A stretch of 64,000 nucleotides of DNA, taken from positions 1-64,000 of the forward strand of contig CALXUV010000020.1 in assembly GCA_944391815.1 (NCBI GenBank), given 5' to 3'. How positions within the stretch are numbered: position 1 is the first letter of the stretch; every line of letters starts with the position of its first letter. The stretch comes from an uncultured Clostridia bacterium (GTDB lineage: Bacteria; Bacillota; Clostridia; Oscillospirales; CAG-272). Shown here piece by piece: positions 1-64,000 of the stretch. The position numbers and the translations under genes were made by a program. Below the pieces are notes generated by a model. The model was given only the letters and a program-made list of their open reading frames with translations, ran no database searches and was not told the DNA's origin.

Positions 1-70
1 CGGGAGAACTATAATCATAATTCTTGAGCCGTATATCTTTTCTTTTCGGCAATTCTTTTTCATTATCCAT
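1..70 (-). CDS. REP-associated tyrosine transposase (RAYT/IS200-like), N-terminal fragment cut by window edge
   Basis: Only the first 23 codons lie in the window. They read MDNEKELPKRKDIRLKNYD followed by YSSP, which matches the usual N-terminus of RAYT / Y1-transposase-like proteins (Arg-Leu-x-x-Tyr-Asp-Tyr, then a Gly-x-Tyr-Phe-Ile-Thr strand). These HUH-type enzymes act on single-stranded hairpin DNA and are thought to spread REP repeats. The catalytic HUH and tyrosine lie outside the window. The start at 70 is supported by a GGTGAT site upstream and a TATAAT box at 87-92. The link to repeats in this window is an inference. Confidence 0.65.
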   Translation of the reverse strand, partial: MDNEKELPKRKDIRLKNYDYSSP

Positions 71-86
71 TTGCATCACCTACACC

Positions 87-115
87 ATTATAACACAAAT
101 CGGCAGAGAAAACAA
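87..115 (-). promoter_or_regulatory. Sigma-A promoter for the RAYT-like gene
   Basis: On the minus strand TTGTTT (110-115) is followed after 17 bases by TATAAT (87-92). The -35 box falls in the loop of the hairpin at 97-130, so the terminator of the operon to the right and this promoter overlap. Confidence 0.55.
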
Positions 116-134
116 GTTCTCTGCCGATTTTTTG
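97..134 (-). terminator. Rho-independent terminator downstream of the efp operon
   Basis: AAATCGGCAGAGAA (97-110) pairs perfectly with TTCTCTGCCGATTT (117-130). The T-rich tail is best on the plus strand (to 134). On the minus strand, where the efp operon is read, the tail is a short TTTGTGTT, so termination in that direction may be partial. Confidence 0.6.
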
Positions 135-268
135 TGCCTGCCTATTTCTCCGCTAAGAATGCAGAGAGAATGCAGTCGGTTTTTATTTAATTTGAGTTAA
201 TCACCCGTTCTTTAATTCCGGAAGTTATCGAAACAAACACAGTCGGAACAGATGAAAGGCAAAGACGT

Positions 269-577
269 TTATTTATCTTCACTTTCCTCTTCGTCTTCTT
301 CCTCTTCATACTCGTACTCATCATCATCGTCGTCATCATAATCATCGTAACCGTCGATGTCATACACGTACTCTTCAAGATCTCCGAGATCAGCATCTAT
401 TTCTTCAATGTAGTCTCTGAGCTTGATATTTTCCTCAGTAAGCGCATTGTTTGCGGCGGAAAGCTCTTCGAGAACCGTCACAACCTCCTTAAGTATTTTG
501 TTTTCAGGCTTGGTTGTATCGATTTCAAGACCTTCCATAAGTCCCTTGATGTAGGCTACTTTTTCCGAAGTTTTCAT
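269..577 (-). CDS. CD1247-like acidic protein encoded beside efp
   Basis: A 102-residue protein in two parts. Residues 1-65 are predicted helical and start MKTSEKVAYIKGLMEGL, the pattern of the CD1247 N-terminal domain found in clostridia. The last ~35 residues are almost entirely Asp/Glu with scattered Tyr and should be disordered. The function of the family is unknown to me. The gene begins 24 bases after the efp stop, behind an AAAGGAG site, so the two are probably co-transcribed from the promoter at 1217-1245. The acidic tail could bind a basic partner such as ribosomal surfaces, but that is speculation. Confidence 0.7.
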   Translation of the reverse strand: MKTSEKVAYIKGLMEGLEIDTTKPENKILKEVVTVLEELSAANNALTEENIKLRDYIEEIDADLGDLEEYVYDIDGYDDYDDDDDDEYEYEEEEDEEESEDK

Positions 578-601
578 TTTCTTCTCCTTTCGAAGCGTTA
601 C

Positions 602-1168
602 TTACGCTCTTTCGAGATATTCACCTGTTCTTGTGTCTATCTTTATTTTCGTTCCGACATCTATAAACAGCGGAACCTTTATCTGTGCTCCTGTTTCAAG
701 CGTAGCGGGTTTTGTCGCATTTGTTGCCGTATCTCCTTTGAATCCGGGCTCGGTGTCAACCACTTCAAGCTCAACGAACATCGGCGGTTCAACTGCAAAG
801 ACGTTACCTTTGTAAGATATGACCTTGCACATCATCTCTTCTTTTACGAATTTGAATCCGTCACCGAGAACGTCTGCGTTGAGCGGAAGCTGCTCGTAAG
901 TTTCGGTATCCATGAAGTAATAGAGCTCGCCGTCGTTGTAAAGATACTGCATATCCTTTCTCTCGACAAATGCGGTTTCGAACTTGTCCGTCGGGTTGAA
1001 TGTTCTCTCAATTACCGATCCGGTGATTACGTTTTTACATTTCGTGCGTACAAAAGCCGCTCCTTTTCCGGGTTTAACATGCTGAAACTCGATTATCTGA
1101 AGAACGTTTCCGTCCATTTCAAACGTAACTCCGTTTCTGAAATCTCCTGCCGTTATTGCTCCTGCCAT
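602..1168 (-). CDS. efp: Elongation factor P
   Basis: 188 residues, the normal bacterial length. The N-terminal KOW-like domain carries the loop [14 protein letters not shown], with the tip lysine at about residue 35 that is modified in many species. Two OB-fold domains follow, ending in [19 protein letters not shown], a conserved C-terminus. EF-P enters the ribosomal E site and relieves stalling at consecutive prolines. The start is set by GGAGGATATTCAA before the ATG. No lysyl-modification gene (epmA/epmB) is nearby. The gene is divergent from glyS, with about 214 bases between them. Confidence 0.97.
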
Positions 1169-1216
1169 TTGAATATCCTCCGAATGAAATATTTTCTGTG
1201 CTATTCTTATGCTCTC

Positions 1217-1245
1217 ATTCTACTACATTTATTCGGATTTTGCAA
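1217..1245 (-). promoter_or_regulatory. Sigma-A promoter of the efp operon
   Basis: On the minus strand TTGCAA (1240-1245), a 17-base spacer and TAGAAT (1217-1222). It gives a leader of about 45 bases before the efp start. Confidence 0.65.
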
Positions 1246-1305
1246 TAGCTTTTTAATATTTTTGACGTTTATTTTTATTTTTTTTACATTTTTTCGTTTT
1301 AACTA

Positions 1306-1334
1306 TTGCAAAAAAAGCAGACTTAATGTATAAT
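1306..1334 (+). promoter_or_regulatory. Sigma-A promoter of glyS
   Basis: TTGCAA (1306-1311), a 17-base spacer and TATAAT (1329-1334). Transcription would start near 1341, leaving a leader of only about 42 bases. That is too short for a T-box, which often controls glyS in related bacteria. Confidence 0.7.
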
Positions 1335-1382
1335 GTGTCTTGACATGCATTTTTAAATATTACGAAAGGTCAGGTCTTACAA

Positions 1383-2780
1383 ATGCATAACAGTGAAAAA
1401 ACAATGGACAAAATAGTAGCCCTCTGCAAAACCCGCGGATTTATTTTTCCCGGCTCCGAAATTTACGGAGGACTTGCCAACAGCTGGGATTACGGTCCGC
1501 TCGGTGTGGAGTTCAAAAATAACGTAAAAAAAGCCTGGTGGAAAAAATTCGTTTACGAATCAAAATACAATGTCGGACTCGACAGCGCAATAATCATGAA
1601 CCCGCAGACATGGGTAGCCTCAGGTCACGTCGGAGGATTTTCCGATCCGCTCATGGACTGCAAAAAATGCAAAATGCGTCACCGCGCAGATAAGCTCATA
1701 GAAGATTACGCATTCAAAAACAATACTTCCGACAATCCTGCCGGATGGTCTTTCCAGCAGATGGCAGACTTCATAAAAGAAAAAGGCATTACCTGTCCCG
1801 GATGCGGCAGTACCGATTTTACCGAAATCAAAAAATTCAACCTGATGTTCAAGACATTCGTCGGAGTTACCGAGGATTCATCTTCTACCGTTTACCTCCG
1901 TCCCGAGACAGCTCAGGGCATTTTTGTAAACTTCCCGAATATCGCCAGAACCACAAGAAAAAAACTTCCGTTCGGAGTTGCCCAGGTAGGTAAAAGTTTC
2001 AGAAACGAGATAACTCCCGGAAACTTTGTTTTCAGAACAAGGGAATTTGAGCAGATGGAGCTTGAATTTTTCTGCAAGCCCGACACAGATCTGGAGTGGT
2101 TTGCTTACTGGAAAAATTATTGCAAACAGTTCCTGCTTTCACTCGGCATGAAAGAGGAAAATCTCAAACTCCGTGATCACGATCCGGAAGAGCTGGCGTT
2201 CTATTCGAAAGCCACAACCGACTTTGAATATCTGTTCCCGTTCGGTTGGGGAGAGCTGTGGGGTATAGCCGACAGAACCGACTATGACCTGTCGCAGCAT
2301 GCCAAGCACAGCGGAAAAGACATGACTTATTTCGATCCGGAAACCAATACTCATTACGTTCCGTACGTTATCGAGCCTTCGCTCGGTGCCGACCGTGTCG
2401 CTCTTGCATTCCTTATTGAGGCTTATGACGAGGAAGTAATTGACGCAGAAAAGAACGATACCCGTGTGGTACTTCACCTGCATCCGGCGCTTGCTCCATT
2501 TAAAGCTGCCGTGCTTCCGCTCTCCAAGAAGCTTGCAGAAGGAGCGGAAAAAGTTTACTCAGAGCTTTCTAAATATTTCAGCGTCGATTACGACGAAAAC
2601 GGATCAATCGGAAAACGTTACCGCAGACAGGACGAAATCGGTACACCTTTCTGCATAACCTACGACTTCGATTCTGAAAACGACGGCTGCGTAACCGTCC
2701 GTGACAGAGATTCAATGCAGCAGGTCAGACTTCCTGTTTCTGAGCTTAAAAAGTATATCGAAGACAAGATGCAGTTCTGA
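1383..2780 (+). CDS. glyS: Glycine--tRNA ligase, dimeric (alpha2) type
   Basis: A 465-residue class II aminoacyl-tRNA synthetase of the single-chain type, not the alpha/beta tetramer. Visible marks are the N-terminal [18 protein letters not shown], a four-cysteine zinc-knuckle region (CKKCKMRH at about 97-104, CPGCGS at about 138-143), motif 2 ([20 protein letters not shown]), motif 3 near [10 protein letters not shown], and a C-terminal anticodon-binding domain from about residue 360. It charges tRNA-Gly in the cytoplasm. The first ATG is preceded by GAAAGGTCAGG; a second ATG at 1404 has no ribosome site. Confidence 0.97.
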
Positions 2781-2924
2781 TTTTCCCACGGACATGAGCA
2801 AAGGCATTGTATATCGGGAAATCACGCATCAGGCACAAAAATTTAACCTTTATCAGCAATTCGGTATAATATATCCAAAAACTTAAACCGGCAAAAATAT
2901 GTTTCAACAAAACCCAATTGTTAC

Positions 2925-3080
2925 ACAAAAAGGGGCTGAGTCAAATTGAATTTTTTGACTTTTAACCTATAAAAAAGCAACAAAAAACCAAGATCAATCA
3001 ACTGATTTGACCTTGGTTTTTTGTTATGATTGCACATAGCGTTCATAATTTGTTAATGCTATGAAGCAGCCCCTTTTTGT
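2925..3080. repeat. MITE- or REP-like element with 14-bp terminal inverted repeats
   Basis: ACAAAAAGGGGCTG (2925-2938) and its exact complement CAGCCCCTTTTTGT (3067-3080) bound a 156-bp segment without a gene. Inside are a terminator-like hairpin (2981-3023) and a second stem (CATAGCGTT at 3035-3043 with AATGCTATG at 3055-3063). It fills most of the gap between the convergent glyS and DUF4129-like genes. No target-site duplication was evident. Confidence 0.5.
2981..3023. terminator. Bidirectional terminator between convergent genes
   Basis: CAAAAAACCAAG (2981-2992) pairs with CTTGGTTTTTTG (3012-3023), extended by ATCAA/TTGAC with one mismatch. A and T tracts at both ends fit use by glyS and by the operon read from the right. 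Confidence 0.7.
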
Positions 3081-3221
3081 TTTGCGAGTTAAGGAGTTGT
3101 TTTTAGTACCATTGCAACTGCTCCGGTTATGTCGGTCACACTTTGCAGATTATATTATCCGATTCCGGTATTTAACGATTGTTATTTTCAAAAATAAATA
3201 AGATAATCCGATGAAAAAGAA

Positions 3222-3893
3222 TTATTTCTTTTTGGCACTTACAATTTCTTTTATGTTTTCGACCTCTTCGTCTGTAATATAAACTGAGCCGCCGGAATAC
3301 CTTGCACCGTAATAAAGGTCGAAAATCACATTTTCCTGCTGTTCTTCCTCTATTTTCAGATCTGTTCTGACTTCGTTCGGTGTGTAGATTGCTCTGTATT
3401 TGTATCCCTTTTTAACCAGTTTAAGAATATATTCGAGGTACAAAAAGCGTATTTTTTCTGCGTTTTCGGTTAGATCTTTCCACTTGGATTTGCTTTTGAT
3501 CATGTGACGTTTGCGACGTCTTTCTTCCTCTTCTTCGCTGAAAATAAAGCTTTTTTCGTCTTTGTTCTTCTTGTATCTTTCAAAATTTATTCCGAATACG
3601 GCAAATACTTTCTTTGAAAAAGCAGCAAGACCAGATGTAGCTTTCCGCATAAGGAAAAGGAGCTTATCAAAAACAATTCTGCGCATTGCCTTCGGTATAA
3701 GTTTTTTCAGCGCCACCAAAGTGAGAACGCCGAGCACTATGCTTATAACGTAAGTCAGCTGCTGCAAATATCTGATGTACTGATACCTGACCGCAAACGG
3801 CTGCAACCACACCGAAATTTCAAGCATTACTATGGTAGCCGAAAATTTGGATATACAGCGCGCGGCTTCTCTTTTATCTATTACGTACCTCAA
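3222..3893 (-). CDS. Membrane protein with DUF4129-like C-terminus, third gene of a moxR-DUF58 operon
   Basis: 223 residues. Two hydrophobic stretches lie near residues 18-35 and 45-63, followed by a long basic/acidic cytoplasmic linker (SEEEEERRRKRHMIKSKSK). The C-terminal ~70 residues contain TPNEVRTDL and FDLYYGARYSGG, resembling the DUF4129 pattern (TPxE...lyerarYgg). Its start codon overlaps the stop of the DUF58 gene by 4 bases, so translation is probably coupled. DUF4129-type proteins often accompany MoxR and DUF58 proteins in envelope or peptidase-linked operons. The transglutaminase gene often found with this trio is absent. Confidence 0.6.
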   Translation of the reverse strand: MRYVIDKREAARCISKFSATIVMLEISVWLQPFAVRYQYIRYLQQLTYVISIVLGVLTLVALKKLIPKAMRRIVFDKLLFLMRKATSGLAAFSKKVFAVFGINFERYKKNKDEKSFIFSEEEEERRRKRHMIKSKSKWKDLTENAEKIRFLYLEYILKLVKKGYKYRAIYTPNEVRTDLKIEEEQQENVIFDLYYGARYSGGSVYITDEEVENIKEIVSAKKK

Positions 3894-5035
3894 TCCCTTA
3901 TTTCTCCTAGCATTATTACAGATACATTGTTACCGAACTTGTGAAATTTATCAACCACAGCATCAAGGCTTTCATTCATGTAAGAAGTAAGCAGAAAGAC
4001 TTCCGAATCGCAAAGTCCTCCGAGGATATCATTCTGAAGCAAAGCCGCAAAAGATATACCTTCGCTGAGACTTACAAGCGACATCTGACACAGAATCTCT
4101 TCGTAATTGAGCACTCCCTGAGTTACCGGAAACTTTATAAACTTTTCTCCGGACACAAGCGAACAGTTGGCGGCAAAGCCTGCTCTGTACCCGAACGTGA
4201 ACGCTTCCCTCAGCAGTGCCGCAGAATACGACAGCCCTTTTTCCATGTATTTTTCATACATTTTATCGGAAAGAGAATTATTCGTCGGGGGCTGAAAATT
4301 AAGGTAAACCATAAAGTTTCTGTTCGAGCAGAAATCACGGTTGTTTACCCTTATTCCGTCATAACTCAGTCTTCCGCTTTTTGCCGTTGCCTTGAAGTTG
4401 ATGCTGTTGAAAGGATCTCCGAATCTGTACTCCCTTATTCCGCTGACAGAAAACGGATCCTTTATCAGCCACTGCTTTGAAAAGGAATCACCTTGCATCG
4501 AGCTTGACGGCACCGGCAGGTCGTCTATTCCGATAAGCCTGGGATAAATGTATACCGATGCAGGAGCGGAAAGGCGTTTCTGCTTGTTTCTGCCATACCA
4601 GAACGTTACGTTGTCAAGCTGATAAAATCCTCTTTTTTTGAGTTTTATCGTATGTTTACGCCTGATCTGCATATACGGCAGTATAATGTAAAATCTGCTC
4701 TTTGCGTACTGCATCGTCTTATCCCTTGATGTAACGTAGTTATCGTATTGTAGCTCATTGAAAATATAATATTCGATATCTATGAAAAAGAACGGCAGAA
4801 AGCTTCGGTTCGCTATTGTTTCGATAAGGTAAATCTCGTCACCTTCGTATGAGCCTTTTTCGGAAAATTCCCTTTTGTACGTTATTCTCGTAATCATTTT
4901 AGCACGCAGAATGAGGTACATAACAGTAAGCACCGCAAGCAGTACAATTAAAACTATACCGACTATAAGTGCACCGGAAAGTCCGCCTTCTTTGCCGCCT
5001 GACGCAAGATATCTGTCAAACGTGATATAATCCAT
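3890..5035 (-). CDS. DUF58 domain-containing membrane protein
   Basis: 381 residues. One strong membrane segment occupies about residues 22-43 (IVGIVLIVLLAVLTVMYLI). A long beta-rich region follows, then the DUF58 core with GDSFSKQW and IREYRFGDPFNSINFKATAK (about 195-220), close to the family signature REYxxGDxxxxIxWkaTA. The C-terminal half has a vWA-like fold in the family. The protein is probably bound by, or a substrate of, the MoxR ATPase encoded 42 bases upstream. The substrate of the system cannot be read from the sequence. Confidence 0.85.
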   Translation of the reverse strand: MDYITFDRYLASGGKEGGLSGALIVGIVLIVLLAVLTVMYLILRAKMITRITYKREFSEKGSYEGDEIYLIETIANRSFLPFFFIDIEYYIFNELQYDNYVTSRDKTMQYAKSRFYIILPYMQIRRKHTIKLKKRGFYQLDNVTFWYGRNKQKRLSAPASVYIYPRLIGIDDLPVPSSSMQGDSFSKQWLIKDPFSVSGIREYRFGDPFNSINFKATAKSGRLSYDGIRVNNRDFCSNRNFMVYLNFQPPTNNSLSDKMYEKYMEKGLSYSAALLREAFTFGYRAGFAANCSLVSGEKFIKFPVTQGVLNYEEILCQMSLVSLSEGISFAALLQNDILGGLCDSEVFLLTSYMNESLDAVVDKFHKFGNNVSVIMLGEIRD

Positions 5036-5077
5036 CCTGAACTATATACCTTTCTTTACTCGGTAAATTTCTGACTC

Positions 5078-6043
5078 TTATTTTCTTGACCAGCCAAGCG
5101 AGGTCTCTGTCGGAACCGGAACTGTTTCGAGTATTTCGCTGATTACGTTCTGTGATGCGTTTACCTTTATTCTTGCCGAGCTTGTAAGCATAATACGGTG
5201 CGTAAGAACCGGCAAAGCCGCTTTTTTGACATCGTCCGGAATTACGAAGTCTCTGTTTTCTATTGCGGCATATCCCTTTGCCACTTTCATAAGCGACTGC
5301 GCTCCGCGGGGACTTACTCCGAGAACGACCGTTTCAAAGTTTCTGGTCGCCTCTACAAGGGATACTATATAGCTCATGATGTCTTTATGTACAAAAATCC
5401 TCGGAAGCTGTTCCTGCGCCATTCTGACTTCCTCTACCTTTGCTACCGGCTGCAAAGTATCAAGTGGGCTTGCAACACTGAACCGCTCAAGAATGCTTAC
5501 CCCTTCCTCGTGTGTCGGATACTGCATGCTCATCTTAATAAGGAATCTGTCAAGCTGGGCTTCCGGAAGCGGGAAAACTCCCGTATTTTCTATCGGGTTC
5601 TGGGTTGCAACGACCATGAAAGGATCAGCGAGCTTATATGTTTTTCCGTCGATGGTTGTCTGCTTTTCTTCCATACATTCGAGAAGTCCCGACTGGGTTT
5701 TCGGTGTTGCACGGTTTATTTCATCCGCTATCAGGACGTTTGAAAAAACAGGACCGGGAACAAACTCAAATTCCGAGGTCTTCATGTTGAAGTAGTTGAT
5801 TCCGGTGATGTCCGAAGGAAGAAGGTCGGGGGTAAACTGTATTCTCTTGCTTGTGCAGTCAATTGACGCCGCAAGAGATTTGACAAGCATTGTTTTTCCC
5901 GTTCCCGGGACATCCTCAACCAGCACATGACCTTTACAGAACAGCGAAATCAGAAGCAGGTCAATCACATCGCTTTTTCCGACTATTACCTTCTGTATGT
6001 TCCCTTTGATTTTCTCATAAACCGGATAAATACTGTTCGCCAT
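5078..6043 (-). CDS. MoxR-family AAA+ ATPase
   Basis: 321 residues, usual for the family. The Walker A is EDVPGTGKT (about 43-51), Walker B is VLIADEINRA (about 110), followed by the MoxR signature PKTQSGLLECMEEKQTTIDG and the sensor region VVATQNPIE. The lid domain holds GVSPRGAQSLMKVAKGYAAI. MoxR ATPases act as chaperones that remodel partner proteins, usually vWA-domain ones. It is the first gene of the operon with the DUF58 and DUF4129-like genes. A TATAAT box lies about 90 bases upstream, but no good -35 sequence accompanies it. Confidence 0.93.
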   Translation of the reverse strand: MANSIYPVYEKIKGNIQKVIVGKSDVIDLLLISLFCKGHVLVEDVPGTGKTMLVKSLAASIDCTSKRIQFTPDLLPSDITGINYFNMKTSEFEFVPGPVFSNVLIADEINRATPKTQSGLLECMEEKQTTIDGKTYKLADPFMVVATQNPIENTGVFPLPEAQLDRFLIKMSMQYPTHEEGVSILERFSVASPLDTLQPVAKVEEVRMAQEQLPRIFVHKDIMSYIVSLVEATRNFETVVLGVSPRGAQSLMKVAKGYAAIENRDFVIPDDVKKAALPVLTHRIMLTSSARIKVNASQNVISEILETVPVPTETSLGWSRK

Positions 6044-6199
6044 TTTTTCTTACCAAGCCTTTCTTCTGCTATTTTAAAGCATTTTTGGATTTCAGTCTGA
6101 ATTTTTTGCCTTTCACGGTCTTATTTTATTATATTTTCTAAACTCATGCTTTCGGAAACCGGCTGCAAAAGCCATTTTACTTTGATTCGGGAAGAGCTG

Positions 6200-8398
6200 T
6201 TATATTTTACCGTACCTGGTGTAACGTCCTGCCCCGACTGATTCTTTTTTTCCGCCGATAATCAGCGTTGCCGTTACTCCCTGCGGTATTTCAAAAGAAT
6301 ATCTCACCGTTCCGTCCTGTTCTGCCGTCCATTCCGAACTTATCTGACCGCTTCTTGTGTTGAGTCTGCACTTCACAAAACCGAGCTTTGAATTCGGTAT
6401 CGGACTTATGATTATATGTTTGTAACCGGGTTGATTTTCATCGGTTTTTATTCCTGCAACAGTCCTGTACATCCACTGTGCCACCGAGCCGTAGGCGTAA
6501 TGGTTAAACGAATTCATATCCTTCGACCACATATCTCCCTCTTCGTTTACGCCGTCCCAGTGCTCCCAGATCGTAGTGGCGCCCCTATTTACTGAATACA
6601 GCCACGATGGGAATTTTTCCTGCAAAAGAAGCGTGTAAGCTTTATCGGCATGACCTGTTTCAGTCAGTGCGTCAAGAATGTACGGTGTTCCGACAAAACC
6701 GGTGCGGAGAGTGTCGCCCGCCTCCTCTATCAGCTCAACCAGCCGCTTGGCAAACTGCTCCTTTTCATCCACGAGTCCGAAATGAATTGCCAGAACGTAC
6801 GCCGTCTGCGTGTCGCTGCTCAGCCGGTAACCGTCTCTGACGTACTCGGCGTTGAAAGCTTTTCGTATTTTTTCCGCAAGCTCTTTGTAATGCGAAACAC
6901 CGTATCCGAGAACATTGCCTGCTTTTACAAGTAACCCGCAGGACAGGAAATAATATGCAGTTGCAATAAGTTCTTCGCTGGTTGAACCTTTGTAAGAACC
7001 TGCCGGAGCGTCAAGTCCGAGCCAGTCACCGAAATGAGGACTGTTTTTCCATAGGTAATTTTCTGATTTTCCCGTTATGTAGTCCACCCATTTTTTCATA
7101 GTCGGAAACATCTCGGCAAGTATTTCTTTATTTCCGTATGCAAGGTAAATCTCGTACGGGCATACCGTAGCCGCATCACCCCAGGCAGCCGAACCGAATT
7201 CGCCTCTTCCGTTTGTTCTGAAAACGTCCGGCACAACTCGGGGAATCATGCCGTCCTCTTTCTGTGCAAGCGATAGATCGTGCAGCCATTTGACAAAAAA
7301 CTTTTCGGTATCGTAGTTAAGGCAAGCTGTACGACAGAAAACTTCGGCGTCACCTGTCCAGCCGAGCCTTTCGTCACGCTGCGGGCAGTCTGTCGGCACG
7401 TCAAGGAAGTTGCCTCTCTGCCCCCATATTACATTTTCGTAGAGCTTGTTCAGCTTTGCGTGTCCGCACTCAAACCAACCCGCTCTTTTCATATCCGAGT
7501 GAACAACTATCGCCGTAAAGTTATCTGCGTTTATTTTCTCAGGCCAGCCGTTTAACCTGATATATCTGAATCCGTAGAATGTGTAACGGGGTTTGTACGT
7601 CTGCCGTCCGTCTTTGAGGGTGTATTCAGCCCTTGCCTCGGCACTGCGGTAATTTTCCGTATAAAAATTGCCGTACTTGTCAAGCACCTCGGCATGTCCG
7701 ATTGTTACTTTTGTTCCGGCGTTACCCGTAACCGTAAATTCAACGTATCCGGTCAAGTTCTGACCGAAATCAATAACTGTTTCTCCCTTGGGAGTAATCA
7801 GTATTTCCTTAGGTGAAATCCGTTCGGTTTCTTTTATGTATTCACCTTCTGCCGGAACGAGTTTGTCTTTTCCGTATTCAGTAACGATTATCTTTTCACC
7901 GTACTGCGGTACTATTCGGGCATCGGTTCTTTCTCCGTCGTAAATTCCGGAAAAGAGTACACCTGATTTTGCCGCCTCCCAGTCAGTGCCGGTAACTATC
8001 AGCGTTTCTGTGCCGTCTGTATACCTTACGGATATTGCCGCCGCAAGAGACGGAAATTCTGCGTATGCACCCTTATAGACGCCGACAATGCCCATTCTTG
8101 ACGCATACCATCCGTCGCCAAGTCCTATTTCAATTACGTTCCCGGATGAAAGATACCCGCTTATATCGTATGTAAAGTACTGAAGTCGTTTTTCATATTC
8201 AGTCCAGCCGGGAGTCAGGACTGCGTCACCGACACGTTTTCCGTTTATTTCGGCAACGTAAACGCCGAGTGCCGTAATCTGAAGACAAGCACTTTCAAAC
8301 GGCTTACTGATGACAAATTTTTTTCTGAAAACCGGGCAATTTTTGCCCGCCTCTTCTCCGAGACTTATAAACTGCGCTCTTTTTATGTATTCTTCCAT
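6200..8398 (-). CDS. Alpha-L-rhamnosidase, GH78
   Basis: 732 residues when started at the ATG at 8398, which follows AAAGGG by six bases; an upstream in-frame ATG at 8455 has no ribosome site and adds unlike residues. The N-terminal beta domains contain ALGVYVAEINGKRVGDAVL and the sugar-binding-like QNLTGYVEF. The (alpha/alpha)6 catalytic domain carries DVPTDCPQRDERLGWTGDA, the diagnostic GH78 motif with its acidic residues, then TTIWEHWDG. It removes terminal alpha-L-rhamnose, as in pectic rhamnogalacturonan or plant glycosides. No signal peptide is seen, so it acts on imported substrates. It is transcribed alone. Confidence 0.93.
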   Translation of the reverse strand: MEEYIKRAQFISLGEEAGKNCPVFRKKFVISKPFESACLQITALGVYVAEINGKRVGDAVLTPGWTEYEKRLQYFTYDISGYLSSGNVIEIGLGDGWYASRMGIVGVYKGAYAEFPSLAAAISVRYTDGTETLIVTGTDWEAAKSGVLFSGIYDGERTDARIVPQYGEKIIVTEYGKDKLVPAEGEYIKETERISPKEILITPKGETVIDFGQNLTGYVEFTVTGNAGTKVTIGHAEVLDKYGNFYTENYRSAEARAEYTLKDGRQTYKPRYTFYGFRYIRLNGWPEKINADNFTAIVVHSDMKRAGWFECGHAKLNKLYENVIWGQRGNFLDVPTDCPQRDERLGWTGDAEVFCRTACLNYDTEKFFVKWLHDLSLAQKEDGMIPRVVPDVFRTNGRGEFGSAAWGDAATVCPYEIYLAYGNKEILAEMFPTMKKWVDYITGKSENYLWKNSPHFGDWLGLDAPAGSYKGSTSEELIATAYYFLSCGLLVKAGNVLGYGVSHYKELAEKIRKAFNAEYVRDGYRLSSDTQTAYVLAIHFGLVDEKEQFAKRLVELIEEAGDTLRTGFVGTPYILDALTETGHADKAYTLLLQEKFPSWLYSVNRGATTIWEHWDGVNEEGDMWSKDMNSFNHYAYGSVAQWMYRTVAGIKTDENQPGYKHIIISPIPNSKLGFVKCRLNTRSGQISSEWTAEQDGTVRYSFEIPQGVTATLIIGGKKESVGAGRYTRYGKI

Positions 8399-8479
8399 AA
8401 CATACCCTTTCTGGATGAACTGCATCCGTTTATGTAATTTTCGCCGGAAAAACAATCAGATAACCCATGTGCTGAAATA

Positions 8480-8509
8480 AGTATACGTTAAGGCTGAATT
8501 CCGTTACAA
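8480..8509 (-). promoter_or_regulatory. Probable promoter of the rhamnosidase gene
   Basis: On the minus strand TTGTAA (8504-8509), an 18-base spacer and TATACT (8480-8485), about 80 bases before the chosen start. No operator-like palindrome is obvious. Confidence 0.4.
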
Positions 8510-8632
8510 ATGATAACAGAAAAAAGCAAACAGAATTTCAGTACGTTACACGGGCATTAACATTACATAGTCCGATAATGTATATTCTCGACACTGAACA
8601 AAATGATCAATGACGATACAGAGCAAAAGTGA

Positions 8633-9241
8633 TTACTGAGAGCTCGATTGCGACTGCTTTTCAAGGAAGAAAGTCGCCTCTGTATCTGCTATTGAAAGAG
8701 CAACGGCAAGCGGGAACATTCCGAACGCTTTCCCCACGTTTCTTTCGTCCTCGCTTCCCGAAAATCCCATGTGATATCTGATTGCAAAAGCTTCTTCCCT
8801 TGTCAGCTTCATGTAACCCGAAATCATGTATACCGACTTTTCACCATGGCCGTAAGGAAGAGTATCTTCTATCTCGTACATCGGGACCTTCTGCCATATT
8901 CCCTGTGCGTCTTTTACATTTCTGTAACCGGTTTTGTAGATATTCACCTTGCACAGGTCGTGAAGCAGAGAGGTTATCGCAATTGTCTCTTCGGAATAGG
9001 AAAGTCCGAACAAATCTTTTACCTGCTGTCTTTCGAGGTAATCTTTAAGACACCTGTAAACATTGAGGCTGTGAATCAGAAGTCCGCCTTCGGTAGAAAG
9101 GTGATATTTGGTACTGGCAGGTGCAGTGAAAAAATCGCTGTTTTCCGAACAAAGAAATTCAAGCAGCTGTTCGGATCCCTCACGCTTGATATTGCTCGTA
9201 TAGATTCTTTTGAATTCTTCGGCGTATTCTTTAAGTTCCAT
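8633..9241 (-). CDS. HD-domain phosphohydrolase
   Basis: 202 residues with the metal ligands of an HD domain in order: H57 (GGLLIHSLN), H94-D95 (LLHDLCK), H132 (YGHGEKS), H157 (RYHMGF) and D186 (SIADTEAT). The tail is Ser/Gln-rich. Such proteins hydrolyse phosphate esters of nucleotides or cyclic dinucleotides; this one lacks the GYP motif of c-di-GMP phosphodiesterases and I cannot name its substrate. The start has TTGGAG upstream. Divergent from the shikimate kinase gene. Confidence 0.8.
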   Translation of the reverse strand: MELKEYAEEFKRIYTSNIKREGSEQLLEFLCSENSDFFTAPASTKYHLSTEGGLLIHSLNVYRCLKDYLERQQVKDLFGLSYSEETIAITSLLHDLCKVNIYKTGYRNVKDAQGIWQKVPMYEIEDTLPYGHGEKSVYMISGYMKLTREEAFAIRYHMGFSGSEDERNVGKAFGMFPLAVALSIADTEATFFLEKQSQSSSQ

Positions 9242-9276
9242 ATGTAATCTCCAATAATTTTACTACTTTTATGGCT

Positions 9277-9305
9277 ATTATATCACCTGCGGATTATTTT
9301 GACAA
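9277..9305 (-). promoter_or_regulatory. Sigma-A promoter of the HD hydrolase gene
   Basis: On the minus strand TTGTCA (9300-9305), 17 bases, TATAAT (9277-9282). The same bases contain a TTGACA on the plus strand (9299-9304), so a divergent promoter toward the shikimate kinase gene may overlap. Its -10 box is poor. Confidence 0.65.
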
Positions 9306-9461
9306 TACTTTTTTTACAATAAGTACACTTTTGTTTGTTGAAAACACCCGAAACGTGTGATAAAATTGCCTTTGTGGATATGCTTCAGCTTTCCGTATTT
9401 ACTTAAGGAAAACGCTGATGCAAAATGACCTGCTAATTCCCGAAAGGACATAAAGAAGGAT

Positions 9462-9977
9462 ATGAACAACATAGTTTTGATAGGAATGCCGGGTGTCGGC
9501 AAAAGCACAATAGGCGTTATACTTGCGAAAATTCTCGGATATTCCTTCGTTGACACGGATCTTGTCATACAGCAAAAAAGCGGTATGCTGCTGAAAGACA
9601 TTATCGAAAATTACGGTACAGAAGGTTTTATCCGTACCGAAAATTCGGTTTGTTCCGGCATTGAAGCAAATAACAGCATTATTGCAACCGGAGGTAGTGT
9701 GGTATACGGCAGTGAGGCAATGAAACATCTGAAAAGCATCGCAACCGTTGTTTACCTTGAACAGGATTTTGCCGTCATTGAAAAAAGATTAAAGGATATA
9801 AAAAACCGCGGCGTCGTTCTGAAAGACGGTCAGACCCTGCACGATCTGTACGAGGAGCGTGCGCCTCTGTATAACAGATATGCCGACATAGTATGCAGTC
9901 TCAGTGATACGGGAATAGAAAAAAACGCTGAATCCGTAATTAAGGCGCTTGAAGATAAAGGAGTTATTTCCGGCTGA
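9462..9977 (+). CDS. Shikimate kinase family protein
   Basis: 171 residues. P-loop GMPGVGKST at 8-16, the shikimate-binding DTD near 33-35, the Arg in GFIRTE near 56-60, RGVVL as the lid arginine, and an ERAPLYNRYADI tail, all as in shikimate kinases. It would make shikimate 3-phosphate on the route to chorismate, which fits aroF and tyrA 20 kb away. The usual GGG loop reads ATGGSVVYG, a variant seen in a clostridial subgroup, so another small substrate is possible. The start has GAAAGGACATAAAGAAGGAT before it. Confidence 0.8.
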   Translation: MNNIVLIGMPGVGKSTIGVILAKILGYSFVDTDLVIQQKSGMLLKDIIENYGTEGFIRTENSVCSGIEANNSIIATGGSVVYGSEAMKHLKSIATVVYLEQDFAVIEKRLKDIKNRGVVLKDGQTLHDLYEERAPLYNRYADIVCSLSDTGIEKNAESVIKALEDKGVISG

Positions 9978-10080
9978 CCGAAGCTTTTCGTAATTTGCGG
10001 GTTACGTCAATACCCCGGTTAAACAATCATAATGCACAGGAAAAACAATAACCTCTTGAAATTATTTTAAACCGCAAAAA

Positions 10081-10110
10081 CAGGCTGTTGCCCCGCAACA
10101 GCCGTTTTTT
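10081..10110. terminator. Terminator of the shikimate kinase gene
   Basis: GGCTGTTGC (10083-10091) pairs perfectly with GCAACAGCC (10095-10103), loop CCC, followed by a T6 run. A-rich bases on the left let it serve the convergent gene as well. Confidence 0.8.
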
Positions 10111-10378
10111 AATATAGTTTGGTATGTTCTTCGTCGGAGCCGTCTATTTCCTCGTTTCTGACCGGCGGGAGTATTTCTTCATCTCCCGACTTACCGCCGA
10201 AAACCAAAACAAGCGTAATGACAACGCCGGCTATAACCAAAGCCGCCGCAACAATTGCACAGATTATAATTACTCTGCGTGAAAAATCCGGATCTTTCTT
10301 TTTCGGATTTTTCTTTTTTTCCGGCTTTTCAGCCTCTTCGGTTTCTGCCTCAGTTTTTACGATATTGTTTTCTTCCAT
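10109..10378 (-). CDS. Small single-pass membrane protein
   Basis: 89 residues with the ATG at 10378, chosen because AGGGG lies five bases before it; an in-frame ATG at 10435 has no ribosome site. Residues 1-33 are Glu/Lys-rich, ending KKKNPKKKDPDFSRR. One membrane helix (VIIICAIVAAALVIAGVVI) follows, then a short acidic tail. The positive cluster before the helix predicts an N-in topology. No family recognised. The next two minus-strand genes also encode small membrane proteins. Confidence 0.5.
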   Translation of the reverse strand: MEENNIVKTEAETEEAEKPEKKKNPKKKDPDFSRRVIIICAIVAAALVIAGVVITLVLVFGGKSGDEEILPPVRNEEIDGSDEEHTKLY

Positions 10379-10476
10379 CTTTACCCCTGATTTTTTGCAC
10401 ACTGTATTATTTTTAGTTATAATAACATATTTCAAGGGTTTTGTCCATTGTTTTTGGGATGCTTTTTACATTTAAT

Positions 10477-10770
10477 TTACAAGTTCGTCGGCTTGACTGA
10501 TTTTTCTTTTTCTTTTTGTGCAAAATCATTATCGGATTTTCCGTATTTGAGTTTGGAGTACATACCGGCAAGCAATATTGCAGAGACCAGCACCCCGAAT
10601 GAAGCAAGGAATATTCCGCAGGAAACAACAAATCCGAGTCCGAAAAACAAAGAAATAAATGCGTTCACCGAAGAAAAAAGCAGAGACAGGGAAACCGGTT
10701 CCTTGAGGAAAGCAAACAGCAGTATCCCCAAAAGAATAATTGCTCCCCAAATTATAAATCCTTCTGCCAT
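10477..10770 (-). CDS. Small hydrophobic membrane protein
   Basis: 97 residues with three likely membrane helices (about 5-22, 25-47 and 50-70) and a short charged tail ending KEKEKSVKPTNL. GGGAGG lies eight bases before the ATG. No family recognised. It lies about 100 bases downstream of the 321-residue protein gene; an imperfect hairpin (AAAAACCGTTAA near 10808 with TTAACGTTTTAA near 10839) may attenuate read-through. Confidence 0.5.
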   Translation of the reverse strand: MAEGFIIWGAIILLGILLFAFLKEPVSLSLLFSSVNAFISLFFGLGFVVSCGIFLASFGVLVSAILLAGMYSKLKYGKSDNDFAQKEKEKSVKPTNL

Positions 10771-10872
10771 GAAAAAACCTCCCTACCGCAAAATAATAAC
10801 GTGAGCGTAAAAAACCGTTAACATCGCCCTCTGTTATTATTAACGTTTTAAGGGAGGTTTTATTCAATTTTT

Positions 10873-11838
10873 TCAGACAATTCCGGTAAAACCGGGCAGA
10901 TCGAAAATGTTGTTTATCCTGACATCGCCGTTGTCATAAACAAACACCTCGACCATCTGCGGCAGACTGCTTTCACCGTCAATATCGTCTCTGAAAAGCC
11001 CGTCGTTGCGGTAGATTTTATAAGAAACGATGAAATAGTAATCGTCATAATCCGCCGCGTCATGTTCTGGGTTGCTGTACCGGTATCTTATTATCTCTAT
11101 GTCAAAAATTTTCTGCTTGGGAAACTTTTCGCTGTACCCTTCCGACTTTTCAAGATATTTTTCGGTAAACATGGCGTTGATCTTATCGATTTCCGCATTT
11201 CTAATAGCGTCCAGGTAATCGCATACCAATTTCAGTCCGTTGCCGCCGGACCCGAAAGCTTCTTCTGCCGAAATTTTCTGGAACGACGTTCCTCCGTCAT
11301 CACTGTAATTGATTGAGAACGGAGAAAGCTCAAGATAATCTTCAAGTGTGAAAATATCGGTATCCCAGTCCGCAGGATAAAATTCAAGTTTGGTGTTCAG
11401 CCCGCTGTTTTCGCTTTCCAGCCAGTCGGAAGGTATATAACCTCCGGTACTTAGAAATTCACCGCCGGAAATAAATTTTATCGCCGCAAGTAACAGCAAA
11501 AGTCCGAGCAGTACCGCTGATCCGATTAGCGCTTTTTTCAGACGCCCCCTGCTTTCTGTATCTGCGGCAATTTCTCCGTTTTGCAGTACGGCTGCATCAC
11601 CCACCAAAGCAATTTCGGACTGACAGGCAGTAGCGTCAGAATTCGATTCGGCGTCAGAATTTCCGATATTCCGGCAACACAAATTTACGTCAGACTTTCC
11701 ATTTATGCCGGTCTTTGAAATTCCGGCAGCCGTATTATTATCACTTTCGGAATCTGCCGTAGGCATATCCTGCCCGACGGCACCATAAACTCCGGCATCG
11801 TCAAAAAAACCGGTTCTCTTTTTCTTTTCTTTCTTCAT
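10873..11838 (-). CDS. Single-pass membrane protein with extracytoplasmic domain, unknown function
   Basis: 321 residues. The first ~100 are low-complexity and polar, probably disordered and cytoplasmic. A helix at about 108-127 (KALIGSAVLLGLLLLLAAIKF) is followed by a ~190-residue outer domain with IDKINAMFTEKYLEKSEG and YYFIVSYKIYRNDG. The outer domain could be a cystatin/NTF2-like fold, but no family was recognised. AAAGGA lies six bases before the ATG. Confidence 0.6.
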   Translation of the reverse strand: MKKEKKKRTGFFDDAGVYGAVGQDMPTADSESDNNTAAGISKTGINGKSDVNLCCRNIGNSDAESNSDATACQSEIALVGDAAVLQNGEIAADTESRGRLKKALIGSAVLLGLLLLLAAIKFISGGEFLSTGGYIPSDWLESENSGLNTKLEFYPADWDTDIFTLEDYLELSPFSINYSDDGGTSFQKISAEEAFGSGGNGLKLVCDYLDAIRNAEIDKINAMFTEKYLEKSEGYSEKFPKQKIFDIEIIRYRYSNPEHDAADYDDYYFIVSYKIYRNDGLFRDDIDGESSLPQMVEVFVYDNGDVRINNIFDLPGFTGIV

Positions 11839-12193
11839 CTGTTTTCCTTTCCGGATGTTTATCGGACTTCTTACATTATTTTCGCAGAAGACATAATGTA
11901 AATTTTTCGTTTATTTTAAATCATTAAATGCGTAAAACAGCGATTTTTTATCGTATAGTGGCATTTACAAGCGGATTATAGCACATGCTGTCACCTCATT
12001 CAAGTACTATTTTTTTAAAATTGCTTGACAAACCGATTAAAAAATACTATAATAATTTAGGTTTTTTTGGAATTTGGTGAGATTTTCCTGATTCAACACA
12101 AATTCTGTCACCAAACTGTCCGCAAAACTATATTAAGAATGTTCCGGATTTACTTTCCGTAACACATGATATAATTTCAACGGAGATATGCTG
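11839..12193. promoter_or_regulatory. Divergent intergenic region with a strong promoter for the acyl-AMP ligase
   Basis: TTGACA (12025-12030), 17 bases, TATAAT (12048-12053) give a consensus plus-strand promoter. The ~130-base leader holds an exact inverted repeat, TTTGGTGA (about 12073-12080) and TCACCAAA (about 12108-12115), that may be a hairpin or repressor site. No convincing minus-strand promoter for the divergent gene was found. Confidence 0.65.
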
Positions 12194-13891
12194 ATGAAAA
12201 AACTTATAAATAACAACAAACCTGCAAAAATAAATAATCTAAAAGAACTCATCGACTTCAATGCAGCCGACTACGGAGACAGACCTCTGTATTTTTACAA
12301 AAGAGGTAAGGATGTTCTTGAGTTTACATACAAGATGATGAAAGAAGCGGTGGAAAGCCTCGGCACTGCGTTTTACGAGCTGGGACTTAAGGGAAAAAAC
12401 ATCGCTGTAGTCGGAGACGCAGATCCGTATTACATGGTTACCTACTATGCTGCGGCAAACGGCGGAGGTGCAATTGTTCCGCTTGACAAAGAGCTTGACA
12501 ATGACACCATAGCATCGTTTATGGATATTGCCGAAGTAAGCCTTATCGTATATACACCCTCATTCAACGAAAGAATGCCGGAAATAGCATCGAAAACAAA
12601 AGCTTCTTTCTTTGTTCCGATAGTTCCGGATACCGGTTTTATGCCTGATGACTCTTTCATCCCTCTCGATACCCTGCTTGAAAAAGGAAAAACCGCAATC
12701 GGAAACGGCAACAAGGACTTTATTTCTTTTGTGCCTGAGCGTGACTCGGTTGCTTCTATGATTTTTACGTCAGGTACAACAGGTACAAGCAAATGCGTTA
12801 TGCTGTCACAGCACAATCTTGCTTCCTGCTGCAACGCCTGCGTTGACGCCACAAACTTTTTCCCGTACAACACTTTTGTGTCCGTACTTCCGATGAATCA
12901 TTCTTATGAAGTATCGACCGGTCATCTTGCCCTTTCAAGGTACGGGGCCTGCACTTTCCTCAATGACAGTATCAAAAACGCACTTAAGAATTTCGCTTAT
13001 TTCAAACCCACAAGCCTTTTGCTGGTGCCGCTGTTTGTCGAGACGATCCACAAGCGCATCTGGAAAGAAATTGACCGCAAAGGTATGAGGAAGAAAGTTA
13101 ATTTTGCGATCAAGCTCAGTAACATGCTGAGAAAAATCGGTATAGACAAAAGACGTGTGTTTTTCAAAGACATACTTGCGGCGTTCGGCGGAAACCTCGA
13201 AACTATCATCTGCGGCGGTGCTCCTCTTTCAAAACAGCTGATAATCGATTTTGAAGCGTTCGGAATAGACATTTACGAAGGTTACGGAATTACCGAATGT
13301 TCTCCGCTTGTTTCTGTCAACCGTTTCGGAAAGAAAAAATACGGTTCGGTAGGAACAAAAGTCCTTGACTGCGATGTGAAAATAGACAAGTCCCCCGAAG
13401 AGGAGACAGGCGAAATAATCGTAAAGGGCGATAACGTCATGCTCGGATATTACAAAAACCCCGAAGCAAACAAGGAGGCGTTTACCGAAGACGGATGGTT
13501 CAGAACCGGCGACATTGGTTACATGGACAGCGACGGCTACATTTTCATCACCGGAAGAAAAAAGAACGTTATTATCCTTTCAAACGGCAAAAACGTTTTC
13601 CCGGAAGAACTTGAGGAACACCTTTCCCACAAACCCGTAATCGGTGAAAGCGTTGTTATCGGACGCAAGGACGAAAAATCCGGCGAGACTGTAATTACTG
13701 CGGTGATATATCCTAACCCCGAAGAAACTGAAGGTAAATCAGACGCCGAAATATATGATCTTGTAAAACAGGCAGTTGATGAAACAAACAAGTCTCTGCC
13801 GACATTCAAGCATATTCTCGGCTTCGAAATACGCAAAACCGAATTTGAAAAAACCACTACTAAAAAAATCAAGCGGTTCCTGATCAAGTAA
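12194..13891 (+). CDS. AMP-dependent acyl-CoA or acyl-ACP synthetase
   Basis: 565 residues from the second ATG, which has GGAG eight bases upstream; the ATG at 12188 lies too close to it. ANL-family motifs: SMIFTSGTTGTSKCVMLS (P-loop), YEGYGITECSPLVS, and GWFRTGDIGYMDSDGYIFITG, then GRKKNVIILSNGKNVFPEELE (hinge) and a C-terminal KKIKRFLIK with the adenylating lysine. It activates a fatty acid as acyl-AMP. An acyl carrier protein gene follows 114 bases later, so the acceptor may be ACP rather than CoA; that is an inference. Confidence 0.88.
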   Translation: MKKLINNNKPAKINNLKELIDFNAADYGDRPLYFYKRGKDVLEFTYKMMKEAVESLGTAFYELGLKGKNIAVVGDADPYYMVTYYAAANGGGAIVPLDKELDNDTIASFMDIAEVSLIVYTPSFNERMPEIASKTKASFFVPIVPDTGFMPDDSFIPLDTLLEKGKTAIGNGNKDFISFVPERDSVASMIFTSGTTGTSKCVMLSQHNLASCCNACVDATNFFPYNTFVSVLPMNHSYEVSTGHLALSRYGACTFLNDSIKNALKNFAYFKPTSLLLVPLFVETIHKRIWKEIDRKGMRKKVNFAIKLSNMLRKIGIDKRRVFFKDILAAFGGNLETIICGGAPLSKQLIIDFEAFGIDIYEGYGITECSPLVSVNRFGKKKYGSVGTKVLDCDVKIDKSPEEETGEIIVKGDNVMLGYYKNPEANKEAFTEDGWFRTGDIGYMDSDGYIFITGRKKNVIILSNGKNVFPEELEEHLSHKPVIGESVVIGRKDEKSGETVITAVIYPNPEETEGKSDAEIYDLVKQAVDETNKSLPTFKHILGFEIRKTEFEKTTTKKIKRFLIK

Positions 13892-14005
13892 TAAATGCTT
13901 ATACTGCGCCAACTGCCCAAAGTTTTTAACTTTTCAGCCCGGCTGATTGCGGTAATTTCGGTTGGCGGACATGGGCTTAAAATATAACAACTACCGGAGG
14001 AATTT

Positions 14006-14239
14006 ATGTTCGAAAAATTGAAAGAAATAATGGTGAGCGAGCTGCAGCTTAAAGACAGCGACATAAAACTCGATTCAAGGCTGACTAAAGATCTCGGTAT
14101 AAACTCTCTTGAACTTGCAGATCTTGCGATGGTTCTGGAAGAAAAATTCGATTTAGAGATAGCCGACAACGATATAAGAAAATTCTTAACCGTCGGAGAC
14201 GTGGTAAACTATCTGGAAAAAAACGGCTCAAAAGACTGA
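14006..14239 (+). CDS. Acyl carrier protein
   Basis: 77 residues with the ACP four-helix pattern. The phosphopantetheine serine is Ser34 in GINSLEL, in place of the common DSL. GGAGG lies six bases before the ATG. It is the likely partner of the upstream acyl-AMP ligase. The fatty-acid synthesis genes (fab) are not in this window, so it may be a second, dedicated ACP. Confidence 0.9.
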   Translation: MFEKLKEIMVSELQLKDSDIKLDSRLTKDLGINSLELADLAMVLEEKFDLEIADNDIRKFLTVGDVVNYLEKNGSKD

Positions 14240-14380
14240 CTTTCGCTTCTCGATTACGTGCCTGCCTTAATCGGCAGGCATAACTAATATTATGACTTTA
14301 CGACAATGTTCAACATTTTGTTTGGCGATAACTTCATTTTGCGTAACAGGTTTTAAATTGCTGAAAGGAAACTATTCCGT

Positions 14381-14992
14381 ATGGTCTATTTTTACGCAGC
14401 AGTAATTTTTATCGCAGTTTTCATTCTACTTACGAAGTTACTTGACCGGATATTACAAAAAGGATATTGCGAAAACATTCTGTCAGATACATCAAATTAC
14501 AACTCCGCACTTCCGGGAAGACTGGCGGGCGCGGTTCTCGGCAAGAAAAGCGTTTTCCGACTTCTCTCACTGCCTATCCCGGGACGTGACGGCGAGGAAA
14601 TTCAGCTCGGTACCGTCATAGTCACGGGCAGCGGTATTTTTATTGTTTGCCTGCTGAACGGTAACGGGATTGTTGAAAATCCTGCTGACGGCAACTGGAA
14701 ACACATTTCCGCCGGAAAAATCACGGAATTTGATAACCCGTTTTCAATGCAGCGTGACGCCAGGGCTTTGCTTGAATATTATATGGGAATTTCGGGTTAC
14801 CAGAACGTCAAGGCTTATACGCTTGTTGTCTATACCGGAAACGGTCTCAGATTTTCCTATCAGAAACCGAGAGGTGTTATTGCTGCAAGTGAATTCCCCG
14901 AGAAGCTGAGGCAAATGAATAAGAAAGCCAGACTTTCACGAACAGAAATAAAAGGCGTTTGCAGAGTTTTATCTGAAATTTCAGCTTACTGA
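14381..14992 (+). CDS. NERD domain-containing membrane-anchored protein
   Basis: 203 residues. A membrane helix at about 3-20 precedes a NERD-like domain: IQLGTVIVTGSGIFIVCLLNG, where the family has a hydrophobic strand and Lys-Asn, then WKHI, NPFSMQRDARALLEYY and a final VVYTGNG strand. NERD domains resemble restriction-type nucleases, but the catalytic Glu-x-Lys is replaced by LLNG here, so activity is doubtful. AAAGGAAACTATTCCGT precedes the ATG. No clear partner. Confidence 0.65.
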   Translation: MVYFYAAVIFIAVFILLTKLLDRILQKGYCENILSDTSNYNSALPGRLAGAVLGKKSVFRLLSLPIPGRDGEEIQLGTVIVTGSGIFIVCLLNGNGIVENPADGNWKHISAGKITEFDNPFSMQRDARALLEYYMGISGYQNVKAYTLVVYTGNGLRFSYQKPRGVIAASEFPEKLRQMNKKARLSRTEIKGVCRVLSEISAY

Positions 14993-15194
14993 TTCGCTTG
15001 TAATCTGAATTTCCACAATACCGGCCATTTTTTCATCAGGTATAATTTAATACTGACCAAGTTAGTTTTTACTGAAAACAAATTCGGAAATCTTGTGTTT
15101 TGTTTTATTTGATATGGCTTATTCAGAATACTGAAATATACGCATCCGACATTCTCCGATGCTTTACGGCTGTGCTGAATATTTCCGGCAATAA

Positions 15195-15240
15195 GAAAAA
15201 AAGGCTCTGTTATGCTATACAGACAGAGCCTTAAAAAAAG
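15195..15240 (-). terminator. Terminator of the decayed minus-strand unit
   Basis: On the minus strand AAGGCTCTG and CAGAGCCTT (15224-15232 with 15201-15209) form a stem followed by a T7 run. On the plus strand the tail is A-rich, so this serves the minus strand. Confidence 0.7.
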
Positions 15241-15252
15241 TTTTAATTAAAA

Positions 15253-15729
15253 TTACTCGTTATGCTCGGAATCTTTTTTGATTATCCTCAAAATCTCCTT
15301 TGATAAACCGACCACTCACAAACTGTATTAATATTCGAGTTGCAGAAACAGAGCAAAACACAAACTTCGGTTATCTGTCCGGTCAAATCAAGTATTTAAT
15401 TCTGTATAAAAAATATGGAATAGCCGGATATTTTGCAATAACCGATTACCTATTCTTTGCCGCTTATTCAATTGTATTCAGATTATGCAAAACTCCTTTT
15501 AATTCTGAAATATCTTTTGTTTTAAGTAATGACTGGTTCGCCCGATCCTTTTTGGTTATGTAAATTCCATTACTGATTTAACCCGCGCACATATCGAACA
15601 CTCTTTGTTTCTTGCCGAGGCTTATGACAAATACGGATTGAAAAAACTTTCTTTCAGGAATATCCGATTTGAATATTTAATTCTGCTCTCTATGCGCTTC
15701 TTTAACAAACCGACATCGAGTTTTCTCAT
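15253..15729 (-). pseudogene. Decayed gene of about 160 codons, family not recognised
   Basis: A complete minus-strand unit with promoter (15782-15809), an AGAGGG site and an ATG at 15729. It reads MRKLDVGLLKKRIESRIKYS and on to a stop after 35 codons. Further coding-like pieces are in other frames: YITKKDRANQSLLKTKDISE with GVLHNLNTIE (around 15460-15570), and LSKEILRIIKKDSEHNE ending at 15253 just before the terminator. The order of signals suggests one gene broken by several indels. Without a homologue this remains an inference; it could also be non-coding RNA. Confidence 0.3.
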
Positions 15730-15781
15730 ACAAAAGCCCTCTTAAGTTTTTAACCCTTATACAGTCATTTTCAGCAAACTC

Positions 15782-15809
15782 ATTATAGCAAAAATGCTGT
15801 AAAAGTCAA
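15782..15809 (-). promoter_or_regulatory. Sigma-A promoter of the decayed unit
   Basis: On the minus strand TTGACT (15804-15809), a 16-base spacer, TATAAT (15782-15787). Confidence 0.55.
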
Positions 15810-15878
15810 GTAACGCCAAAACTCTTATACCCGTATAAGTTCACCATATAGTATATTTGCGAATTCAGTCATAATGCT

Positions 15879-15907
15879 TGCATTTTGCAGTAAAACTATG
15901 TATAATA
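15879..15907 (+). promoter_or_regulatory. Sigma-A promoter of an orphan transcript
   Basis: TTGCAT (15879-15884), 17 bases, TATAAT (15902-15907). No convincing coding sequence follows before the terminator near 16092-16127. Confidence 0.55.
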
Positions 15908-15913
15908 AAGCAT

Positions 15914-16127
15914 AGCGCAAAATAATCTTAATGCACAAAAATCCATGCACCGGATATCTCACATTGTTTGAGTCGGGAATCTCATTTTTCAAAACACAGT
16001 GCAATCGCCTGCCAAATCAATGGATGTGCAACTGATGACAGCGCTTTCATTCCTCCGGAAAACAGAAACTCCTGTTTACGGGGCGAGAGCAATAATCAAA
16101 GACTTTCACAGAGTCTTTTGATTTTTT
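15914..16127 (+). ncRNA. Candidate ~210-nt non-coding RNA or leader upstream of a PLP lyase gene
   Basis: Bounded by the promoter at 15879-15907 and a hairpin whose stem (AATCAAAGAC near 16094 with GTCTTTTGATT near 16112, one bulge) runs into TTTTTT. No ribosome site with a good reading frame is seen inside. I compared it by eye with T-box, SAM, TPP, glycine, ZTP, fluoride and c-di-GMP consensus cores and found no match. It could be a free small RNA, or a terminated leader for the gene at 16394, 270 bases on. Confidence 0.3.
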
Positions 16128-16393
16128 CGCAAGCACCTGCAAATAATAACAATTTTCAGTTCCGTATTAAAAGATATTTTGCACCAGGCTATCCGGATAT
16201 TAATTACCGCATTAATCTTTAAAGCGGTAAATTTCCGGTTTCTGAGAATAAAACAGGACTTGAATTTTCCACCGGAGAACTTAATCAACCGGTTTAATAT
16301 AATCAAAAACACATATAAATTATTATAAAAAGCACAATTTTTATCATAACATTGATAATTTAAGACAAGAATCAACAAAAACGGAGATTAGAA

Positions 16394-17605
16394 ATGGTTT
16401 CAGAAAATATAATTGCACTCGGAGCAAAAGCAGACCGGGAGCTTGTTGATACTTACAGAAAAATTGACGAAGTGGCTTTATACAATACCGAAAAAGTAAT
16501 GAAAGCATTTAAAAACAACAAGGTTGCAGAATCTCATTTTGCCGCATCAACCGGATACGGATACGATGACGTCGGCAGGTCTGTCACCGAAAAAGTTTAT
16601 GCCGAGGCGTTCGGAACAGAATCCGCTCTTGTACGTCAGTGTATAGTAAACGGTACCCACGCCCTTACGATAGGACTTTTCGGACTTCTCAGACCCGGGG
16701 ACACCATGCTTTCCGTCACCGGAAAACCGTACGACACCCTCGAAGACGTCATAGGACTTTCGGGCAAGAAAAATCAGGGCTCGCTTGCCGATTTCGGCGT
16801 TAACTACAAGCAATGCGAAATAGGAGAAAATTTTTCCGATCTGCTAAATGACAAGGTAAAAGTTGTTTACATACAGCGTTCGAGAGGCTATGCGCAGCGT
16901 AAAGCTTTAAGTCCTGAAGAAATATCATCAATTACTGCTTTCGTCCGCTCACGCTCAAACGCCTTTGTCATGGTCGACAACTGCTACGGAGAATTCACCT
17001 GCAAGAAAGAGCCTGATGCAGATCTTATCGTCGGTTCCCTTATTAAAAATCCGGGAGGAGGAATTGCTTTGACCGGTGGTTACCTTGCCGGAACTGAAAA
17101 AGCTGTTGAGCTTGCCTCTTACCGTCTCACATCGCCCGGAGTCGGAGGCGAAGTCGGAGCAACTCTCGGTCAGACGCGCAATATGCTTCTCGGTTTCTGG
17201 CTTGCCCCTCATACCGTGGCTCAGGCTCTCAAAACCGCCGCATTTTCTGCATACGTTTTCTCAGAATGCGGTTTCGATGTCTCTCCTGCGTCCACCGATC
17301 CAAGATATGATCTTATTCAGACCGTGACGCTTCACGATCCGGAAAAACTGAAAGCTTTTATCCGCGCAATACAGTACAGCTCTCCTGTCGACTCCTTTGT
17401 AACACCTGAACCCTGGGACATGCCCGGTTATAATGATCAGGTTATAATGGCTGCCGGAACTTTTACAGGCGGATCGACAATTGAGCTTTCGGCGGACGCC
17501 CCTATGAGAGCACCGTACACAGCTTTTATGCAGGGAGCTCTTACCTTTGAAAGCGGAAAACTTTCTATTCTGAATGCGCTCAGCGCGGTTCTTGAAAACA
17601 AATAA
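16394..17605 (+). CDS. Methionine gamma-lyase family PLP enzyme (aluminium-resistance protein type)
   Basis: 403 residues. Family marks are HFAASTGYGYDDVGR near 49-61, QCIVNGTHALTIGLFGLLRPGD near 82-103, and SLIKNPGGGIALTGGY, where K218 is the likely PLP lysine. The fold is that of type I PLP enzymes of sulfur amino-acid metabolism. Relatives are annotated as aluminium resistance proteins or methionine gamma-lyases, but the reaction is not settled. In bacilli the gene often sits near hfq and glnR, unlike here. GGAGATTAGAA precedes the ATG. Confidence 0.88.
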   Translation: MVSENIIALGAKADRELVDTYRKIDEVALYNTEKVMKAFKNNKVAESHFAASTGYGYDDVGRSVTEKVYAEAFGTESALVRQCIVNGTHALTIGLFGLLRPGDTMLSVTGKPYDTLEDVIGLSGKKNQGSLADFGVNYKQCEIGENFSDLLNDKVKVVYIQRSRGYAQRKALSPEEISSITAFVRSRSNAFVMVDNCYGEFTCKKEPDADLIVGSLIKNPGGGIALTGGYLAGTEKAVELASYRLTSPGVGGEVGATLGQTRNMLLGFWLAPHTVAQALKTAAFSAYVFSECGFDVSPASTDPRYDLIQTVTLHDPEKLKAFIRAIQYSSPVDSFVTPEPWDMPGYNDQVIMAAGTFTGGSTIELSADAPMRAPYTAFMQGALTFESGKLSILNALSAVLENK

Positions 17606-17777
17606 CATTCGCATAATCCAAAACAAGGTATACTATTCTCCGGAAAGTTTTAAGACCGGTTTTGGAAGAAATGCTATTTTCCGATTAGATTGTTACAATC
17701 AAAAAAGATATAACAAAAAGAAAAAACAACAATTTATATCGTTTTTCAATCGATTTATAACATTATCAGGTATTTTT

Positions 17778-18992
17778 ATGAAAAAAATAGCGGTCATTGG
17801 TGGCGGAGCGGCTGGTCTTATGGCGGCCGGTACCGCTCACGAAAACGGAGCTGAGGTTACCGTTTTTGAAAAAAACAGCAAATTCGGTCGAAAAATAGCA
17901 ATAACAGGAAAAGGACGTTGCAACCTGACTAACGATTGCAGCGTACCGGAGTTTATTGCATCTGTTGTAACCAACCCGAAATTCCTGTACAGCAGTATTT
18001 CAGCGTTTTCACCCTCCGACACAATACGATTTTTCGAAGAAAGAAAAGTCAAACTGAAAACCGAGCGCGGAGGAAGAGTTTTTCCTGAATCCGACAGAGC
18101 TTACGACATTGTGGACGCTCTCGGAGCTTATGCTTCGAGATGTCATGTGGTGCGTCAGGGGGTTACTTCTGTCGATAAAAATGAGTCAGGCGGTTTCACC
18201 GTCGCATGCGGAAGTGAAAAATATCTTTTCGACTCTGTTATTATCTGTACCGGCGGAGCCTCTTATCCTCTCACCGGTTCTACCGGAGACGGGTATACAT
18301 TTGCTCAGTCTCTCGGACATACAGTTGTCCCGATCAGACCTTCTCTTGTACCAATCGAAACAAAAGAAGCACATAATTTGTCAGGTCTTACACTGAAAAA
18401 TGTCAATTTTTCGCTATTTTCCGACAAAAAAACTATTTTCAGCAAATCAGGCGAACTGCTTTTTACTCACTTCGGAATAAGCGGCCCTCTGGTGCTTACT
18501 GCTACCGCGTATCTGAAAGGTAATATAAAAGGCATCTCAGCTGAAATTGATATGAAACCGGCTCTCGACACAGAAACTCTTCTTGCAAGAGTGCGCTCGG
18601 ATTTTGAAAAATACAAAAACCGCAATTTAAACAACGCTCTATCCGATTTGCTTCCGATGAGAATGATCCCGGAAATAATCTCGGCATCAGGAATTTCCGA
18701 GTTCAGAAAAATAAATACTCTTACTGCACAGGAAATCTTAAGTATAGTAAAGGCGCTTAAACATTTTCCGGTTACACCGACCGCGCTGCGTCCGATAGAC
18801 GAGGCGATTGTCACCGGAGGCGGTGTTTCCGTCAAAGAAATCAACCCGAAAACCATGGAATCCAAGCTGATAAAAGGGCTTTATTTTGCCGGGGAGGTCA
18901 TCGACGTTGACGCTTTGACAGGCGGATTCAATTTGCAGATAGCTTTTTCAACGGGAAGGAGCGCCGGACTTGCGGCAAGCCAGCCGGAATAA
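17778..18992 (+). CDS. FAD-dependent oxidoreductase of the HI0933/BaiN family
   Basis: 404 residues from the ATG at 17778 (TCAGG eight bases before); upstream in-frame codons are Lys/Asn-rich and not homologous. The FAD site is VIGGGAAGLMAAGTAHENG near 6-24, followed by FGRKIAITGKGRCNLTND, typical of the family, and a C-terminal GLYFAGEVIDVDALTGGFN, which contacts FAD again. The physiological substrate is unknown for most members; a bile-acid relative is BaiN. It heads the run cmk-plsC-ispH/rpsA, as in many clostridia. Confidence 0.92.
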   Translation: MKKIAVIGGGAAGLMAAGTAHENGAEVTVFEKNSKFGRKIAITGKGRCNLTNDCSVPEFIASVVTNPKFLYSSISAFSPSDTIRFFEERKVKLKTERGGRVFPESDRAYDIVDALGAYASRCHVVRQGVTSVDKNESGGFTVACGSEKYLFDSVIICTGGASYPLTGSTGDGYTFAQSLGHTVVPIRPSLVPIETKEAHNLSGLTLKNVNFSLFSDKKTIFSKSGELLFTHFGISGPLVLTATAYLKGNIKGISAEIDMKPALDTETLLARVRSDFEKYKNRNLNNALSDLLPMRMIPEIISASGISEFRKINTLTAQEILSIVKALKHFPVTPTALRPIDEAIVTGGGVSVKEINPKTMESKLIKGLYFAGEVIDVDALTGGFNLQIAFSTGRSAGLAASQPE

Positions 18993-19146
18993 TTTTTCCC
19001 GGTTCACGATTTACGGAATATTATTTTTGAAAACTGCGTTTCAGAGAAAAATTCAGGTTACATATTCTTACTGTTATTACATTAAAGTTTTCAGCTTGGT
19101 TTTTCCTGAACGATTTCACATTTTTAAAAAATTTCGAGGAGTAGTT

Positions 19147-19821
19147 ATGATAAAAATCGCTATTGACGGACCTTCCGGTTCAGGTAAGAGCACACTTGCC
19201 AAGTCCCTTTCAGCCAAACTCGGCTTCACGTATGTCGACACCGGAGCTCTTTACAGATCGATTGCACTTTACATGCTTGAAAACAAAATTGATCTGACTG
19301 ACGCAGGCAAAATATCCGCCGCTCTTGCAGATATTTCTATTTCTCTCGATTATGCAGCAGACGGCACTCAACACGTATATGTCAACGGCACTGATGTAAC
19401 TGCCAAGATCCGCTCCTCCGAAGTTTCAATGGCGGCGTCCAGAGTTTCGGCTTTTCCGGTTGTGCGTGATTTTTTACTTGACACCCAGAGAAATATCGCC
19501 AAAAAATCCAATGTTATAATGGACGGCAGAGATATAGGCACGGTAATTTTCCCCGATGCTGACGTAAAGATATTTCTCACCGCCGGAAACAACTCCCGTG
19601 CTGAAAGAAGATATGCGGAACTTATCGCAAAAGGCGAAAACGTGACTTTTGAAAAAGTGTTGACTGACATAACCAAAAGGGATCATGATGATTCTTCAAG
19701 AGCTGTTGCACCGGCCGTCGCCGCACCTGACGCAATTCTCATAGACAATTCGGATTTTACTCCGGAAATGACCTTTGCTAAAGCATTGGAAATCATCGAA
19801 AGTAAAATTCGGTTGAAATAA
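19147..19821 (+). CDS. cmk: Cytidylate kinase
   Basis: 224 residues from the ATG at 19147 behind GAGGAG. The P-loop is DGPSGSGKST at 6-15. VDTGALYRSIALYM forms the CMP-binding part, VIMDGRDIGTVIFPDADVKIF the central motif, and SRAERRYAE the lid; KRDHDDSSRAVAP is the conserved C-terminal CMP contact. It phosphorylates CMP and dCMP to diphosphates in the cytoplasm. It lies upstream of plsC, as in other Firmicutes. Confidence 0.96.
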   Translation: MIKIAIDGPSGSGKSTLAKSLSAKLGFTYVDTGALYRSIALYMLENKIDLTDAGKISAALADISISLDYAADGTQHVYVNGTDVTAKIRSSEVSMAASRVSAFPVVRDFLLDTQRNIAKKSNVIMDGRDIGTVIFPDADVKIFLTAGNNSRAERRYAELIAKGENVTFEKVLTDITKRDHDDSSRAVAPAVAAPDAILIDNSDFTPEMTFAKALEIIESKIRLK

Positions 19822-19972
19822 AAAATACGGTCTGTATATGGCATATCCCGCAAGAAACTCAGCCGGATGTGACTTAGTTTACTCTAATCGCAAATAATCC
19901 GATCGTGCTACCCACATCCGATAAATTAGTTTGCAAATACAGATAATCCCATTATCCATGAAAGGTTTTCAT

Positions 19973-20626
19973 ATGTCAAAATTTTCCTTGTTTGTAAAAA
20001 AGTTTTTAGGCGGTTTTGTAAAGAAGTTATACAGGATCCGCATTATCGGCGCTGAAAACGAACCCGAAAACGGTCCTTTTATAGTCTGTTCAAACCATAT
20101 TTCAAACCACGACGTTGTTGTTCTGTTCGTTTCGATGAAATCCAGAATGCGTTTTTTAGCAAAAGCAGAGCTTTTCAAAATCCCTGTTTTAAACTGGATT
20201 GTAAAAGCATTCGGAGCTTACCCGATAAAGAGAGGCGGAGCTGACGTATCGGCTCTCAAAAACACTATTTCCATGCTCAAAGAAGGACAGGTTGTTTGTT
20301 ATTTCCCTCAAGGTCACAGATTCCCCGGAGTAGATCCCTCCGAAACGCCTGTACAGCACGGCGTGGGACTTGTCGCAAGAAAATCAGAAGTTCCTGTCCT
20401 CCCGGTTCTTATTTCCACCAAAAACAACAAAGTGCGTATGTTCAGGAAAACAACGGTTACCATAGGAAAGCCGATTTATTTTTCAGAATTCGGTGAAATG
20501 GAAAACAACAAAAACGATTACGTTAAAATTTCAGGAGAAATTTTTGAAAGAATCTGCTCTCTGCAATCTTCTTTCCAACCACGTTTGACGAAACCCGCAA
20601 CCGAAGAAAACAAAAAAGAGGACTGA
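19973..20626 (+). CDS. plsC: 1-acyl-sn-glycerol-3-phosphate acyltransferase
   Basis: 217 residues from the ATG at 19973, placed after GAAAGG. The HX4D catalytic motif is in SNHISNHDVV, followed by FLAKAEL, GAYPIKRGGADV (block II) and YFPQGHRFPG (block III, which usually reads FPEGTR). It acylates lysophosphatidate to phosphatidate at the membrane. The FPQGHR variant is common among clostridial PlsC. A gap of about 970 bases separates it from ispH-rpsA, where neighbours are usually tight. Confidence 0.93.
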   Translation: MSKFSLFVKKFLGGFVKKLYRIRIIGAENEPENGPFIVCSNHISNHDVVVLFVSMKSRMRFLAKAELFKIPVLNWIVKAFGAYPIKRGGADVSALKNTISMLKEGQVVCYFPQGHRFPGVDPSETPVQHGVGLVARKSEVPVLPVLISTKNNKVRMFRKTTVTIGKPIYFSEFGEMENNKNDYVKISGEIFERICSLQSSFQPRLTKPATEENKKED

Positions 20627-21595
20627 TACTTACGACTTTTTATGCCGTTTACCGTTTGCGTTACTTGTGTAAACTTAAAATTCGATTTTTTCTAAAAAAT
20701 TTCATGTCTGAAACTCCCGAAATGCTGTACGCTGTTTTACAATTTCCAAGACGCAGGGAAAACAATAAGTTACAGATAACAGCAAACAGTCCTTAAACGA
20801 AGTTTACGTCAAAAATATAAGCTGCAAACAAAAATGAGCCGCACTCACGCTATGAATTTTCGAAAACAAAGTATAATTGTCGGAATTTTTAAAAAACTGT
20901 ACATCAGAAGACAAATTTAAACTGTGTTACCGAATGACAAAAACAAATTTCAAATCAGTATTTAACGGCAAAAAATGAAATCTTACAGTGTCTTTCTTTG
21001 GCAGAATCTGATGCCGTACATTATCATTCTGTTGCAGGAGTATGTAACAAATCATATCGTTCTGTTGCAGTAGTATGTAACAAATCATATCGTTCTGTTG
21101 CAGAAGCCTGTAACAAACCATATCGTTCAGTCTGAAAATCACTGCGCCGAAGCGAGTTGTAGTTTTACGGAAATTGATCGTATAGACTTACATAAAAGCT
21201 AACTTAAAATCCATTAAATCAGGCAATTTTCAGAGTTTTAAAAGTTACCGTTCAGAACAACAAGTATCGAGTAGTTTTTCAGGCAATAGCCATAATTTTC
21301 TTAGTGCGGCATTTCAGACAAAATAATATCAAAAAATGTCCGCCCAACTGCTGAAAATGTATTTATTCTCTTGCCTACAGACTGCTCTTACAAGAAGCAA
21401 ATTCAATCGCCGTATTATCAGATAAATGGCATAATATTGCAGTAAAATAAAAACTTTCGTTCAGTTAAGATATTGATTCCTCCGAAATGCATAAAACTAT
21501 TCTGTAAAATCACAGGTAAACGCACCCCGTACCGCTGAAATACAAAGAAAATGCAGAGCGTGTCGCTTAATTATACCGATGAAAAGGACAAAAAT
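20627..21595. other. AT-rich intergenic region with a 33-bp tandem repeat
   Basis: 969 bases lacking a supported gene. The main content is the tandem repeat at 20989-21134. A TTGATT near 21472 upstream of the ispH-rpsA start has no convincing -10 partner. The rest shows no structure I can support. Confidence 0.5.
20989..21134. repeat. 33-bp tandem repeat, three near-identical units plus diverged flanks
   Basis: Units at 21022-21054, 21055-21087 and 21088-21120 differ at few positions; 20989-21021 is an older diverged copy and 21121-21134 a partial one. Each unit holds GTTGCAG followed by TGTAAC, a short imperfect inverted repeat. Since 33 is divisible by three, a minus-strand frame stays open with an 11-residue period (NDMICYILLQQ), but no ribosome site or family supports it as a gene. 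Confidence 0.75.
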
Positions 21596-23593
21596 ATGAA
21601 AATAACAGTTGCCAAAGGTTCCGGTTTCTGCTTTGGAGTCAGAAGAGCATTCAGAATACTTGAAGACGAAATCCGGAAAAGCGGAAAAACATATAAAATC
21701 GTCACTCTCGGAAAGTTTGTACACAACCCGCAAATCGTCAAAGACCTTGAAGACCGGGGAGTTTCCTACGTCTCCGAAAGCCAGCTTCTTGCGGAGGCGG
21801 CTTCCGCAAGCGAAAATTCGCCGCTTACGGTAGTTTTACGTACTCACGGAGTAACAAAAGAGATAAAGGAAAAACTTGACCGCATGTCGGCTGAAAATCC
21901 TTACCTGCATGTTTCAGACTGTACCTGCCCATGTGTCTCGAAAATACACTCAATCGTCACCGAAGAAAGCCGGATTTCACCGGACGATACTCTTATCGTA
22001 ATCATAGGTGACGAAAAACATCCGGAAGTCGTCGCCATAAAAAGTTACTGTTCTGCCGAATGCCGTGTTTATCCGGATCTGATGCATCTGAGAGAGCTTA
22101 AAACCGACAAAAAAAGAATTGTATGCGTTGCACAAACCACCCAAAAACTAACAGAGTGTAAATTATGTCAAAATTATTTGTTAAATAACTTTACAAACGT
22201 TAAAATATATGATACAATTTGCAAAGTTACGGAAGAACGTCAGACCGAAGTAGAAAAGCTTGCCGGTGAATCGGACACAATGATTATCATCGGCGGCAGG
22301 GAGAGCTCAAACACCAACAAGCTATTTGAAATTTCCAGTAGGATTCAGCCGAATACCTTCTTTGTTGAGCATATCAGTGAAATTCCTTTGGACGGCATAC
22401 ATCCGGACGCTAAATTGGGAATATCTGCGGGAGCATCCACTCCTGACAGCTTAATTGAGGAGGCTATAAAAGCTATGGAAAACATCGAAAACAAAGAAGA
22501 TTTCGCAAAACTTCTTGCCGAAACCGAGATGAATTATCTCAAAACCGGTTCCGTTGTCAAAGGAACAATCGTATCCGTTGACGATCGGGAAGTTGTTGTC
22601 GACCTTAAATCAAACCTGACCGGTTTCATTCCGGTTGATGAATTTGCAGATGACGATGACGCAGTAAAAGTCGGTGACGAAATAAGCGTTGTCGTGGTGA
22701 AAAAGGACGACGAAAAAGGTACTGTTCAGCTTTCAAAGAGAAAAGCCGACAGCATTGCAAGCAAGTCAAAAGTTGAGGAAGCATATAAGAACGGAGAAGT
22801 GCTCGAAGGAAAGATCGTTGACGTTATTAAGAAAGATGACAGCGTAAAAGGTCTTATCGTAAGCGCTCTTCACACAAGATTTTTTGTGCCCGCTTCTCAG
22901 ACCGGACTTTCAAAAAAGGATGACATATCTACTCTTCTCGGTACGGTATGCAAATTCAAAATAACCGAGACAGGAGCCGGCGGTAAACATCCCGTTGCTT
23001 CGATCGCCGTTGTTGAGAACGAAAAGAAACAGGCTGAAATAGATGAATTCTGGGCTTCGCTCACAGAGGGTAAGGTATTTGAGGGTACGGTCAAGTCAAT
23101 GACTGACTACGGAGTGTTTGTAAATATCGGTCCTCTTGACGGAATGGTTCACAAATCCGAACTTTCCTGGAAACGTTTCCGTGTTCCCTCGGATATAGTT
23201 TCCGTCGGAGACAAGCTCACGGTTTACATCAAGGATCTTAATCCTGAAAAGAGAAGAATTTCTCTCGGCTGCAAAACCGAGGAAAACAACCCGTGGAACA
23301 TTTTTGTTTCAACCCACAACGTCGGTGATGTTGTAAACGTAAAGATAGCCAATATAATGACTTACGGTGCTTTTGCCGAAATCATCCCGGGTGTGGACGG
23401 ACTTATTCATATATCTCAGATCGCCAACAAGCGTCTCGGAAACCCTGCGGAAGTACTCCACACAGGTGATCAGGTTGATGCCAAGATCATCGATATCGAT
23501 ACTGACAAGAAAAAAGTTTCCCTCTCCATACGCGCTCTCCTTGAAGCAGATGTGGATACCGAGGATGCTGTGTCTGACGAAAGCGCTGAGTAA
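21596..23593 (+). CDS. ispH: IspH-ribosomal protein S1 fusion (HMBPP reductase plus four S1 domains)
   Basis: 665 residues from the ATG at 21596 (AAGGA seven bases before). Residues 1-295 are IspH, the last MEP-pathway enzyme, which makes IPP and DMAPP on a 4Fe-4S cluster: C12 in GFCFGVRRA, H43, H84 in RTHGV, the cysteines at 109-113 and C209 in DTIC. Residues ~315-660 hold four S1 domains; the second is divergent. This fusion is typical of clostridia. The S1 part may bind mRNA or the ribosome, but whether it replaces RpsA is unproven. It closes the cmk-plsC run. Confidence 0.95.
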   Translation: MKITVAKGSGFCFGVRRAFRILEDEIRKSGKTYKIVTLGKFVHNPQIVKDLEDRGVSYVSESQLLAEAASASENSPLTVVLRTHGVTKEIKEKLDRMSAENPYLHVSDCTCPCVSKIHSIVTEESRISPDDTLIVIIGDEKHPEVVAIKSYCSAECRVYPDLMHLRELKTDKKRIVCVAQTTQKLTECKLCQNYLLNNFTNVKIYDTICKVTEERQTEVEKLAGESDTMIIIGGRESSNTNKLFEISSRIQPNTFFVEHISEIPLDGIHPDAKLGISAGASTPDSLIEEAIKAMENIENKEDFAKLLAETEMNYLKTGSVVKGTIVSVDDREVVVDLKSNLTGFIPVDEFADDDDAVKVGDEISVVVVKKDDEKGTVQLSKRKADSIASKSKVEEAYKNGEVLEGKIVDVIKKDDSVKGLIVSALHTRFFVPASQTGLSKKDDISTLLGTVCKFKITETGAGGKHPVASIAVVENEKKQAEIDEFWASLTEGKVFEGTVKSMTDYGVFVNIGPLDGMVHKSELSWKRFRVPSDIVSVGDKLTVYIKDLNPEKRRISLGCKTEENNPWNIFVSTHNVGDVVNVKIANIMTYGAFAEIIPGVDGLIHISQIANKRLGNPAEVLHTGDQVDAKIIDIDTDKKKVSLSIRALLEADVDTEDAVSDESAE

Positions 23594-24057
23594 GAGTTTA
23601 TTCACTTTAATTTATGTGATAAGCAAAATCTTACGGCAAAAATTCGGTTTTATTGCTTTAAACCGAAGAAGTCAAGCAAAGCCGTTTGTGGCGTAAGAGC
23701 ACTTCTTATACCAAAATCAGTATACTTCTGAAACGCATTTACGTTAATGATTTGCGTTTCGGCATAATAAAAAACAAGGTCATTTTGATATGCACCACAG
23801 AAGTTGGACATTTTAAAGGTGCATATGATTACTGATGATCTTGTTTTTTATTTTATGAAATTGAAGAGGATTATTTGAGACCATTATTAACAACGTCAGC
23901 AATTCCCAATACCAATTCATAAAAGCTCCGCTTTGCCGAGGTTTTTTTCTGACCTGAAATTCTCCGTCAACAATTTCTCGGAATTTTGTTGTTGCCGCTC
24001 TAATGCTATTACACTTTACTTTTTCAAAGAATACAGTTAAGTAATCACAGTTATCAT
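23594..24057. other. Intergenic region with a long inverted repeat
   Basis: 464 bases between ispH-rpsA and a convergent lipid kinase gene. The only clear structure is the inverted repeat at 23767-23851. No gene seen. Confidence 0.5.
23767..23851. repeat. 85-bp imperfect inverted repeat, possible MITE or bidirectional terminator
   Basis: ATAAAAAACAAGGTCAT (23767-23783) pairs with ATGATCTTGTTTTTTAT (23835-23851) with one wobble, and inside it ATATGCACC pairs with GGTGCATAT. The T-rich end fits termination after ispH-rpsA. The outer arm resembles the terminator at 26648-26685. Confidence 0.6.
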
Positions 24058-24954
24058 TTACTCAACAAAAACGACCTCTTCTGCATTTTCTTTGCTATCT
24101 GCTTCTATATGATTATTATGCGTTACAGTGTATTCGGTAACTCCGGTTACAGTTTCGCCGTCTATCTGAAGCGCAGTCGGTCTGTCAAACTCCACATGTA
24201 CTTCCTTTCCGGTATACATTTGTGCAATATCCTTTCTTTCGGCATGACCTCCCTTGAATATCAGCGGAAACGCCAGCAATAATTTTAACCGGCTTTTTGA
24301 ACTCACTACAACTGTTGTCAATGTCCCCTCTTTGTTCAGTCTGGCCTGCCTCGGAGCAATCATCATGCCGCCTCCATAATATCTGCCGTTCATCGTCGGA
24401 GCAAGCCAGACATTCTCATAAACCTTTTCTTTACCATCCACACAGACTCTTGCCGTCACCGGTTTGAAATCATACAAAAGACCTTTCAGAGCTATGGCGG
24501 TGTAATTTATCGGCTTTGATGATTTTGCTTTGATTCTATCGGCAATTTCACAGCAGTAACCGTCTATACCGTACCCTATTCCGTTAATAAATCTGTGCTC
24601 TCTGCCTTTGACCTTAACCAAAGGCAGATTTTCAATATATCGGTTAAGAAGAACAGGCAGCGAATGTACTTCTTTTTCAATATCTTTCATAAAGTCATTT
24701 CCGCACCCTGTCGGATAATAATAAATATTTTTCTGCGGCAGTTGCCCACCGAGAAAATTCACAAAACGGTTGAGTGTCCCATCGCCTCCGGCAATTACAA
24801 TTTCATTTTTGTCGGCAATTATATCCGTAAGCTGCTGATCAGGCAGTTCAGTTAAGTTTTTAAAAATATATTCTTCGTCGTTTATTCTGGCTTTTTCGGC
24901 ATTCTTTTTTCCGCTTCCGTTATCTGCCAGAGAATTGAAAAGGAAATATTTCAT
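24058..24954 (-). CDS. Diacylglycerol/lipid kinase family protein (DagK-like)
   Basis: 298 residues. The catalytic-domain marks are IVIAGGDGTLNRFVN (GGDGT nucleotide loop, about 51-65), YYPTGCGNDFMKDI (about 79-92), and the C-terminal beta-sandwich containing VWLAPTMNGRYYGGGMMIAPR. It phosphorylates a lipid alcohol such as diacylglycerol at the inner membrane face. The gene stands alone, divergent from dpaA. Upstream bases before the ATG are a weak GAGAGA site. Confidence 0.88.
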   Translation of the reverse strand: MKYFLFNSLADNGSGKKNAEKARINDEEYIFKNLTELPDQQLTDIIADKNEIVIAGGDGTLNRFVNFLGGQLPQKNIYYYPTGCGNDFMKDIEKEVHSLPVLLNRYIENLPLVKVKGREHRFINGIGYGIDGYCCEIADRIKAKSSKPINYTAIALKGLLYDFKPVTARVCVDGKEKVYENVWLAPTMNGRYYGGGMMIAPRQARLNKEGTLTTVVVSSKSRLKLLLAFPLIFKGGHAERKDIAQMYTGKEVHVEFDRPTALQIDGETVTGVTEYTVTHNNHIEADSKENAEEVVFVE

Positions 24955-25009
24955 ATCTATCTCTCAATCGAATGTCCGGATTTTTATTAATTCCGTTTTT
25001 TTACCTTAT

Positions 25010-25038
25010 ATTATATATATTTATTCAACATTTGTCAA
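25010..25038 (-). promoter_or_regulatory. Sigma-A promoter of the lipid kinase gene
   Basis: On the minus strand TTGACA (25033-25038), 17 bases, TATAAT (25010-25015): a consensus promoter. Confidence 0.75.
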
Positions 25039-25079
25039 TAATATCATTAATTTACACTTATTTACCTTTTACCTTTTTA

Positions 25080-25106
25080 ACCAATATGCGGACTTTACAT
25101 AAAATA
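25080..25106 (+). promoter_or_regulatory. Candidate sigma-K promoter of the dipicolinate synthase operon
   Basis: AC at 25080-25081, a 16-base spacer and CATAAAATA (25098-25106) match the Bacillus sigma-K pattern (AC, then CATAnnnTA). In B. subtilis the spoVF operon is read by sigma-K. The match is short, so chance is not excluded. Confidence 0.45.
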
Positions 25107-25166
25107 ACAGCAGACACTGCTATTTTTGCTAAGCAAACCATTTTGTAACAAGGTTGGTTTTTCAGA

Positions 25167-26018
25167 ATGTACGATAAAAAAATTGCTGTTATCGGCGGAG
25201 ACAAAAGACAAAAATATTTAACGGATAAATTTACGGAAATGGGTTACAAAGCCGTTATTTTCGGAGCAAAGGACGCAGAGAACACCGCCGCAGATTTAAA
25301 CGATGCTCTGACGGAAGCCTATGCCGCTGTACTCCCCTTCCCGGTTTCACCCGACGGAGTATTTCTGAACGCTTACTGTGAAGACTGTAACATACGTCTT
25401 TCTTTTTTGTTTTCGGAAATCAAACGCTGTAAAATTCAAAATGTTTTCGGCGGTTTAATTACCTCACCGATTAAAACCGAGGCGGAAAAATACGGTATAG
25501 AAATTTACGACTACGGTGAAAACGAGGAAGTAAAAATAAAGAATGCGTTATGTACTGCCGAAGGAGCTGTTGAAATTGCGCTTCGTGAGCTTCCTTTTAC
25601 TCTTTCCGGGTGCAATTGCTGCATACTCGGATACGGTCGGATAGGAAGAATATTGGCAATAAGACTGCGTGATTTCGGTTGCAAAGTAACTGTTCTGGTA
25701 AGACGTCCGGAAAGCGCCGCCGCAGTTCAGTGCGACTCAATTGACTTCAGTTTTAACTTAGCCTCGGCGACGAACGGAGCGGATATTGTTTTCAACACTG
25801 TGCCGACCGTACTTCTGAAAGGGGACATTCTATCAAAAATCCGGAAAAAGTGTCTGATAATCGATCTTGCCTCAGCTCCCGGAGGGGTAGATTTCGCACA
25901 GGCGGAAACGCTCGGTCTGAAGGTTATATGGGCACGTTCACTGCCGGGAAAAACTGCTCCCCAAACCGCCGCAGAAATAATCGCCGACGCTGTGTCCGCC
26001 AGACTTGACAAACAGTAA
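25167..26018 (+). CDS. dpaA: Dipicolinate synthase subunit A
   Basis: 283 residues. N-terminal domain starting KKIAVIGGDKRQKYLTDKF, then a Rossmann NAD(P) domain CCILGYGRIGRILAIRL with GYGRIG at 155-160 and a C-terminal LPGKTAPQTAAEII, all as in SpoVFA. With subunit B it forms dipicolinic acid from the lysine-pathway intermediate, in the mother cell. The product loads the spore core with calcium and gives heat resistance. Subunit B begins 17 bases downstream. Confidence 0.95.
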   Translation: MYDKKIAVIGGDKRQKYLTDKFTEMGYKAVIFGAKDAENTAADLNDALTEAYAAVLPFPVSPDGVFLNAYCEDCNIRLSFLFSEIKRCKIQNVFGGLITSPIKTEAEKYGIEIYDYGENEEVKIKNALCTAEGAVEIALRELPFTLSGCNCCILGYGRIGRILAIRLRDFGCKVTVLVRRPESAAAVQCDSIDFSFNLASATNGADIVFNTVPTVLLKGDILSKIRKKCLIIDLASAPGGVDFAQAETLGLKVIWARSLPGKTAPQTAAEIIADAVSARLDKQ

Positions 26019-26035
26019 AGGAAGGGAATACAACC

Positions 26036-26596
26036 ATGAAAATCGGATATGCTCTTACCGGCTCTTTCTGCACTGTTGAACGTTCATTACAAGAGCTAAG
26101 GATGCTCGCAAAAGAAAATTCAGTCATACCGATTATAAGTGAAAATATAGCCAAAACCGACACAAGGTTCGGCAAAGCTTCTGATACCGTTGCGGCTTTG
26201 ACGGAAATATGCGGACGCGCACCGATTTGCGGCATAGTTGAAGCCGAACCGCTCGGGCCTTCCGTACCGCTCGATGCGCTTATAATATGTCCCTGTACAG
26301 GCAACACTCTTGCAAAGCTTGCCAACGGAATTACGGATTCTACCGTAACGATGGCTGCAAAAGCACATTTACGCTGTGACAGACCTCTCATTATAGCAAT
26401 ATCGACAAACGACGCTTTGTCTCAGAATCTGCACAATATCGCCACGCTTATGCAACGCAAAAGCGTATATTTCGTGCCATTCCGACAGGACAGCCCGCTT
26501 TCAAAGCCACATTCTCTTATAAGTGATTTCAGTCTGCTTCCGGCTACTCTTGAAAATGCAATGAGTTCACGACAGTTACAGCCGCTACTCGTTTAA
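26036..26596 (+). CDS. dpaB: Dipicolinate synthase subunit B
   Basis: 186 residues of the flavoprotein (HFCD) fold: MKIGYALTGSFCTVERS at the start, LIICPCTGNTLAKLANGITD in the middle, then RPLIIAISTNDALSQN, as in SpoVFB. It partners subunit A. GGAAGGGAATACAACC precedes the ATG. The operon ends at the hairpin near 26653-26679. The presence of both subunits shows that the organism probably forms endospores. Confidence 0.95.
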   Translation: MKIGYALTGSFCTVERSLQELRMLAKENSVIPIISENIAKTDTRFGKASDTVAALTEICGRAPICGIVEAEPLGPSVPLDALIICPCTGNTLAKLANGITDSTVTMAAKAHLRCDRPLIIAISTNDALSQNLHNIATLMQRKSVYFVPFRQDSPLSKPHSLISDFSLLPATLENAMSSRQLQPLLV

Positions 26597-26652
26597 TCAT
26601 TTTTCAGCTTTCTCATGGCATTAACGAATTGTAAAACTGATTGCCATAAAAA

Positions 26653-26684
26653 AACAAGGTCATTTAATCTGACCTTGTTGTTTT
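26653..26684. terminator. Terminator of the dpaAB operon
   Basis: AACAAGGTCA (26653-26662) pairs perfectly with TGACCTTGTT (26670-26679), seven-base loop, then GTTTTATT; A-rich on the other side. Confidence 0.8.
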
Positions 26685-26827
26685 ATTATAAGAAATATAA
26701 AGGTTAAATAAACGTAATATAGACTTATTAGAATGTTTTCCGGTTGAAATAAATATTTTTTGTCACAAAAAAAGGATATTAACATATAAATACAGAAGAT
26801 ACTTTCTGAGCAAAGGTAAGCTGATTT

Positions 26828-27030
26828 TTATGCTGATAATAATTGTTTAAAGGCGTTATATCCGAGTGCAAGATATGCCAGCGCAATCGGTTCACCTTCT
26901 CTTTCGGTACATACCACACTGTATCCGCCTCCGGGTATAACAAGCATTGCGGGCTTGATTTCTTTGCTGTCGCTTATATATTCGAAAAGTTTTGCCCCTG
27001 TTTTTTTAGCAAGGTTTCTCTGAAAATCAT
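26828..27030 (-). pseudogene. Truncated and frameshifted alpha/beta-hydrolase (acetyl-esterase type)
   Basis: An ATG at 27030 behind GGAGGAG opens MIFRETLLKKQ; a shift at the run of seven A's (about 27003-27009) restores a second frame. It reads KKTGAKLFEYISDS and then PAMLVIPGGGYSVVCTEREG and EPIALAYLALGYNAF. The last part is the N-terminal oxyanion-hole region of bacterial alpha/beta-hydrolase esterases. The frame then goes off family and stops at 26828, so the nucleophile Ser and catalytic Asp/His are missing. It is a remnant of about 70 codons. Confidence 0.75.
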
Positions 27031-27099
27031 TTTTTACTCCTCCTTTTTTTACATTCTACCATAACGCTCAATTTTTTTTCAATACGGTAGCCAAAAGTA

Positions 27100-27127
27100 T
27101 TGACAAACCTTTTTTTTCTGATATAAT
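27100..27127 (+). promoter_or_regulatory. Sigma-A promoter of a MATE exporter
   Basis: TTGACA (27100-27105), 16 bases, TATAAT (27122-27127). Confidence 0.75.
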
Positions 27128-27289
27128 GTTACTTACTGTCCGCTGAAAATCATATACTTTCGTTATGCCGGAGTTTCGGCGATGGCGTATTTTAAAACTG
27201 ACAGCAAAATAAACATCGGAAAACATTTTCCGGCTTTTGTTTTATTTTTACGGACACCAACACATTTTTTCCCGAAAGGTCGTGTTTGT

Positions 27290-28684
27290 TTGCAGAAAAC
27301 CAAAAATCCGGATTTTACCGAAGGACCGCTTTTCGTAAGAATTTTCATGTTTGCGATCCCTCTTATTCTAACCGGAATACTTCAGTTGCTTTACAATGCC
27401 GCAGATAATATAGTTGTCGGAAAATTTTCCGGAGATCCCAATGCTCTTGCCGCTGTCGGATGCACCGGAAGTCTCAATAACCTTATTGTAACGTTTCTGA
27501 TTTCTTTTTCAGTCGGAAGCTCAGTGGTTATTGCACAGAATTTCGGCGCAAAGAAAGAGGACGCGGTCTCCAAAGCCGTACATACCTCTATCTCGATCGC
27601 TCTTATCGGAGGAATCGTCATTTCTGTTCTCGGTTTTTTTCTGTGCGAGCGTGTCCTGATAATGATGGGGACTAATCCCGAATTACTTCCGAAAGCAAAG
27701 CTTTATACACAGATAATCTGTATCGGAATTCCTGCCAGTGCTGTTTACAATTTCGGCGCTACGGTATTCCGGGCGATCGGCGATTCAAAAACACCTTTGA
27801 TTATCCTTGCCTGTACCGGCATTGTCAATGTGGTTTTCAATCTCATCTTTGTTATTGTTTTTAATCTATCTGTCGCCGGTGTTGCCATAGCTACTATAAT
27901 CTCGCAGTATCTTTCCGCTTTTGTGGTGATTTTCCTCCTTTACAGAAGTAATGAATGTTATTGTTTCCGTTTCAGAAAACTCGGATTTTCCGTGTCTATT
28001 CTTGAAAAAATGCTGATTATCGGTATTCCTGCGGGTATTCAGGGAATTCTCTTCTCTATATCAAACGTTATCATACAGAGCGGAGTAAACACATTTCCGA
28101 TCGAAGTTATTTCCGGAAACACAATCGGTGCGACAATCGAAGGTTTTACATACATTTCAATGAACAGCTTCAGCCACGCAACCATCACTTTTGCCGGTCA
28201 GAATTTCGGTGCATTCAAATTTGACAGAGTAAAAAAAGTTCTTTTTTACGCTCTTCTTCAGGTCACCGCCGTCGGTATTTTCGTTGGTTACATGGAAATT
28301 CTTTTCGCCAGACCTCTTTCGGCACTGTTCGTCGATACAACTCAGCAAAACATACCGCTTGTAATCGACGCTGCCGCCGTCAGAATAAAAGTAATCCTCG
28401 GAACATATTTTCTCTGCGGCGTTATGGAGGTGCTTGCCGGTTATCTGCGTGCGCTCGGACGCTCCTTTACCACGATGATATGTTCCCTTACCGGTGCGTG
28501 CCTGCTAAGAATTGTATGGGTCAAATTCATCTTCGTCCTTCCTGCCTTCAATTCTCAGACCGGACTTTATATTTCATATCCCATAACATGGCTTTTCACA
28601 TGTTTGCTTCTCGCAGCTTTTGCTTTATTCACCTCAATAAAACTGTTCAGGCGTGCTAAAAAACTCAATATTCCAGAGGTTTGA
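27290..28684 (+). CDS. MATE family efflux transporter
   Basis: A 12-helix MATE exporter, 464 residues from a TTG at 27290 that has AAAGG ten bases upstream and opens with LQKTKNPDFTEGPLFVRIF, the normal family start. An ATG at 27182 also has GGAG before it and would add a basic 36-residue leader with no family match; that start is possible. Typical marks are LYNAADNIVVGKFSGDPNALAAVG and TIEGFTYISMNSFSHA. It expels cationic drugs or metabolites using Na+ or H+. A DUF4375-like gene follows immediately. Confidence 0.88.
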   Translation: MQKTKNPDFTEGPLFVRIFMFAIPLILTGILQLLYNAADNIVVGKFSGDPNALAAVGCTGSLNNLIVTFLISFSVGSSVVIAQNFGAKKEDAVSKAVHTSISIALIGGIVISVLGFFLCERVLIMMGTNPELLPKAKLYTQIICIGIPASAVYNFGATVFRAIGDSKTPLIILACTGIVNVVFNLIFVIVFNLSVAGVAIATIISQYLSAFVVIFLLYRSNECYCFRFRKLGFSVSILEKMLIIGIPAGIQGILFSISNVIIQSGVNTFPIEVISGNTIGATIEGFTYISMNSFSHATITFAGQNFGAFKFDRVKKVLFYALLQVTAVGIFVGYMEILFARPLSALFVDTTQQNIPLVIDAAAVRIKVILGTYFLCGVMEVLAGYLRALGRSFTTMICSLTGACLLRIVWVKFIFVLPAFNSQTGLYISYPITWLFTCLLLAAFALFTSIKLFRRAKKLNIPEV

Positions 28685-28685
28685 T

Positions 28686-29096
28686 ATGAATTACATTAAA
28701 CTATGGCAGGATATTTCCCGTACCGCAGAAGACGATTATTATTCTCTTCCAAAAGACAGGCAAACACTTTTCAATATTAAAAGCATAGCCGATTCGGTAA
28801 GCGGCGACGGACTTAAATCGTATTATCTGAGCTACGCGGGCGCTTTTGCGGAAGACGCCGCAAATCAGCTTTATGATATCGGTCTTGACCTTGTTGCGGC
28901 AGTTATAGAGAATGCAAATTCTCTTTTTCCGGAAGGAACTCCGCCCGAAGACGACATTGAAAGAAAAGAAATTATAGATGAATGGGACGGCGACTACGAC
29001 TACCTTTATGACGACTGGAATGAAACTATACTTCAAAACATGCCCGAGCTGGAAGCTGAAATTGACTCGCTTTTTGAAAAAATTTCAAATGAATGA
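28686..29096 (+). CDS. DUF4375/DMP19-like acidic protein
   Basis: 136 residues from the ATG at 28686, one base after the exporter stop, with CAGAGG before it. The sequence is helical and very acidic (GDYDYLYDDWNETILQNMPE), with the arrangement YYLSYAGAF...AANQLYDIGLDLVAAVIENA that resembles DUF4375 proteins. A family member, DMP19, mimics DNA. I cannot see the function. Coupling to the exporter may be only positional. Confidence 0.5.
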   Translation: MNYIKLWQDISRTAEDDYYSLPKDRQTLFNIKSIADSVSGDGLKSYYLSYAGAFAEDAANQLYDIGLDLVAAVIENANSLFPEGTPPEDDIERKEIIDEWDGDYDYLYDDWNETILQNMPELEAEIDSLFEKISNE

Positions 29097-29423
29097 ACTT
29101 TCGCTCAGTGCTGAAATCAGCTATTAAATCGGGTTAAAGTCAAAGTGTATGGATTAAATTTTCAAACGATTATCCTTACTTAATATTAAAAGATCTGATT
29201 GAGTTTGAAAATAAAAGCCGATTATAAATAAACTTTATTCGGAAATTCCCCGCCATCCACAAAAGATGGCGGGGAATTTTATCTGCACCGAGTAAAAGCT
29301 CAAAAATTCAGTGAGTCTGAGACTGTTTGGTTCGGATATATCCAATCATAGTCGGTTTTTTACTGTTTTAATGTAATCTATCGCATTGAATACTGACTTA
29401 CGGGATTAATTTGTGACTTAATG
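29097..29423. other. Convergent intergenic region
   Basis: 327 bases between the DUF4375-like gene and tyrA. It contains the terminator at 29243-29274 and an element-like TTGAGTTTGA near 29199, 44 bases before it. Confidence 0.45.
29243..29274. terminator. Strong bidirectional terminator
   Basis: AAATTCCCCGCCATC (29243-29257) pairs perfectly with a 15-base arm GATGGCGGGGAATTT (ending near 29279). It lies between convergent genes and can end both; the plus-strand tail is TTTTAT. Confidence 0.8.
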
Positions 29424-30299
29424 TTATTTCTTCTGAGCTTTGCCGTCTATCTCTTCCTTTGCTTCTCTGCCCTCTCTCAAAAGTCTCACAAGCTCCGTCT
29501 TGTCTCCGTTTCTTATAGCATCTCTGTATTCGGTCAGTTTTTCTATTATGCAGTCAAGTTCAGACAACACATTTTCAGAGTTTTCAAGAAAAAGCTCGCT
29601 CCACATCTGTTCAGAAAGCCAGGCAACACGAGTAAGATCCTTATATGAACCTGCCGAAAAGCCTTTGTGTATTTTTGCCGTCGGACTTTTCACATAAGCA
29701 TTTGAAACAATATGCGCAAGCTGGGAAGTAAATGCTATTATTTCATCATGTTTTCCGGCATCCGTTACCGAAACGCTACCGATTTGCAAAGGAGACAGTA
29801 TTTCCTTTATGTTGCTCAGCAGTTCTATGTCATCGAATCTGTCGGGAACCACAACCATCGGCGCACCTTTGAAAAGTTCTGCGCTTGAATATTTGTATCC
29901 GGAAAGATGCTTTCCTGCCATCGGGTGCCCACCCGCAAACACAAAACCGTGCTTCGATGCGAGCTCAAACCCAACGCTGCATATTTCGCTTTTGACGCCG
30001 CATAAATCCATAACCAGCTTATTTTTACCGAAATATTCCGCATTGTTTTTAAGGTAATTTATTGTCAGCGAAGGATAAAGCGCAATGAAAACGACATCAC
30101 ATACGGCAAGCTTTTCCTTAGTCAGTTTGCCGCTGACCGTACCCTCAAGCTCGGCATATCCCTGTACGACGTCGTCTTTATCGTAGCCGTAAACCGTCAC
30201 GCCGCTGTACTTTCTGTACGCCTTGGCGACAGATCCTCCGATAAGCCCGAGTCCCACAACTCCGACTGTTTTGATTTTTCCAACGTCAAGGTTATTCAT
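29424..30299 (-). CDS. tyrA: Prephenate dehydrogenase
   Basis: 291 residues. NAD site VGVVGLGLIGGSVAKAYRK near 12-30, then the helical catalytic domain with FAGGHPMAGKHLSGYKYS and FTSQLAHIVSNAYV. It converts prephenate to 4-hydroxyphenylpyruvate, the precursor of tyrosine. No ACT domain is seen, so feedback may be missing in this protein, and regulation probably lies in the leader at 31297-31473. It overlaps aroF by four bases (ATGA), so the two are translationally coupled. Confidence 0.95.
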   Translation of the reverse strand: MNNLDVGKIKTVGVVGLGLIGGSVAKAYRKYSGVTVYGYDKDDVVQGYAELEGTVSGKLTKEKLAVCDVVFIALYPSLTINYLKNNAEYFGKNKLVMDLCGVKSEICSVGFELASKHGFVFAGGHPMAGKHLSGYKYSSAELFKGAPMVVVPDRFDDIELLSNIKEILSPLQIGSVSVTDAGKHDEIIAFTSQLAHIVSNAYVKSPTAKIHKGFSAGSYKDLTRVAWLSEQMWSELFLENSENVLSELDCIIEKLTEYRDAIRNGDKTELVRLLREGREAKEEIDGKAQKK

Positions 30300-31297
30300 T
30301 TCAAAGCCTCTTTCACTTTTCTCATTTTTTCTGCTATTTTGTCAAACTGCTCCGGTGTAACCGACTGCGCACCGTCACAAAGAGCGCAAGACGGGTTATT
30401 GTGCACCTCAATCATTACGCCGCTTGCTCCGCATGCTACTGCAGCCACAGCCATAGGTTCGACCAACCTTGAAATTCCGGTTGCGTGACTTGGATCCACT
30501 ATTACCGGCAGATGAGTGAGTTCTTTGAGCACCGGAACCGCTGAAAGATCAAGGACATTGCGGGTGTAACTGTCAAAACTTCTGATTCCGCGCTCGCAAA
30601 GAATTATATTATTGTTTCCGCCTGCCATTATATATTCTGCACTCATCAGTAGTTCTTTAAGAGTCGCCGCCATCCCTCTTTTCAGCAGAATCGGCTTTCC
30701 GCATCTGCCCAGCTCTTTAAGCAGTTCGAAATTCTGCATATTCCTTGCCCCGACCTGTAATATATCGACTTCTGAAAACAGATCGATGTGATTTACATTC
30801 ATTATTTCTGTAACAACCGGAAGTCCCGTCGCTTTTTTGGCTTCAAGAAGTATCCGTATTCCTTCCCCTTTCAGTCCCTGGAAATCGTACGGAGATGTTC
30901 TCGGTTTGAACGCTCCGCCTCTCAGCACGGTTGCTCCGGAATTTTTGACTTTCCTTGCTATTTCAGTCAGCTGTTCCTCGCTTTCTATCGAGCACGGACC
31001 TGCTATTACAGTAAGCGCATCACCGCCTATTTCGGTATTACCTATCTTTATCACCGTGTCGTCCGGATGAAATTTCCGGTTTGCGCTTTTAAACGGTTCG
31101 GTTATTCTTTTTACACTTTCCACCATTTCAAGACTTTCAAGAAGCTCGGCATCAACCTTGTCTGTATCCCCTATAAGCCCTATTACCGTCTGGTATTTTC
31201 CCTTTGAAACATGTACGTCAAGATTCTGCCCTTCGAGCCATTGTTTCAGACTCTCTATCTGCCTGTCAGTTACTCCCGGTTTAAGTACCGCTATCAT
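30296..31297 (-). CDS. aroF: 3-deoxy-7-phosphoheptulonate synthase (type I-beta, with N-terminal regulatory domain)
   Basis: 333 residues. Residues 1-70 form the ferredoxin-like regulatory domain (VTDRQIESLKQWLEGQ). The KDO8P-synthase-like barrel holds AGPCSIESEEQL, RGGAFKPRTSPYDFQG, QVGARNMQNFELL, LLKRGMAATLKELL and VDPSHATG. It condenses PEP with erythrose 4-phosphate, the first step of aromatic synthesis, and needs a metal ion. GGAGGATAAAAT precedes the ATG directly after the attenuator hairpin. Pairing with tyrA makes this operon specific for tyrosine supply. Confidence 0.95.
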   Translation of the reverse strand: MIAVLKPGVTDRQIESLKQWLEGQNLDVHVSKGKYQTVIGLIGDTDKVDAELLESLEMVESVKRITEPFKSANRKFHPDDTVIKIGNTEIGGDALTVIAGPCSIESEEQLTEIARKVKNSGATVLRGGAFKPRTSPYDFQGLKGEGIRILLEAKKATGLPVVTEIMNVNHIDLFSEVDILQVGARNMQNFELLKELGRCGKPILLKRGMAATLKELLMSAEYIMAGGNNNIILCERGIRSFDSYTRNVLDLSAVPVLKELTHLPVIVDPSHATGISRLVEPMAVAAVACGASGVMIEVHNNPSCALCDGAQSVTPEQFDKIAEKMRKVKEALK

Positions 31298-31312
31298 ATT
31301 TTATCCTCCGTA

Positions 31313-31346
31313 AATAAAAAATCCCACAGTGTTTTTTCACTGCGGG
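31313..31346 (-). terminator. Attenuator terminator before aroF
   Basis: In minus-strand RNA CCCGCAGUG pairs with CACUGUGGG (one G-U), loop of six A, followed by AUUUUUUAU and then the GGAGG of aroF. The stem is at 31323-31346. A second small stem (CTGAT...ATCAG) lies just before it. This is the expected terminator of a transcription attenuator. Confidence 0.75.
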
Positions 31347-31394
31347 ACTGATTTTTTTATATCAGGTCATAGCAAAAAGCACCATTACTTATTC

Positions 31395-31448
31395 TTATTT
31401 TAAGTAATAGCGGTAATAATATTCAGTTGCAAATCTAAGTGTAATCAT
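31395..31448 (-). CDS. Tyrosine-rich leader peptide of the aroF-tyrA operon
   Basis: A 17-codon reading frame, MITLRFATEYYYRYYLK, five of whose residues are tyrosine in the stretch YYYRYY. GGGAG lies seven bases before the ATG. The promoter at 31480-31508 starts transcription about 25 bases upstream. The codons TAT-TAC-TTA also form the left arm of a stem with TAAGTAAT downstream (about 31387-31394). If the ribosome stalls for tyrosyl-tRNA, that stem opens and the terminator at 31313-31346 may not form. Seen: peptide, hairpins, promoter; inferred: regulation. Confidence 0.8.
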   Translation of the reverse strand: MITLRFATEYYYRYYLK

Positions 31449-31479
31449 ATCAGTGCTCCCGAATCCTTTTTACTCTTTT

Positions 31480-31508
31480 AATATACCACTGTCAGTCGGT
31501 TTTGTCAA
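31480..31508 (-). promoter_or_regulatory. Sigma-A promoter of the attenuated aroF-tyrA operon
   Basis: On the minus strand TTGACA (31503-31508), 17 bases, TATATT (31480-31485). The -35 box overlaps the stop codon of the ABC exporter gene upstream. Transcription should start near 31473. Confidence 0.75.
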
Positions 31509-33505
31509 GTATTTTTTTCAATTCTTCTTCTGCGACCGCCAAATTCCTCAGGTGAAATTTCTCCGGCGCTCTCTATGTATCTTTTTGCCTGAGTTGAAAA
31601 GAGCTCGTAATATTTTCCCTTAGCCGCCATCAGCTCTTTATGTGTTCCGCTTTCTATCAATTGTCCGTATTCAAGCACAAGTATCTTGTCGGCAGTAGTA
31701 GCGCTTGAAAGTCTGTGGGATACGAAAATCGATGTTTTGTCCTTTCTCAGGCTGTCGAATCTGTTGAAAATCTCCTGTTCCGCCATCGGGTCAAGCGAGG
31801 CTGTCGGCTCGTCAAGTATCAATACGTCCGATGCTGAATAAAATGCACGGGCTATCGAGAGCTTCTGCCACTGTCCTATTGAAAGCTCTATTCCGTTTTC
31901 CTCAAATATCCGCATAAGCGGAGTATCATATCCGTCCGAGAATTTTTCTATAAAGCTGTCGGCGTCACTTGCATGCGCAGCATTTTTTATTTCTTCGTCC
32001 TTCATTTCTTTCAGTATGTCTCCGAAAGCAATATTTTCCTTTGCAGTTACGGCATACTTTCCGAAATCCTGGAATATTATCCCGAACATTCTGTACAGCG
32101 ACTGCACATCATATTCCCTTATATCCCTGCCGTCAAGAAGTATTTTTCCTTTGGTCGGATCGTAAAGTCTGGTCAGCAGTTTTATCAGCGTTGTTTTTCC
32201 GGCTCCGTTAAGCCCGACAAGAACTACTGTTTCACCTGGTTCTATACGGAACGAAACGTCTTTTATTACTTCTCTTTCGGTTCCGGGATAGCTGAATGAA
32301 ACGTCCTGAAATTCTATAACATGTCCCACTCCTCTTTCAACTTTTACCGGCTCGGGAAGTATGGACGTTATGGCGGTTTTGCTCTTCATAAAGACAATCA
32401 TATTGTCAATAAAAAGTGTTCCCTCGTAAATGGTTGCAGTGGTTGTAATCAGTGTTGCCACTCCGCTGGATATATGGTTCAGAGCTGATACATAGAGCGA
32501 ATAATTTCCTATCTGCTCGTTGCCGTTACATACCTGAAGAGCTATGTATACGTAAAGCGCACACTTGGCTGCCGCATTGATAAGAGTAAGTATAATATGC
32601 CAGATGCCCTCTGTAATGTAAAGTTTTCTCAGTCCCCTGTAATACTTTTTGAACGTCTGGTTATACCTGTCTATAAAAATGTCGGTAAGCGAAAACATCT
32701 TCACTTCCTTTACCATGTCTTTGTTGGTAAGGATTCCGGAATAGTAATTCATAACCCGGCGCTCTTTTGATTTTCTGCGGACATAGTTTACATTCTTTTT
32801 TCTGTAAATGAAGTTTATTATCGCAGAAGGAACCGCAAGCACAACCATAATCAGAGGAGCAACGGAGCTTACCGCTATAAGAACAACGATAAACGACACC
32901 ATACTTATAATTGTACTGAAAATATTGAACGTTGCATCAAGGATCTGTATCGGGCGTGTTCCCGCTTCACGGTTGGCATTTTCCAGTTTTTCATAAAACT
33001 CAGCCGTATCAAAGCTTGCCATATCAATCTCTTTGGTCTTGTGCATGATTTTGAGTTTGATGTGGTTTACCACAAGCTCACCGTATATCCTTTTCAGAAC
33101 GGTGTTTATATTGTTCACCAGACTTTGCAGAAATGTAAAACCGAACTGAAGGACCAGCCAGAAAACTATAGCACGGCAGGCTTCGTTTTCCAGCATAACG
33201 TTTATCTGTTCGCTCACCGTCAGACTTCCGTCTATAACGGAAAAAGACCGCATCAGCGCATTAAGTATATTTGCCGTAATGGTGGCACCCAGAACCGGCA
33301 TTACGCCGTTGAATACTGACATGAAAATCATCACAAGAAGTATCCACGGTCCTGTCTGCCATACAAGACCGAATATGTAAAACAGCCTGTGGAAAAATTC
33401 AGACAGAAGCTTTTTCAGAAAACCCGGAACCTCTTTTATGTTTTTTGGCTTTTCGGGTTCTGCATAATTAGGTTTTGGTCCGCCCCAACCGAATCCCGGT
33501 CCCAT
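31505..33505 (-). CDS. ABC exporter, fused membrane and ATPase domains
   Basis: 666 residues. A transmembrane domain with about six helices (starting near 45-65) precedes the nucleotide-binding domain: Walker A VGLNGAGKTTLIK, signature LSIGQWQKLSIARAF (Ile replaces the first Gly), Walker B VLILDEPTASLD, and the switch SHRLSS. It most likely works as a half-transporter dimer exporting lipids, peptides or drugs. Subgroup members often act as pairs, but only one gene is here. AGGAGG lies seven bases before the ATG. Confidence 0.93.
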   Translation of the reverse strand: MGPGFGWGGPKPNYAEPEKPKNIKEVPGFLKKLLSEFFHRLFYIFGLVWQTGPWILLVMIFMSVFNGVMPVLGATITANILNALMRSFSVIDGSLTVSEQINVMLENEACRAIVFWLVLQFGFTFLQSLVNNINTVLKRIYGELVVNHIKLKIMHKTKEIDMASFDTAEFYEKLENANREAGTRPIQILDATFNIFSTIISMVSFIVVLIAVSSVAPLIMVVLAVPSAIINFIYRKKNVNYVRRKSKERRVMNYYSGILTNKDMVKEVKMFSLTDIFIDRYNQTFKKYYRGLRKLYITEGIWHIILTLINAAAKCALYVYIALQVCNGNEQIGNYSLYVSALNHISSGVATLITTTATIYEGTLFIDNMIVFMKSKTAITSILPEPVKVERGVGHVIEFQDVSFSYPGTEREVIKDVSFRIEPGETVVLVGLNGAGKTTLIKLLTRLYDPTKGKILLDGRDIREYDVQSLYRMFGIIFQDFGKYAVTAKENIAFGDILKEMKDEEIKNAAHASDADSFIEKFSDGYDTPLMRIFEENGIELSIGQWQKLSIARAFYSASDVLILDEPTASLDPMAEQEIFNRFDSLRKDKTSIFVSHRLSSATTADKILVLEYGQLIESGTHKELMAAKGKYYELFSTQAKRYIESAGEISPEEFGGRRRRIEKNT

Positions 33506-33899
33506 TTACATGCCTCCTGTGTGTTATGATTTATTTCGTTTACATTTTCAGTTGAACCGATTTTTAATACTGTATCATCATTTGTTTCAGATCAGCGCCA
33601 AATGAATTGAAAATTCAAACATTAATCTGTGCTGAAAACCCTGAAGCTTCGCACCGGTAACGCAAACTCAGTCAATTTCTGTTGTCCTGTAAAGCTGACA
33701 ATTTATATTTATAAAGGGCAACAAACTCATTCTTGCTTTCCGGAAAAATTTAAATCCCGACATTGAAAATCGGCTCAAAAACCGTTATATCGCACCCGTA
33801 ACACGGATATCAGATATTCCTGTTTGAAAAATGCAATATTCTCAAACATAAATCAAGATAATCTTGTCAGATTGCCGCTGAATAAAACACATATGATTT
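33506..33899. other. Intergenic region, no gene seen
   Basis: 394 AT-rich bases between the ABC exporter start and the nnrD stop. The only noted structure is a short palindrome TGAATTGAAAATTCA (about 33603-33617) without a known role. No promoter with both boxes was found. Confidence 0.4.
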
Positions 33900-34763
33900 T
33901 CAGTAACCCAAGCCTGCGATTACTTCAGCCGCAAACAATTCAAGCTCTTCGGGAAGCATGGATATTATCCCGCGCCTCTTTTCACAAAGTTTTGAAGCTT
34001 CCGCATGAAGCCATACTCCGAGCACTGCCGATTCTTCTGCACTGTAATTCTGTGCGAAAAAACCAGCTGTCATACCTGCCAGTACGTCTCCGCTTCCGCC
34101 TTTTGACAGTCCTCTGCTTGCCTGACTTGTATATAATTTACCTTCCGGCGTCGCTATATAAGTCACATAGTCTTTAAGAACCGTCACCGTGCCGTATTTT
34201 GCAGAGAAATCAAGCGCACATCTTTCCGGCTCTGATTTTATCTTTGACATTTCAACTCCGCTAAGCCGGCAGAACTCGCCCGGATGGGGAGTGATTATAC
34301 TACCTGCAAGCCTTTGTTTCATTTCAGTACTTAATGAAATGATATTTAACGCATCGGCATCGAGCACTTTCGGTTTATCATATGAGAGGACCAAGTCTAC
34401 CGCCGCTGCACTCCCGGCTTCCTGACCGAGTCCGCAACCGATAAGGTATGCGGTACAGTTTCTCTTTTCGGAAATGATACGTCTGAGCTCAGCTTTATTT
34501 TCGATTACCTCAAACGTGCACCCCGGATGCCTTGATGCTACCGTGTTCACTACTGCTTCTTCGGCAATCAGTCTGACTATCCCGCAGCCGGTTCTCATAG
34601 CACCGCCGATACACAGAGCCGCCGCTCCTCTGAAATTTCTGCTGCCCGCAATAACGTTAAGGGTACCGTTTGAGCCTTTATTTGCGTTTTCAGGGAGCTT
34701 CCTTAGTATTTGACCGATAAATTCGCTGTTTATCAACTTTGAATCAAAGTGATTATCAAGCAT
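33900..34763 (-). CDS. nnrD: ADP-dependent NAD(P)H-hydrate dehydratase
   Basis: 287 residues, ribokinase-like fold: GSNGTLNVIAGSRNFRGAA near 34-52, the acidic VLDADALNI, TPHPGEFCRL and the C-terminal GGSGDVLAGMTAGF, with the catalytic aspartate in SGDVLAG. It repairs the hydrated forms of NADH and NADPH. In most Firmicutes this domain is fused to an epimerase (NnrE), which is absent here, so the epimerase must be encoded elsewhere if present. AGGAG precedes the ATG and gpsA ends eight bases upstream, forming an operon. Confidence 0.9.
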   Translation of the reverse strand: MLDNHFDSKLINSEFIGQILRKLPENANKGSNGTLNVIAGSRNFRGAAALCIGGAMRTGCGIVRLIAEEAVVNTVASRHPGCTFEVIENKAELRRIISEKRNCTAYLIGCGLGQEAGSAAAVDLVLSYDKPKVLDADALNIISLSTEMKQRLAGSIITPHPGEFCRLSGVEMSKIKSEPERCALDFSAKYGTVTVLKDYVTYIATPEGKLYTSQASRGLSKGGSGDVLAGMTAGFFAQNYSAEESAVLGVWLHAEASKLCEKRRGIISMLPEELELFAAEVIAGLGY

Positions 34764-34771
34764 ATTAACTC

Positions 34772-35737
34772 CTAAAATTCACTTTTCTGCTCCCGCAGGA
34801 AAAGTTCTGTAAATACTTTCGACGCATCCTTCTTTTCGTGTATAACTGCGTTGACCGCACTGCATATCGGAAGCTCAACGCCGTATTTGTCTCCGAGATA
34901 AAGCACCGACTTTACGGTTTCAACACCCTCTGCAAGTTTTTCGTATTTCTCACCTTTTATGAACGCCTCGCCGTATTTTCTGTTATGCGAGTGTTCCGAA
35001 AAGAGTGTTGCCTCGTAATCTCCGATATGACAAAGGCCGAAAATACTTCTTTCGTCGCCACCCATTGCTTTGGTAAGTCTGGCAATTTCTCTCGGCCCCC
35101 TCGCCATAAGCGCCCCTTTAAGTGAAGAATAGCCCATTCCGTCAAGCATTCCGGCAGCAATTCCCATTACGTTTTTGCTCGCCGCTCCTATTTCACAGCC
35201 TATCATATCACGGCTGTAATAGAATCTGATAAGCTGTGAACCGAAATCGCTGCACAGCCTTCGGGCATACTGCTGATCTTCGCTGCATATAAGCATACAG
35301 TTAGGTATACCCCTGATAAAATCCTCAACATGTCCCGGGCCTACCCACACCGCACACTGCGTATGATTTCCCAGAATTTCAGCTGTCGCTTCGCTCAGTC
35401 GCTTGCCGCCTTCTTTGATTATTCCTTTCATGCAGAGAATCACTTCTCTGTTTTTCATTGATACTCCGCAATCCTTTATACTCTTTGCAAGCTGCGGGTA
35501 ATTCTGTGTACCTATCGAAATCACCGTTCTGTCAGCAGTTTCAACGGCTTCTTTCAGATTATCTGTAAAAGTTATCTCAGGAGACAGCGTAAGATATTCG
35601 TTTTTTAAAGTTGCTTTCAGATTCTGATACGTACGGCTGTCGCTTCTTCCGTAAATCTTCACCTCATTGCCTATACTGTAGAGATACCAGGCAAGAAATG
35701 CACCCCATCTGCCGCAACCGATTACAGTTATTTTCAA
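34772..35737 (-). CDS. gpsA: Glycerol-3-phosphate dehydrogenase [NAD(P)+]
   Basis: 321 residues. NAD-binding VIGCGRWGAFLAWYLYSIGN near 4-23 (GxGxxG altered to GCGRWG), then ICMKGI, the helix GCEIGAASKNVMGIAAGMLDGMG with the catalytic lysine in ASKN, and ARGPREIARL. It reduces DHAP to sn-glycerol 3-phosphate for phospholipids. It belongs to a divergent clostridial branch of the family. Its promoter is at 35771-35799. The product feeds plsC, encoded 15 kb away. Confidence 0.88.
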   Translation of the reverse strand: MKITVIGCGRWGAFLAWYLYSIGNEVKIYGRSDSRTYQNLKATLKNEYLTLSPEITFTDNLKEAVETADRTVISIGTQNYPQLAKSIKDCGVSMKNREVILCMKGIIKEGGKRLSEATAEILGNHTQCAVWVGPGHVEDFIRGIPNCMLICSEDQQYARRLCSDFGSQLIRFYYSRDMIGCEIGAASKNVMGIAAGMLDGMGYSSLKGALMARGPREIARLTKAMGGDERSIFGLCHIGDYEATLFSEHSHNRKYGEAFIKGEKYEKLAEGVETVKSVLYLGDKYGVELPICSAVNAVIHEKKDASKVFTELFLREQKSEF

Positions 35738-35770
35738 TTTATATTCTCCTTTTCACTGCCATTAAATACT

Positions 35771-35799
35771 ATTATAACAAACAAGGTATATGATGTCAA
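35771..35799 (-). promoter_or_regulatory. Sigma-A promoter of gpsA-nnrD
   Basis: On the minus strand TTGACA (35794-35799), 17 bases, TATAAT (35771-35776): a consensus promoter. Confidence 0.8.
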
Positions 35800-35911
35800 T
35801 AGTTTAAAGTCAATTCTGTGTCCGCATACCGTCGTTTTGATTTGCTTTTTGTATAGTTTATACAAAAAATGCGTAAATTTTGATAAAATAAGCTATTTTT
35901 TTGTAAAAGTA

Positions 35912-35940
35912 TTGATTTTTTAAAAATACGGTGGTATAAT
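35912..35940 (+). promoter_or_regulatory. Sigma-A promoter of hup
   Basis: TTGATT (35912-35917), 17 bases, TATAAT (35935-35940). Confidence 0.75.
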
Positions 35941-35993
35941 AAGGCTGAGAAGCGCAGTAGCGCATCAAATCAAGTTCAGAAAGGATAATACAA

Positions 35994-36269
35994 ATGACAA
36001 AGACTACATTAATTGAAGCCGTTGCAACAAAGTCAAATCTCAAAAAATCCGATGCCGAAAAAGCTGTTAACGCTATTATAGATGTTATCACTGCTGCTCT
36101 TGTTGAAGGCGACAAGGTTCAGGTAACCGGATTCGGTACTTTCGAAGTAAAAAACAACGCAGCCCGCACCGGAGTAAATCCCCAGACAGGCGAAAAGATT
36201 TCCATAAAAGCCAGCAAAGCTGCTAAATTTTCTGCAGGAAAAACTCTGCGCGATGCAGTTAATGCCTGA
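35994..36269 (+). CDS. hup: HU-family DNA-binding protein
   Basis: 91 residues, the HU length. Helical N-terminus with SDAEKAVNAIIDVITAAL, then the beta arms with FGTFEVKNNAARTGVNPQTG and the conserved proline tip. It bends DNA without sequence preference. It is first in the order hup-rqcP-yabP-yabQ, as in many spore formers. AGAAAGGATAATACAA precedes the ATG. Confidence 0.97.
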   Translation: MTKTTLIEAVATKSNLKKSDAEKAVNAIIDVITAALVEGDKVQVTGFGTFEVKNNAARTGVNPQTGEKISIKASKAAKFSAGKTLRDAVNA

Positions 36270-36344
36270 TTGTATGTAATTTCGAAGGTCGGTTTTTGCC
36301 GACCTTCTTTTTCTGATTTTCAAGTTACGGAGTTTATAAATATC

Positions 36345-36602
36345 ATGAGACTCGACAAATATCTTAAAGTATCAAGACTTATCAAGCGCCGCACAGTAGC
36401 CAACGACGCCTGTGACGCTCAGCACATTTCCGTAAACGGTAAAACCGCAAAAGCTTCATATGATGTAAAAATCGGCGACATTATTGAAATTACTTTCGGA
36501 CAAAGAACTCTCAAAGTCAAAGTAACTGATGTAAAAGAGCATGCATTGAAATCAGATGCCTCTTCTCTTTATGAGGTTTTAGACCAGACATCCTCAAATT
36601 AA
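36345..36602 (+). CDS. rqcP: RqcP-like S4-domain RNA-binding protein
   Basis: 85 residues, nearly all one S4 domain: MRLDKYLKVSRLIKRRTVAN, then HISVNGKTAKASYDVKIGD. RqcP (YabO) helps RqcH add alanine tails on stalled 50S nascent chains. The ATG at 36345 is favoured because the family starts at MRLDKYL; GGAG lies 12 bases before. Its position between hup and yabP matches the B. subtilis order. Confidence 0.92.
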   Translation: MRLDKYLKVSRLIKRRTVANDACDAQHISVNGKTAKASYDVKIGDIIEITFGQRTLKVKVTDVKEHALKSDASSLYEVLDQTSSN

Positions 36603-36610
36603 ATAAGCAG

Positions 36611-36639
36611 GTATATTTCGGGCGGTTCTGTCATAATAT
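36611..36639 (+). promoter_or_regulatory. Candidate sigma-E promoter of yabPQ
   Basis: GTATATT (36611-36617), 14 bases, CATAATAT (36632-36639). This is close to the Bacillus sigma-E pattern (ATA-type -35, CATACAnT -10), with two differences in the -10. YabP and YabQ are sigma-E genes in B. subtilis. Confidence 0.45.
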
Positions 36640-36680
36640 TGTTTATCTGACTGACTCTTAAAAAACGGAAGGATACAATT

Positions 36681-36971
36681 ATGGCAGAAACGGAAAAATT
36701 ACTGAAATTACAGACAGACGACAGATATATTCAGCTTGTTAACAGGGAAAACTTAACGGTAACCGGAGTTTGCGATGTCATCAGCTTCGACGAACAGTGT
36801 ATCGTTCTTTCCACAAAAGACGGCATTCTTTCTGTCGACGGCAACGGAATGCACATAGTAAGCCTGTCTGTCGACGTGGGAAAAGTGGAAATCCAGGGAA
36901 AAATCTGCGGACTTATATTCCCTGAAAATTCCGGAAAACCGTCACCCTTTTTCCGAAGGAAACAAAAGTAA
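36681..36971 (+). CDS. yabP: Sporulation protein YabP
   Basis: 96 residues, the YabP/YqfC fold: NRENLTVTGVCDVISFDEQCI and LSTKDGILSVDGNGMHIVSL with a final VEIQGKICGLIF strand, followed by a basic tail. It acts in the mother cell during spore envelope formation. Its stop overlaps the yabQ start (TAATG), giving translational coupling. GGAAGGATACAATT precedes the ATG. Confidence 0.9.
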   Translation: MAETEKLLKLQTDDRYIQLVNRENLTVTGVCDVISFDEQCIVLSTKDGILSVDGNGMHIVSLSVDVGKVEIQGKICGLIFPENSGKPSPFFRRKQK

Positions 36972-37675
36972 TGCCCGGTGCTGCACAGCAAGGGCTTTTG
37001 CTTGTTGCATACTCTTTTATCGTCGGACTTTTTCTTGCAGTATCCTGCGTTTTACTCAAACTTATAACAATTTTACTTTTTCCCGGAAAAGAAAACAATC
37101 CGGCAAAAAACCTCACCTTGCTTCCCGGAACCCCAAAAGAAGTCAACCATGTTCTTTTTCCGTCTGAAAGAAAATTTTCGGCAAGAGATTTTACTCTCGT
37201 GATAACCGATCTGATTTTTGCAGTCTTTGCCGCACTGACAGTTATAATAATGCTTTATCATCTGAATTTCGGTGAAATCAGATTGTTTTCGCTTCTCTCG
37301 GCTTTGGGCGGTTTTTTGGCTGGGCATTTCCTGTTATGCAGATTTTTTCTCAAACCTTTAAGAAAATTAATCTGTTTTGTATTTTCGGAAATTTACAGAA
37401 TTATAAGAATTCTGCTGAAACCTATTATCGGAATTTTCAGGTTAACTTTAAAGCCGGTAATCTCACAAATCAGCAAAAAAACAAAAAAGAAACGAACATT
37501 AAAAGTCCTGAATGCAATGATTGCTTCGGAACTTTCCGGATCCGGAAAAAGGAAGTATTCTCAAAATGAAAACAGTGGACGTATCAACAATAACGGAAAC
37601 AGTAAAAAAACTGCTCATAAACGCAAACATATTCCTGCCGAAAGACACGGCGTGCGCAATAAAACAAGCGTCTGA
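36971..37675 (+). CDS. yabQ: Sporulation membrane protein YabQ
   Basis: 234 residues. Hydrophobic segments near 13-36, 78-98, 105-128 and 133-160 give the YabQ pattern, with the conserved QGLLLVAYSFIVGLFLA start. The last ~50 residues are Lys/Asn-rich without family similarity and are read over the 5' end of the fumarase gene, which starts 110 bases before yabQ ends. The stop of yabQ may therefore have moved downstream by mutation. YabQ is needed for cortex formation in spores. Confidence 0.85.
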   Translation: MPGAAQQGLLLVAYSFIVGLFLAVSCVLLKLITILLFPGKENNPAKNLTLLPGTPKEVNHVLFPSERKFSARDFTLVITDLIFAVFAALTVIIMLYHLNFGEIRLFSLLSALGGFLAGHFLLCRFFLKPLRKLICFVFSEIYRIIRILLKPIIGIFRLTLKPVISQISKKTKKKRTLKVLNAMIASELSGSGKRKYSQNENSGRINNNGNSKKTAHKRKHIPAERHGVRNKTSV

Positions 37676-38411
37676 ATCTGAAAGTTGCCCCGTCGCCGCC
37701 GCTGCACTTGACACGGCTGTCAGAAATCTGAGAGCTGCCGAAAAGAATCTGATGCCGATATGCCAGGATACCGGCATGGCTGTCATCTTCTGCGATGTCG
37801 GTTCGGAAGTCAGCATCTCAAGCGGCAATTTTGAAGATGCCGTAAACCAAGGTGTAAGAGAGGCATACCGTGACGGATATTTCAGATGCTCGGTAGTTGA
37901 CGATCCGCTTTTTTCGAGGAAAAACACCACCGACAACACCCCTGCTGTCATTTACACCAGAATTGTACCGGGTGACAAAATACATATTATTGTGGAACCC
38001 AAGGGATTCGGATCAGAAAACATGAGCGCAATTAAAATGTTCAATCCTTCGGCAACCAAAGACGATATCATCGGGTTTATCTGTGATACCGTAAAAAACG
38101 CAAAAGGAAACCCATGTCCGCCGGTTGTTATCGGCGTCGGAATCGGAGGAACCTTTGACTATGCGGCAGTGCTCGCAAAAAAAGCCCTGACACGCAATAT
38201 TTCAGAAAGAAACTCAAATCCCCTTTACGCTCAGCTTGAAAATGAAATTCTGGAAGCAGTCAACCTTACAGGCGTGGGCGCACAAGGCTTTGGCGGTGAT
38301 ATAACAGCTCTCGGAGTAAATATCGAATATTTTCCCACGCATATTGCAGGACTTCCCTGCGCAGTCAACATTAACTGTCATGTTGCCAGACATGCGGAAG
38401 AAACAATTTGA
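37566..38411 (+). CDS. fumA: Class I fumarate hydratase, alpha subunit
   Basis: 281 residues from the ATG at 37566. Iron-sulfur hydratase marks: PICQDTGMAVIFCDVG (first cluster cysteine), the RxxxxxVVDDPLF region, NPCPPVVIGVGIGGTFDYAA (second part), and GVGAQGFGGDITALGVNIEY. It acts with a separate beta subunit to convert fumarate and malate. The beta gene, usually next, is not found before the terminator at 38439-38472, nor elsewhere in the window. A tartrate dehydratase alpha subunit is a less likely alternative. Confidence 0.9.
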   Translation: MKTVDVSTITETVKKLLINANIFLPKDTACAIKQASESESCPVAAAALDTAVRNLRAAEKNLMPICQDTGMAVIFCDVGSEVSISSGNFEDAVNQGVREAYRDGYFRCSVVDDPLFSRKNTTDNTPAVIYTRIVPGDKIHIIVEPKGFGSENMSAIKMFNPSATKDDIIGFICDTVKNAKGNPCPPVVIGVGIGGTFDYAAVLAKKALTRNISERNSNPLYAQLENEILEAVNLTGVGAQGFGGDITALGVNIEYFPTHIAGLPCAVNINCHVARHAEETI

Positions 38412-38438
38412 ATAATATTATTATCCCGTAAAATAATC

Positions 38439-38472
38439 CGGTCTTTGCTACTTTGGCAAAGACCGCTTTTTT
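38439..38472 (+). terminator. Terminator of the hup-yabQ-fumarase run
   Basis: CGGTCTTTGC (38439-38448) pairs perfectly with GCAAAGACCG (38456-38465), seven-base loop, followed by CTTTTTTT. Confidence 0.9.
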
Positions 38473-38481
38473 TATGTACAA

Positions 38482-38577
38482 AAGTTCAAATTCATAATTT
38501 AAAAGCTCAAATTCATAATTTAGTTGTTGATTTTTCATTTTTTTGATGATATAATTATCTGAGTTTGAATTCACAAA
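38482..38577 (+). promoter_or_regulatory. Promoter and repeated operator-like sites of a MATE exporter
   Basis: Promoter TTGATT (38527-38532), 17 bases, TATAAT (38550-38555). Two direct copies of AGYTCAAATTCATAATTT (about 38482-38499 and 38504-38521) lie upstream and a related palindrome TTTGAATTCACAAA (about 38563-38576) downstream. Such sites suit a MarR- or TetR-like repressor, but no regulator gene is adjacent. Confidence 0.5.
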
Positions 38578-38598
38578 TTACGGAAACGGAAGTAAATT

Positions 38599-39981
38599 AT
38601 GGACTCGGAAATACAAATAAAAGAAAACAAAATGGGAACTATGCACCTCCCGCCTCTTCTCTTTTCAATTTCAATACCGATCGTTATATCGATGCTGGTT
38701 CAGGCGCTTTATAACATTGTAGACTCGATATATGTGGCACAGTACAATAACATTGAAGGAACAGGTGCTTTGACAATAGCTTTTCCGGTGCAGAACCTGA
38801 TGATCGCTTTGTCGGTAGGTCTCGCCGTCGGAACAAACGCACTTCTTTCAAGATCACTCGGTCAGAAAAATTTCGATAAGGCGGATCTTGTCGCCGGACA
38901 GGGCTTTTTCCTTAACCTTTGCGGTTATCTTATCTTCCTTTTTCTCGGAATTTTCGTAACAAAATCTTATGTGATCTCTCAGACAGGAAGTGAAGGCTTG
39001 CTGTTTCAGTACAGCGTCGATTATATTTCGATAATCTGTATTTGTTCGATAGGAGTATTCGTTCAGGTTGTTTGCGAAAGACTTTTGCAGGCAACGGGAA
39101 AATCAATGCTGAGCATGCTTGTTCAGGGGAGCGGTGCAATTATCAACATCGTTCTTGACCCGATTCTGATATTCGGTTGGTTCGGTCTCCCGGAAATGGG
39201 AGTTGCCGGAGCGGCAATTGCTACCGTAATCGGACAGTGTGTGGCTGCAGCGATAGGAATTTTTCTCAACGTAAAATTCAATAAGGATATACGGATAAAG
39301 CTGAAGAACCTGATTCCCCGGAAGGATGTAATTGTAGAAATGCTCGCTATCGGAATTCCGTCGGTTCTTATGCAGGCGGTTGGTTCCATTATGACCTTCT
39401 GCATGAACATAATTCTTATTTCTTTCAGCAATGAGGCTCTCAACGTTTTCGGAGTTTATTTCAAACTTCAGAGCTTTGTGTTCATGCCGGTCTTCGGACT
39501 TAACAACGGCATTATTCCCATCATTTCCTACAACTACGGCGCCGGTTACAAAGACCGGGTAAAACACGCTGTGCGTCTCGGAATTATTACAGCCACCGCT
39601 TATATGCTGCTCGGACTGCTCGTATTCCAGCTTTTCCCCAATGTCTTGCTCGGATTTTTCAATGCTTCGGAATATATGGTTGAAATAGGCAACACCGCAC
39701 TCAGAATAATCAGTACCAGCTTCATTTTTGCCGGGGTTGCAGTTATTTCTTCGGCGGTTTGTCAGGCTCTCGGCAAGAGTATTTACAGCCTTATCGTAAG
39801 TGTCGGCAGACAGCTGGTTGTTCTGATTCCTGTGGCATTTCTCCTTTCTCTTGCCGGAAATCTTAAGCTCGTCTGGGTTGCCTTCCCGATTGCCGAGGTC
39901 GTAAGCTTTACTCTTTCAGTATTCTTCCTTGTTCGCAGTATAGAAAAAGCTTTCGGCAAACATCACCGGGAAGTGAATTGA
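38599..39981 (+). CDS. MATE family efflux transporter
   Basis: 460 residues, 12 helices. Marks: MGTMHLPPLLFSISIPIVIS at the start, LYNIVDSIYVAQYN, TIAFPVQNLMIALSVGLAVG and the second-half LNNGIIPIISYNYGAG. It is distinct from the exporter at 27290 (different N-terminal loop). It pumps toxic compounds out with Na+ or H+. The start is preceded by CGGAAGTAAATT. Its upstream repeats suggest induction by ligand. Confidence 0.95.
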   Translation: MDSEIQIKENKMGTMHLPPLLFSISIPIVISMLVQALYNIVDSIYVAQYNNIEGTGALTIAFPVQNLMIALSVGLAVGTNALLSRSLGQKNFDKADLVAGQGFFLNLCGYLIFLFLGIFVTKSYVISQTGSEGLLFQYSVDYISIICICSIGVFVQVVCERLLQATGKSMLSMLVQGSGAIINIVLDPILIFGWFGLPEMGVAGAAIATVIGQCVAAAIGIFLNVKFNKDIRIKLKNLIPRKDVIVEMLAIGIPSVLMQAVGSIMTFCMNIILISFSNEALNVFGVYFKLQSFVFMPVFGLNNGIIPIISYNYGAGYKDRVKHAVRLGIITATAYMLLGLLVFQLFPNVLLGFFNASEYMVEIGNTALRIISTSFIFAGVAVISSAVCQALGKSIYSLIVSVGRQLVVLIPVAFLLSLAGNLKLVWVAFPIAEVVSFTLSVFFLVRSIEKAFGKHHREVN

Positions 39982-40445
39982 TGTTCGATTCTGACTGATC
40001 TCTACGGCATCAGAATACGATACCTTTTCAGCACAGGAAAGACATTGTTTTTCAGTCACAGTACTTTTGTACACACAAATACCAATAATTCAAACTTTAA
40101 AGTCAGGCTTTCTGATAAAAAAAGACCGACTTGACTTAAAACTCAAAACATAGCAGTCATAATACAGAATTCAAAACCGGATTTCTGCCTGTCGGCTACG
40201 CTTTAAAAAGGAACTGAGTCAAACTGAAATTTTTTCATTTTCTTAGTGTCAATAAAAAAATCACTCGCCATCCGAAAAAGATGAAGGGTGATTTCTTTAT
40301 GTTAATGGAAAACCGATGATAATTTTCAAACTTGAATCAATAGCATTTTTTCGCCGTATTTTGATCAAATGTTCATATTAAACTAAATGACTGTTGTTTT
40401 TTCTTTTTACCCATAATCGACCGAAAACGTTCGAATATTTTCAAA
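39982..40445. other. Intergenic region with a repeat element
   Basis: 464 bases between the MATE gene and a convergent fusion gene. The part at 40205-40305 is an intergenic element: box CTGAGTCAAA (40214-40223) and a hairpin, AAATCACTCGCCATC (40258-40272) with GATGAAGGGTGATTT (about 40280-40294, two mismatches), which can terminate both genes. The rest has nothing notable. Confidence 0.5.
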
Positions 40446-41504
40446 TCAATCGGAGATTTTAGTTTTAGTTTTAGTTTTTGGGTTTTTAACTGTATAAATA
40501 TAATGCGGCATTGTTTTGCCGTCCCAGACTTTTACCGTTATCCCTTCACGCTTCATACCGAGTCTTTCAGCAACTTTAAGGGATGACAGATTTTCGGTGC
40601 GAATAGTTGCGATGACTTCTTTTTTCCCGAGGTAATCAAATGCGTATCTTATCATTTCCCTTGCTCCCTCGGTTGCGTAACCGTTATGCCGGTGTTTCCT
40701 ATTGAGAATATAACCTATTCCCGTTCTTTGTACACCTTCAACACACTCGTTAAGCATTCCTATCTGTCCGACGACATCACCGCTTGCTTTGTCAGTTACC
40801 AGAAAATAATCAAAACCGTTCTCCGTATATCCGCTACGGCGTTTTTTTATCCACTGCCTAACCTGACTGTCGCTGAAAGCCGATTCCCAAGCGTACATTA
40901 CCTCCGGATCCTTTAACATACGGCAAAGCTCTGCAAAATCCTTTCCGCTTATTTTTCTGAAAATCAGCCTTTCACTTTCCGTAACTACATCAGGTCTGAT
41001 GTCTGCACTGTACTTAATGTCAATATTTATTATTTCAGCCCCGCTTCCGCAAAATTTTTCACCGTACATAATATTTTCCGAAATCAGGTGACTGATCTGA
41101 GGACGGTCTGAAGGATCCCGTTTTTCCGCTACATTCTCATGCCTTATGATTTGCCGGTAATTGTTCTTTATATAATTCTCAGTCATTACGATACAGTAAA
41201 CTTTAAGGTGTGCAAGATAACTTCCGTCAAAATATTTTCTGAAATCTCCCGGAACATAACAACCTTCCACAATGAGATCCTGACGGTTTTCAATTGCCGT
41301 TTTAATTATTCCGACAGTAATCGGCCAAAGTATTTTTTCAATCTCATTGTCATCCTGCGGTGTTAGACCTTTGGCATTTCCGCTCCTTATCAGTCCCATT
41401 TTCAGCAAATCCTGTGAAAGCCAGCAATATTTGAAATGCCTTGCAAGTTTTTGTGCAAGAGGAGTCTTACCGGTATGAGTAGCCCCTGTGATTACAATTA
41501 CCAT
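40446..41504 (-). CDS. P-loop kinase fused to a GNAT acetyltransferase
   Basis: 352 residues in two domains. Residues 1-~165: nucleotide-kinase fold with Walker A GATHTGKTP (7-15) and an adenylate-kinase-like arrangement (DLIVEGCYVPGDF, LKVYCIVMTENYI). Residues ~172-345: RimJ/RimL-type GNAT, with TESERLIFRKISGKDF, VVGQIGMLN, RKHRHNGYATEGAREMI (acetyl-CoA loop) and NLSSLKVAERLGMKREG. The substrate of neither half is known. The C-terminus repeats Lys-Thr four times, from TTTTAG hexamers at 40457-40477. It may modify a small molecule or antibiotic. Confidence 0.85.
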   Translation of the reverse strand: MVIVITGATHTGKTPLAQKLARHFKYCWLSQDLLKMGLIRSGNAKGLTPQDDNEIEKILWPITVGIIKTAIENRQDLIVEGCYVPGDFRKYFDGSYLAHLKVYCIVMTENYIKNNYRQIIRHENVAEKRDPSDRPQISHLISENIMYGEKFCGSGAEIINIDIKYSADIRPDVVTESERLIFRKISGKDFAELCRMLKDPEVMYAWESAFSDSQVRQWIKKRRSGYTENGFDYFLVTDKASGDVVGQIGMLNECVEGVQRTGIGYILNRKHRHNGYATEGAREMIRYAFDYLGKKEVIATIRTENLSSLKVAERLGMKREGITVKVWDGKTMPHYIYTVKNPKTKTKTKISD

Positions 41505-41910
41505 TTGTTTTCGCTCCTTTGTTTTCGCTGATTTTTACACATTTCTGTTTTATGACAATTTTGCTTAAACCCATCTGCGGGTTTCACCGATTGCATTCTT
41601 CTGTATGTTTCGCGGTCACCGACTGCCTGAAAATTTTAAACGGCACACCGGGCTTGATGCCTGCCAAAATAAGAAAATGACGATGTTTTCTGACCTGCGC
41701 TTTTTTCCGGATTTTCCAGGCTTAGTTTTTAACATTAAATTAAAAATAAAAACAGATATCGGTCCTCCGGTTACTACCTCGCAAAATTGCGAAGCTCTGT
41801 TTTTCCGGAAGACCGATTTTCAGTGAAAATTTTACGTTTTCGCCGTTTAAGGTTACGGCGTTAAGACCGAAAAATTAAAGATATTTGCAACTGAATTTTT
41901 CAAAAATCCG
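41505..41910. other. Intergenic region with a structured terminator-like element
   Basis: 406 bases with no gene seen. ATCGGTCCTCCGG (41758-41770) pairs with CCGGAAGACCGAT (41805-41817), one wobble, with a TCGCAAAATTGCGA palindrome inside. It probably terminates the heparinase-like gene read from the right. Confidence 0.5.
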
Positions 41911-43707
41911 TCAGTTTATCGAAAATCCGAACTCCATTGATTTCTGCGGAGCTTTCACGCAAAGGTCGATGCTGTAATATGTGAACGGTTTACCCATGTG
42001 ATCCCCTACTTCATTCGGAATTACTGTTACATCGAATTTATCGGCATCGTATTTCATGCTTACTTTTCCCTTTGAAGTTTCAAGATTTATCACGCCGTCA
42101 CATACCTCCGGCTTTACCCTTGTAACAAATCTTTCTGTAACGCTCTCCGGTATCTTGTCAAATTCAAACCTGTCTTTTATACTAATTTCCGTCTTTTCCT
42201 TATCAAACACGAATTCCCTGTAAAGCGTTTTCAGAGTTTCCTCTCTGTACGCCTTTTCATAATTCATTTTTATTCCGTTTTCATCAACGGTAACATTTTC
42301 AGCAAATGCGTCTTTGCCTGCCACCTGCGTTTTTCCGTTGATTATCGGAACGCTGTGCCCCTGAGAACCGCAGTGCGCAAAAGTATATCTCTCTTTTCCG
42401 AAATACTGACGGCTGTATTCACCGGAACCGAGATCTGTGAAAAATTCGTCGCCGTTTTTATAAACGATAAAATGTCCGATGTCATTATGGTTATGGGGTT
42501 CGTTATTGTTTCCGCCTTTTGCCGCAAACCCGAAATTAGCCTTTCCGTTAGCTATGTACCACTGTGCGTCGGGTAACGGATAAATATGAAGCTCATCCGA
42601 TGACGCAGGGCTTTCTTTACCGCACCATACAAAGCTGCGGAGATTAAGCGCAAATCTGTGGCATCCGGTAACCTCTACCCCTTCTCCCATCTTTGCGGTA
42701 GACGGCACCACCATATCCGGATAATGACTGCTAAGCATGGTTATCAGTCCCAGACCGAGACTTCCGTAGCTTCCGCTGTCGGAAAAGCTGACCGTTCTGC
42801 TTCCGTAGAAAAAGGTTTTAAGCGGGAACATCGCTACCAGGTGTACTTTTTCATCGTCAAACAGGTTTATCTCACCGCCGGTTCTTCTGTAAAGCATATC
42901 GGCAAAACAAGAAAAATATCCGAAACCGTAATTCCAGTATCCTGTTCCTTCAAGGCATGCTCCGTCAGATGAAAATCCGTTCATAAAAGTTCTCATGGAT
43001 TCCAGAAGTTTTACAGTAATATCGGCAAGCTTATCGTTGTCCTCTGACTCGCAGATTGCCGCCATTCCGACTGAGCCGCCGCAAACAGCCGCCCAGTTGT
43101 TTGTACAGCGCGCCCACCAAAAGTCAGAAACTTCGCCGTAAAGGAATCTGTCAATTATACGTTTTTTAATCTCAGCTTTCGCTCTCTTCACCACCAGAGG
43201 ATTCAGTTTGTCGCCGAGAAGCTGGATTATTTCAGCCAAAGCCTGACCTGTTTCCGCAGCAAAAAGGTCGATTGTGTATCTGTCCGGCTGATAATTTACG
43301 TAAATTCCCTGATTTCCGCTCATATGCGCCGGAAGTGACCAGGTGAATTCATCGCAGATTGCCCACATTGTGTCCTCAAGCCTTGCGATATCCTCTTCAT
43401 CATCTCCGAAAAGCGCAGACAGCGCCCACGTTTTCAGGTGTCCTCTGTGTATAAAGTAGCCTTTCTCGTCATACTCAAACTCAGATCTGTCTCCGTCCTT
43501 TTCATATCTTTTGAACATGGAAAAAGGAATAGCATAAAGCGGTCTGTCCTTATAAAACTTTTTGCAGTTTTCAAGACTTTCAAATGCTCCTTTTAAAAGC
43601 GGATTACTTTTTATTTCTTCGATTCTTTCGCTTCCGAGCTTTACTGCATCATCTTTCGGATGTTTATCAAGTGCATTTTTTATTTGTTCTCTGCTGTAAT
43701 CAAACAT
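41911..43707 (-). CDS. Heparinase II/III family protein
   Basis: 598 residues from the ATG at 43707, after GGAG by seven bases; an in-frame ATG at 43746 would add a basic stretch. The N-terminal half is an (alpha/alpha) toroid (WWARCTNNWAAVC, SSDGACLEGTGYWNYGFGYF). The beta half holds NEPHNHNDIGHF and GSGEYSRQYFGKERY, the heparinase C-domain motif. Such lyases cleave uronic-acid polymers (heparin, alginate, ulvan, or the like) by beta-elimination. No signal peptide, so cytoplasmic. It resembles the protein at 48784. Confidence 0.88.
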   Translation of the reverse strand: MFDYSREQIKNALDKHPKDDAVKLGSERIEEIKSNPLLKGAFESLENCKKFYKDRPLYAIPFSMFKRYEKDGDRSEFEYDEKGYFIHRGHLKTWALSALFGDDEEDIARLEDTMWAICDEFTWSLPAHMSGNQGIYVNYQPDRYTIDLFAAETGQALAEIIQLLGDKLNPLVVKRAKAEIKKRIIDRFLYGEVSDFWWARCTNNWAAVCGGSVGMAAICESEDNDKLADITVKLLESMRTFMNGFSSDGACLEGTGYWNYGFGYFSCFADMLYRRTGGEINLFDDEKVHLVAMFPLKTFFYGSRTVSFSDSGSYGSLGLGLITMLSSHYPDMVVPSTAKMGEGVEVTGCHRFALNLRSFVWCGKESPASSDELHIYPLPDAQWYIANGKANFGFAAKGGNNNEPHNHNDIGHFIVYKNGDEFFTDLGSGEYSRQYFGKERYTFAHCGSQGHSVPIINGKTQVAGKDAFAENVTVDENGIKMNYEKAYREETLKTLYREFVFDKEKTEISIKDRFEFDKIPESVTERFVTRVKPEVCDGVINLETSKGKVSMKYDADKFDVTVIPNEVGDHMGKPFTYYSIDLCVKAPQKSMEFGFSIN

Positions 43708-43747
43708 ATTTTTTCTCCGTTTCCGTTTTACTGATTTTCCATGCAAA

Positions 43748-43777
43748 AGTATAGCATTTTCCGCTCTGTTTTGTCAA
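43748..43777 (-). promoter_or_regulatory. Sigma-A promoter of the heparinase-like gene
   Basis: On the minus strand TTGACA (43772-43777), 18 bases, TATACT (43748-43753). Confidence 0.65.
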
Positions 43778-43825
43778 CGACAAACTGAACAAATATTTTT
43801 TCTTTTTTTGTACAATTCAACGGTT

Positions 43826-44944
43826 TCAGGTATTTACAATGATCGGCGTCACGGTTAACTTGGGGGACTTCTTGGTGTTGAATGTAAGGGGATATACACT
43901 TTCAGGTCTGAGTGACGCTCTGTACTGTCTGGCAGCTGTCTCGTCAAGTCTGTTCACGTCCGACTGCCTTGTCAGAACAGGAATGTTTTTTTGTCGCTTC
44001 ACCCGTGAAAGATATTCCAATCCTTTTTTGTTGGCGGAAAGCAGAACGGTATAACCCGGTATACTGTTTTTGTATTCATCGGTAGCTCCGAAAAGCCACG
44101 CCATTATTTCTCTGCGCAGTCTTGCCGAGGTATAAGTTTTTGTCGGAAATTTATCTGTAAGTTCTTCCAAAGAAGCTGACTTTTCCGCAAGCTTTCTCAG
44201 TGCGTTTATTATACCGTTTCCAGGATCTGAGCCGTAACCGAGTCTGAGAGCTCCGAGTATAAGGTTTTCTATTCCGTTAAGTCCCATGCTGAACTGTATA
44301 TTTCCGGTCTCATAGGGCAAAAGACGTTTTTTTGCGTTTTCATCGCACCCGTAAATCGCTTTTCTTGATTCAGTTGCCGAATAATCCTCAACTCTGTGCA
44401 CCGCAAACGGTTGCAGACGATATCCTCTGCGCATAATACTTTTAAGGTATTCGCAAGCCAGTATATCGTTGCTTTCTGCAGGTATTCTTTCACCGAATAA
44501 CTGCCGGTATACCCTGTCCTGTACCTTTATAAGCGATTCGTTTCCGCTTTCTTTGCAGATTTCATTTACTTTCTGAGAATATTCTTTACTCAACTGATTT
44601 CCGGCTGTCTCAATAAGTTTATCCTGATCCCCGCTTTCACTGCCGAAAGCAAGTACATCAGCACCCAGCCTTTCGGCAATTGAAGTTCCTGCCGCCGCAA
44701 ACTGCTCTGCCACCGAGGAGCTGTAAGGAAACGGAAGCTCAAAAACCAAATCGTATCCGTTTAAGACGGCAATCCCGGCTCTGGTGTACTTGTCAAAAAC
44801 TGAAAAATCACCGCGCTGTACGCAGTTGCCGCTCATAATCGCCATAATAACGCTTGCGGGATATTTTTTTTGTATTTCGGCGGCAAGAATTTTATGCCCG
44901 TTATGGAAAGGATTGAATTCTGTTATAACGGCGACTGAATTCAT
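43826..44944 (-). CDS. tmcAL: tRNA(Met) cytidine acetate ligase
   Basis: 372 residues. Nucleotidyltransferase-like start EFNPFHNGHK (7-16, with the HIGH-like HNGH), then GNCVQRGDFSVFDKYTRAG and LPFPYSSSVAEQFA. TmcAL uses ATP and acetate to acetylate the wobble cytidine of elongator tRNA-Met. In many Firmicutes it lies beside pta or ackA; here it is divergent from ackA, with about 120 bases between. Confidence 0.93.
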   Translation of the reverse strand: MNSVAVITEFNPFHNGHKILAAEIQKKYPASVIMAIMSGNCVQRGDFSVFDKYTRAGIAVLNGYDLVFELPFPYSSSVAEQFAAAGTSIAERLGADVLAFGSESGDQDKLIETAGNQLSKEYSQKVNEICKESGNESLIKVQDRVYRQLFGERIPAESNDILACEYLKSIMRRGYRLQPFAVHRVEDYSATESRKAIYGCDENAKKRLLPYETGNIQFSMGLNGIENLILGALRLGYGSDPGNGIINALRKLAEKSASLEELTDKFPTKTYTSARLRREIMAWLFGATDEYKNSIPGYTVLLSANKKGLEYLSRVKRQKNIPVLTRQSDVNRLDETAARQYRASLRPESVYPLTFNTKKSPKLTVTPIIVNT

Positions 44945-44975
44945 AAATTTACCTCATTAAAATTTTGAAAAAGTA

Positions 44976-45004
44976 TTGCTTTTTTGGCTAAAGTATAATA
45001 TAAT
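44976..45004 (+). promoter_or_regulatory. Promoter of ackA
   Basis: TTGCTT (44976-44981), 17 bases, TATAAT (44999-45004); a second TATAAT overlaps at 44994-44999. Confidence 0.55.
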
Positions 45005-45065
45005 ATATTCATTATACATGAAAACAGACTTTTCGTCAAGTCACTCAAAAGAAAGGAAAGTAAAA

Positions 45066-46265
45066 ATGAACGTTTTAGTTGTAAATGCGGGCAGCTCTTC
45101 TCTGAAATACCAGCTTCTCGATACAGAATCGGAAAAAGTTCTCGCAAAAGGCATCTGCGAGAGAATAGGAATTGACGGCAGAATTGATCACAAGCTTCCC
45201 GACGGAAGAAGATTCAAAAAAGACATTAATATGCCGAATCACTCGGTGGCAATGCGCATACTCGTAGATACTCTCACCGACAAAGAAACCGGTTGCATTT
45301 CCTCGATGAACGAGATTTCAGCAGTAGGTCACCGAGTAGTCCACGGAGGAGAATATTTCAGCGGAAGCGTTCTTGTTGATGACTCGGTAATAGAAAAACT
45401 TGAAAAATGCCGCGAACTTGCTCCTCTCCACACCGAACCTGCTCTTATGGGTATAGCCGGTTGTTCGGAGGTCATGAAAGGAGTTCCGCAGGTTCTGGTT
45501 TTCGATACTGCTTTCCATCAGACAATGCCTGATTACGCATATATGTACCCGCTTCCCTACTCGATCTATCAGAAATACAAAATCCGTCGCTACGGCTTCC
45601 ACGGAACTTCTCACCGTTACGTTTCCTCCGAGATGACAAAAATTCTCGGAAAAACAGAAGGTACAAAAATAATCACCTGCCATCTCGGAAACGGTTCTTC
45701 GATAACCGCTGTCAAAGACGGAAAAAGCATAGATACCTCAATGGGGTTCACTCCTCTTGACGGTCTTGAAATGGGCACAAGATGCGGCGCAATCGATCCG
45801 GCTATCGTTTGTTTCCTTATGGAAAAAGAAGGAATGAATGCCACTCAGATGAGCAACTTCCTCAACAAACAGTGCGGTCTGCTCGGTGTTTCGGAAGTTT
45901 CTTCTGACAGCCGCGATATCGAGGACGCCATCGCAAAAGGCAACGAAAAAGCCAAACTTGCCGACAAGATAATGTCCTACCAGATTAAAAAATACATCGG
46001 TGCATATGCAGCGGCTATGGGCGGTCTTGATGCAGTTGTGTTTACCGCCGGTCTCGGAGAAAATAACCCTGCACTGCGTTCTCACGTATGCAATAACATG
46101 GAGTTTCTCGGCATAAAGCTGGATGAAGAAGTAAACAAAGCAACTCTGCGTCAGTCTGCAAATGTAAGAATAAGCACACCCGACTCAAAAGTTGCCGTTT
46201 ACGTCATCCCCACAAATGAGGAACTTGTTATCGCCCGCGATACTGCCGATTTGGTTTCAAAATAA
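45066..46265 (+). CDS. ackA: Acetate kinase
   Basis: 399 residues from the ATG at 45066 behind GAAAGGAAAG. Marks: NAGSSSLKYQL (6-16), VGHRVVHGGEYF, VFDTAFHQTMP, RYGFHGTSHRYV, THLG-type CHLGNGSSITAV and a C-terminal PTNEELVIARD. It makes ATP and acetate from acetyl phosphate, and is central to fermentation. The partner phosphate acetyltransferase (pta) is not in the window. Confidence 0.98.
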   Translation: MNVLVVNAGSSSLKYQLLDTESEKVLAKGICERIGIDGRIDHKLPDGRRFKKDINMPNHSVAMRILVDTLTDKETGCISSMNEISAVGHRVVHGGEYFSGSVLVDDSVIEKLEKCRELAPLHTEPALMGIAGCSEVMKGVPQVLVFDTAFHQTMPDYAYMYPLPYSIYQKYKIRRYGFHGTSHRYVSSEMTKILGKTEGTKIITCHLGNGSSITAVKDGKSIDTSMGFTPLDGLEMGTRCGAIDPAIVCFLMEKEGMNATQMSNFLNKQCGLLGVSEVSSDSRDIEDAIAKGNEKAKLADKIMSYQIKKYIGAYAAAMGGLDAVVFTAGLGENNPALRSHVCNNMEFLGIKLDEEVNKATLRQSANVRISTPDSKVAVYVIPTNEELVIARDTADLVSK

Positions 46266-46282
46266 TTTTCGGGTTGATATCT

Positions 46283-47206
46283 ATGAAAAAGTTGAATTTG
46301 CGCATATCCGTAATTAAAACCGGCATTTTGAAATTTCTGAAAAAATTCAAACTTTCAAATTTCGTTTTTCTGTTTTTTGCCGGTGTTATAAACGGATTCG
46401 GTGTTACTTTTTTCCTTTCGCCTGTCAGCCTTTACGACAGCGGAATTTCCGGAACATCCATGCTGCTCGCTCAGATCACTCCCGAATATCTTACTCTTTC
46501 TTTTTTCCTGCTGATTCTCAACATACCGCTTTTTATTTACGGTCTTAAAAAACAGGGAATAGTGTTTACCGTCAGTTCGATATTCGTTGTAACGATTTAT
46601 TCCATTACCGCATGGCTTATAAGCGATGTTTTTCCGGTTGACGTCAGCGTCACTTCCCCTCTTGCGGGAGAGGATCTGCTTCTCTGTGCCTTATTCGGAG
46701 GAGTAATATCCGGACTCGGAAGCGGTCTTGCCATACGTTTCGGCGGAGCTATGGACGGTATTGAAGTAATGGCTGTCATTTTTTCAAAAAGGATAGGCAT
46801 AAGCGTCGGAACTTTCGTAATGATTTATAACGTATTGCTTTACGTTACCTGCGGAATTCTTTCTGTCAGCTGGATTCTGCCTTTGTATTCAATAATAGCG
46901 TATTCGGCCGGACTGAAAACCGTCGACTTTATTGTTGAAGGTCTGGACCGGGCAAAATCCGCCATGATAATCACCGTTAAACCCGAACAGATCTGCTCGG
47001 CGGTTTCGGCAGAATTCAAATGCGGAGTTACCACAATGCAGGCAAAGGGTTACTACGCCGGCTCGAACAGAACGGTTGTTTATGTTGTGATAAACCGTTT
47101 TCAGCTTGGAAAGCTCAAAGCATTGGTACACGAAAACGATCCCTCCGCCTACGTCACTGTTTCAGATGTTGCGGATGTGATTTCAGCAAATAAAACCAAA
47201 AACTGA
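46283..47206 (+). CDS. YitT family membrane protein (DUF161 and DUF2179 domains)
   Basis: 307 residues from the ATG at 46283; a TTG three codons earlier is also possible, and the ribosome site is weak. Membrane helices occupy about 26-215 with INGFGVTFFLSPVSLYDSGISGTSML and a second-repeat GGVISGLGSGLAIRFGGAMDGIEVMA. The C-terminal ~75 residues are the DUF2179 domain with GVTTMQAKGYYAGSNRTVV, a pattern seen in predicted cytoplasmic ligand sensors. Function is unknown, perhaps transport. It follows ackA by 17 bases. Confidence 0.9.
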   Translation: MKKLNLRISVIKTGILKFLKKFKLSNFVFLFFAGVINGFGVTFFLSPVSLYDSGISGTSMLLAQITPEYLTLSFFLLILNIPLFIYGLKKQGIVFTVSSIFVVTIYSITAWLISDVFPVDVSVTSPLAGEDLLLCALFGGVISGLGSGLAIRFGGAMDGIEVMAVIFSKRIGISVGTFVMIYNVLLYVTCGILSVSWILPLYSIIAYSAGLKTVDFIVEGLDRAKSAMIITVKPEQICSAVSAEFKCGVTTMQAKGYYAGSNRTVVYVVINRFQLGKLKALVHENDPSAYVTVSDVADVISANKTKN

Positions 47207-47254
47207 ATAAACAGCATCTTAACCGCAAATTAAGTATACCCCAAAAATAAAAGG

Positions 47255-47283
47255 TTGACTTTTTCGGCGGATTATGATAAAAT
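47255..47283 (+). promoter_or_regulatory. Sigma-A promoter of the GH88 gene
   Basis: TTGACT (47255-47260), 17 bases, TAAAAT (47278-47283). A palindrome follows at 47288-47310. Confidence 0.6.
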
Positions 47284-47287
47284 CTGC

Positions 47288-47310
47288 TTGAAGCAATCGA
47301 TTACGTTCAA
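47288..47310 (+). promoter_or_regulatory. LacI-type operator-like palindrome
   Basis: The outer arms are TTGAA and TTCAA and the core is AATCGATT, which fits the LacI-family half-site pattern AAnCGnTT. It covers the expected transcription start of the GH88 gene, the classic repressor position. No LacI gene is visible in the window. Confidence 0.4.
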
Positions 47311-47341
47311 TAATCAGAATAACAAAAAAGGAGATTAGATT

Positions 47342-48529
47342 ATGATACCTGCCATACCGGCCATATCCGATCCCGCAAAATATGCGGACTTTGACCTTCC
47401 GAAGGAAAAACTTCAGTATGCTCTCAGCGAAGCCGTTAAGAAAATCGACTTTGCACTTCCTGATTTTACCGACAACTTCCCGTCACATGCCAGTGTTAAC
47501 AATGTCTACACAAAAGACAAGAACACAGGAGGATGGAATACCGGATTCTGGACCGGTATCCTCTGGCACGCCTATCAGATGACCGGCAACGAAAAGTATA
47601 AGGACGTTGCGCTTTCGCAGATTGAGTCATACCATCACAGAATAGTCAATAAAATCGGTGTAAATCACCACGATATGGGCTTTGTTTTTATTCCCTCTTG
47701 CGTAGCCGCCTGGAAAATATGCAAAGACGAAAAGGCACGCGAAGCTGCCATTCTCGCTGCTGACAATCTCATTTCCAGATATCACGAAAAAGGTAAATTC
47801 ATTCAGGCATGGGGCAATATCAATGACCCGAACGATTTCAGACTTATCGTTGACTGTCTGCTGAACATTCCCCTTCTTTACTGGGCAAGCAAAGAAACCG
47901 GCGATCCGAAGTACGAAACAATCGCTTACAATCATTTCAACACCACAATAGACGTTTGTTGCCGTGCTGATGCAAGTACATACCATACCTATTACTTCGA
48001 TCCCGAAACCGGTAAACCGAAGAAAGGAGTTACCGCGCAGGGAGCGTCCGATGAGTCAGCTTGGGCAAGAGGTCAGACATGGGGAATTTACGGACCGCTG
48101 CTTACTTACATTTACAAGAAAAACGAAAAAGCCATGAACGTTTTCAAGGCTACCACAAACTACTACCTTAACCACCTACCGAAGGACTACATCGCTTTCT
48201 GGGATCTGAGCTTTACCGACGGAGACGATGAACCCCGCGACTCCTCTTCCGACGCTATTGCGATGTGCGGTATGCTGGAAGGCATAAAATACATGGACGA
48301 GAGCGACCCGCTCCGCCGCATTTATGTCAATGCCTGCAAACGCATTATGAATTCTCTTATCGACAATTACCTGACAAAGGATATTCCGGAGTCAAACGGA
48401 CTTCTTCTTCACGCTACATACTCCAAACCTCATAAAAACGGCGTAGATGAAATGAATATCTGGGGTGACTACTTCTATATGGAAGCTCTCCACAGGATGC
48501 TCAGTCCCGACTGGGAGCTCTATTGGTAA
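47342..48529 (+). CDS. Unsaturated glucuronyl hydrolase, GH88
   Basis: 395 residues of an (alpha/alpha)6 barrel: GGWNTGFWTGILWHAYQ near 62-78, NHHDMGFVFIPS near 112-123 (catalytic Asp equivalent), NDPNDFRLIVDCLLN with the second acidic residue, GASDESAWARGQTWGIYG and DSSSDAIAMCGMLEG. It removes unsaturated uronic acid from the end of oligosaccharides made by lyases. No signal peptide, so it acts after uptake. It faces the heparinase-like genes with a shared terminator region between. GGAGATTAGATT precedes the ATG. Confidence 0.95.
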   Translation: MIPAIPAISDPAKYADFDLPKEKLQYALSEAVKKIDFALPDFTDNFPSHASVNNVYTKDKNTGGWNTGFWTGILWHAYQMTGNEKYKDVALSQIESYHHRIVNKIGVNHHDMGFVFIPSCVAAWKICKDEKAREAAILAADNLISRYHEKGKFIQAWGNINDPNDFRLIVDCLLNIPLLYWASKETGDPKYETIAYNHFNTTIDVCCRADASTYHTYYFDPETGKPKKGVTAQGASDESAWARGQTWGIYGPLLTYIYKKNEKAMNVFKATTNYYLNHLPKDYIAFWDLSFTDGDDEPRDSSSDAIAMCGMLEGIKYMDESDPLRRIYVNACKRIMNSLIDNYLTKDIPESNGLLLHATYSKPHKNGVDEMNIWGDYFYMEALHRMLSPDWELYW

Positions 48530-48547
48530 TCTGATTTCCGATTAAAT

Positions 48548-48606
48548 AATCCCTGCGAATATAGAGCAGATCCGTAAGAACGGGGCTGCTTACATCCGCA
48601 GGGATT
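48548..48606 (+). terminator. Branched hairpin terminator after the GH88 gene
   Basis: AATCCCTGCG (48548-48557) pairs with CGCAGGGATT (48597-48606), with an inner stem GCAG...CTGC, and a short TTTT follows. Confidence 0.65.
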
Positions 48607-48665
48607 TTCAATCTGATTGTCTGTGTAGTTTTCGTGTAACTGACAGATTGCAAAATAATTCCACA

Positions 48666-48703
48666 AAAAAGACAAGGTGAATAATTCTTTACCTTGTCTT
48701 TTT
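48666..48703. terminator. Bidirectional terminator between GH88 and heparinase-like genes
   Basis: AAAAAGACAAGGT (48666-48678) pairs perfectly with ACCTTGTCTTTTT (48691-48703). A and T tracts allow both strands. Confidence 0.8.
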
Positions 48704-48783
48704 GTTCTTTCAAATAGATGACTTGACACTTTTCGCAAATTACATTTCCATTAGCTACGGTGTCATCTTTAAATACTTAACCG

Positions 48784-50598
48784 TCATTCAACCGTGAATT
48801 CTTTTTCACAGCTGTCAAAAGTACCTTTAAGGTGAATTCTGTAAAGCTCCTTACGGTGCCACTTTTTCTCAATACCTATGTCCCCGACCTCAAATTCTTC
48901 AATTTCGGGTTTCAGGGTTGCATCAAAATACAATGTCCTGCCCATCGGAAGAGATATTTTTCCCTCTCCGGCAATTTCGGGTTTTTCACAGCACATAAAA
49001 TGGAAGTCAACTTCTTTTGGTTCAACCAGCTTAATACTGTCTTTAATGTGAACCTTTCCGTCCGTAAGAACTGTTTCTCTTATATAACTTTCAATGCCGG
49101 AGTCGGAAGGAAATGCGTTGGTTATGTTCATCTTAACGCCGCCGGTCTGCTCATCGTATACCTCGTCACAGGAAGCAAACTGCTTTCCGTTCTTTTCCTG
49201 AACGCCTCCTATATCGGCAACATTGTGATAAGCTGACTGCATAAACCAAAGCTTATATCTATCGGCCGAAAAAGTCTGTTTTGTATACTCGCCTGCACCC
49301 GTATCAATAAATACCGGATTTCCGTCATAGTAAACCACAACGTTTCCGACATCGTTATGATTGTGCGATTCGGCGTTGTTTCCGCCCTTCATAGCCACAA
49401 ACATCCCTTTACCCGGGTTATTGCTTTCTCTTGCCGCCATAACCTTCAGATCCGGGAACCATATTTTTGTTTCGGCATAATCTGTGCACTCGGCAGGAGT
49501 TTCTTTAATCAGATTTCTGTAACCTCTGTAACAGTGTCCGTATGAAATTCCCCCGTCGGCAACTATCGCCATCTTGTCTCCGAATGATTTAAGCGACTCT
49601 GAACCGCACTTTTCTCCCATTCTCCTCAGCATTATACCGTCATGATGGCAAACCGGAGAACAGTCGGCAAAGTTGATAAACCGTCTTTCGTAAATATTGA
49701 ATTTAACTATGTATTCCATCATAGCTTTTACAAGAGGTTCATCGTAAATGTCTATCTTGCCGCCCGTCATATCGTAAAGGAGTTCCAAGCTGTCAAAATA
49801 TGACGCACCTGCCGCTCCCCAGTAACCGGGCCCCTCGTCGCATCCACCGTCCGGCATATACCCGTCAGTAAAGTTGTCAAGGTGAGAGATTGCCTTTTCC
49901 ACTACTTTTTTTCTCGTATAGAGATCAGGTTCCGTTACCGCTACCGTGAAAAGCACGTTTGAAGTTATCCACGGACACCAGTTGTTGACTGAATTTCCCC
50001 TCTCACCGCTCCAACCGAAAACACAGTTAAGATACGGCTTTGTTGTTCTGTCTTTCAGCATGTAAAGAAGTTTTTCGTTAATAAGAGGGGCAATAGCGTC
50101 AAATTTGTCTTTGCAAAGCATGTAAACAAGGGTCAGAGAAGCGGCTGTTGACGCTGAAAAAAGATCTATTCCGTGCAGTCTTTCTTCGTTGAAAACCGGA
50201 GGCAGTCCCCACTCCGAGTGAGTAGGATTACGGCTGAGATGAGCCGGGATTATCCAGGTTGATTCTTCCATTATTGCCCAAACCACATCCAGCAGCTTTC
50301 CGGTAAATCGACCTTGATTTTCGTATGCTTCCGCTACTGCAAGCTCAAGAGCCATTGTCCGTCTTTTGAAGTAAATATCCTGATAATGCGAGCGATTGCC
50401 GTTTATTTTGTATTCGAGATAAACGGTTGCCGGAAGGACCGGAAGCTGATATTCAAGATAGGATTCCGCTTTTTTTACGATTTTGTCGATTTTTTCAGGG
50501 CAGAATTTTATCTCCTTTTCGTCTGCGCATAGCCTGAAATCCTCAAGTTTCAGTACGTTCTGTGCCGTTATTTTTCTTTCTTTGAAAAGTCTTGGCAT
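48784..50598 (-). CDS. Heparinase II/III family protein
   Basis: 604 residues. The helical half has VWAIMEESTWIIPAHLSRN and DGGCDEGPGYWGAAGASYFD, aligned in order with the protein at 41911. The beta half holds ESHNHNDVGNVVVYYDGNPV with the metal/catalytic histidines and GAGEYTKQTFSADRY. The first ~30 residues are not a signal peptide. It is presumably a second uronate lyase or oligosaccharide lyase of the same cluster. GCGGAGGTAAGC precedes the ATG. Confidence 0.88.
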   Translation of the reverse strand: MPRLFKERKITAQNVLKLEDFRLCADEKEIKFCPEKIDKIVKKAESYLEYQLPVLPATVYLEYKINGNRSHYQDIYFKRRTMALELAVAEAYENQGRFTGKLLDVVWAIMEESTWIIPAHLSRNPTHSEWGLPPVFNEERLHGIDLFSASTAASLTLVYMLCKDKFDAIAPLINEKLLYMLKDRTTKPYLNCVFGWSGERGNSVNNWCPWITSNVLFTVAVTEPDLYTRKKVVEKAISHLDNFTDGYMPDGGCDEGPGYWGAAGASYFDSLELLYDMTGGKIDIYDEPLVKAMMEYIVKFNIYERRFINFADCSPVCHHDGIMLRRMGEKCGSESLKSFGDKMAIVADGGISYGHCYRGYRNLIKETPAECTDYAETKIWFPDLKVMAARESNNPGKGMFVAMKGGNNAESHNHNDVGNVVVYYDGNPVFIDTGAGEYTKQTFSADRYKLWFMQSAYHNVADIGGVQEKNGKQFASCDEVYDEQTGGVKMNITNAFPSDSGIESYIRETVLTDGKVHIKDSIKLVEPKEVDFHFMCCEKPEIAGEGKISLPMGRTLYFDATLKPEIEEFEVGDIGIEKKWHRKELYRIHLKGTFDSCEKEFTVE

Positions 50599-50625
50599 TT
50601 TTGCTTACCTCCGCTTTTTTTCTTA

Positions 50626-50654
50626 ATTATACTACCGTGCTCTTTTGGAGTCAA
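50626..50654 (-). promoter_or_regulatory. Sigma-A promoter of the heparinase-like gene
   Basis: On the minus strand TTGACT (50649-50654), 17 bases, TATAAT (50626-50631). Confidence 0.75.
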
Positions 50655-50715
50655 TAGCGAGGAGTCAAAGTTGTGCATTACCTACAAACATTTTTGACGT
50701 TTTAGACGAAAAAAG

Positions 50716-52857
50716 TCAGCTGATCGTATACCTGCACTCTATTTTATGAGTACGGGACTCAGGAAACTCAAAATAAAGATGATATTGCTCCGGCTTTGTG
50801 ACATGATACTCTTCCGGCTCGCTTTCGTTTATATCCACATCGAATTTATTCGTTGTAAAAACGCCGGACGGCTGTTCTCCTGTCATTTTTATACTCAGCC
50901 TGACGCCATTTTCAACTTCCGCCTCATTTCCCGTGACAGTAAACGGATTTACAGAATGAAGCGGATATGTAACCGTCAGCGGCTCCCTGCTTTCAATTTC
51001 ATCCGTTATTATTAGCTCTCCGTCTGTCATTCTGAATTTTCTTACCCATCTGACATCCAGTGGATACGCCATTCCGGCTTCGGTTTCTGCATAAAAAACG
51101 CTACCGTCCTGTCTGCACTCATTTATTTTCCCTATCGCCTTATGGCTTCTTTCATACTGTCCTTTGCCGTTGAAAAGCAGGGCGTTGTGGGCTTTTGTAG
51201 TACATAGCCATCCGAAATGATGACGGGAGCCGTACTGTCTTCCGAAATAACCCGACGGAGAAATGAGCGCCTTTCCTGCGTAAAACAGTGCAAAAGAACT
51301 CTGATCGGGGTGTCTGTGACTGTCAGAGCCGAACCTTGAAGCCCTGATCTGCAAAGCAAAATCTTTTTTTATGTTTTTCAGATCGGTATGAATACTGATA
51401 AAGCCGGTATCTGGAAAAACCTCCATATTATTTGCGTCATTTGCAAGTTTTCTGTCCATGTTTTCGGGCAATTTCATAAAGATATCAAGAAGATGCAGTC
51501 TGTAATAGTCAGGTGCGGCATATTTTTCACTGAGCGCACGTGCGTAATCCGAGCCGAACATTTCAGCATAAACCCGATACGGATTCTGACAGAAAAATCC
51601 GGGCCATTCCTCGTCCGTGCTTTTGCACCAGTAGCCGTCACCGAACGGATGAAGCTGATACTCAGGATTTGCAAAATGGATAAGATATTTTATCAGGTTC
51701 CTGTAAAACGGTTTATCAAAAAAGCTTTTTCCGGTAAACCTTTCCGCCATGCAGAAAAAAGGAAGATACCATCTTGTATACGACGTGCAGTAAAATGCGC
51801 CCTCTGCCCATCCCCCGTCGCTTCCGCCGTAATATGGGAATATTCCCGTGTATATTTCGGTTGCGTATCCGATCCACCTTTCAAGTGTTTCCTTATCCGC
51901 TACTTTTCCGTACCTGAGTATCATTGCGCATTCGGCAAGATAAGCCGGAAGTCTGCCGGCGTGAGAGTCTCCGGGATTCTGACAGTAATCAAGTCTTCTT
52001 AAACGGTATTCGCACTGAATTCCATAGCAATATATCGTCCACTCCGCAAGATCTCTTTCCCCTTCGCTGAAAAGCGGATACAAAAGATCATAAACCGTCG
52101 GCAGTACGCGTGCGTTGCTCAGTCCTACTTCGTCACCGTATTTTCCTACTATCGATGCAGGTCCGTTCGGAGTCATTGAGCATATCCGCAGAAAAAGATT
52201 TTTGCTGTGTTTTCCGGCTTTTTCGTCGCCTGTCAGGGCATACAAAAGCGCCGTTGCAACCATATCCCTGTCGCAGTAATCACGGTATTTTCCGAAATAT
52301 TCACGGTAAGGCAATGCTTTTTCGTCAAGATGAAACTCCGGATATTCAAACATTCCGTTTTTATACGCCAGCCTTACATTTCGTTTCAAGGTTTCAAGTT
52401 CCTTGTTTTTCTTTTCAAGTATTTCCGGAATATCCTCTTTGAAAAAAAGCGTTCTCGGGTGAACATCCGGAACAGAATCGAAAATTTCCTTTGCGGTCGG
52501 AGGATTGAAAATAATAGCTTCCGACGAAACTTTGAATCTCACCCACCCTTTTTCACGTAACCCGGAAACCACATTCCATTCATATTCACCGGCTTCAAAT
52601 TGTTTGTCCGGCAGACAGTAATTTTTATCCGTTGTTTTTTCAAAATACTTTTTTCCGTCCTTTGTTACCGTCAGGGTATAATTGTCGCACCCTTCATTTA
52701 AGAGCCAGATAAAACACGGAGGATTACTGAAAACGGTCCGGTTTTCAACAGGAAACGGAAAAACCTCTTTTGCGGACACTCTTTCACTTCTGAGGCGGTT
52801 GTCTCCGATTACACCTATCGTGTTACAGTTTGGAGTCTGCAGTTTTTTCTCACTCAC
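50716..52857 (-). CDS. Heparinase II/III family protein with DUF4962-like N-terminus
   Basis: 713 residues, longer than the other two. Residues ~35-105 form an Ig-like domain of the DUF4962 type (PPCFIWLLNEGCDNYTLTV). The helical barrel follows (YGGSDGGWAEGAFYCTSYTRW). The beta part carries SDSHRHPDQSSFALFYAGK and SGYFGRQYGSRHHFGWLC. It probably cleaves a different uronate linkage from the shorter proteins. Its start overlaps the end of the acetyltransferase gene by four bases (ATGA), so the two are coupled. No signal peptide. Confidence 0.85.
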   Translation of the reverse strand: MSEKKLQTPNCNTIGVIGDNRLRSERVSAKEVFPFPVENRTVFSNPPCFIWLLNEGCDNYTLTVTKDGKKYFEKTTDKNYCLPDKQFEAGEYEWNVVSGLREKGWVRFKVSSEAIIFNPPTAKEIFDSVPDVHPRTLFFKEDIPEILEKKNKELETLKRNVRLAYKNGMFEYPEFHLDEKALPYREYFGKYRDYCDRDMVATALLYALTGDEKAGKHSKNLFLRICSMTPNGPASIVGKYGDEVGLSNARVLPTVYDLLYPLFSEGERDLAEWTIYCYGIQCEYRLRRLDYCQNPGDSHAGRLPAYLAECAMILRYGKVADKETLERWIGYATEIYTGIFPYYGGSDGGWAEGAFYCTSYTRWYLPFFCMAERFTGKSFFDKPFYRNLIKYLIHFANPEYQLHPFGDGYWCKSTDEEWPGFFCQNPYRVYAEMFGSDYARALSEKYAAPDYYRLHLLDIFMKLPENMDRKLANDANNMEVFPDTGFISIHTDLKNIKKDFALQIRASRFGSDSHRHPDQSSFALFYAGKALISPSGYFGRQYGSRHHFGWLCTTKAHNALLFNGKGQYERSHKAIGKINECRQDGSVFYAETEAGMAYPLDVRWVRKFRMTDGELIITDEIESREPLTVTYPLHSVNPFTVTGNEAEVENGVRLSIKMTGEQPSGVFTTNKFDVDINESEPEEYHVTKPEQYHLYFEFPESRTHKIECRYTIS

Positions 52858-53399
52858 TTTTCAGTCTCCTTTTTTTCGTTCCATAAATATTCTCCGGTTT
52901 GCGGGTCAATTCTTCCGACTTTTTTTGCGGGCACGCCGGCAAGTATTGAATATTCGGGAAAGCTTTTTGTGACGACTGCACCGGCACACACCAAAGTCGA
53001 GCGTCCGAGCTTTACCCCCGGCGTTACGGTTACGTTGCTGGCAAGCCAGCATCCTTCTCCTATCACCACGCTGTCATCGCCATCCTTTTCCGTTCTTGCC
53101 GAAAACCATCCGGTTTCCGGATCGAATTTGTGATTGCCTGCAACCACCGAACAGTGAGGACCGATTAGCGTATTGTCGCCTACCGTTACGTTTCCGTTTA
53201 AATAACTGTAAAGGCCTATGAAAACATTCTCGCCTATCTGCTCCGCCGGAATACGTATGTTTGCACCCGGAGCAACCTGTATCCGTCTGCCGCCAAGCCC
53301 AAGTATTTCCGCCCTTTTTTCATTATCGTGCTGATTGTTTGTAAGGTGATTGTACTCGGTAAGCACTCTGAAAAGCTCATCGTCCATTTTTATATTCAT
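52854..53399 (-). CDS. Hexapeptide-repeat (left-handed beta-helix) acetyltransferase
   Basis: 181 residues from the ATG at 53399, chosen because GGGGGAAAC precedes it. N-terminal helices, then a beta-helix with repeats such as RIPAEQIGENVFIGLYSYL, TVGDNTLIGPHCSVVAGNH and VVIGEGCWLASNVTV. The order resembles maltose/galactoside O-acetyltransferases (Maa/LacA). It transfers acetyl groups to sugars. Its place in the uronate locus suggests a glycan or oligosaccharide acceptor. Confidence 0.87.
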   Translation of the reverse strand: MNIKMDDELFRVLTEYNHLTNNQHDNEKRAEILGLGGRRIQVAPGANIRIPAEQIGENVFIGLYSYLNGNVTVGDNTLIGPHCSVVAGNHKFDPETGWFSARTEKDGDDSVVIGEGCWLASNVTVTPGVKLGRSTLVCAGAVVTKSFPEYSILAGVPAKKVGRIDPQTGEYLWNEKKETEK

Positions 53400-53434
53400 A
53401 ATGTTTCCCCCGTTTTCTGCATTTCTTCGGGGCA

Positions 53435-53463
53435 ATTATAGCATCTTTCGTTTTTTTTGTCAA
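53435..53463 (-). promoter_or_regulatory. Sigma-A promoter of the acetyltransferase-heparinase pair
   Basis: On the minus strand TTGACA (53458-53463), 17 bases, TATAAT (53435-53440). Confidence 0.8.
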
Positions 53464-53532
53464 CACTAAGAAAATTCTGAAATCTTCAGACACCGTTTAC
53501 CTTCATCATATCATTGTGCCCTTTTTACGGTC

Positions 53533-53561
53533 TTGACAAAAAAACGTTTTTTGGTTATTAT
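53533..53561 (+). promoter_or_regulatory. Sigma-A promoter of the UroD-family gene, with palindrome in the spacer
   Basis: TTGACA (53533-53538), 17 bases, TATTAT (53556-53561). The spacer contains the perfect palindrome AAAAAACGTTTTTT (53539-53552), an operator candidate of LacI geometry. Confidence 0.65.
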
Positions 53562-53641
53562 GTTGGCGGATATTCAAGACTTAAACTGAAAATATTAAAT
53601 TCAGACACAAACCGAATAAATGTATGTAAAAGGAGTTTGAT

Positions 53642-54643
53642 ATGAACGGAAGCGAAAGATTTTCAGCTATCATGAACGGCAAAAAACCGGACAGACTTCC
53701 GGTGATCGAGTGGGCACCGTGGTGGAATCTGACTGTGCAAAGATGGGAAAACGAAGGACTTCAGACAAAATTCAGAACATACCGAGATATTTATAACATC
53801 CAGCGCGAGCTGGGGCTTGACGGTTGTATACAGACTTTTTTCAATGTGAGAACCGCTCTGACTCCAAAAGCCGCACACCGCGGAGCCGGCATCATCACCG
53901 ATGAAAGCGATTACGACAAAATCAAAGAGACAATGTACCCTGACCCGGAAAAAATGTTTCCTTCCGAGCATTACAGCTGGCTCGAGTCGGTTCATGCGGA
54001 CGGTGACAGTATTGCGTTTTTCAGCGTGGAGGGATTTTTCTGGTTTGCACGGGAAATTTTCGGAATTGAACCGCATCTTTACAGCTTTTACGATTACCCG
54101 GAGCTTCTTGACAGAATGTGCACCGATTACGCCGAATGGCTTGAAAAGGTACTGCCTTACATCTGCAACAGATTCCGGTTCGACTTTATGAGTTTTGCCG
54201 AGGATATGAGCTATAACAACGGTCCGATGCTCGGAAAAGAGCTTTTCGACGAGTTCCTCGCCCCTTATTATAAAAGAGTGATACCTATTCTCAAAAAATA
54301 CAATGTGCCGGTTTTCATCGACAGCGACGGAGACATTACAAAAGCAGTGGATTGGTATTCGGAAGTGGGGGCTGACGGAATGTTTCCGCTTGAAAGACAG
54401 GCGGGAGTTGACGTTAAAGTTTACATTGAAAAGCACCCGGAAATGGCTTTCCTCGGCCATTTTGACAAAATGTGCATGAAATTCGGAGAAGAAGCTATGC
54501 GCAAGGAATTTATCCGCCTTATGCCTTCCTGGCAAAACGGTAAGCTTATTCCGTCCGTCGATCACCAGACACCGCCTGACGTCAGTCTTGACAATTACAG
54601 AATATTTGTGCGTCTGTTTAAAGAGTACTCCGTAAAAATCTGA
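53642..54643 (+). CDS. Uroporphyrinogen decarboxylase (URO-D) family protein
   Basis: 333 residues. Start NGSERFSAIMNGKKPDRLPV, then the (beta/alpha)8 barrel with DFMSFAEDMSYNNGPMLG and MLGKELFDEFLAPYYKR, VFIDSDGDITKAVDWY and a final SVDHQTPPDVSLDNYRIFVRL. Members of this branch are methyltransferases acting with corrinoid proteins or decarboxylases; this one sits beside uronate genes and not near heme genes, so heme synthesis is unlikely. No corrinoid protein gene is near. Spacing from the divergent acetyltransferase is about 240 bases. AAAAGGAGTTTGAT precedes the ATG. Confidence 0.88.
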   Translation: MNGSERFSAIMNGKKPDRLPVIEWAPWWNLTVQRWENEGLQTKFRTYRDIYNIQRELGLDGCIQTFFNVRTALTPKAAHRGAGIITDESDYDKIKETMYPDPEKMFPSEHYSWLESVHADGDSIAFFSVEGFFWFAREIFGIEPHLYSFYDYPELLDRMCTDYAEWLEKVLPYICNRFRFDFMSFAEDMSYNNGPMLGKELFDEFLAPYYKRVIPILKKYNVPVFIDSDGDITKAVDWYSEVGADGMFPLERQAGVDVKVYIEKHPEMAFLGHFDKMCMKFGEEAMRKEFIRLMPSWQNGKLIPSVDHQTPPDVSLDNYRIFVRLFKEYSVKI

Positions 54644-54834
54644 AAAAACACCCGAGGTCAACAAATACCGGACTGAATCGGGTACTTGATATTCCGTTTC
54701 CACAGTAAGCGATTTAAGAACAGAAAGCGATATAATGACTTGCAGGACTGTGATGCCTGAATGTTATTTTCAAGAAAACATAACCACAGTAAACTTGTTC
54801 TCATGAAATAATCTTAGAGAAAGGAGATTATACG

Positions 54835-57015
54835 ATGTCGCTGATACGCCTTTCGGATACAGGAAAAATTTATTCCGGAAACGGAAGCTCAGCAGTCGGT
54901 ATCCGTAACATAAACTTATCTTTTGAAAGCGGAGAATTTGTCGCTGTAACAGGACAGTCCGGCAGCGGAAAAACCACGCTTTTGAATGTCATCGGAGGTA
55001 TAGACAGCTATGATGAGGGGGAACTTTATATAGAAGATTCTCCGACTTCTCACTTTACCCAAAAGGACTGGGAGAAATACAGAGAAGATTATATTTCTTT
55101 TATCTTTCAGGATTACAACATTCTTGAAAGTTTCACTGTGCTTGAAAACGTAGAGCTTGCTTTATTACACATAAAGGACGGTAAGCTACGCCGCAAACGG
55201 GCGCTGGAACTGATTTCAAAGGTCGGGCTTGATGATAAAATTTCAAGCAAGGGAGCAAAGCTTTCAGGAGGTCAGAAACAGCGTACGGTCATTGCAAGAG
55301 CACTTGCCAAGGACTCGCCGATAATTCTTGCCGACGAACCCACCGGCAATCTCGACAGCAAAAGCGCAGGTGAAATAATCAGACTTCTGAAAGAAATTTC
55401 AGAAAACAAACTGGTTATCATGGTAACTCATGATTTTGACAGCGTAAAGGACATTGTCACCCGTGAAGTAAGGATTTTTGACGGCAGCGTTGAATACGAC
55501 CGCAAACTGCAACAAAAAGCTGTTTCTTCGGACCCGGAAAAAACTACATCTGATGACAAAAACAGCCTTGTACGCAGCTCTGCTGTACTTGGCTTAGCTC
55601 TTTACAGGTCGAAGCCCGTTTTTACTGTTTTTCTCGCATTAATGATGATTTTTCCCATATTTGCACTTTACGGACTTTCTATCTTTGTTGCTCAGACAAC
55701 GGAGGAAATCTCGGAAAAAAACTTCTTTACATATATTCCCGGCAGAATAGTCGTTTCTTCCGCTGACGGTCAGCCTTATACCGAAGATTTTATAGCTGAG
55801 GTTGCGAAAAAAACAGGCGCTGAAAGCTATATGTTTTACGATAAAGTACTGGACGACACTTTTTCTTATTCTCACATAGATTACGCTCGTAATATTTATG
55901 TATACTTTAATATGACTGTCTCAGTGGAAACACCGAGGCATGCGGATATCGGCAGATTTCCCGAAAGCCCTGATGAAATATTTCTCTCCCTCCCGATATA
56001 TTTACAGGATGAATTCGGAAAAAAAGCTATCGCCGACATCGATCTGAACCTTTTTTCCGGACTCGGTGGAATGAAAATCTGCGGTATCGATTACTATTAC
56101 GACAATACTGTCACACCGAAAATTCACATGACAAAGGAAGGTCTTCAGAATTTCACGCTCCTAAAAATTGCCGAGTCATCATTCGATTCCATAAAAATTT
56201 TCACAACGTCTTTCGGAACCGAGTGGGAGGAAAATTATTATTTTCCCGGAAGTGCCATTCGTTTTACACCCCTTCTTGCAAAAAATGAAATATTCAGTCC
56301 ACAATTTAAAAACTTTGACAATGCAACGGCACATTTTAGTAATTACCAAAGTCAAAACGAATTACACTACGATTTTACCGTGAAGGACTCTCTTGAAGGA
56401 TACTCGGAACTCTCGTACGATTCAAACGTTTTCTTCGTTAGCACCGAATTTCTCACAGAACTGACAAATGAAGTACTTGATACCTCTGTTACACAATCAT
56501 CGCTTTTCTTTTCAAGCGACGCCGAAGCTAAGAAGGCGATACAGGTTATCAAGGATTCGGGTCTTGCCTACCTTATGTCCGATGCGAAAGCTGATGTTCC
56601 TTTTGAGAGCATAAGTAATGCACTGAGTTATCTCGGCATGATAATTCTTACAATTTTCTGTCTGATTTTTCTTACACTCTTTGTAATAATCTGCACATCA
56701 AGAGCCGTAATGTCGACAAAAGACGATGTTGCAGTGCTGAGATCAATGGGAATACGCTCATCAGTACTCAAAGCGGCTTTTGTCTTCCGGATGATGCTGT
56801 CATTAGTGCCGGCTTGCATACTACTGACCGTCACCGCTTTTATCGTTTATCTTAACCCCACTTCAAACAAGTATGTGCCATTCCTGCATGCCAGGGACTA
56901 TATGTTTATCTTCTTCGGAATGCTGACGGTTACACTGCTTGTAACCATGAACTTCGTAAAGCGGATATTCAAGGTAAGTGTACGCAGAGCTTTGAAAGAA
57001 GGTGATCGTATATGA
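54835..57015 (+). CDS. MacB-type ABC transporter, ATPase fused to FtsX-like permease
   Basis: 726 residues. ATPase 1-~230: Walker A GQSGSGKTT (40-48), signature LSGGQKQRTVIARA, Walker B IILADEPTGNLDS. Membrane helix near 262-285 (VFTVFLALMMIFPIFALYG), an extracytoplasmic domain to about 595, then three helices at the C-terminus (MIILTIFCLIFLTLFVIIC). This is the MacB/FtsX layout, used to move peptides, lipoproteins or toxins. GAAAGGAGATTATACG precedes the ATG. The next gene starts inside its last codons. Confidence 0.9.
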   Translation: MSLIRLSDTGKIYSGNGSSAVGIRNINLSFESGEFVAVTGQSGSGKTTLLNVIGGIDSYDEGELYIEDSPTSHFTQKDWEKYREDYISFIFQDYNILESFTVLENVELALLHIKDGKLRRKRALELISKVGLDDKISSKGAKLSGGQKQRTVIARALAKDSPIILADEPTGNLDSKSAGEIIRLLKEISENKLVIMVTHDFDSVKDIVTREVRIFDGSVEYDRKLQQKAVSSDPEKTTSDDKNSLVRSSAVLGLALYRSKPVFTVFLALMMIFPIFALYGLSIFVAQTTEEISEKNFFTYIPGRIVVSSADGQPYTEDFIAEVAKKTGAESYMFYDKVLDDTFSYSHIDYARNIYVYFNMTVSVETPRHADIGRFPESPDEIFLSLPIYLQDEFGKKAIADIDLNLFSGLGGMKICGIDYYYDNTVTPKIHMTKEGLQNFTLLKIAESSFDSIKIFTTSFGTEWEENYYFPGSAIRFTPLLAKNEIFSPQFKNFDNATAHFSNYQSQNELHYDFTVKDSLEGYSELSYDSNVFFVSTEFLTELTNEVLDTSVTQSSLFFSSDAEAKKAIQVIKDSGLAYLMSDAKADVPFESISNALSYLGMIILTIFCLIFLTLFVIICTSRAVMSTKDDVAVLRSMGIRSSVLKAAFVFRMMLSLVPACILLTVTAFIVYLNPTSNKYVPFLHARDYMFIFFGMLTVTLLVTMNFVKRIFKVSVRRALKEGDRI

Positions 57016-60000
57016 TAAGCATAAAAAATGCGGATAAGTATTTTAACAGAAAAAAAGCTTCTGAAATCCATGTAATAAACGACCTGACACTTGAACTTCC
57101 TGAAACAGGATTTATTGCAATAACCGGGCGCTCCGGATGCGGAAAAACAACACTTCTCAACGCTATCGGCGGTCTTGATGATATCGGAAACGGAAGCATT
57201 GAAGTTTGCGGTAAAGACATATCGGAAGATACCGACAATGTAAGGAACAGATACATAGGATACATACTGCAGAATTACTGTCTGTGCGCTTCAATGACAG
57301 TCGGTGAAAACGTTATGAGCGCTCTGCGTCTCGCAGGTTTTACCGACAAAGCGGAATCAGAAAAAAGGGTTTTTACCGCACTGAAAAATGTCGGCATGGA
57401 GAAATTTATAAAACGCTTTCCGAATGCCCTGTCAGGAGGTCAGCAACAGCGTGTTGCAATCGCCAGAGCAATAGTCAAAAACCCCGCCGTCATTCTCGCA
57501 GACGAACCTACCGGTAATCTTGACTCAGCCAATACTTTGACGGTAATGGAAATTTTAAAAGAAATTTCAAAGAACCGTCTTGTGCTTATGGTTACGCACG
57601 AAGAAGACCTGGCTTACAGATATTGCGATCGGATAATAACTCTTTCCGACGGAAGGATAGTATCGGATACCACTGCCGACCCGGACTCAGTCCGGAACTT
57701 AAAAGAAACCGATGACGGCTCAGTTTATCTCGGGGACATGGAACACTCGTCGCTGACTCTCGGAAAACTTAAAATCGAATATTTCAGTGACGGAAGCGAA
57801 AAGGAAGCGGAACTGAAAGTTATCAGCCATAAGGGAAACATTTATCTCGGAAGCAGCGGCGCTTCAGTAAGACTGATCGGTGAAAAAAACAGTCTGAATA
57901 TTGTTGACGGTAAAAAACCGAAAGAAAATAACGATACCGCAAGTCAAAAAAAATTTGACATCTCTGCCTTGCCGCCTGTCCCGGAAAGCAAAAACACAGG
58001 TCGACTGTTTGATCTTAAAAAAGCTGCAATTACTGCATTCAGAAATAATCTTTCACCAAAAAACAGAAAAGTAAAAATGCTTTACATTCTTATGGTTTGC
58101 CTGTCGCTTGTTATGACCGGTACTTCTGCTTTTTGGGGTAAAACCATTGCCGGCTTCAAAAAAACAGAACAGGGATACAGTGACCGTATCATCTTTTTGA
58201 ATTTGAAGCAAGAAGAGAACGAAATTGACTATACCGAAGTGGCTTCGCTTGTAGGAAAAAACGGAGTTACTTCAGTGTTTCCTTTGAACTTTTTCAGTAA
58301 AACAGATATGATTTATGCCGGAAAATCAACGGTGGAATTCAGGTACGGAAACTTTGACACCAAAAAAGATCTCAGCTTGTCTTTCGGAACAACAGGATTT
58401 TTCCTGCCTCAAGCAGAAATCCGTGACAGTCATCTTATTGCAGGTACGGATAAAATAACGGATAACAATCAGGTTATAATAACCACTGCAATTGCAGATT
58501 ATATCCTCCAAAACTCATATTACGACAATATTTCATCATACAATGATCTGATAGGACTCCGGGAAGCGGTAAACGAATATTACAACTTAACTTCCTCGAA
58601 CGAAAACATCTGCCTTGAAATAGTGGGGATCGTCAGTAATAACAAACCCTACTATTTCGTTTCAGAAATTCAGTACGCATACAGACATTTGGAAATAATT
58701 GCGTTGCCTTATTCTTTTCTCAAAAATCCAACTTTTCCGGCTCCTGCCGACGGTTCGGCAATAGTCAACATTTCATCTTCTTTTGTTGCCAATGATTCCG
58801 ATTTTACCGGATTTCAGAAGTCAAAGATTAGTATTTTGGGGAAACCACTTGATATTGCCGGCAGAGCGTTTTCTTACCGCGAAACTGTCGAAGAATGTAT
58901 GTTAAATCATGGTTACCGCGAAACCAAGACCGACAAAGAATGGGAAGCATTTTTACAAAATGTTATGCCGGATCAGGATCCGGCTCTGATCCGCAGTTAC
59001 CTTCCGCTTGCCAAAATGATTTACAGGCTTGAATTTGCCAATATTTACAAAGATTATTTAAGCGATAAGACGTATAAAATTCACACCCCTGCCAGTTACT
59101 ATGTAATGAAAGACGGTGAATTTGACAAAGACAGTTATATTCGTATGATCGTGAGTTCTGCCGGTAGCGACGAGATAACACCCGTTTACAGCGAAGATCC
59201 GGAAACACTCTATGCTCTTGCTTACCTGTTTTACAAGACTTATGACCGTTACCCTGCAATCAACGGATTTACAGACCAAGCGGGAAACGTAATCAAAAAA
59301 GACACCTTATGGCTGAATTTCAGTCAGGCATCATCAAACTCTGACAAAGCAATCCAGCAATATCTCCCGCAAAGCGATCCGCAACCTGAATATCAGTCGT
59401 ACTTCGATTCACTGAACGCCGAATACTGTGTTGACTCAGGCGAAAATACTGTTGCAATACTCAGCGACAATGATTACATGTCTTTGCTAATGTCCGACGG
59501 TGCCACTTTTTCTCCGGTAGGCTTTCATTCTAAACATCAAGCCGTTGCAATAGTTTCAGACGATCCCGATACTACAGTCGCCTATTTAAAATCTGTTTAT
59601 GGCAGTGAATATATTTGTTCGCCGGACATGATAGAAAACCAAATCAAAGGTGATCTGGTTGAACAACTGGTATCGCAAACAATACCTTTCGTGATACTAT
59701 CAGTTATCCTCGGTATCAGCATTTACTTTATTATGCGTACCGCTCTTATGTCAAGAGTAAAGGAAATTGCCGTATACAGGGTTATCGGGGTTAGAAAAAG
59801 CAATCTGTACTTCCTGTTTTTCACTGAAAGTCTGACTGTTTTTGCTTTTACTGTTTTCCCCGGTTACTTCATCGTTTCGGTTTTTCTTGGTTCTGTCTCT
59901 TCTCCGTTGACATCAGGTGTATTTTATTATCCTTTCTACATTGCGCTTATTACTTTCACTTATCTTTTTGCCTGCGTTATTCTGTTCGGAATTCTTCCGG

Positions 60001-60056
60001 TCATACGGCTGCTGCGAAAAACACCAAGTCAGCTACTCACAAAATACGATATTTGA
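57012..60056 (+). CDS. Large MacB-type ABC transporter with ATPase and FtsX-like permease
   Basis: 1014 residues. ATPase 1-~230: Walker A GRSGCGKTT, signature LSGGQQQRVAIARA, Walker B VILADEPTGNLDS. A ~70-residue acidic/polar insert follows, then a helix near 357-378 (MLYILMVCLSLVMTGTSAF), a ~500-residue outer domain and three C-terminal helices. The start overlaps the stop of the gene before by four bases (ATGA), and the two proteins probably form a heterodimer. No regulator (two-component or GntR) is adjacent, unlike Bce modules. Confidence 0.9.
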   Translation: MISIKNADKYFNRKKASEIHVINDLTLELPETGFIAITGRSGCGKTTLLNAIGGLDDIGNGSIEVCGKDISEDTDNVRNRYIGYILQNYCLCASMTVGENVMSALRLAGFTDKAESEKRVFTALKNVGMEKFIKRFPNALSGGQQQRVAIARAIVKNPAVILADEPTGNLDSANTLTVMEILKEISKNRLVLMVTHEEDLAYRYCDRIITLSDGRIVSDTTADPDSVRNLKETDDGSVYLGDMEHSSLTLGKLKIEYFSDGSEKEAELKVISHKGNIYLGSSGASVRLIGEKNSLNIVDGKKPKENNDTASQKKFDISALPPVPESKNTGRLFDLKKAAITAFRNNLSPKNRKVKMLYILMVCLSLVMTGTSAFWGKTIAGFKKTEQGYSDRIIFLNLKQEENEIDYTEVASLVGKNGVTSVFPLNFFSKTDMIYAGKSTVEFRYGNFDTKKDLSLSFGTTGFFLPQAEIRDSHLIAGTDKITDNNQVIITTAIADYILQNSYYDNISSYNDLIGLREAVNEYYNLTSSNENICLEIVGIVSNNKPYYFVSEIQYAYRHLEIIALPYSFLKNPTFPAPADGSAIVNISSSFVANDSDFTGFQKSKISILGKPLDIAGRAFSYRETVEECMLNHGYRETKTDKEWEAFLQNVMPDQDPALIRSYLPLAKMIYRLEFANIYKDYLSDKTYKIHTPASYYVMKDGEFDKDSYIRMIVSSAGSDEITPVYSEDPETLYALAYLFYKTYDRYPAINGFTDQAGNVIKKDTLWLNFSQASSNSDKAIQQYLPQSDPQPEYQSYFDSLNAEYCVDSGENTVAILSDNDYMSLLMSDGATFSPVGFHSKHQAVAIVSDDPDTTVAYLKSVYGSEYICSPDMIENQIKGDLVEQLVSQTIPFVILSVILGISIYFIMRTALMSRVKEIAVYRVIGVRKSNLYFLFFTESLTVFAFTVFPGYFIVSVFLGSVSSPLTSGVFYYPFYIALITFTYLFACVILFGILPVIRLLRKTPSQLLTKYDI

Positions 60057-60221
60057 ACTTACCTGAGTAAAATACCGCTGGGGCCGAAAAGACAGGATTA
60101 TTTAACGTAGAGGTGGTTTATATAAACTTTTTAAATCACACAGTTTTCGTCAGATCAAGTTTTAACAAAAGTGAAACGCTTGTAATTTTTTGATTTTTGT
60201 TTTCAGTCAGAAGGATTTTTT

Positions 60222-60719
60222 ATGAAAAAAGTTTTAATCATCGGTTGTCCGGGAGCGGGAAAAAGCACATTCGGCAAACGACTTGCAGACAAAACAGGTC
60301 TGCCACTCTACCATCTTGATATGATCTGGCATAAGCCTGACAAAACCAACATTTCCACTGATGAATTTGACAGTCGGCTTACAGAAATAACCTTACGGGA
60401 TGAATGGATAATAGACGGAAACTATCAGCGCACTCTTGAAATGCGTCTGAACCGCTGTGATACGGTCTTTCTTCTCGACTTTCCGCTCGAAGTTTGCCTT
60501 GCCGGAATAAAATCAAGAATCGGGACTGTAAGAGAAGACCTGCCGTGGAAAGAAACTGAACTTGACAAGTCTTTCGAAGAGTTCGTTATCAATTTTCCCG
60601 AGGATAATCTGCCGAAAATTTACCGATTACTCGAAAAATACACTATGTCAAAAGATATACATATACTCAGGTCAAGGGCTGAGGCAGACTCATACCTTGA
60701 AGACAAGACTATCCTATAA
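60222..60719 (+). CDS. FlaR-like / adenylate-kinase-like P-loop kinase
   Basis: 165 residues: KVLIIGCPGAGKSTFGKRLAD (4-24, Walker A), LYHLDMIWHKPDK, DEWIIDGNYQRTLEMRLNRCDTVFLLDFP with the DGNYxxT motif and IYRLLEKY near the end. The family is labelled DNA-topology modulation protein FlaR or shikimate-kinase-like; no substrate is certain. It is alone after the ABC pair, behind AGAAGGATTTTTT. Confidence 0.82.
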   Translation: MKKVLIIGCPGAGKSTFGKRLADKTGLPLYHLDMIWHKPDKTNISTDEFDSRLTEITLRDEWIIDGNYQRTLEMRLNRCDTVFLLDFPLEVCLAGIKSRIGTVREDLPWKETELDKSFEEFVINFPEDNLPKIYRLLEKYTMSKDIHILRSRAEADSYLEDKTIL

Positions 60720-61268
60720 CCGACAAATTTAAGAATGTGAAAAAAGTGAACGCTCACCTTAAAAAATAAGCGAGCTCTGACGGATAAGTCAAGTAAAACC
60801 GATATACTTATCAGGTTTTTCAAAAAGTAGTTTTTCAGAAAAATTATCATCATTTTTATTCTCCACCCAATCAGATGGGCTGAGTTAAGTCCTGAAAATC
60901 AGCAATTACCCATCCATCAACAAAAACACCCGTCATCCTCTGTGAAAGACGGGTGTTTTTCTATTTACTCAGGAGCAGCCGAAATATTTCAATTTGAATT
61001 AAAATTTCTGTAGTCGGAATCAAAATTATTTTCCAGAAATCGTTAAAAAACGATTTTGAATTTTTCTGTCTTTATGCTTAATAAAACATTGGACTGTTTT
61101 TATAAACCATACAATTAAGGCAAAAAATCCGCCTTTCTTTTTGTCACTGAAAAAGGTAACATTTATGTTAAAACTGTTTACATACGATAAAAATTGTGAT
61201 AAAATAAAGGTATGCGCAAACGGTAAATTTTTTCACGGTCTGCCAAATATTAACGTCGGTGGGTAAAA
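60720..61268. other. Intergenic region with a repeat element and promoter
   Basis: 549 bases without a gene. Element: box CTGAGTTAAG (60880-60889) and, 42 bases on, a perfect 13-bp stem AAAAACACCCGTC (60922-60934) with GACGGGTGTTTTT (60948-60960), a strong bidirectional terminator. A promoter for the RsuA-like gene lies at 61177-61205: TTTACA, 17 bases, TAAAAT. Confidence 0.65.
60922..60960. terminator. Perfect 13-bp hairpin terminator
   Basis: Perfect stem at 60922-60934 and 60948-60960, loop of 13 bases, with T-tracts at both ends. Confidence 0.85.
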
Positions 61269-61966
61269 ATGAGACTTGACAAATTTCTGTCACAAACAAA
61301 AACGCTCTCACGTTCTGAGGCTTCAAAAGCCGCTAAAAACGGACTCATAACCGTAAACGGTTCACAGGTAAAAGACTGCTCCGTTCATATAGTTCCCGAA
61401 ACCGATGTGATATGCTTCCGCGGAGAAGAAATAGTTTACAGACAATTCATATGGATAATGATGAATAAACCGGCGGGTGTGCTCAGCGCTTCAAATGACA
61501 AAAAAGCAAAAACGGTAATAGATCTGCTTCCTCCTCCGCTCTGCTCGATGGGGCTGTTTCCATGCGGAAGACTTGATAAAGATACGGTCGGCCTTCTGCT
61601 GATAACCAACGACGGAGAGCTGTGTCACAAGCTGCTTACTCCGAAAAGCACGCCAAAAAAACATACCGTTTCATTCTTTCAAACCCGTACGATAAGCGAA
61701 AAAAAATCGAAGACGGAATACCAATGGACGGTAAAATAACAAAGCCGGCTGTCATCGTCTGCGACTCCCCGACATCCGGAAGCATCACTCTTACAGAGGG
61801 AAAATATCATCAGATAAAAAGAATGTTTGAATATGCGGGGAGCACCGTCACTTTTCTTCAGAGAACGGAATTCGGCGGTCTGAGTCTTGATCCTGCCCTC
61901 GGAAGCGGTCAATGGCGTTACCTTAGCGAAACTGAAATCGAGACGCTGAAAAAATGCTGCGAATGA
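61269..61966 (+). CDS. RsuA-family pseudouridine synthase, coding frame interrupted by a -1 frameshift
   Basis: Two frames join into one ~232-residue protein. The first (61269-61739) has the S4 domain (MRLDKFLSQTKTLSRSEAS) and the catalytic GRLDKDTVGLLLIT with the pseudouridylation aspartate, but then runs out of family. The second (read to 61966) gives KHAKKTYRFILSNPYD and LTEGKYHQIKRMFEYAG. Family members have PKKH before the KTY. Here CCGAAAAGCAC is one A short. An A7 run follows at 61655-61661. The enzyme would modify 16S rRNA. It may be real inactivation, a read error, or slippage-rescued. Confidence 0.75.
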
Positions 61967-62151
61967 TTTTTTGCTGCAAGCGTGATTATTGAAAAACATT
62001 TTATGCGGATTTCAGCACGCACAGTGCCCGTTTTCTGTATTTTTTATCAACCGAAACCAAACAAATTTCACCCGGAGCGGCACATAGCCTTCACTATGGT
62101 AAATTGCCGTTTCCGTAAAAATTTCAAAGCAAAACAAGAAAGGACATCAGA

Positions 62152-64000
62152 ATGGACATCATCCAGAAATTATCGGAAGAATTTAATCTCGACAAAGATA
62201 AACTCGAAAAAACAATAGCTCTTATAGACGAAGGTAATACAATCCCTTTCATAGCAAGATACCGTAAAGAGGTTACGGGTTCGATGAGTGATACGGTTCT
62301 GCGGGATCTTAGCGACAGACTTGTATATCTCAGAAACCTTGACAAAAGGCGCGAAGAGATCCGCACTTCAATAAGCGAACAGGGAAAACTGACCGACGAA
62401 ATCAGCGCCGCCATCGATAATGCGCAGATACTTACCGAACTTGAAGATATTTACCGTCCGTTTAAGCCGCACAGAAAAACAAGGGCTTCTGTCGCAAGAG
62501 AAAAAGGTCTCGAAAAGCTCGCAGAGCTTATTTTTGCACAGCAGGACAGCTATATTCCTTCAATCGAAGAGCAGGCACAGGATTTCGTTTCGGAAGAAAA
62601 GGAAGTCCTGACCGTCGAAGACGCAATTGCCGGAGCTAAGGACATTATAGCAGAGGATATTTCGGATAACGCCGATTACAGAAAAGAAATCAGAGCTTTG
62701 ACTTTCGAGCACGGCATACTGGTTTCCGAAAAAGCCAAGGACGAGGATTCTCCTTACAGCACATATTACGAATTTTCCGAAAAAGTAAAAACCATTCCCG
62801 GACACCGTGTGCTTGCTATTAACAGGGGCGAAAAGGAAGAATTCCTCAAAGTAAGACTTGACATTGCCGAAGATCTCATTCTGAATTATATTTTTGACAA
62901 GGTTATAACCAATGCTAAAAGTCCGGCTTACAAGTATGTTTCGTCTGCCGCAGTCGACAGCTATGAGCGTCTTATCGCTCCTTCAATTGAGCGTGAAATA
63001 AGGACTATGCTCTTTGACGAGGCAAGCGAGGGCGCAATCAGGGTTTTCTCCAAAAACCTCAAACAACTTCTTCTCCAGCCTCCGGTTAAGGGTAAGGTAG
63101 CTCTTGGTCTCGATCCCGGTTACCGTACCGGATGCAAACTCGCTGTCGTTGATCCAACAGGAAAGGTTCTTGACACCGGTGTTATATATCCCACAATAAA
63201 ATCTGACCGCAAATATGAAGAAGCCAAGGTAATCGTCAAAAAGCTTCTGACAAAATACAGCGTTGAAATTATAGCTATCGGAAACGGTACCGCTTCGAGG
63301 GAAAGCGAGCAGTTCATAGCCGAAGTGCTTAAGGAATCAGATTCCGGAGCAAAGTACAACATTGTAAGCGAGGCCGGTGCTTCGGTCTACTCCGCTTCTA
63401 AAAGAGGCGCCGAAGAATTTCCGGATTTTGACGTCACACAGAGAAGTGCTGTTTCAATTGCAAGACGTCTTCAGGACCCGCTTGCCGAGCTGGTAAAAAT
63501 CGAACCCAAGGCAATCGGAGTAGGTCAGTACCAGCACGATATGAAACCGGCAAGGCTTGACGAGGCGCTGACAGGTGTTGTAGAGGACTGCGTTAACTCC
63601 GTCGGTGTTGATGTAAACACCGCTTCAGACGCTCTTCTTTCTTATGTTGCCGGAATAAACGCCGCTGCTGCCAAAAACATTGTAAAATACCGCGAGGAAA
63701 ACGGCGAATTTTCTTCGCGCGCTCAGATAAAAAAAGTTCCGAGGATAGGCGATAAGGCGTACCAGCAGTGCGCCGGATTTCTGAGAATTCCCGGAGCAAA
63801 GGAAATTCTCGATAACACCGGAGTTCACCCGGAGTCGTATGAGCCTGCAAGAAAGCTTCTTTCAATTTTCGGATACACTGAAAAAGACATAGGTACCGGA
63901 AAACTTACAGAACTGCGTAAATCCATAAAAGATTACGGAAGCAAAAAGCTTTGCGATGAACTCGGCATAGGAAAGCCGACTCTTGACGACATTCTCGACG
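62152..64000 (+). CDS. tex: Tex-like transcription accessory protein, 5' part, cut by window edge
   Basis: 616 codons, still open at 64000. Marks of Tex: NTIPFIARYRKEVTGSMSDTVLR near 29-51, DIYRPFKPHRKTRASVAREKGL, the YqgF/RNase-H-like LGLDPGYRTGCKLAVVDPTGK and IGNGTASRESEQF, then SVGVDVNTASDALLSYVAGI and the helix-hairpin-helix EENGEFSSRAQIKKVPRIG. The C-terminal S1 domain lies outside. AAAGGA is seven bases before the ATG at 62152. Tex binds RNA and the transcription machinery. Confidence 0.96.
   Translation, partial: MDIIQKLSEEFNLDKDKLEKTIALIDEGNTIPFIARYRKEVTGSMSDTVLRDLSDRLVYLRNLDKRREEIRTSISEQGKLTDEISAAIDNAQILTELEDIYRPFKPHRKTRASVAREKGLEKLAELIFAQQDSYIPSIEEQAQDFVSEEKEVLTVEDAIAGAKDIIAEDISDNADYRKEIRALTFEHGILVSEKAKDEDSPYSTYYEFSEKVKTIPGHRVLAINRGEKEEFLKVRLDIAEDLILNYIFDKVITNAKSPAYKYVSSAAVDSYERLIAPSIEREIRTMLFDEASEGAIRVFSKNLKQLLLQPPVKGKVALGLDPGYRTGCKLAVVDPTGKVLDTGVIYPTIKSDRKYEEAKVIVKKLLTKYSVEIIAIGNGTASRESEQFIAEVLKESDSGAKYNIVSEAGASVYSASKRGAEEFPDFDVTQRSAVSIARRLQDPLAELVKIEPKAIGVGQYQHDMKPARLDEALTGVVEDCVNSVGVDVNTASDALLSYVAGINAAAAKNIVKYREENGEFSSRAQIKKVPRIGDKAYQQCAGFLRIPGAKEILDNTGVHPESYEPARKLLSIFGYTEKDIGTGKLTELRKSIKDYGSKKLCDELGIGKPTLDDILD

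Follow-up and report, generated by a model that had tools for sequence, protein, structure and literature searches.

Features of the aroF-tyrA leader region

The window analyzed here is a 64,000-nucleotide stretch of contig CALXUV010000020.1 from an uncultured Clostridia bacterium. On its minus strand lie two genes, aroF and tyrA. As a reading of the sequence alone had proposed, they encode a DAHP synthase and a prephenate dehydrogenase; an FXD domain was recognized at the N terminus of the DAHP synthase. Past tyrA, the first frame of any size (28653-29096) runs on the opposite strand, so aroF-tyrA looks like a two-gene operon. The same sequence-only reading had described, upstream of aroF, a TTGACA-17-TATATT promoter, a GGGAG site, a 17-residue frame with five tyrosines, a stem that takes in the final Tyr codons, and, just before the aroF ribosome site, a terminator, and all of these were located at the positions given in Table 1. 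The aromatic codons of the 17-codon leader frame, MITLRFATEYYYRYYLK, comprise five Tyr and one Phe.

Table 1. Positions of the genes, signals and predicted RNA pairings at the aroF-tyrA locus of the window
Feature	Position	Strand	Remark
Sigma-70-type promoter TTGACA-17-TATATT	31480..31508	-	11/12 matches
-35 hexamer TTGACA	31508-31503	-	spacer 17
-10 hexamer TATATT	31485-31480	-	
Ribosome-binding site GGGAG of leader frame	31456..31460	-	7 nt 5′ of ATG
Leader frame MITLRFATEYYYRYYLK, stop codon included	31395..31448	-	aromatic-rich frames also in relatives
Control codons	31404..31421	-	Tyr10-12 (31421-31413) and Tyr14-15 (31409-31404)
Region 1, 5′ arm of 1:2 stem	31401..31412	-	over last two Tyr codons
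Region 2	31371..31391	-	31391-31380 pairs with region 1
Region 2, antiterminator part	31385-31371	-	pairs with terminator apex 31341-31326
Terminator hairpin TCCCGCAGTG-AAAAAA-CACTGTGGGA	31322..31347	-	arms 31347-31338 and 31331-31322
Terminator T-run	31316..31321	-	ends six bases before aroF Shine-Dalgarno
aroF Shine-Dalgarno GGAGG	31309-31305	-	aroF ATG at 31297
aroF, DAHP synthase with N-terminal FXD domain	30296..31297	-	PDB relatives 1rzm, 4grs
tyrA, prephenate dehydrogenase	29424..30299	-	overlaps aroF end
ABC transporter gene	31505-33505	-	upstream, same strand

The 176-nt leader folds with an energy of -48.4 kcal/mol against a shuffle mean of -27.3 kcal/mol (z -5.5), a value reached by none of 200 shuffles. 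In this fold, a 12-pair codon stem joins the last Tyr codons to a stretch past the stop codon. An intrinsic terminator was found once ahead of aroF, compared with an average of 0.1 in shuffles. Taken alone, the promoter in the window showed no excess over chance, with two sites found and 1.2 on average in shuffles.

Several smaller features were also seen. The -35 hexamer shares bases with the stop codon of the ABC transporter gene. A small hairpin, CTGAT-N8-ATCAG, lies directly 5′ of the terminator at 31348-31365 and is perhaps a pause site; a similar hairpin is present in the genus relative L005, and in a second genus relative, L002, with other letters. A pairing of the leader Shine-Dalgarno stretch with the terminator 5′ arm was spotted by eye.

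Conservation of the leader frame

Relatives of aroF were drawn from the genus, in which four of seven genomes had a match, and from the best 80 of 592 confirmed matches in public genomes. With one shorter locus and one duplicate excluded, 82 loci with enough upstream DNA were counted. To pass the strict leader test, a frame had to start with ATG, have a Shine-Dalgarno-like site and contain no fewer than five aromatic residues in nine. Such a frame was found 5′ of aroF in 62 of the 82 loci (the public part being the best 80 of 592), in 27 of 4100 dinucleotide shuffles, and ahead of 2 of the 331 other genes at these loci. Of the two scoring control genes, one is a pheA preceded by a leader of the same family (L038) and the other has a frame taken as spurious (L083). 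The test fails in 20 of 82 loci, which counts against the attenuator reading. Upstream of 54 of 64 leaders lies a -35/-10 pair that scores 9 or more of 12 matches and is comparable to that of the window (mononucleotide shuffles, 133/3200).

A looser version of the test gave 66 loci, and 63 of these were used further; L045 (no terminator), L036 (poor terminator) and L065 (a near-copy of L055) were dropped. No Rfam match was obtained in the 16 loci that have no aroF leader. In one of the 16, L038, the leader sits before pheA at the head of a pheA-aroF-tyrA-aroB-aroA operon.

A typical leader reads like FAAEYYFYFYF. Most mix Tyr and Phe, and a few contain Trp (L012, L025, L037). The five Tyr codons of the window are retained in its genus relatives L002 (MLTLKNAKGYYYYYCVER) and L005 (MNDFMFVTEYYYCYYFTEKNK). 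Across loci the peptides vary widely in sequence, spacing and length; what persists is the run of aromatic residues, together with the RNA pairings. In L010, L011, L013, L076 and others, the frame, at 35 to 47 residues, extends through region 2, so that a ribosome reading to its end would itself block the antiterminator. Aromatic-rich leaders at aroF also occur in three records titled Treponema or Lentisphaerae MAGs (L035, L039, L048), reflecting either inter-phylum transfer or wrongly binned contigs.

Distribution across genomes

To survey genomes we used a covariance model composed of the control codons and region 2, which carries no gene information. In the window's own genome the element is the sole match. 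Matches were present in 24 of 391 genomes drawn from the class, 27 of 197 from the order and 9 of 398 from the phylum, the three draws overlapping and each counting the window's genome. These figures, roughly 1 in 60 to 1 in 7 genomes, count against the interpretation, and they are lower bounds because the filters were strict.

Of 59 places found with the model (the window included, and five of them, L104, L105, L108, L131 and L144, sharing leader peptides with training loci), 57 are upstream of aroF, one is upstream of pheA (L107) and one precedes a PaaK-like gene (L127). In L107, as in L038 (1778-1864), the leader stands before pheA where pheA heads the operon. The leader of L127 (G114:C158:10835-10906) reads MFLSVLFVFICLYFYFFAFLFCKSKSVLCCG, and the same genome also has a leader before aroF. 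The best NCBIfam match of the gene downstream is phenylacetate-CoA ligase, under that model's cut-off. L127 may be a case in which the switch has been taken up by another aromatic operon.

Competing pairings of region 2

A conserved stretch with the consensus AAAGTAAGAGTGATTTGTGCTGC lies 3′ of the control codons, and its 5′ part pairs back to them. In 44 sequences, 83.1% of the cells of the 12-pair codon stem are paired and 9 of the 12 pairs show double changes, counts that lean towards the stem because it was entered by hand. It was placed after the window's fold; RNAalifold found no consensus pair in alignment A2. For the codon stem and outer helix, the observed paired cells or covariation score were reached by 0 of 500 shuffles. 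Compared with slid versions of itself, the codon stem ranks top in paired cells and covariation score, but a slide of -3 exceeds it in double-changed cells (46 vs 40) and pair types (44 vs 43). A separate test of pairing between the codons and the following stretch gave p≤0.05 in 33 of 63 loci.

The sequence-only reading had been unable to pair a clear antiterminator by eye; one was found in the duplex of region 2 with the terminator apex. In 42 of 63 loci this duplex outscores 95% of shuffles, and p≤0.05 was obtained in 29 of 45 further loci. These 45 are the 59 survey loci minus 14 (the window, 3 copies of the first set and 10 in which no terminator was found by script), and they are partly dependent, L144 sharing its leader peptide with L029 and L130 being close to L040. 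In L127 the script picked a wrong terminator. Cognate pairs outrank swaps between loci, with median ranks of 0.065 vs 0.097 and with 27 cognate vs 22 swapped pairs at a rank of 0.05 or less. The letters of the helix vary by locus, for example GGTTAATTTG with CAGATTAACC in L041, AGCGTTTTCTGC with GCAGAGAACGCT in L062, and TTTGCTATG with CATAGCAAA in L010. When targets were compared in 107 loci, the apex (the top of both arms and the loop) gave p≤0.05 in 75, and 71 of these 75 duplexes involve the 5′ arm, the loop and the 3′ arm. A classical target, the terminator 5′ flank and lower 5′ arm, was also tried and scored in 9 of 107 loci, near chance. The window's own antiterminator is marginal: its duplex p of 0.055 is weaker than most and counts against the reading. 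The sequence-only reading had set conservation in relatives as one of its tests beforehand; the aromatic codons, the codon stem and the antiterminator all prove to be conserved.

Folding with ribosomes at defined positions

Transcripts were folded up to a half-made terminator 3′ arm, omitting the part under or behind the ribosome. A ribosome was taken to cover 15 nt, counted from the first base of its A-site codon, the middle aromatic codon served as the stall position, and an antiterminator was called at 4 or more expected pairs. Under these rules, the antiterminator formed in 56 of 63 loci with a stalled ribosome. Moving the ribosome to the stop codon lowered the count to 11, and leaving it out gave 16; shuffled spacers gave expectations of 18, 11.3 and 10.2, respectively. 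In the 45 further loci the counts were 42, 2 and 13, against shuffled expectations of 8.9, 6.4 and 4.9. A figure of 62 of 63, obtained if the best of several stall codons is chosen, was set aside for the single-position counts. Folding of the leader had been proposed along with the original reading, and its outcome supports that reading. With a complete terminator, the antiterminator persists in 8 of 63 loci even when the ribosome is stalled, which counts against the mechanism. The terminator, once complete, wins in most loci, and the decision would therefore have to fall during transcription.

The genus members differ in detail. In L005, with codons 9-11 or 13-18 in the A site, between 5.3 and 11.9 antiterminator pairs are expected; the value is 3.1 at codon 12 and does not exceed 0.2 at codon 19 or any later one, the stop codon included. 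In L002, at least 12.8 pairs are expected at codons 8-17 and none without a ribosome; the 6.9 pairs retained with the ribosome on the stop codon count against the mechanism. For the window, the values were 6.0 at Tyr10, 1.4 at Tyr11-12, 3.1 and 3.9 at Tyr14-15, and 0.2 without a ribosome. The 2.0 pairs at its stop codon exceed the 1.4 at Tyr11-12, which also counts against. Judged by this folding and by the duplex p value, the window's own margin is small, though the family evidence is strong.

Leader composition and operon content

The sequence-only reading had matched the Tyr codons of the leader to the products of the downstream genes. This holds in the window and its genus; across the family the control codons are Tyr and Phe, at times with Trp. 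Where the operon runs into aroB, the mean Tyr share of the aromatic residues in the leader core is 0.51 (51 loci, one at 0.8 or above). For the nine lineages in which aroF-tyrA has no aroB within reach, the mean is 0.68, with four at 0.8 or above and the other five at 0.33-0.67. The two groups differ (Mann-Whitney p 0.006, Fisher p 0.001) in a comparison of few lineages, uncorrected for kinship, with values entered by hand, the four loci of the window's genus merged as one lineage, and the 0.8 cut picked after the values had been seen. Operon class could not be assigned at first for 21 of 64 loci; L001, L002 and L005 were classified later, the class of L005 resting on an aroF split over two contigs of one genome. 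Longer downstream DNA was taken for 18 survey places, some of them picked for Tyr-rich leaders while their operons were still unknown. Among six genus pheA genes with a visible start (L094-L099), no Phe leader was seen; a seventh, L100, is a fragment.

As judged from these sequences, Tyr-dominated leaders tend to go with short aroF-tyrA operons, a pattern consistent with a sensor matched to what the operon makes. Leaders dominated by Tyr occur in the window's genus and in a few further lineages. The predicted signal should be Tyr plus Phe for the family as a whole and mainly Tyr in the window's genus.

Discussion

The element has all the sequence-level features of a ribosome-mediated attenuator. 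Its parts, their conservation and the competing pairings emerge from sequence comparison, which supports the interpretation of the aroF-tyrA leader as a tyrosine-dependent attenuator. We consider it very probable that the element is a ribosome-mediated transcription attenuator of aroF-tyrA that would respond to Tyr shortage. We infer that the frame is translated, that ribosomes stall within it, that the pairings race during transcription, and that the outcome responds to tyrosine. RNA polymerase would start at the promoter (31508-31480), and a ribosome would begin the 17-codon frame. With charged Tyr-tRNA at hand, the ribosome would get to the stop codon and cover part of region 2; alternatively, it would leave, and region 2 would fold onto the Tyr codons. 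Either way the terminator would form and aroF-tyrA would go untranscribed. When Tyr-tRNA is scarce, the ribosome would halt on the Tyr run and hide region 1, allowing region 2 to pair with the emerging apex of the terminator (the top of the 5′ arm, the loop and the top of the 3′ arm). The antiterminator would form while the 3′ arm is still being made, and polymerase would continue into aroF-tyrA.

The same mechanism could operate with a different signal, the window element sensing general aromatic starvation or Phe instead of Tyr. Most relatives mix Tyr with Phe, the window's frame contains one Phe codon, and AroR of Corynebacterium glutamicum, with its Phe-Tyr-Phe codons, answers to Phe with Tyr having no effect, according to the account in PMC11802643. 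We nonetheless regard this as rather unlikely: five of the six aromatic codons are Tyr, all five are retained by the genus relatives, tyrA ends the operon, and the Tyr share is higher in the nine aroF-tyrA lineages that have no aroB in reach.

TnaC exemplifies nascent-peptide arrest with tryptophan, and a short aromatic-rich frame ahead of an attenuator would serve equally if the aromatic peptide itself stalled the ribosome, perhaps with free tyrosine as a ligand. It is the aromatic run and the RNA pairings that are kept, however, while the peptides vary in sequence, spacing and length, and arrest of this type seems improbable. Control by a T-box, riboswitch or TRAP-type device that dispenses with a leader peptide is very improbable. 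T-boxes are common in Firmicutes, and the covariance model (RF00230) has eight matches elsewhere in the window's own genome (L086-L093, six over cut-off), which thus uses both kinds of attenuator; yet this model has no match in the window, where no Rfam family reaches threshold. On the element itself (L001), a sub-threshold match is to Thr_leader (RF00506; 29.4 bits vs a gathering score of 55), which is itself a leader-peptide attenuator, and the trpB motif (RF04312) scores 31.5 bits there and 35.5 bits on L005 vs a gathering score of 59. Finally, the ABC transporter gene, which ends at 31505, shares the strand of the element, and the hairpin might simply terminate it downstream of a chance frame. 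The promoter lies between the end of that gene and the terminator, and frame and pairings are conserved well above controls, making this explanation scarcely credible.

A tyrosine-responsive attenuator at aroF-tyrA would have both likenesses to and differences from known systems. The Enterobacteria pheA and trp leaders have an antiterminator directed at the terminator's 5′ flank and 5′ arm, whereas that of the Clostridia aroF leaders would take the apex. Control codons, a 1:2 stem, an antiterminator and a terminator are common to both (PMC11802643). Like the window's leader, AroR precedes the DAHP synthase gene aroF, and stalling raises operon transcription (PMC11802643; PMC4046766). It differs in belonging to an Actinobacterium, in having three aromatic codons and in reportedly answering to Phe, not Tyr; the work, that of Neshat et al. 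2014 as told in PMC11802643, allows a likeness to be drawn in peptide and gene. In the uORFC-13-1 motif of Acholeplasma, a candidate uORF with its promoter and ribosome site lies directly ahead of a terminator that precedes aroF (Brewer et al. 2021, PMC8632094). Its 24 sequences come from Acholeplasma and from environmental DNA, a U run supplies one or more Phe codons, and the text that describes the motif gives no Tyr run and no antiterminator (PMC8632094). Compared by description, uORFC-13-1 would be the closest published relative in kind. The sequence-only reading had remarked that Firmicutes usually use T-boxes or TRAP for such genes; the T-box remark is fair, but leader-peptide attenuators of histidine and branched-chain genes have been published in the phylum (PMC2965389, PMC9413887, PMC6123439). 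These are of the same kind and differ in amino acids, genes and leaders.

We found no report, in the open-access literature searched, of a Clostridia aroF leader family or of a Tyr leader attenuator. We know of no Tyr-specific leader-peptide attenuator outside the window's genus, which would hold one. As far as those searches show, three things are new: the family in Clostridia, the version of it in which Tyr dominates, and an antiterminator aimed at the terminator apex. A broader proposition, to which we give about an even chance, is that the leaders form a large uncatalogued Clostridia family with an apex-invading antiterminator, whose codons were retuned from Phe/Tyr to Tyr when a shikimate-pathway operon was reduced to aroF-tyrA, the window's genus being Tyr-specific.

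Our results suggest that leader-peptide attenuation of aromatic biosynthesis is widespread in Clostridia. With T-boxes in the same genome, the usual split between leader peptides in Proteobacteria and T-boxes in Firmicutes would therefore fail for this pathway. The family would represent a natural series of sensors on one scaffold, for Tyr, for Tyr plus Phe and, in some members, with Trp, through which a change of attenuator amino acid specificity becomes testable.
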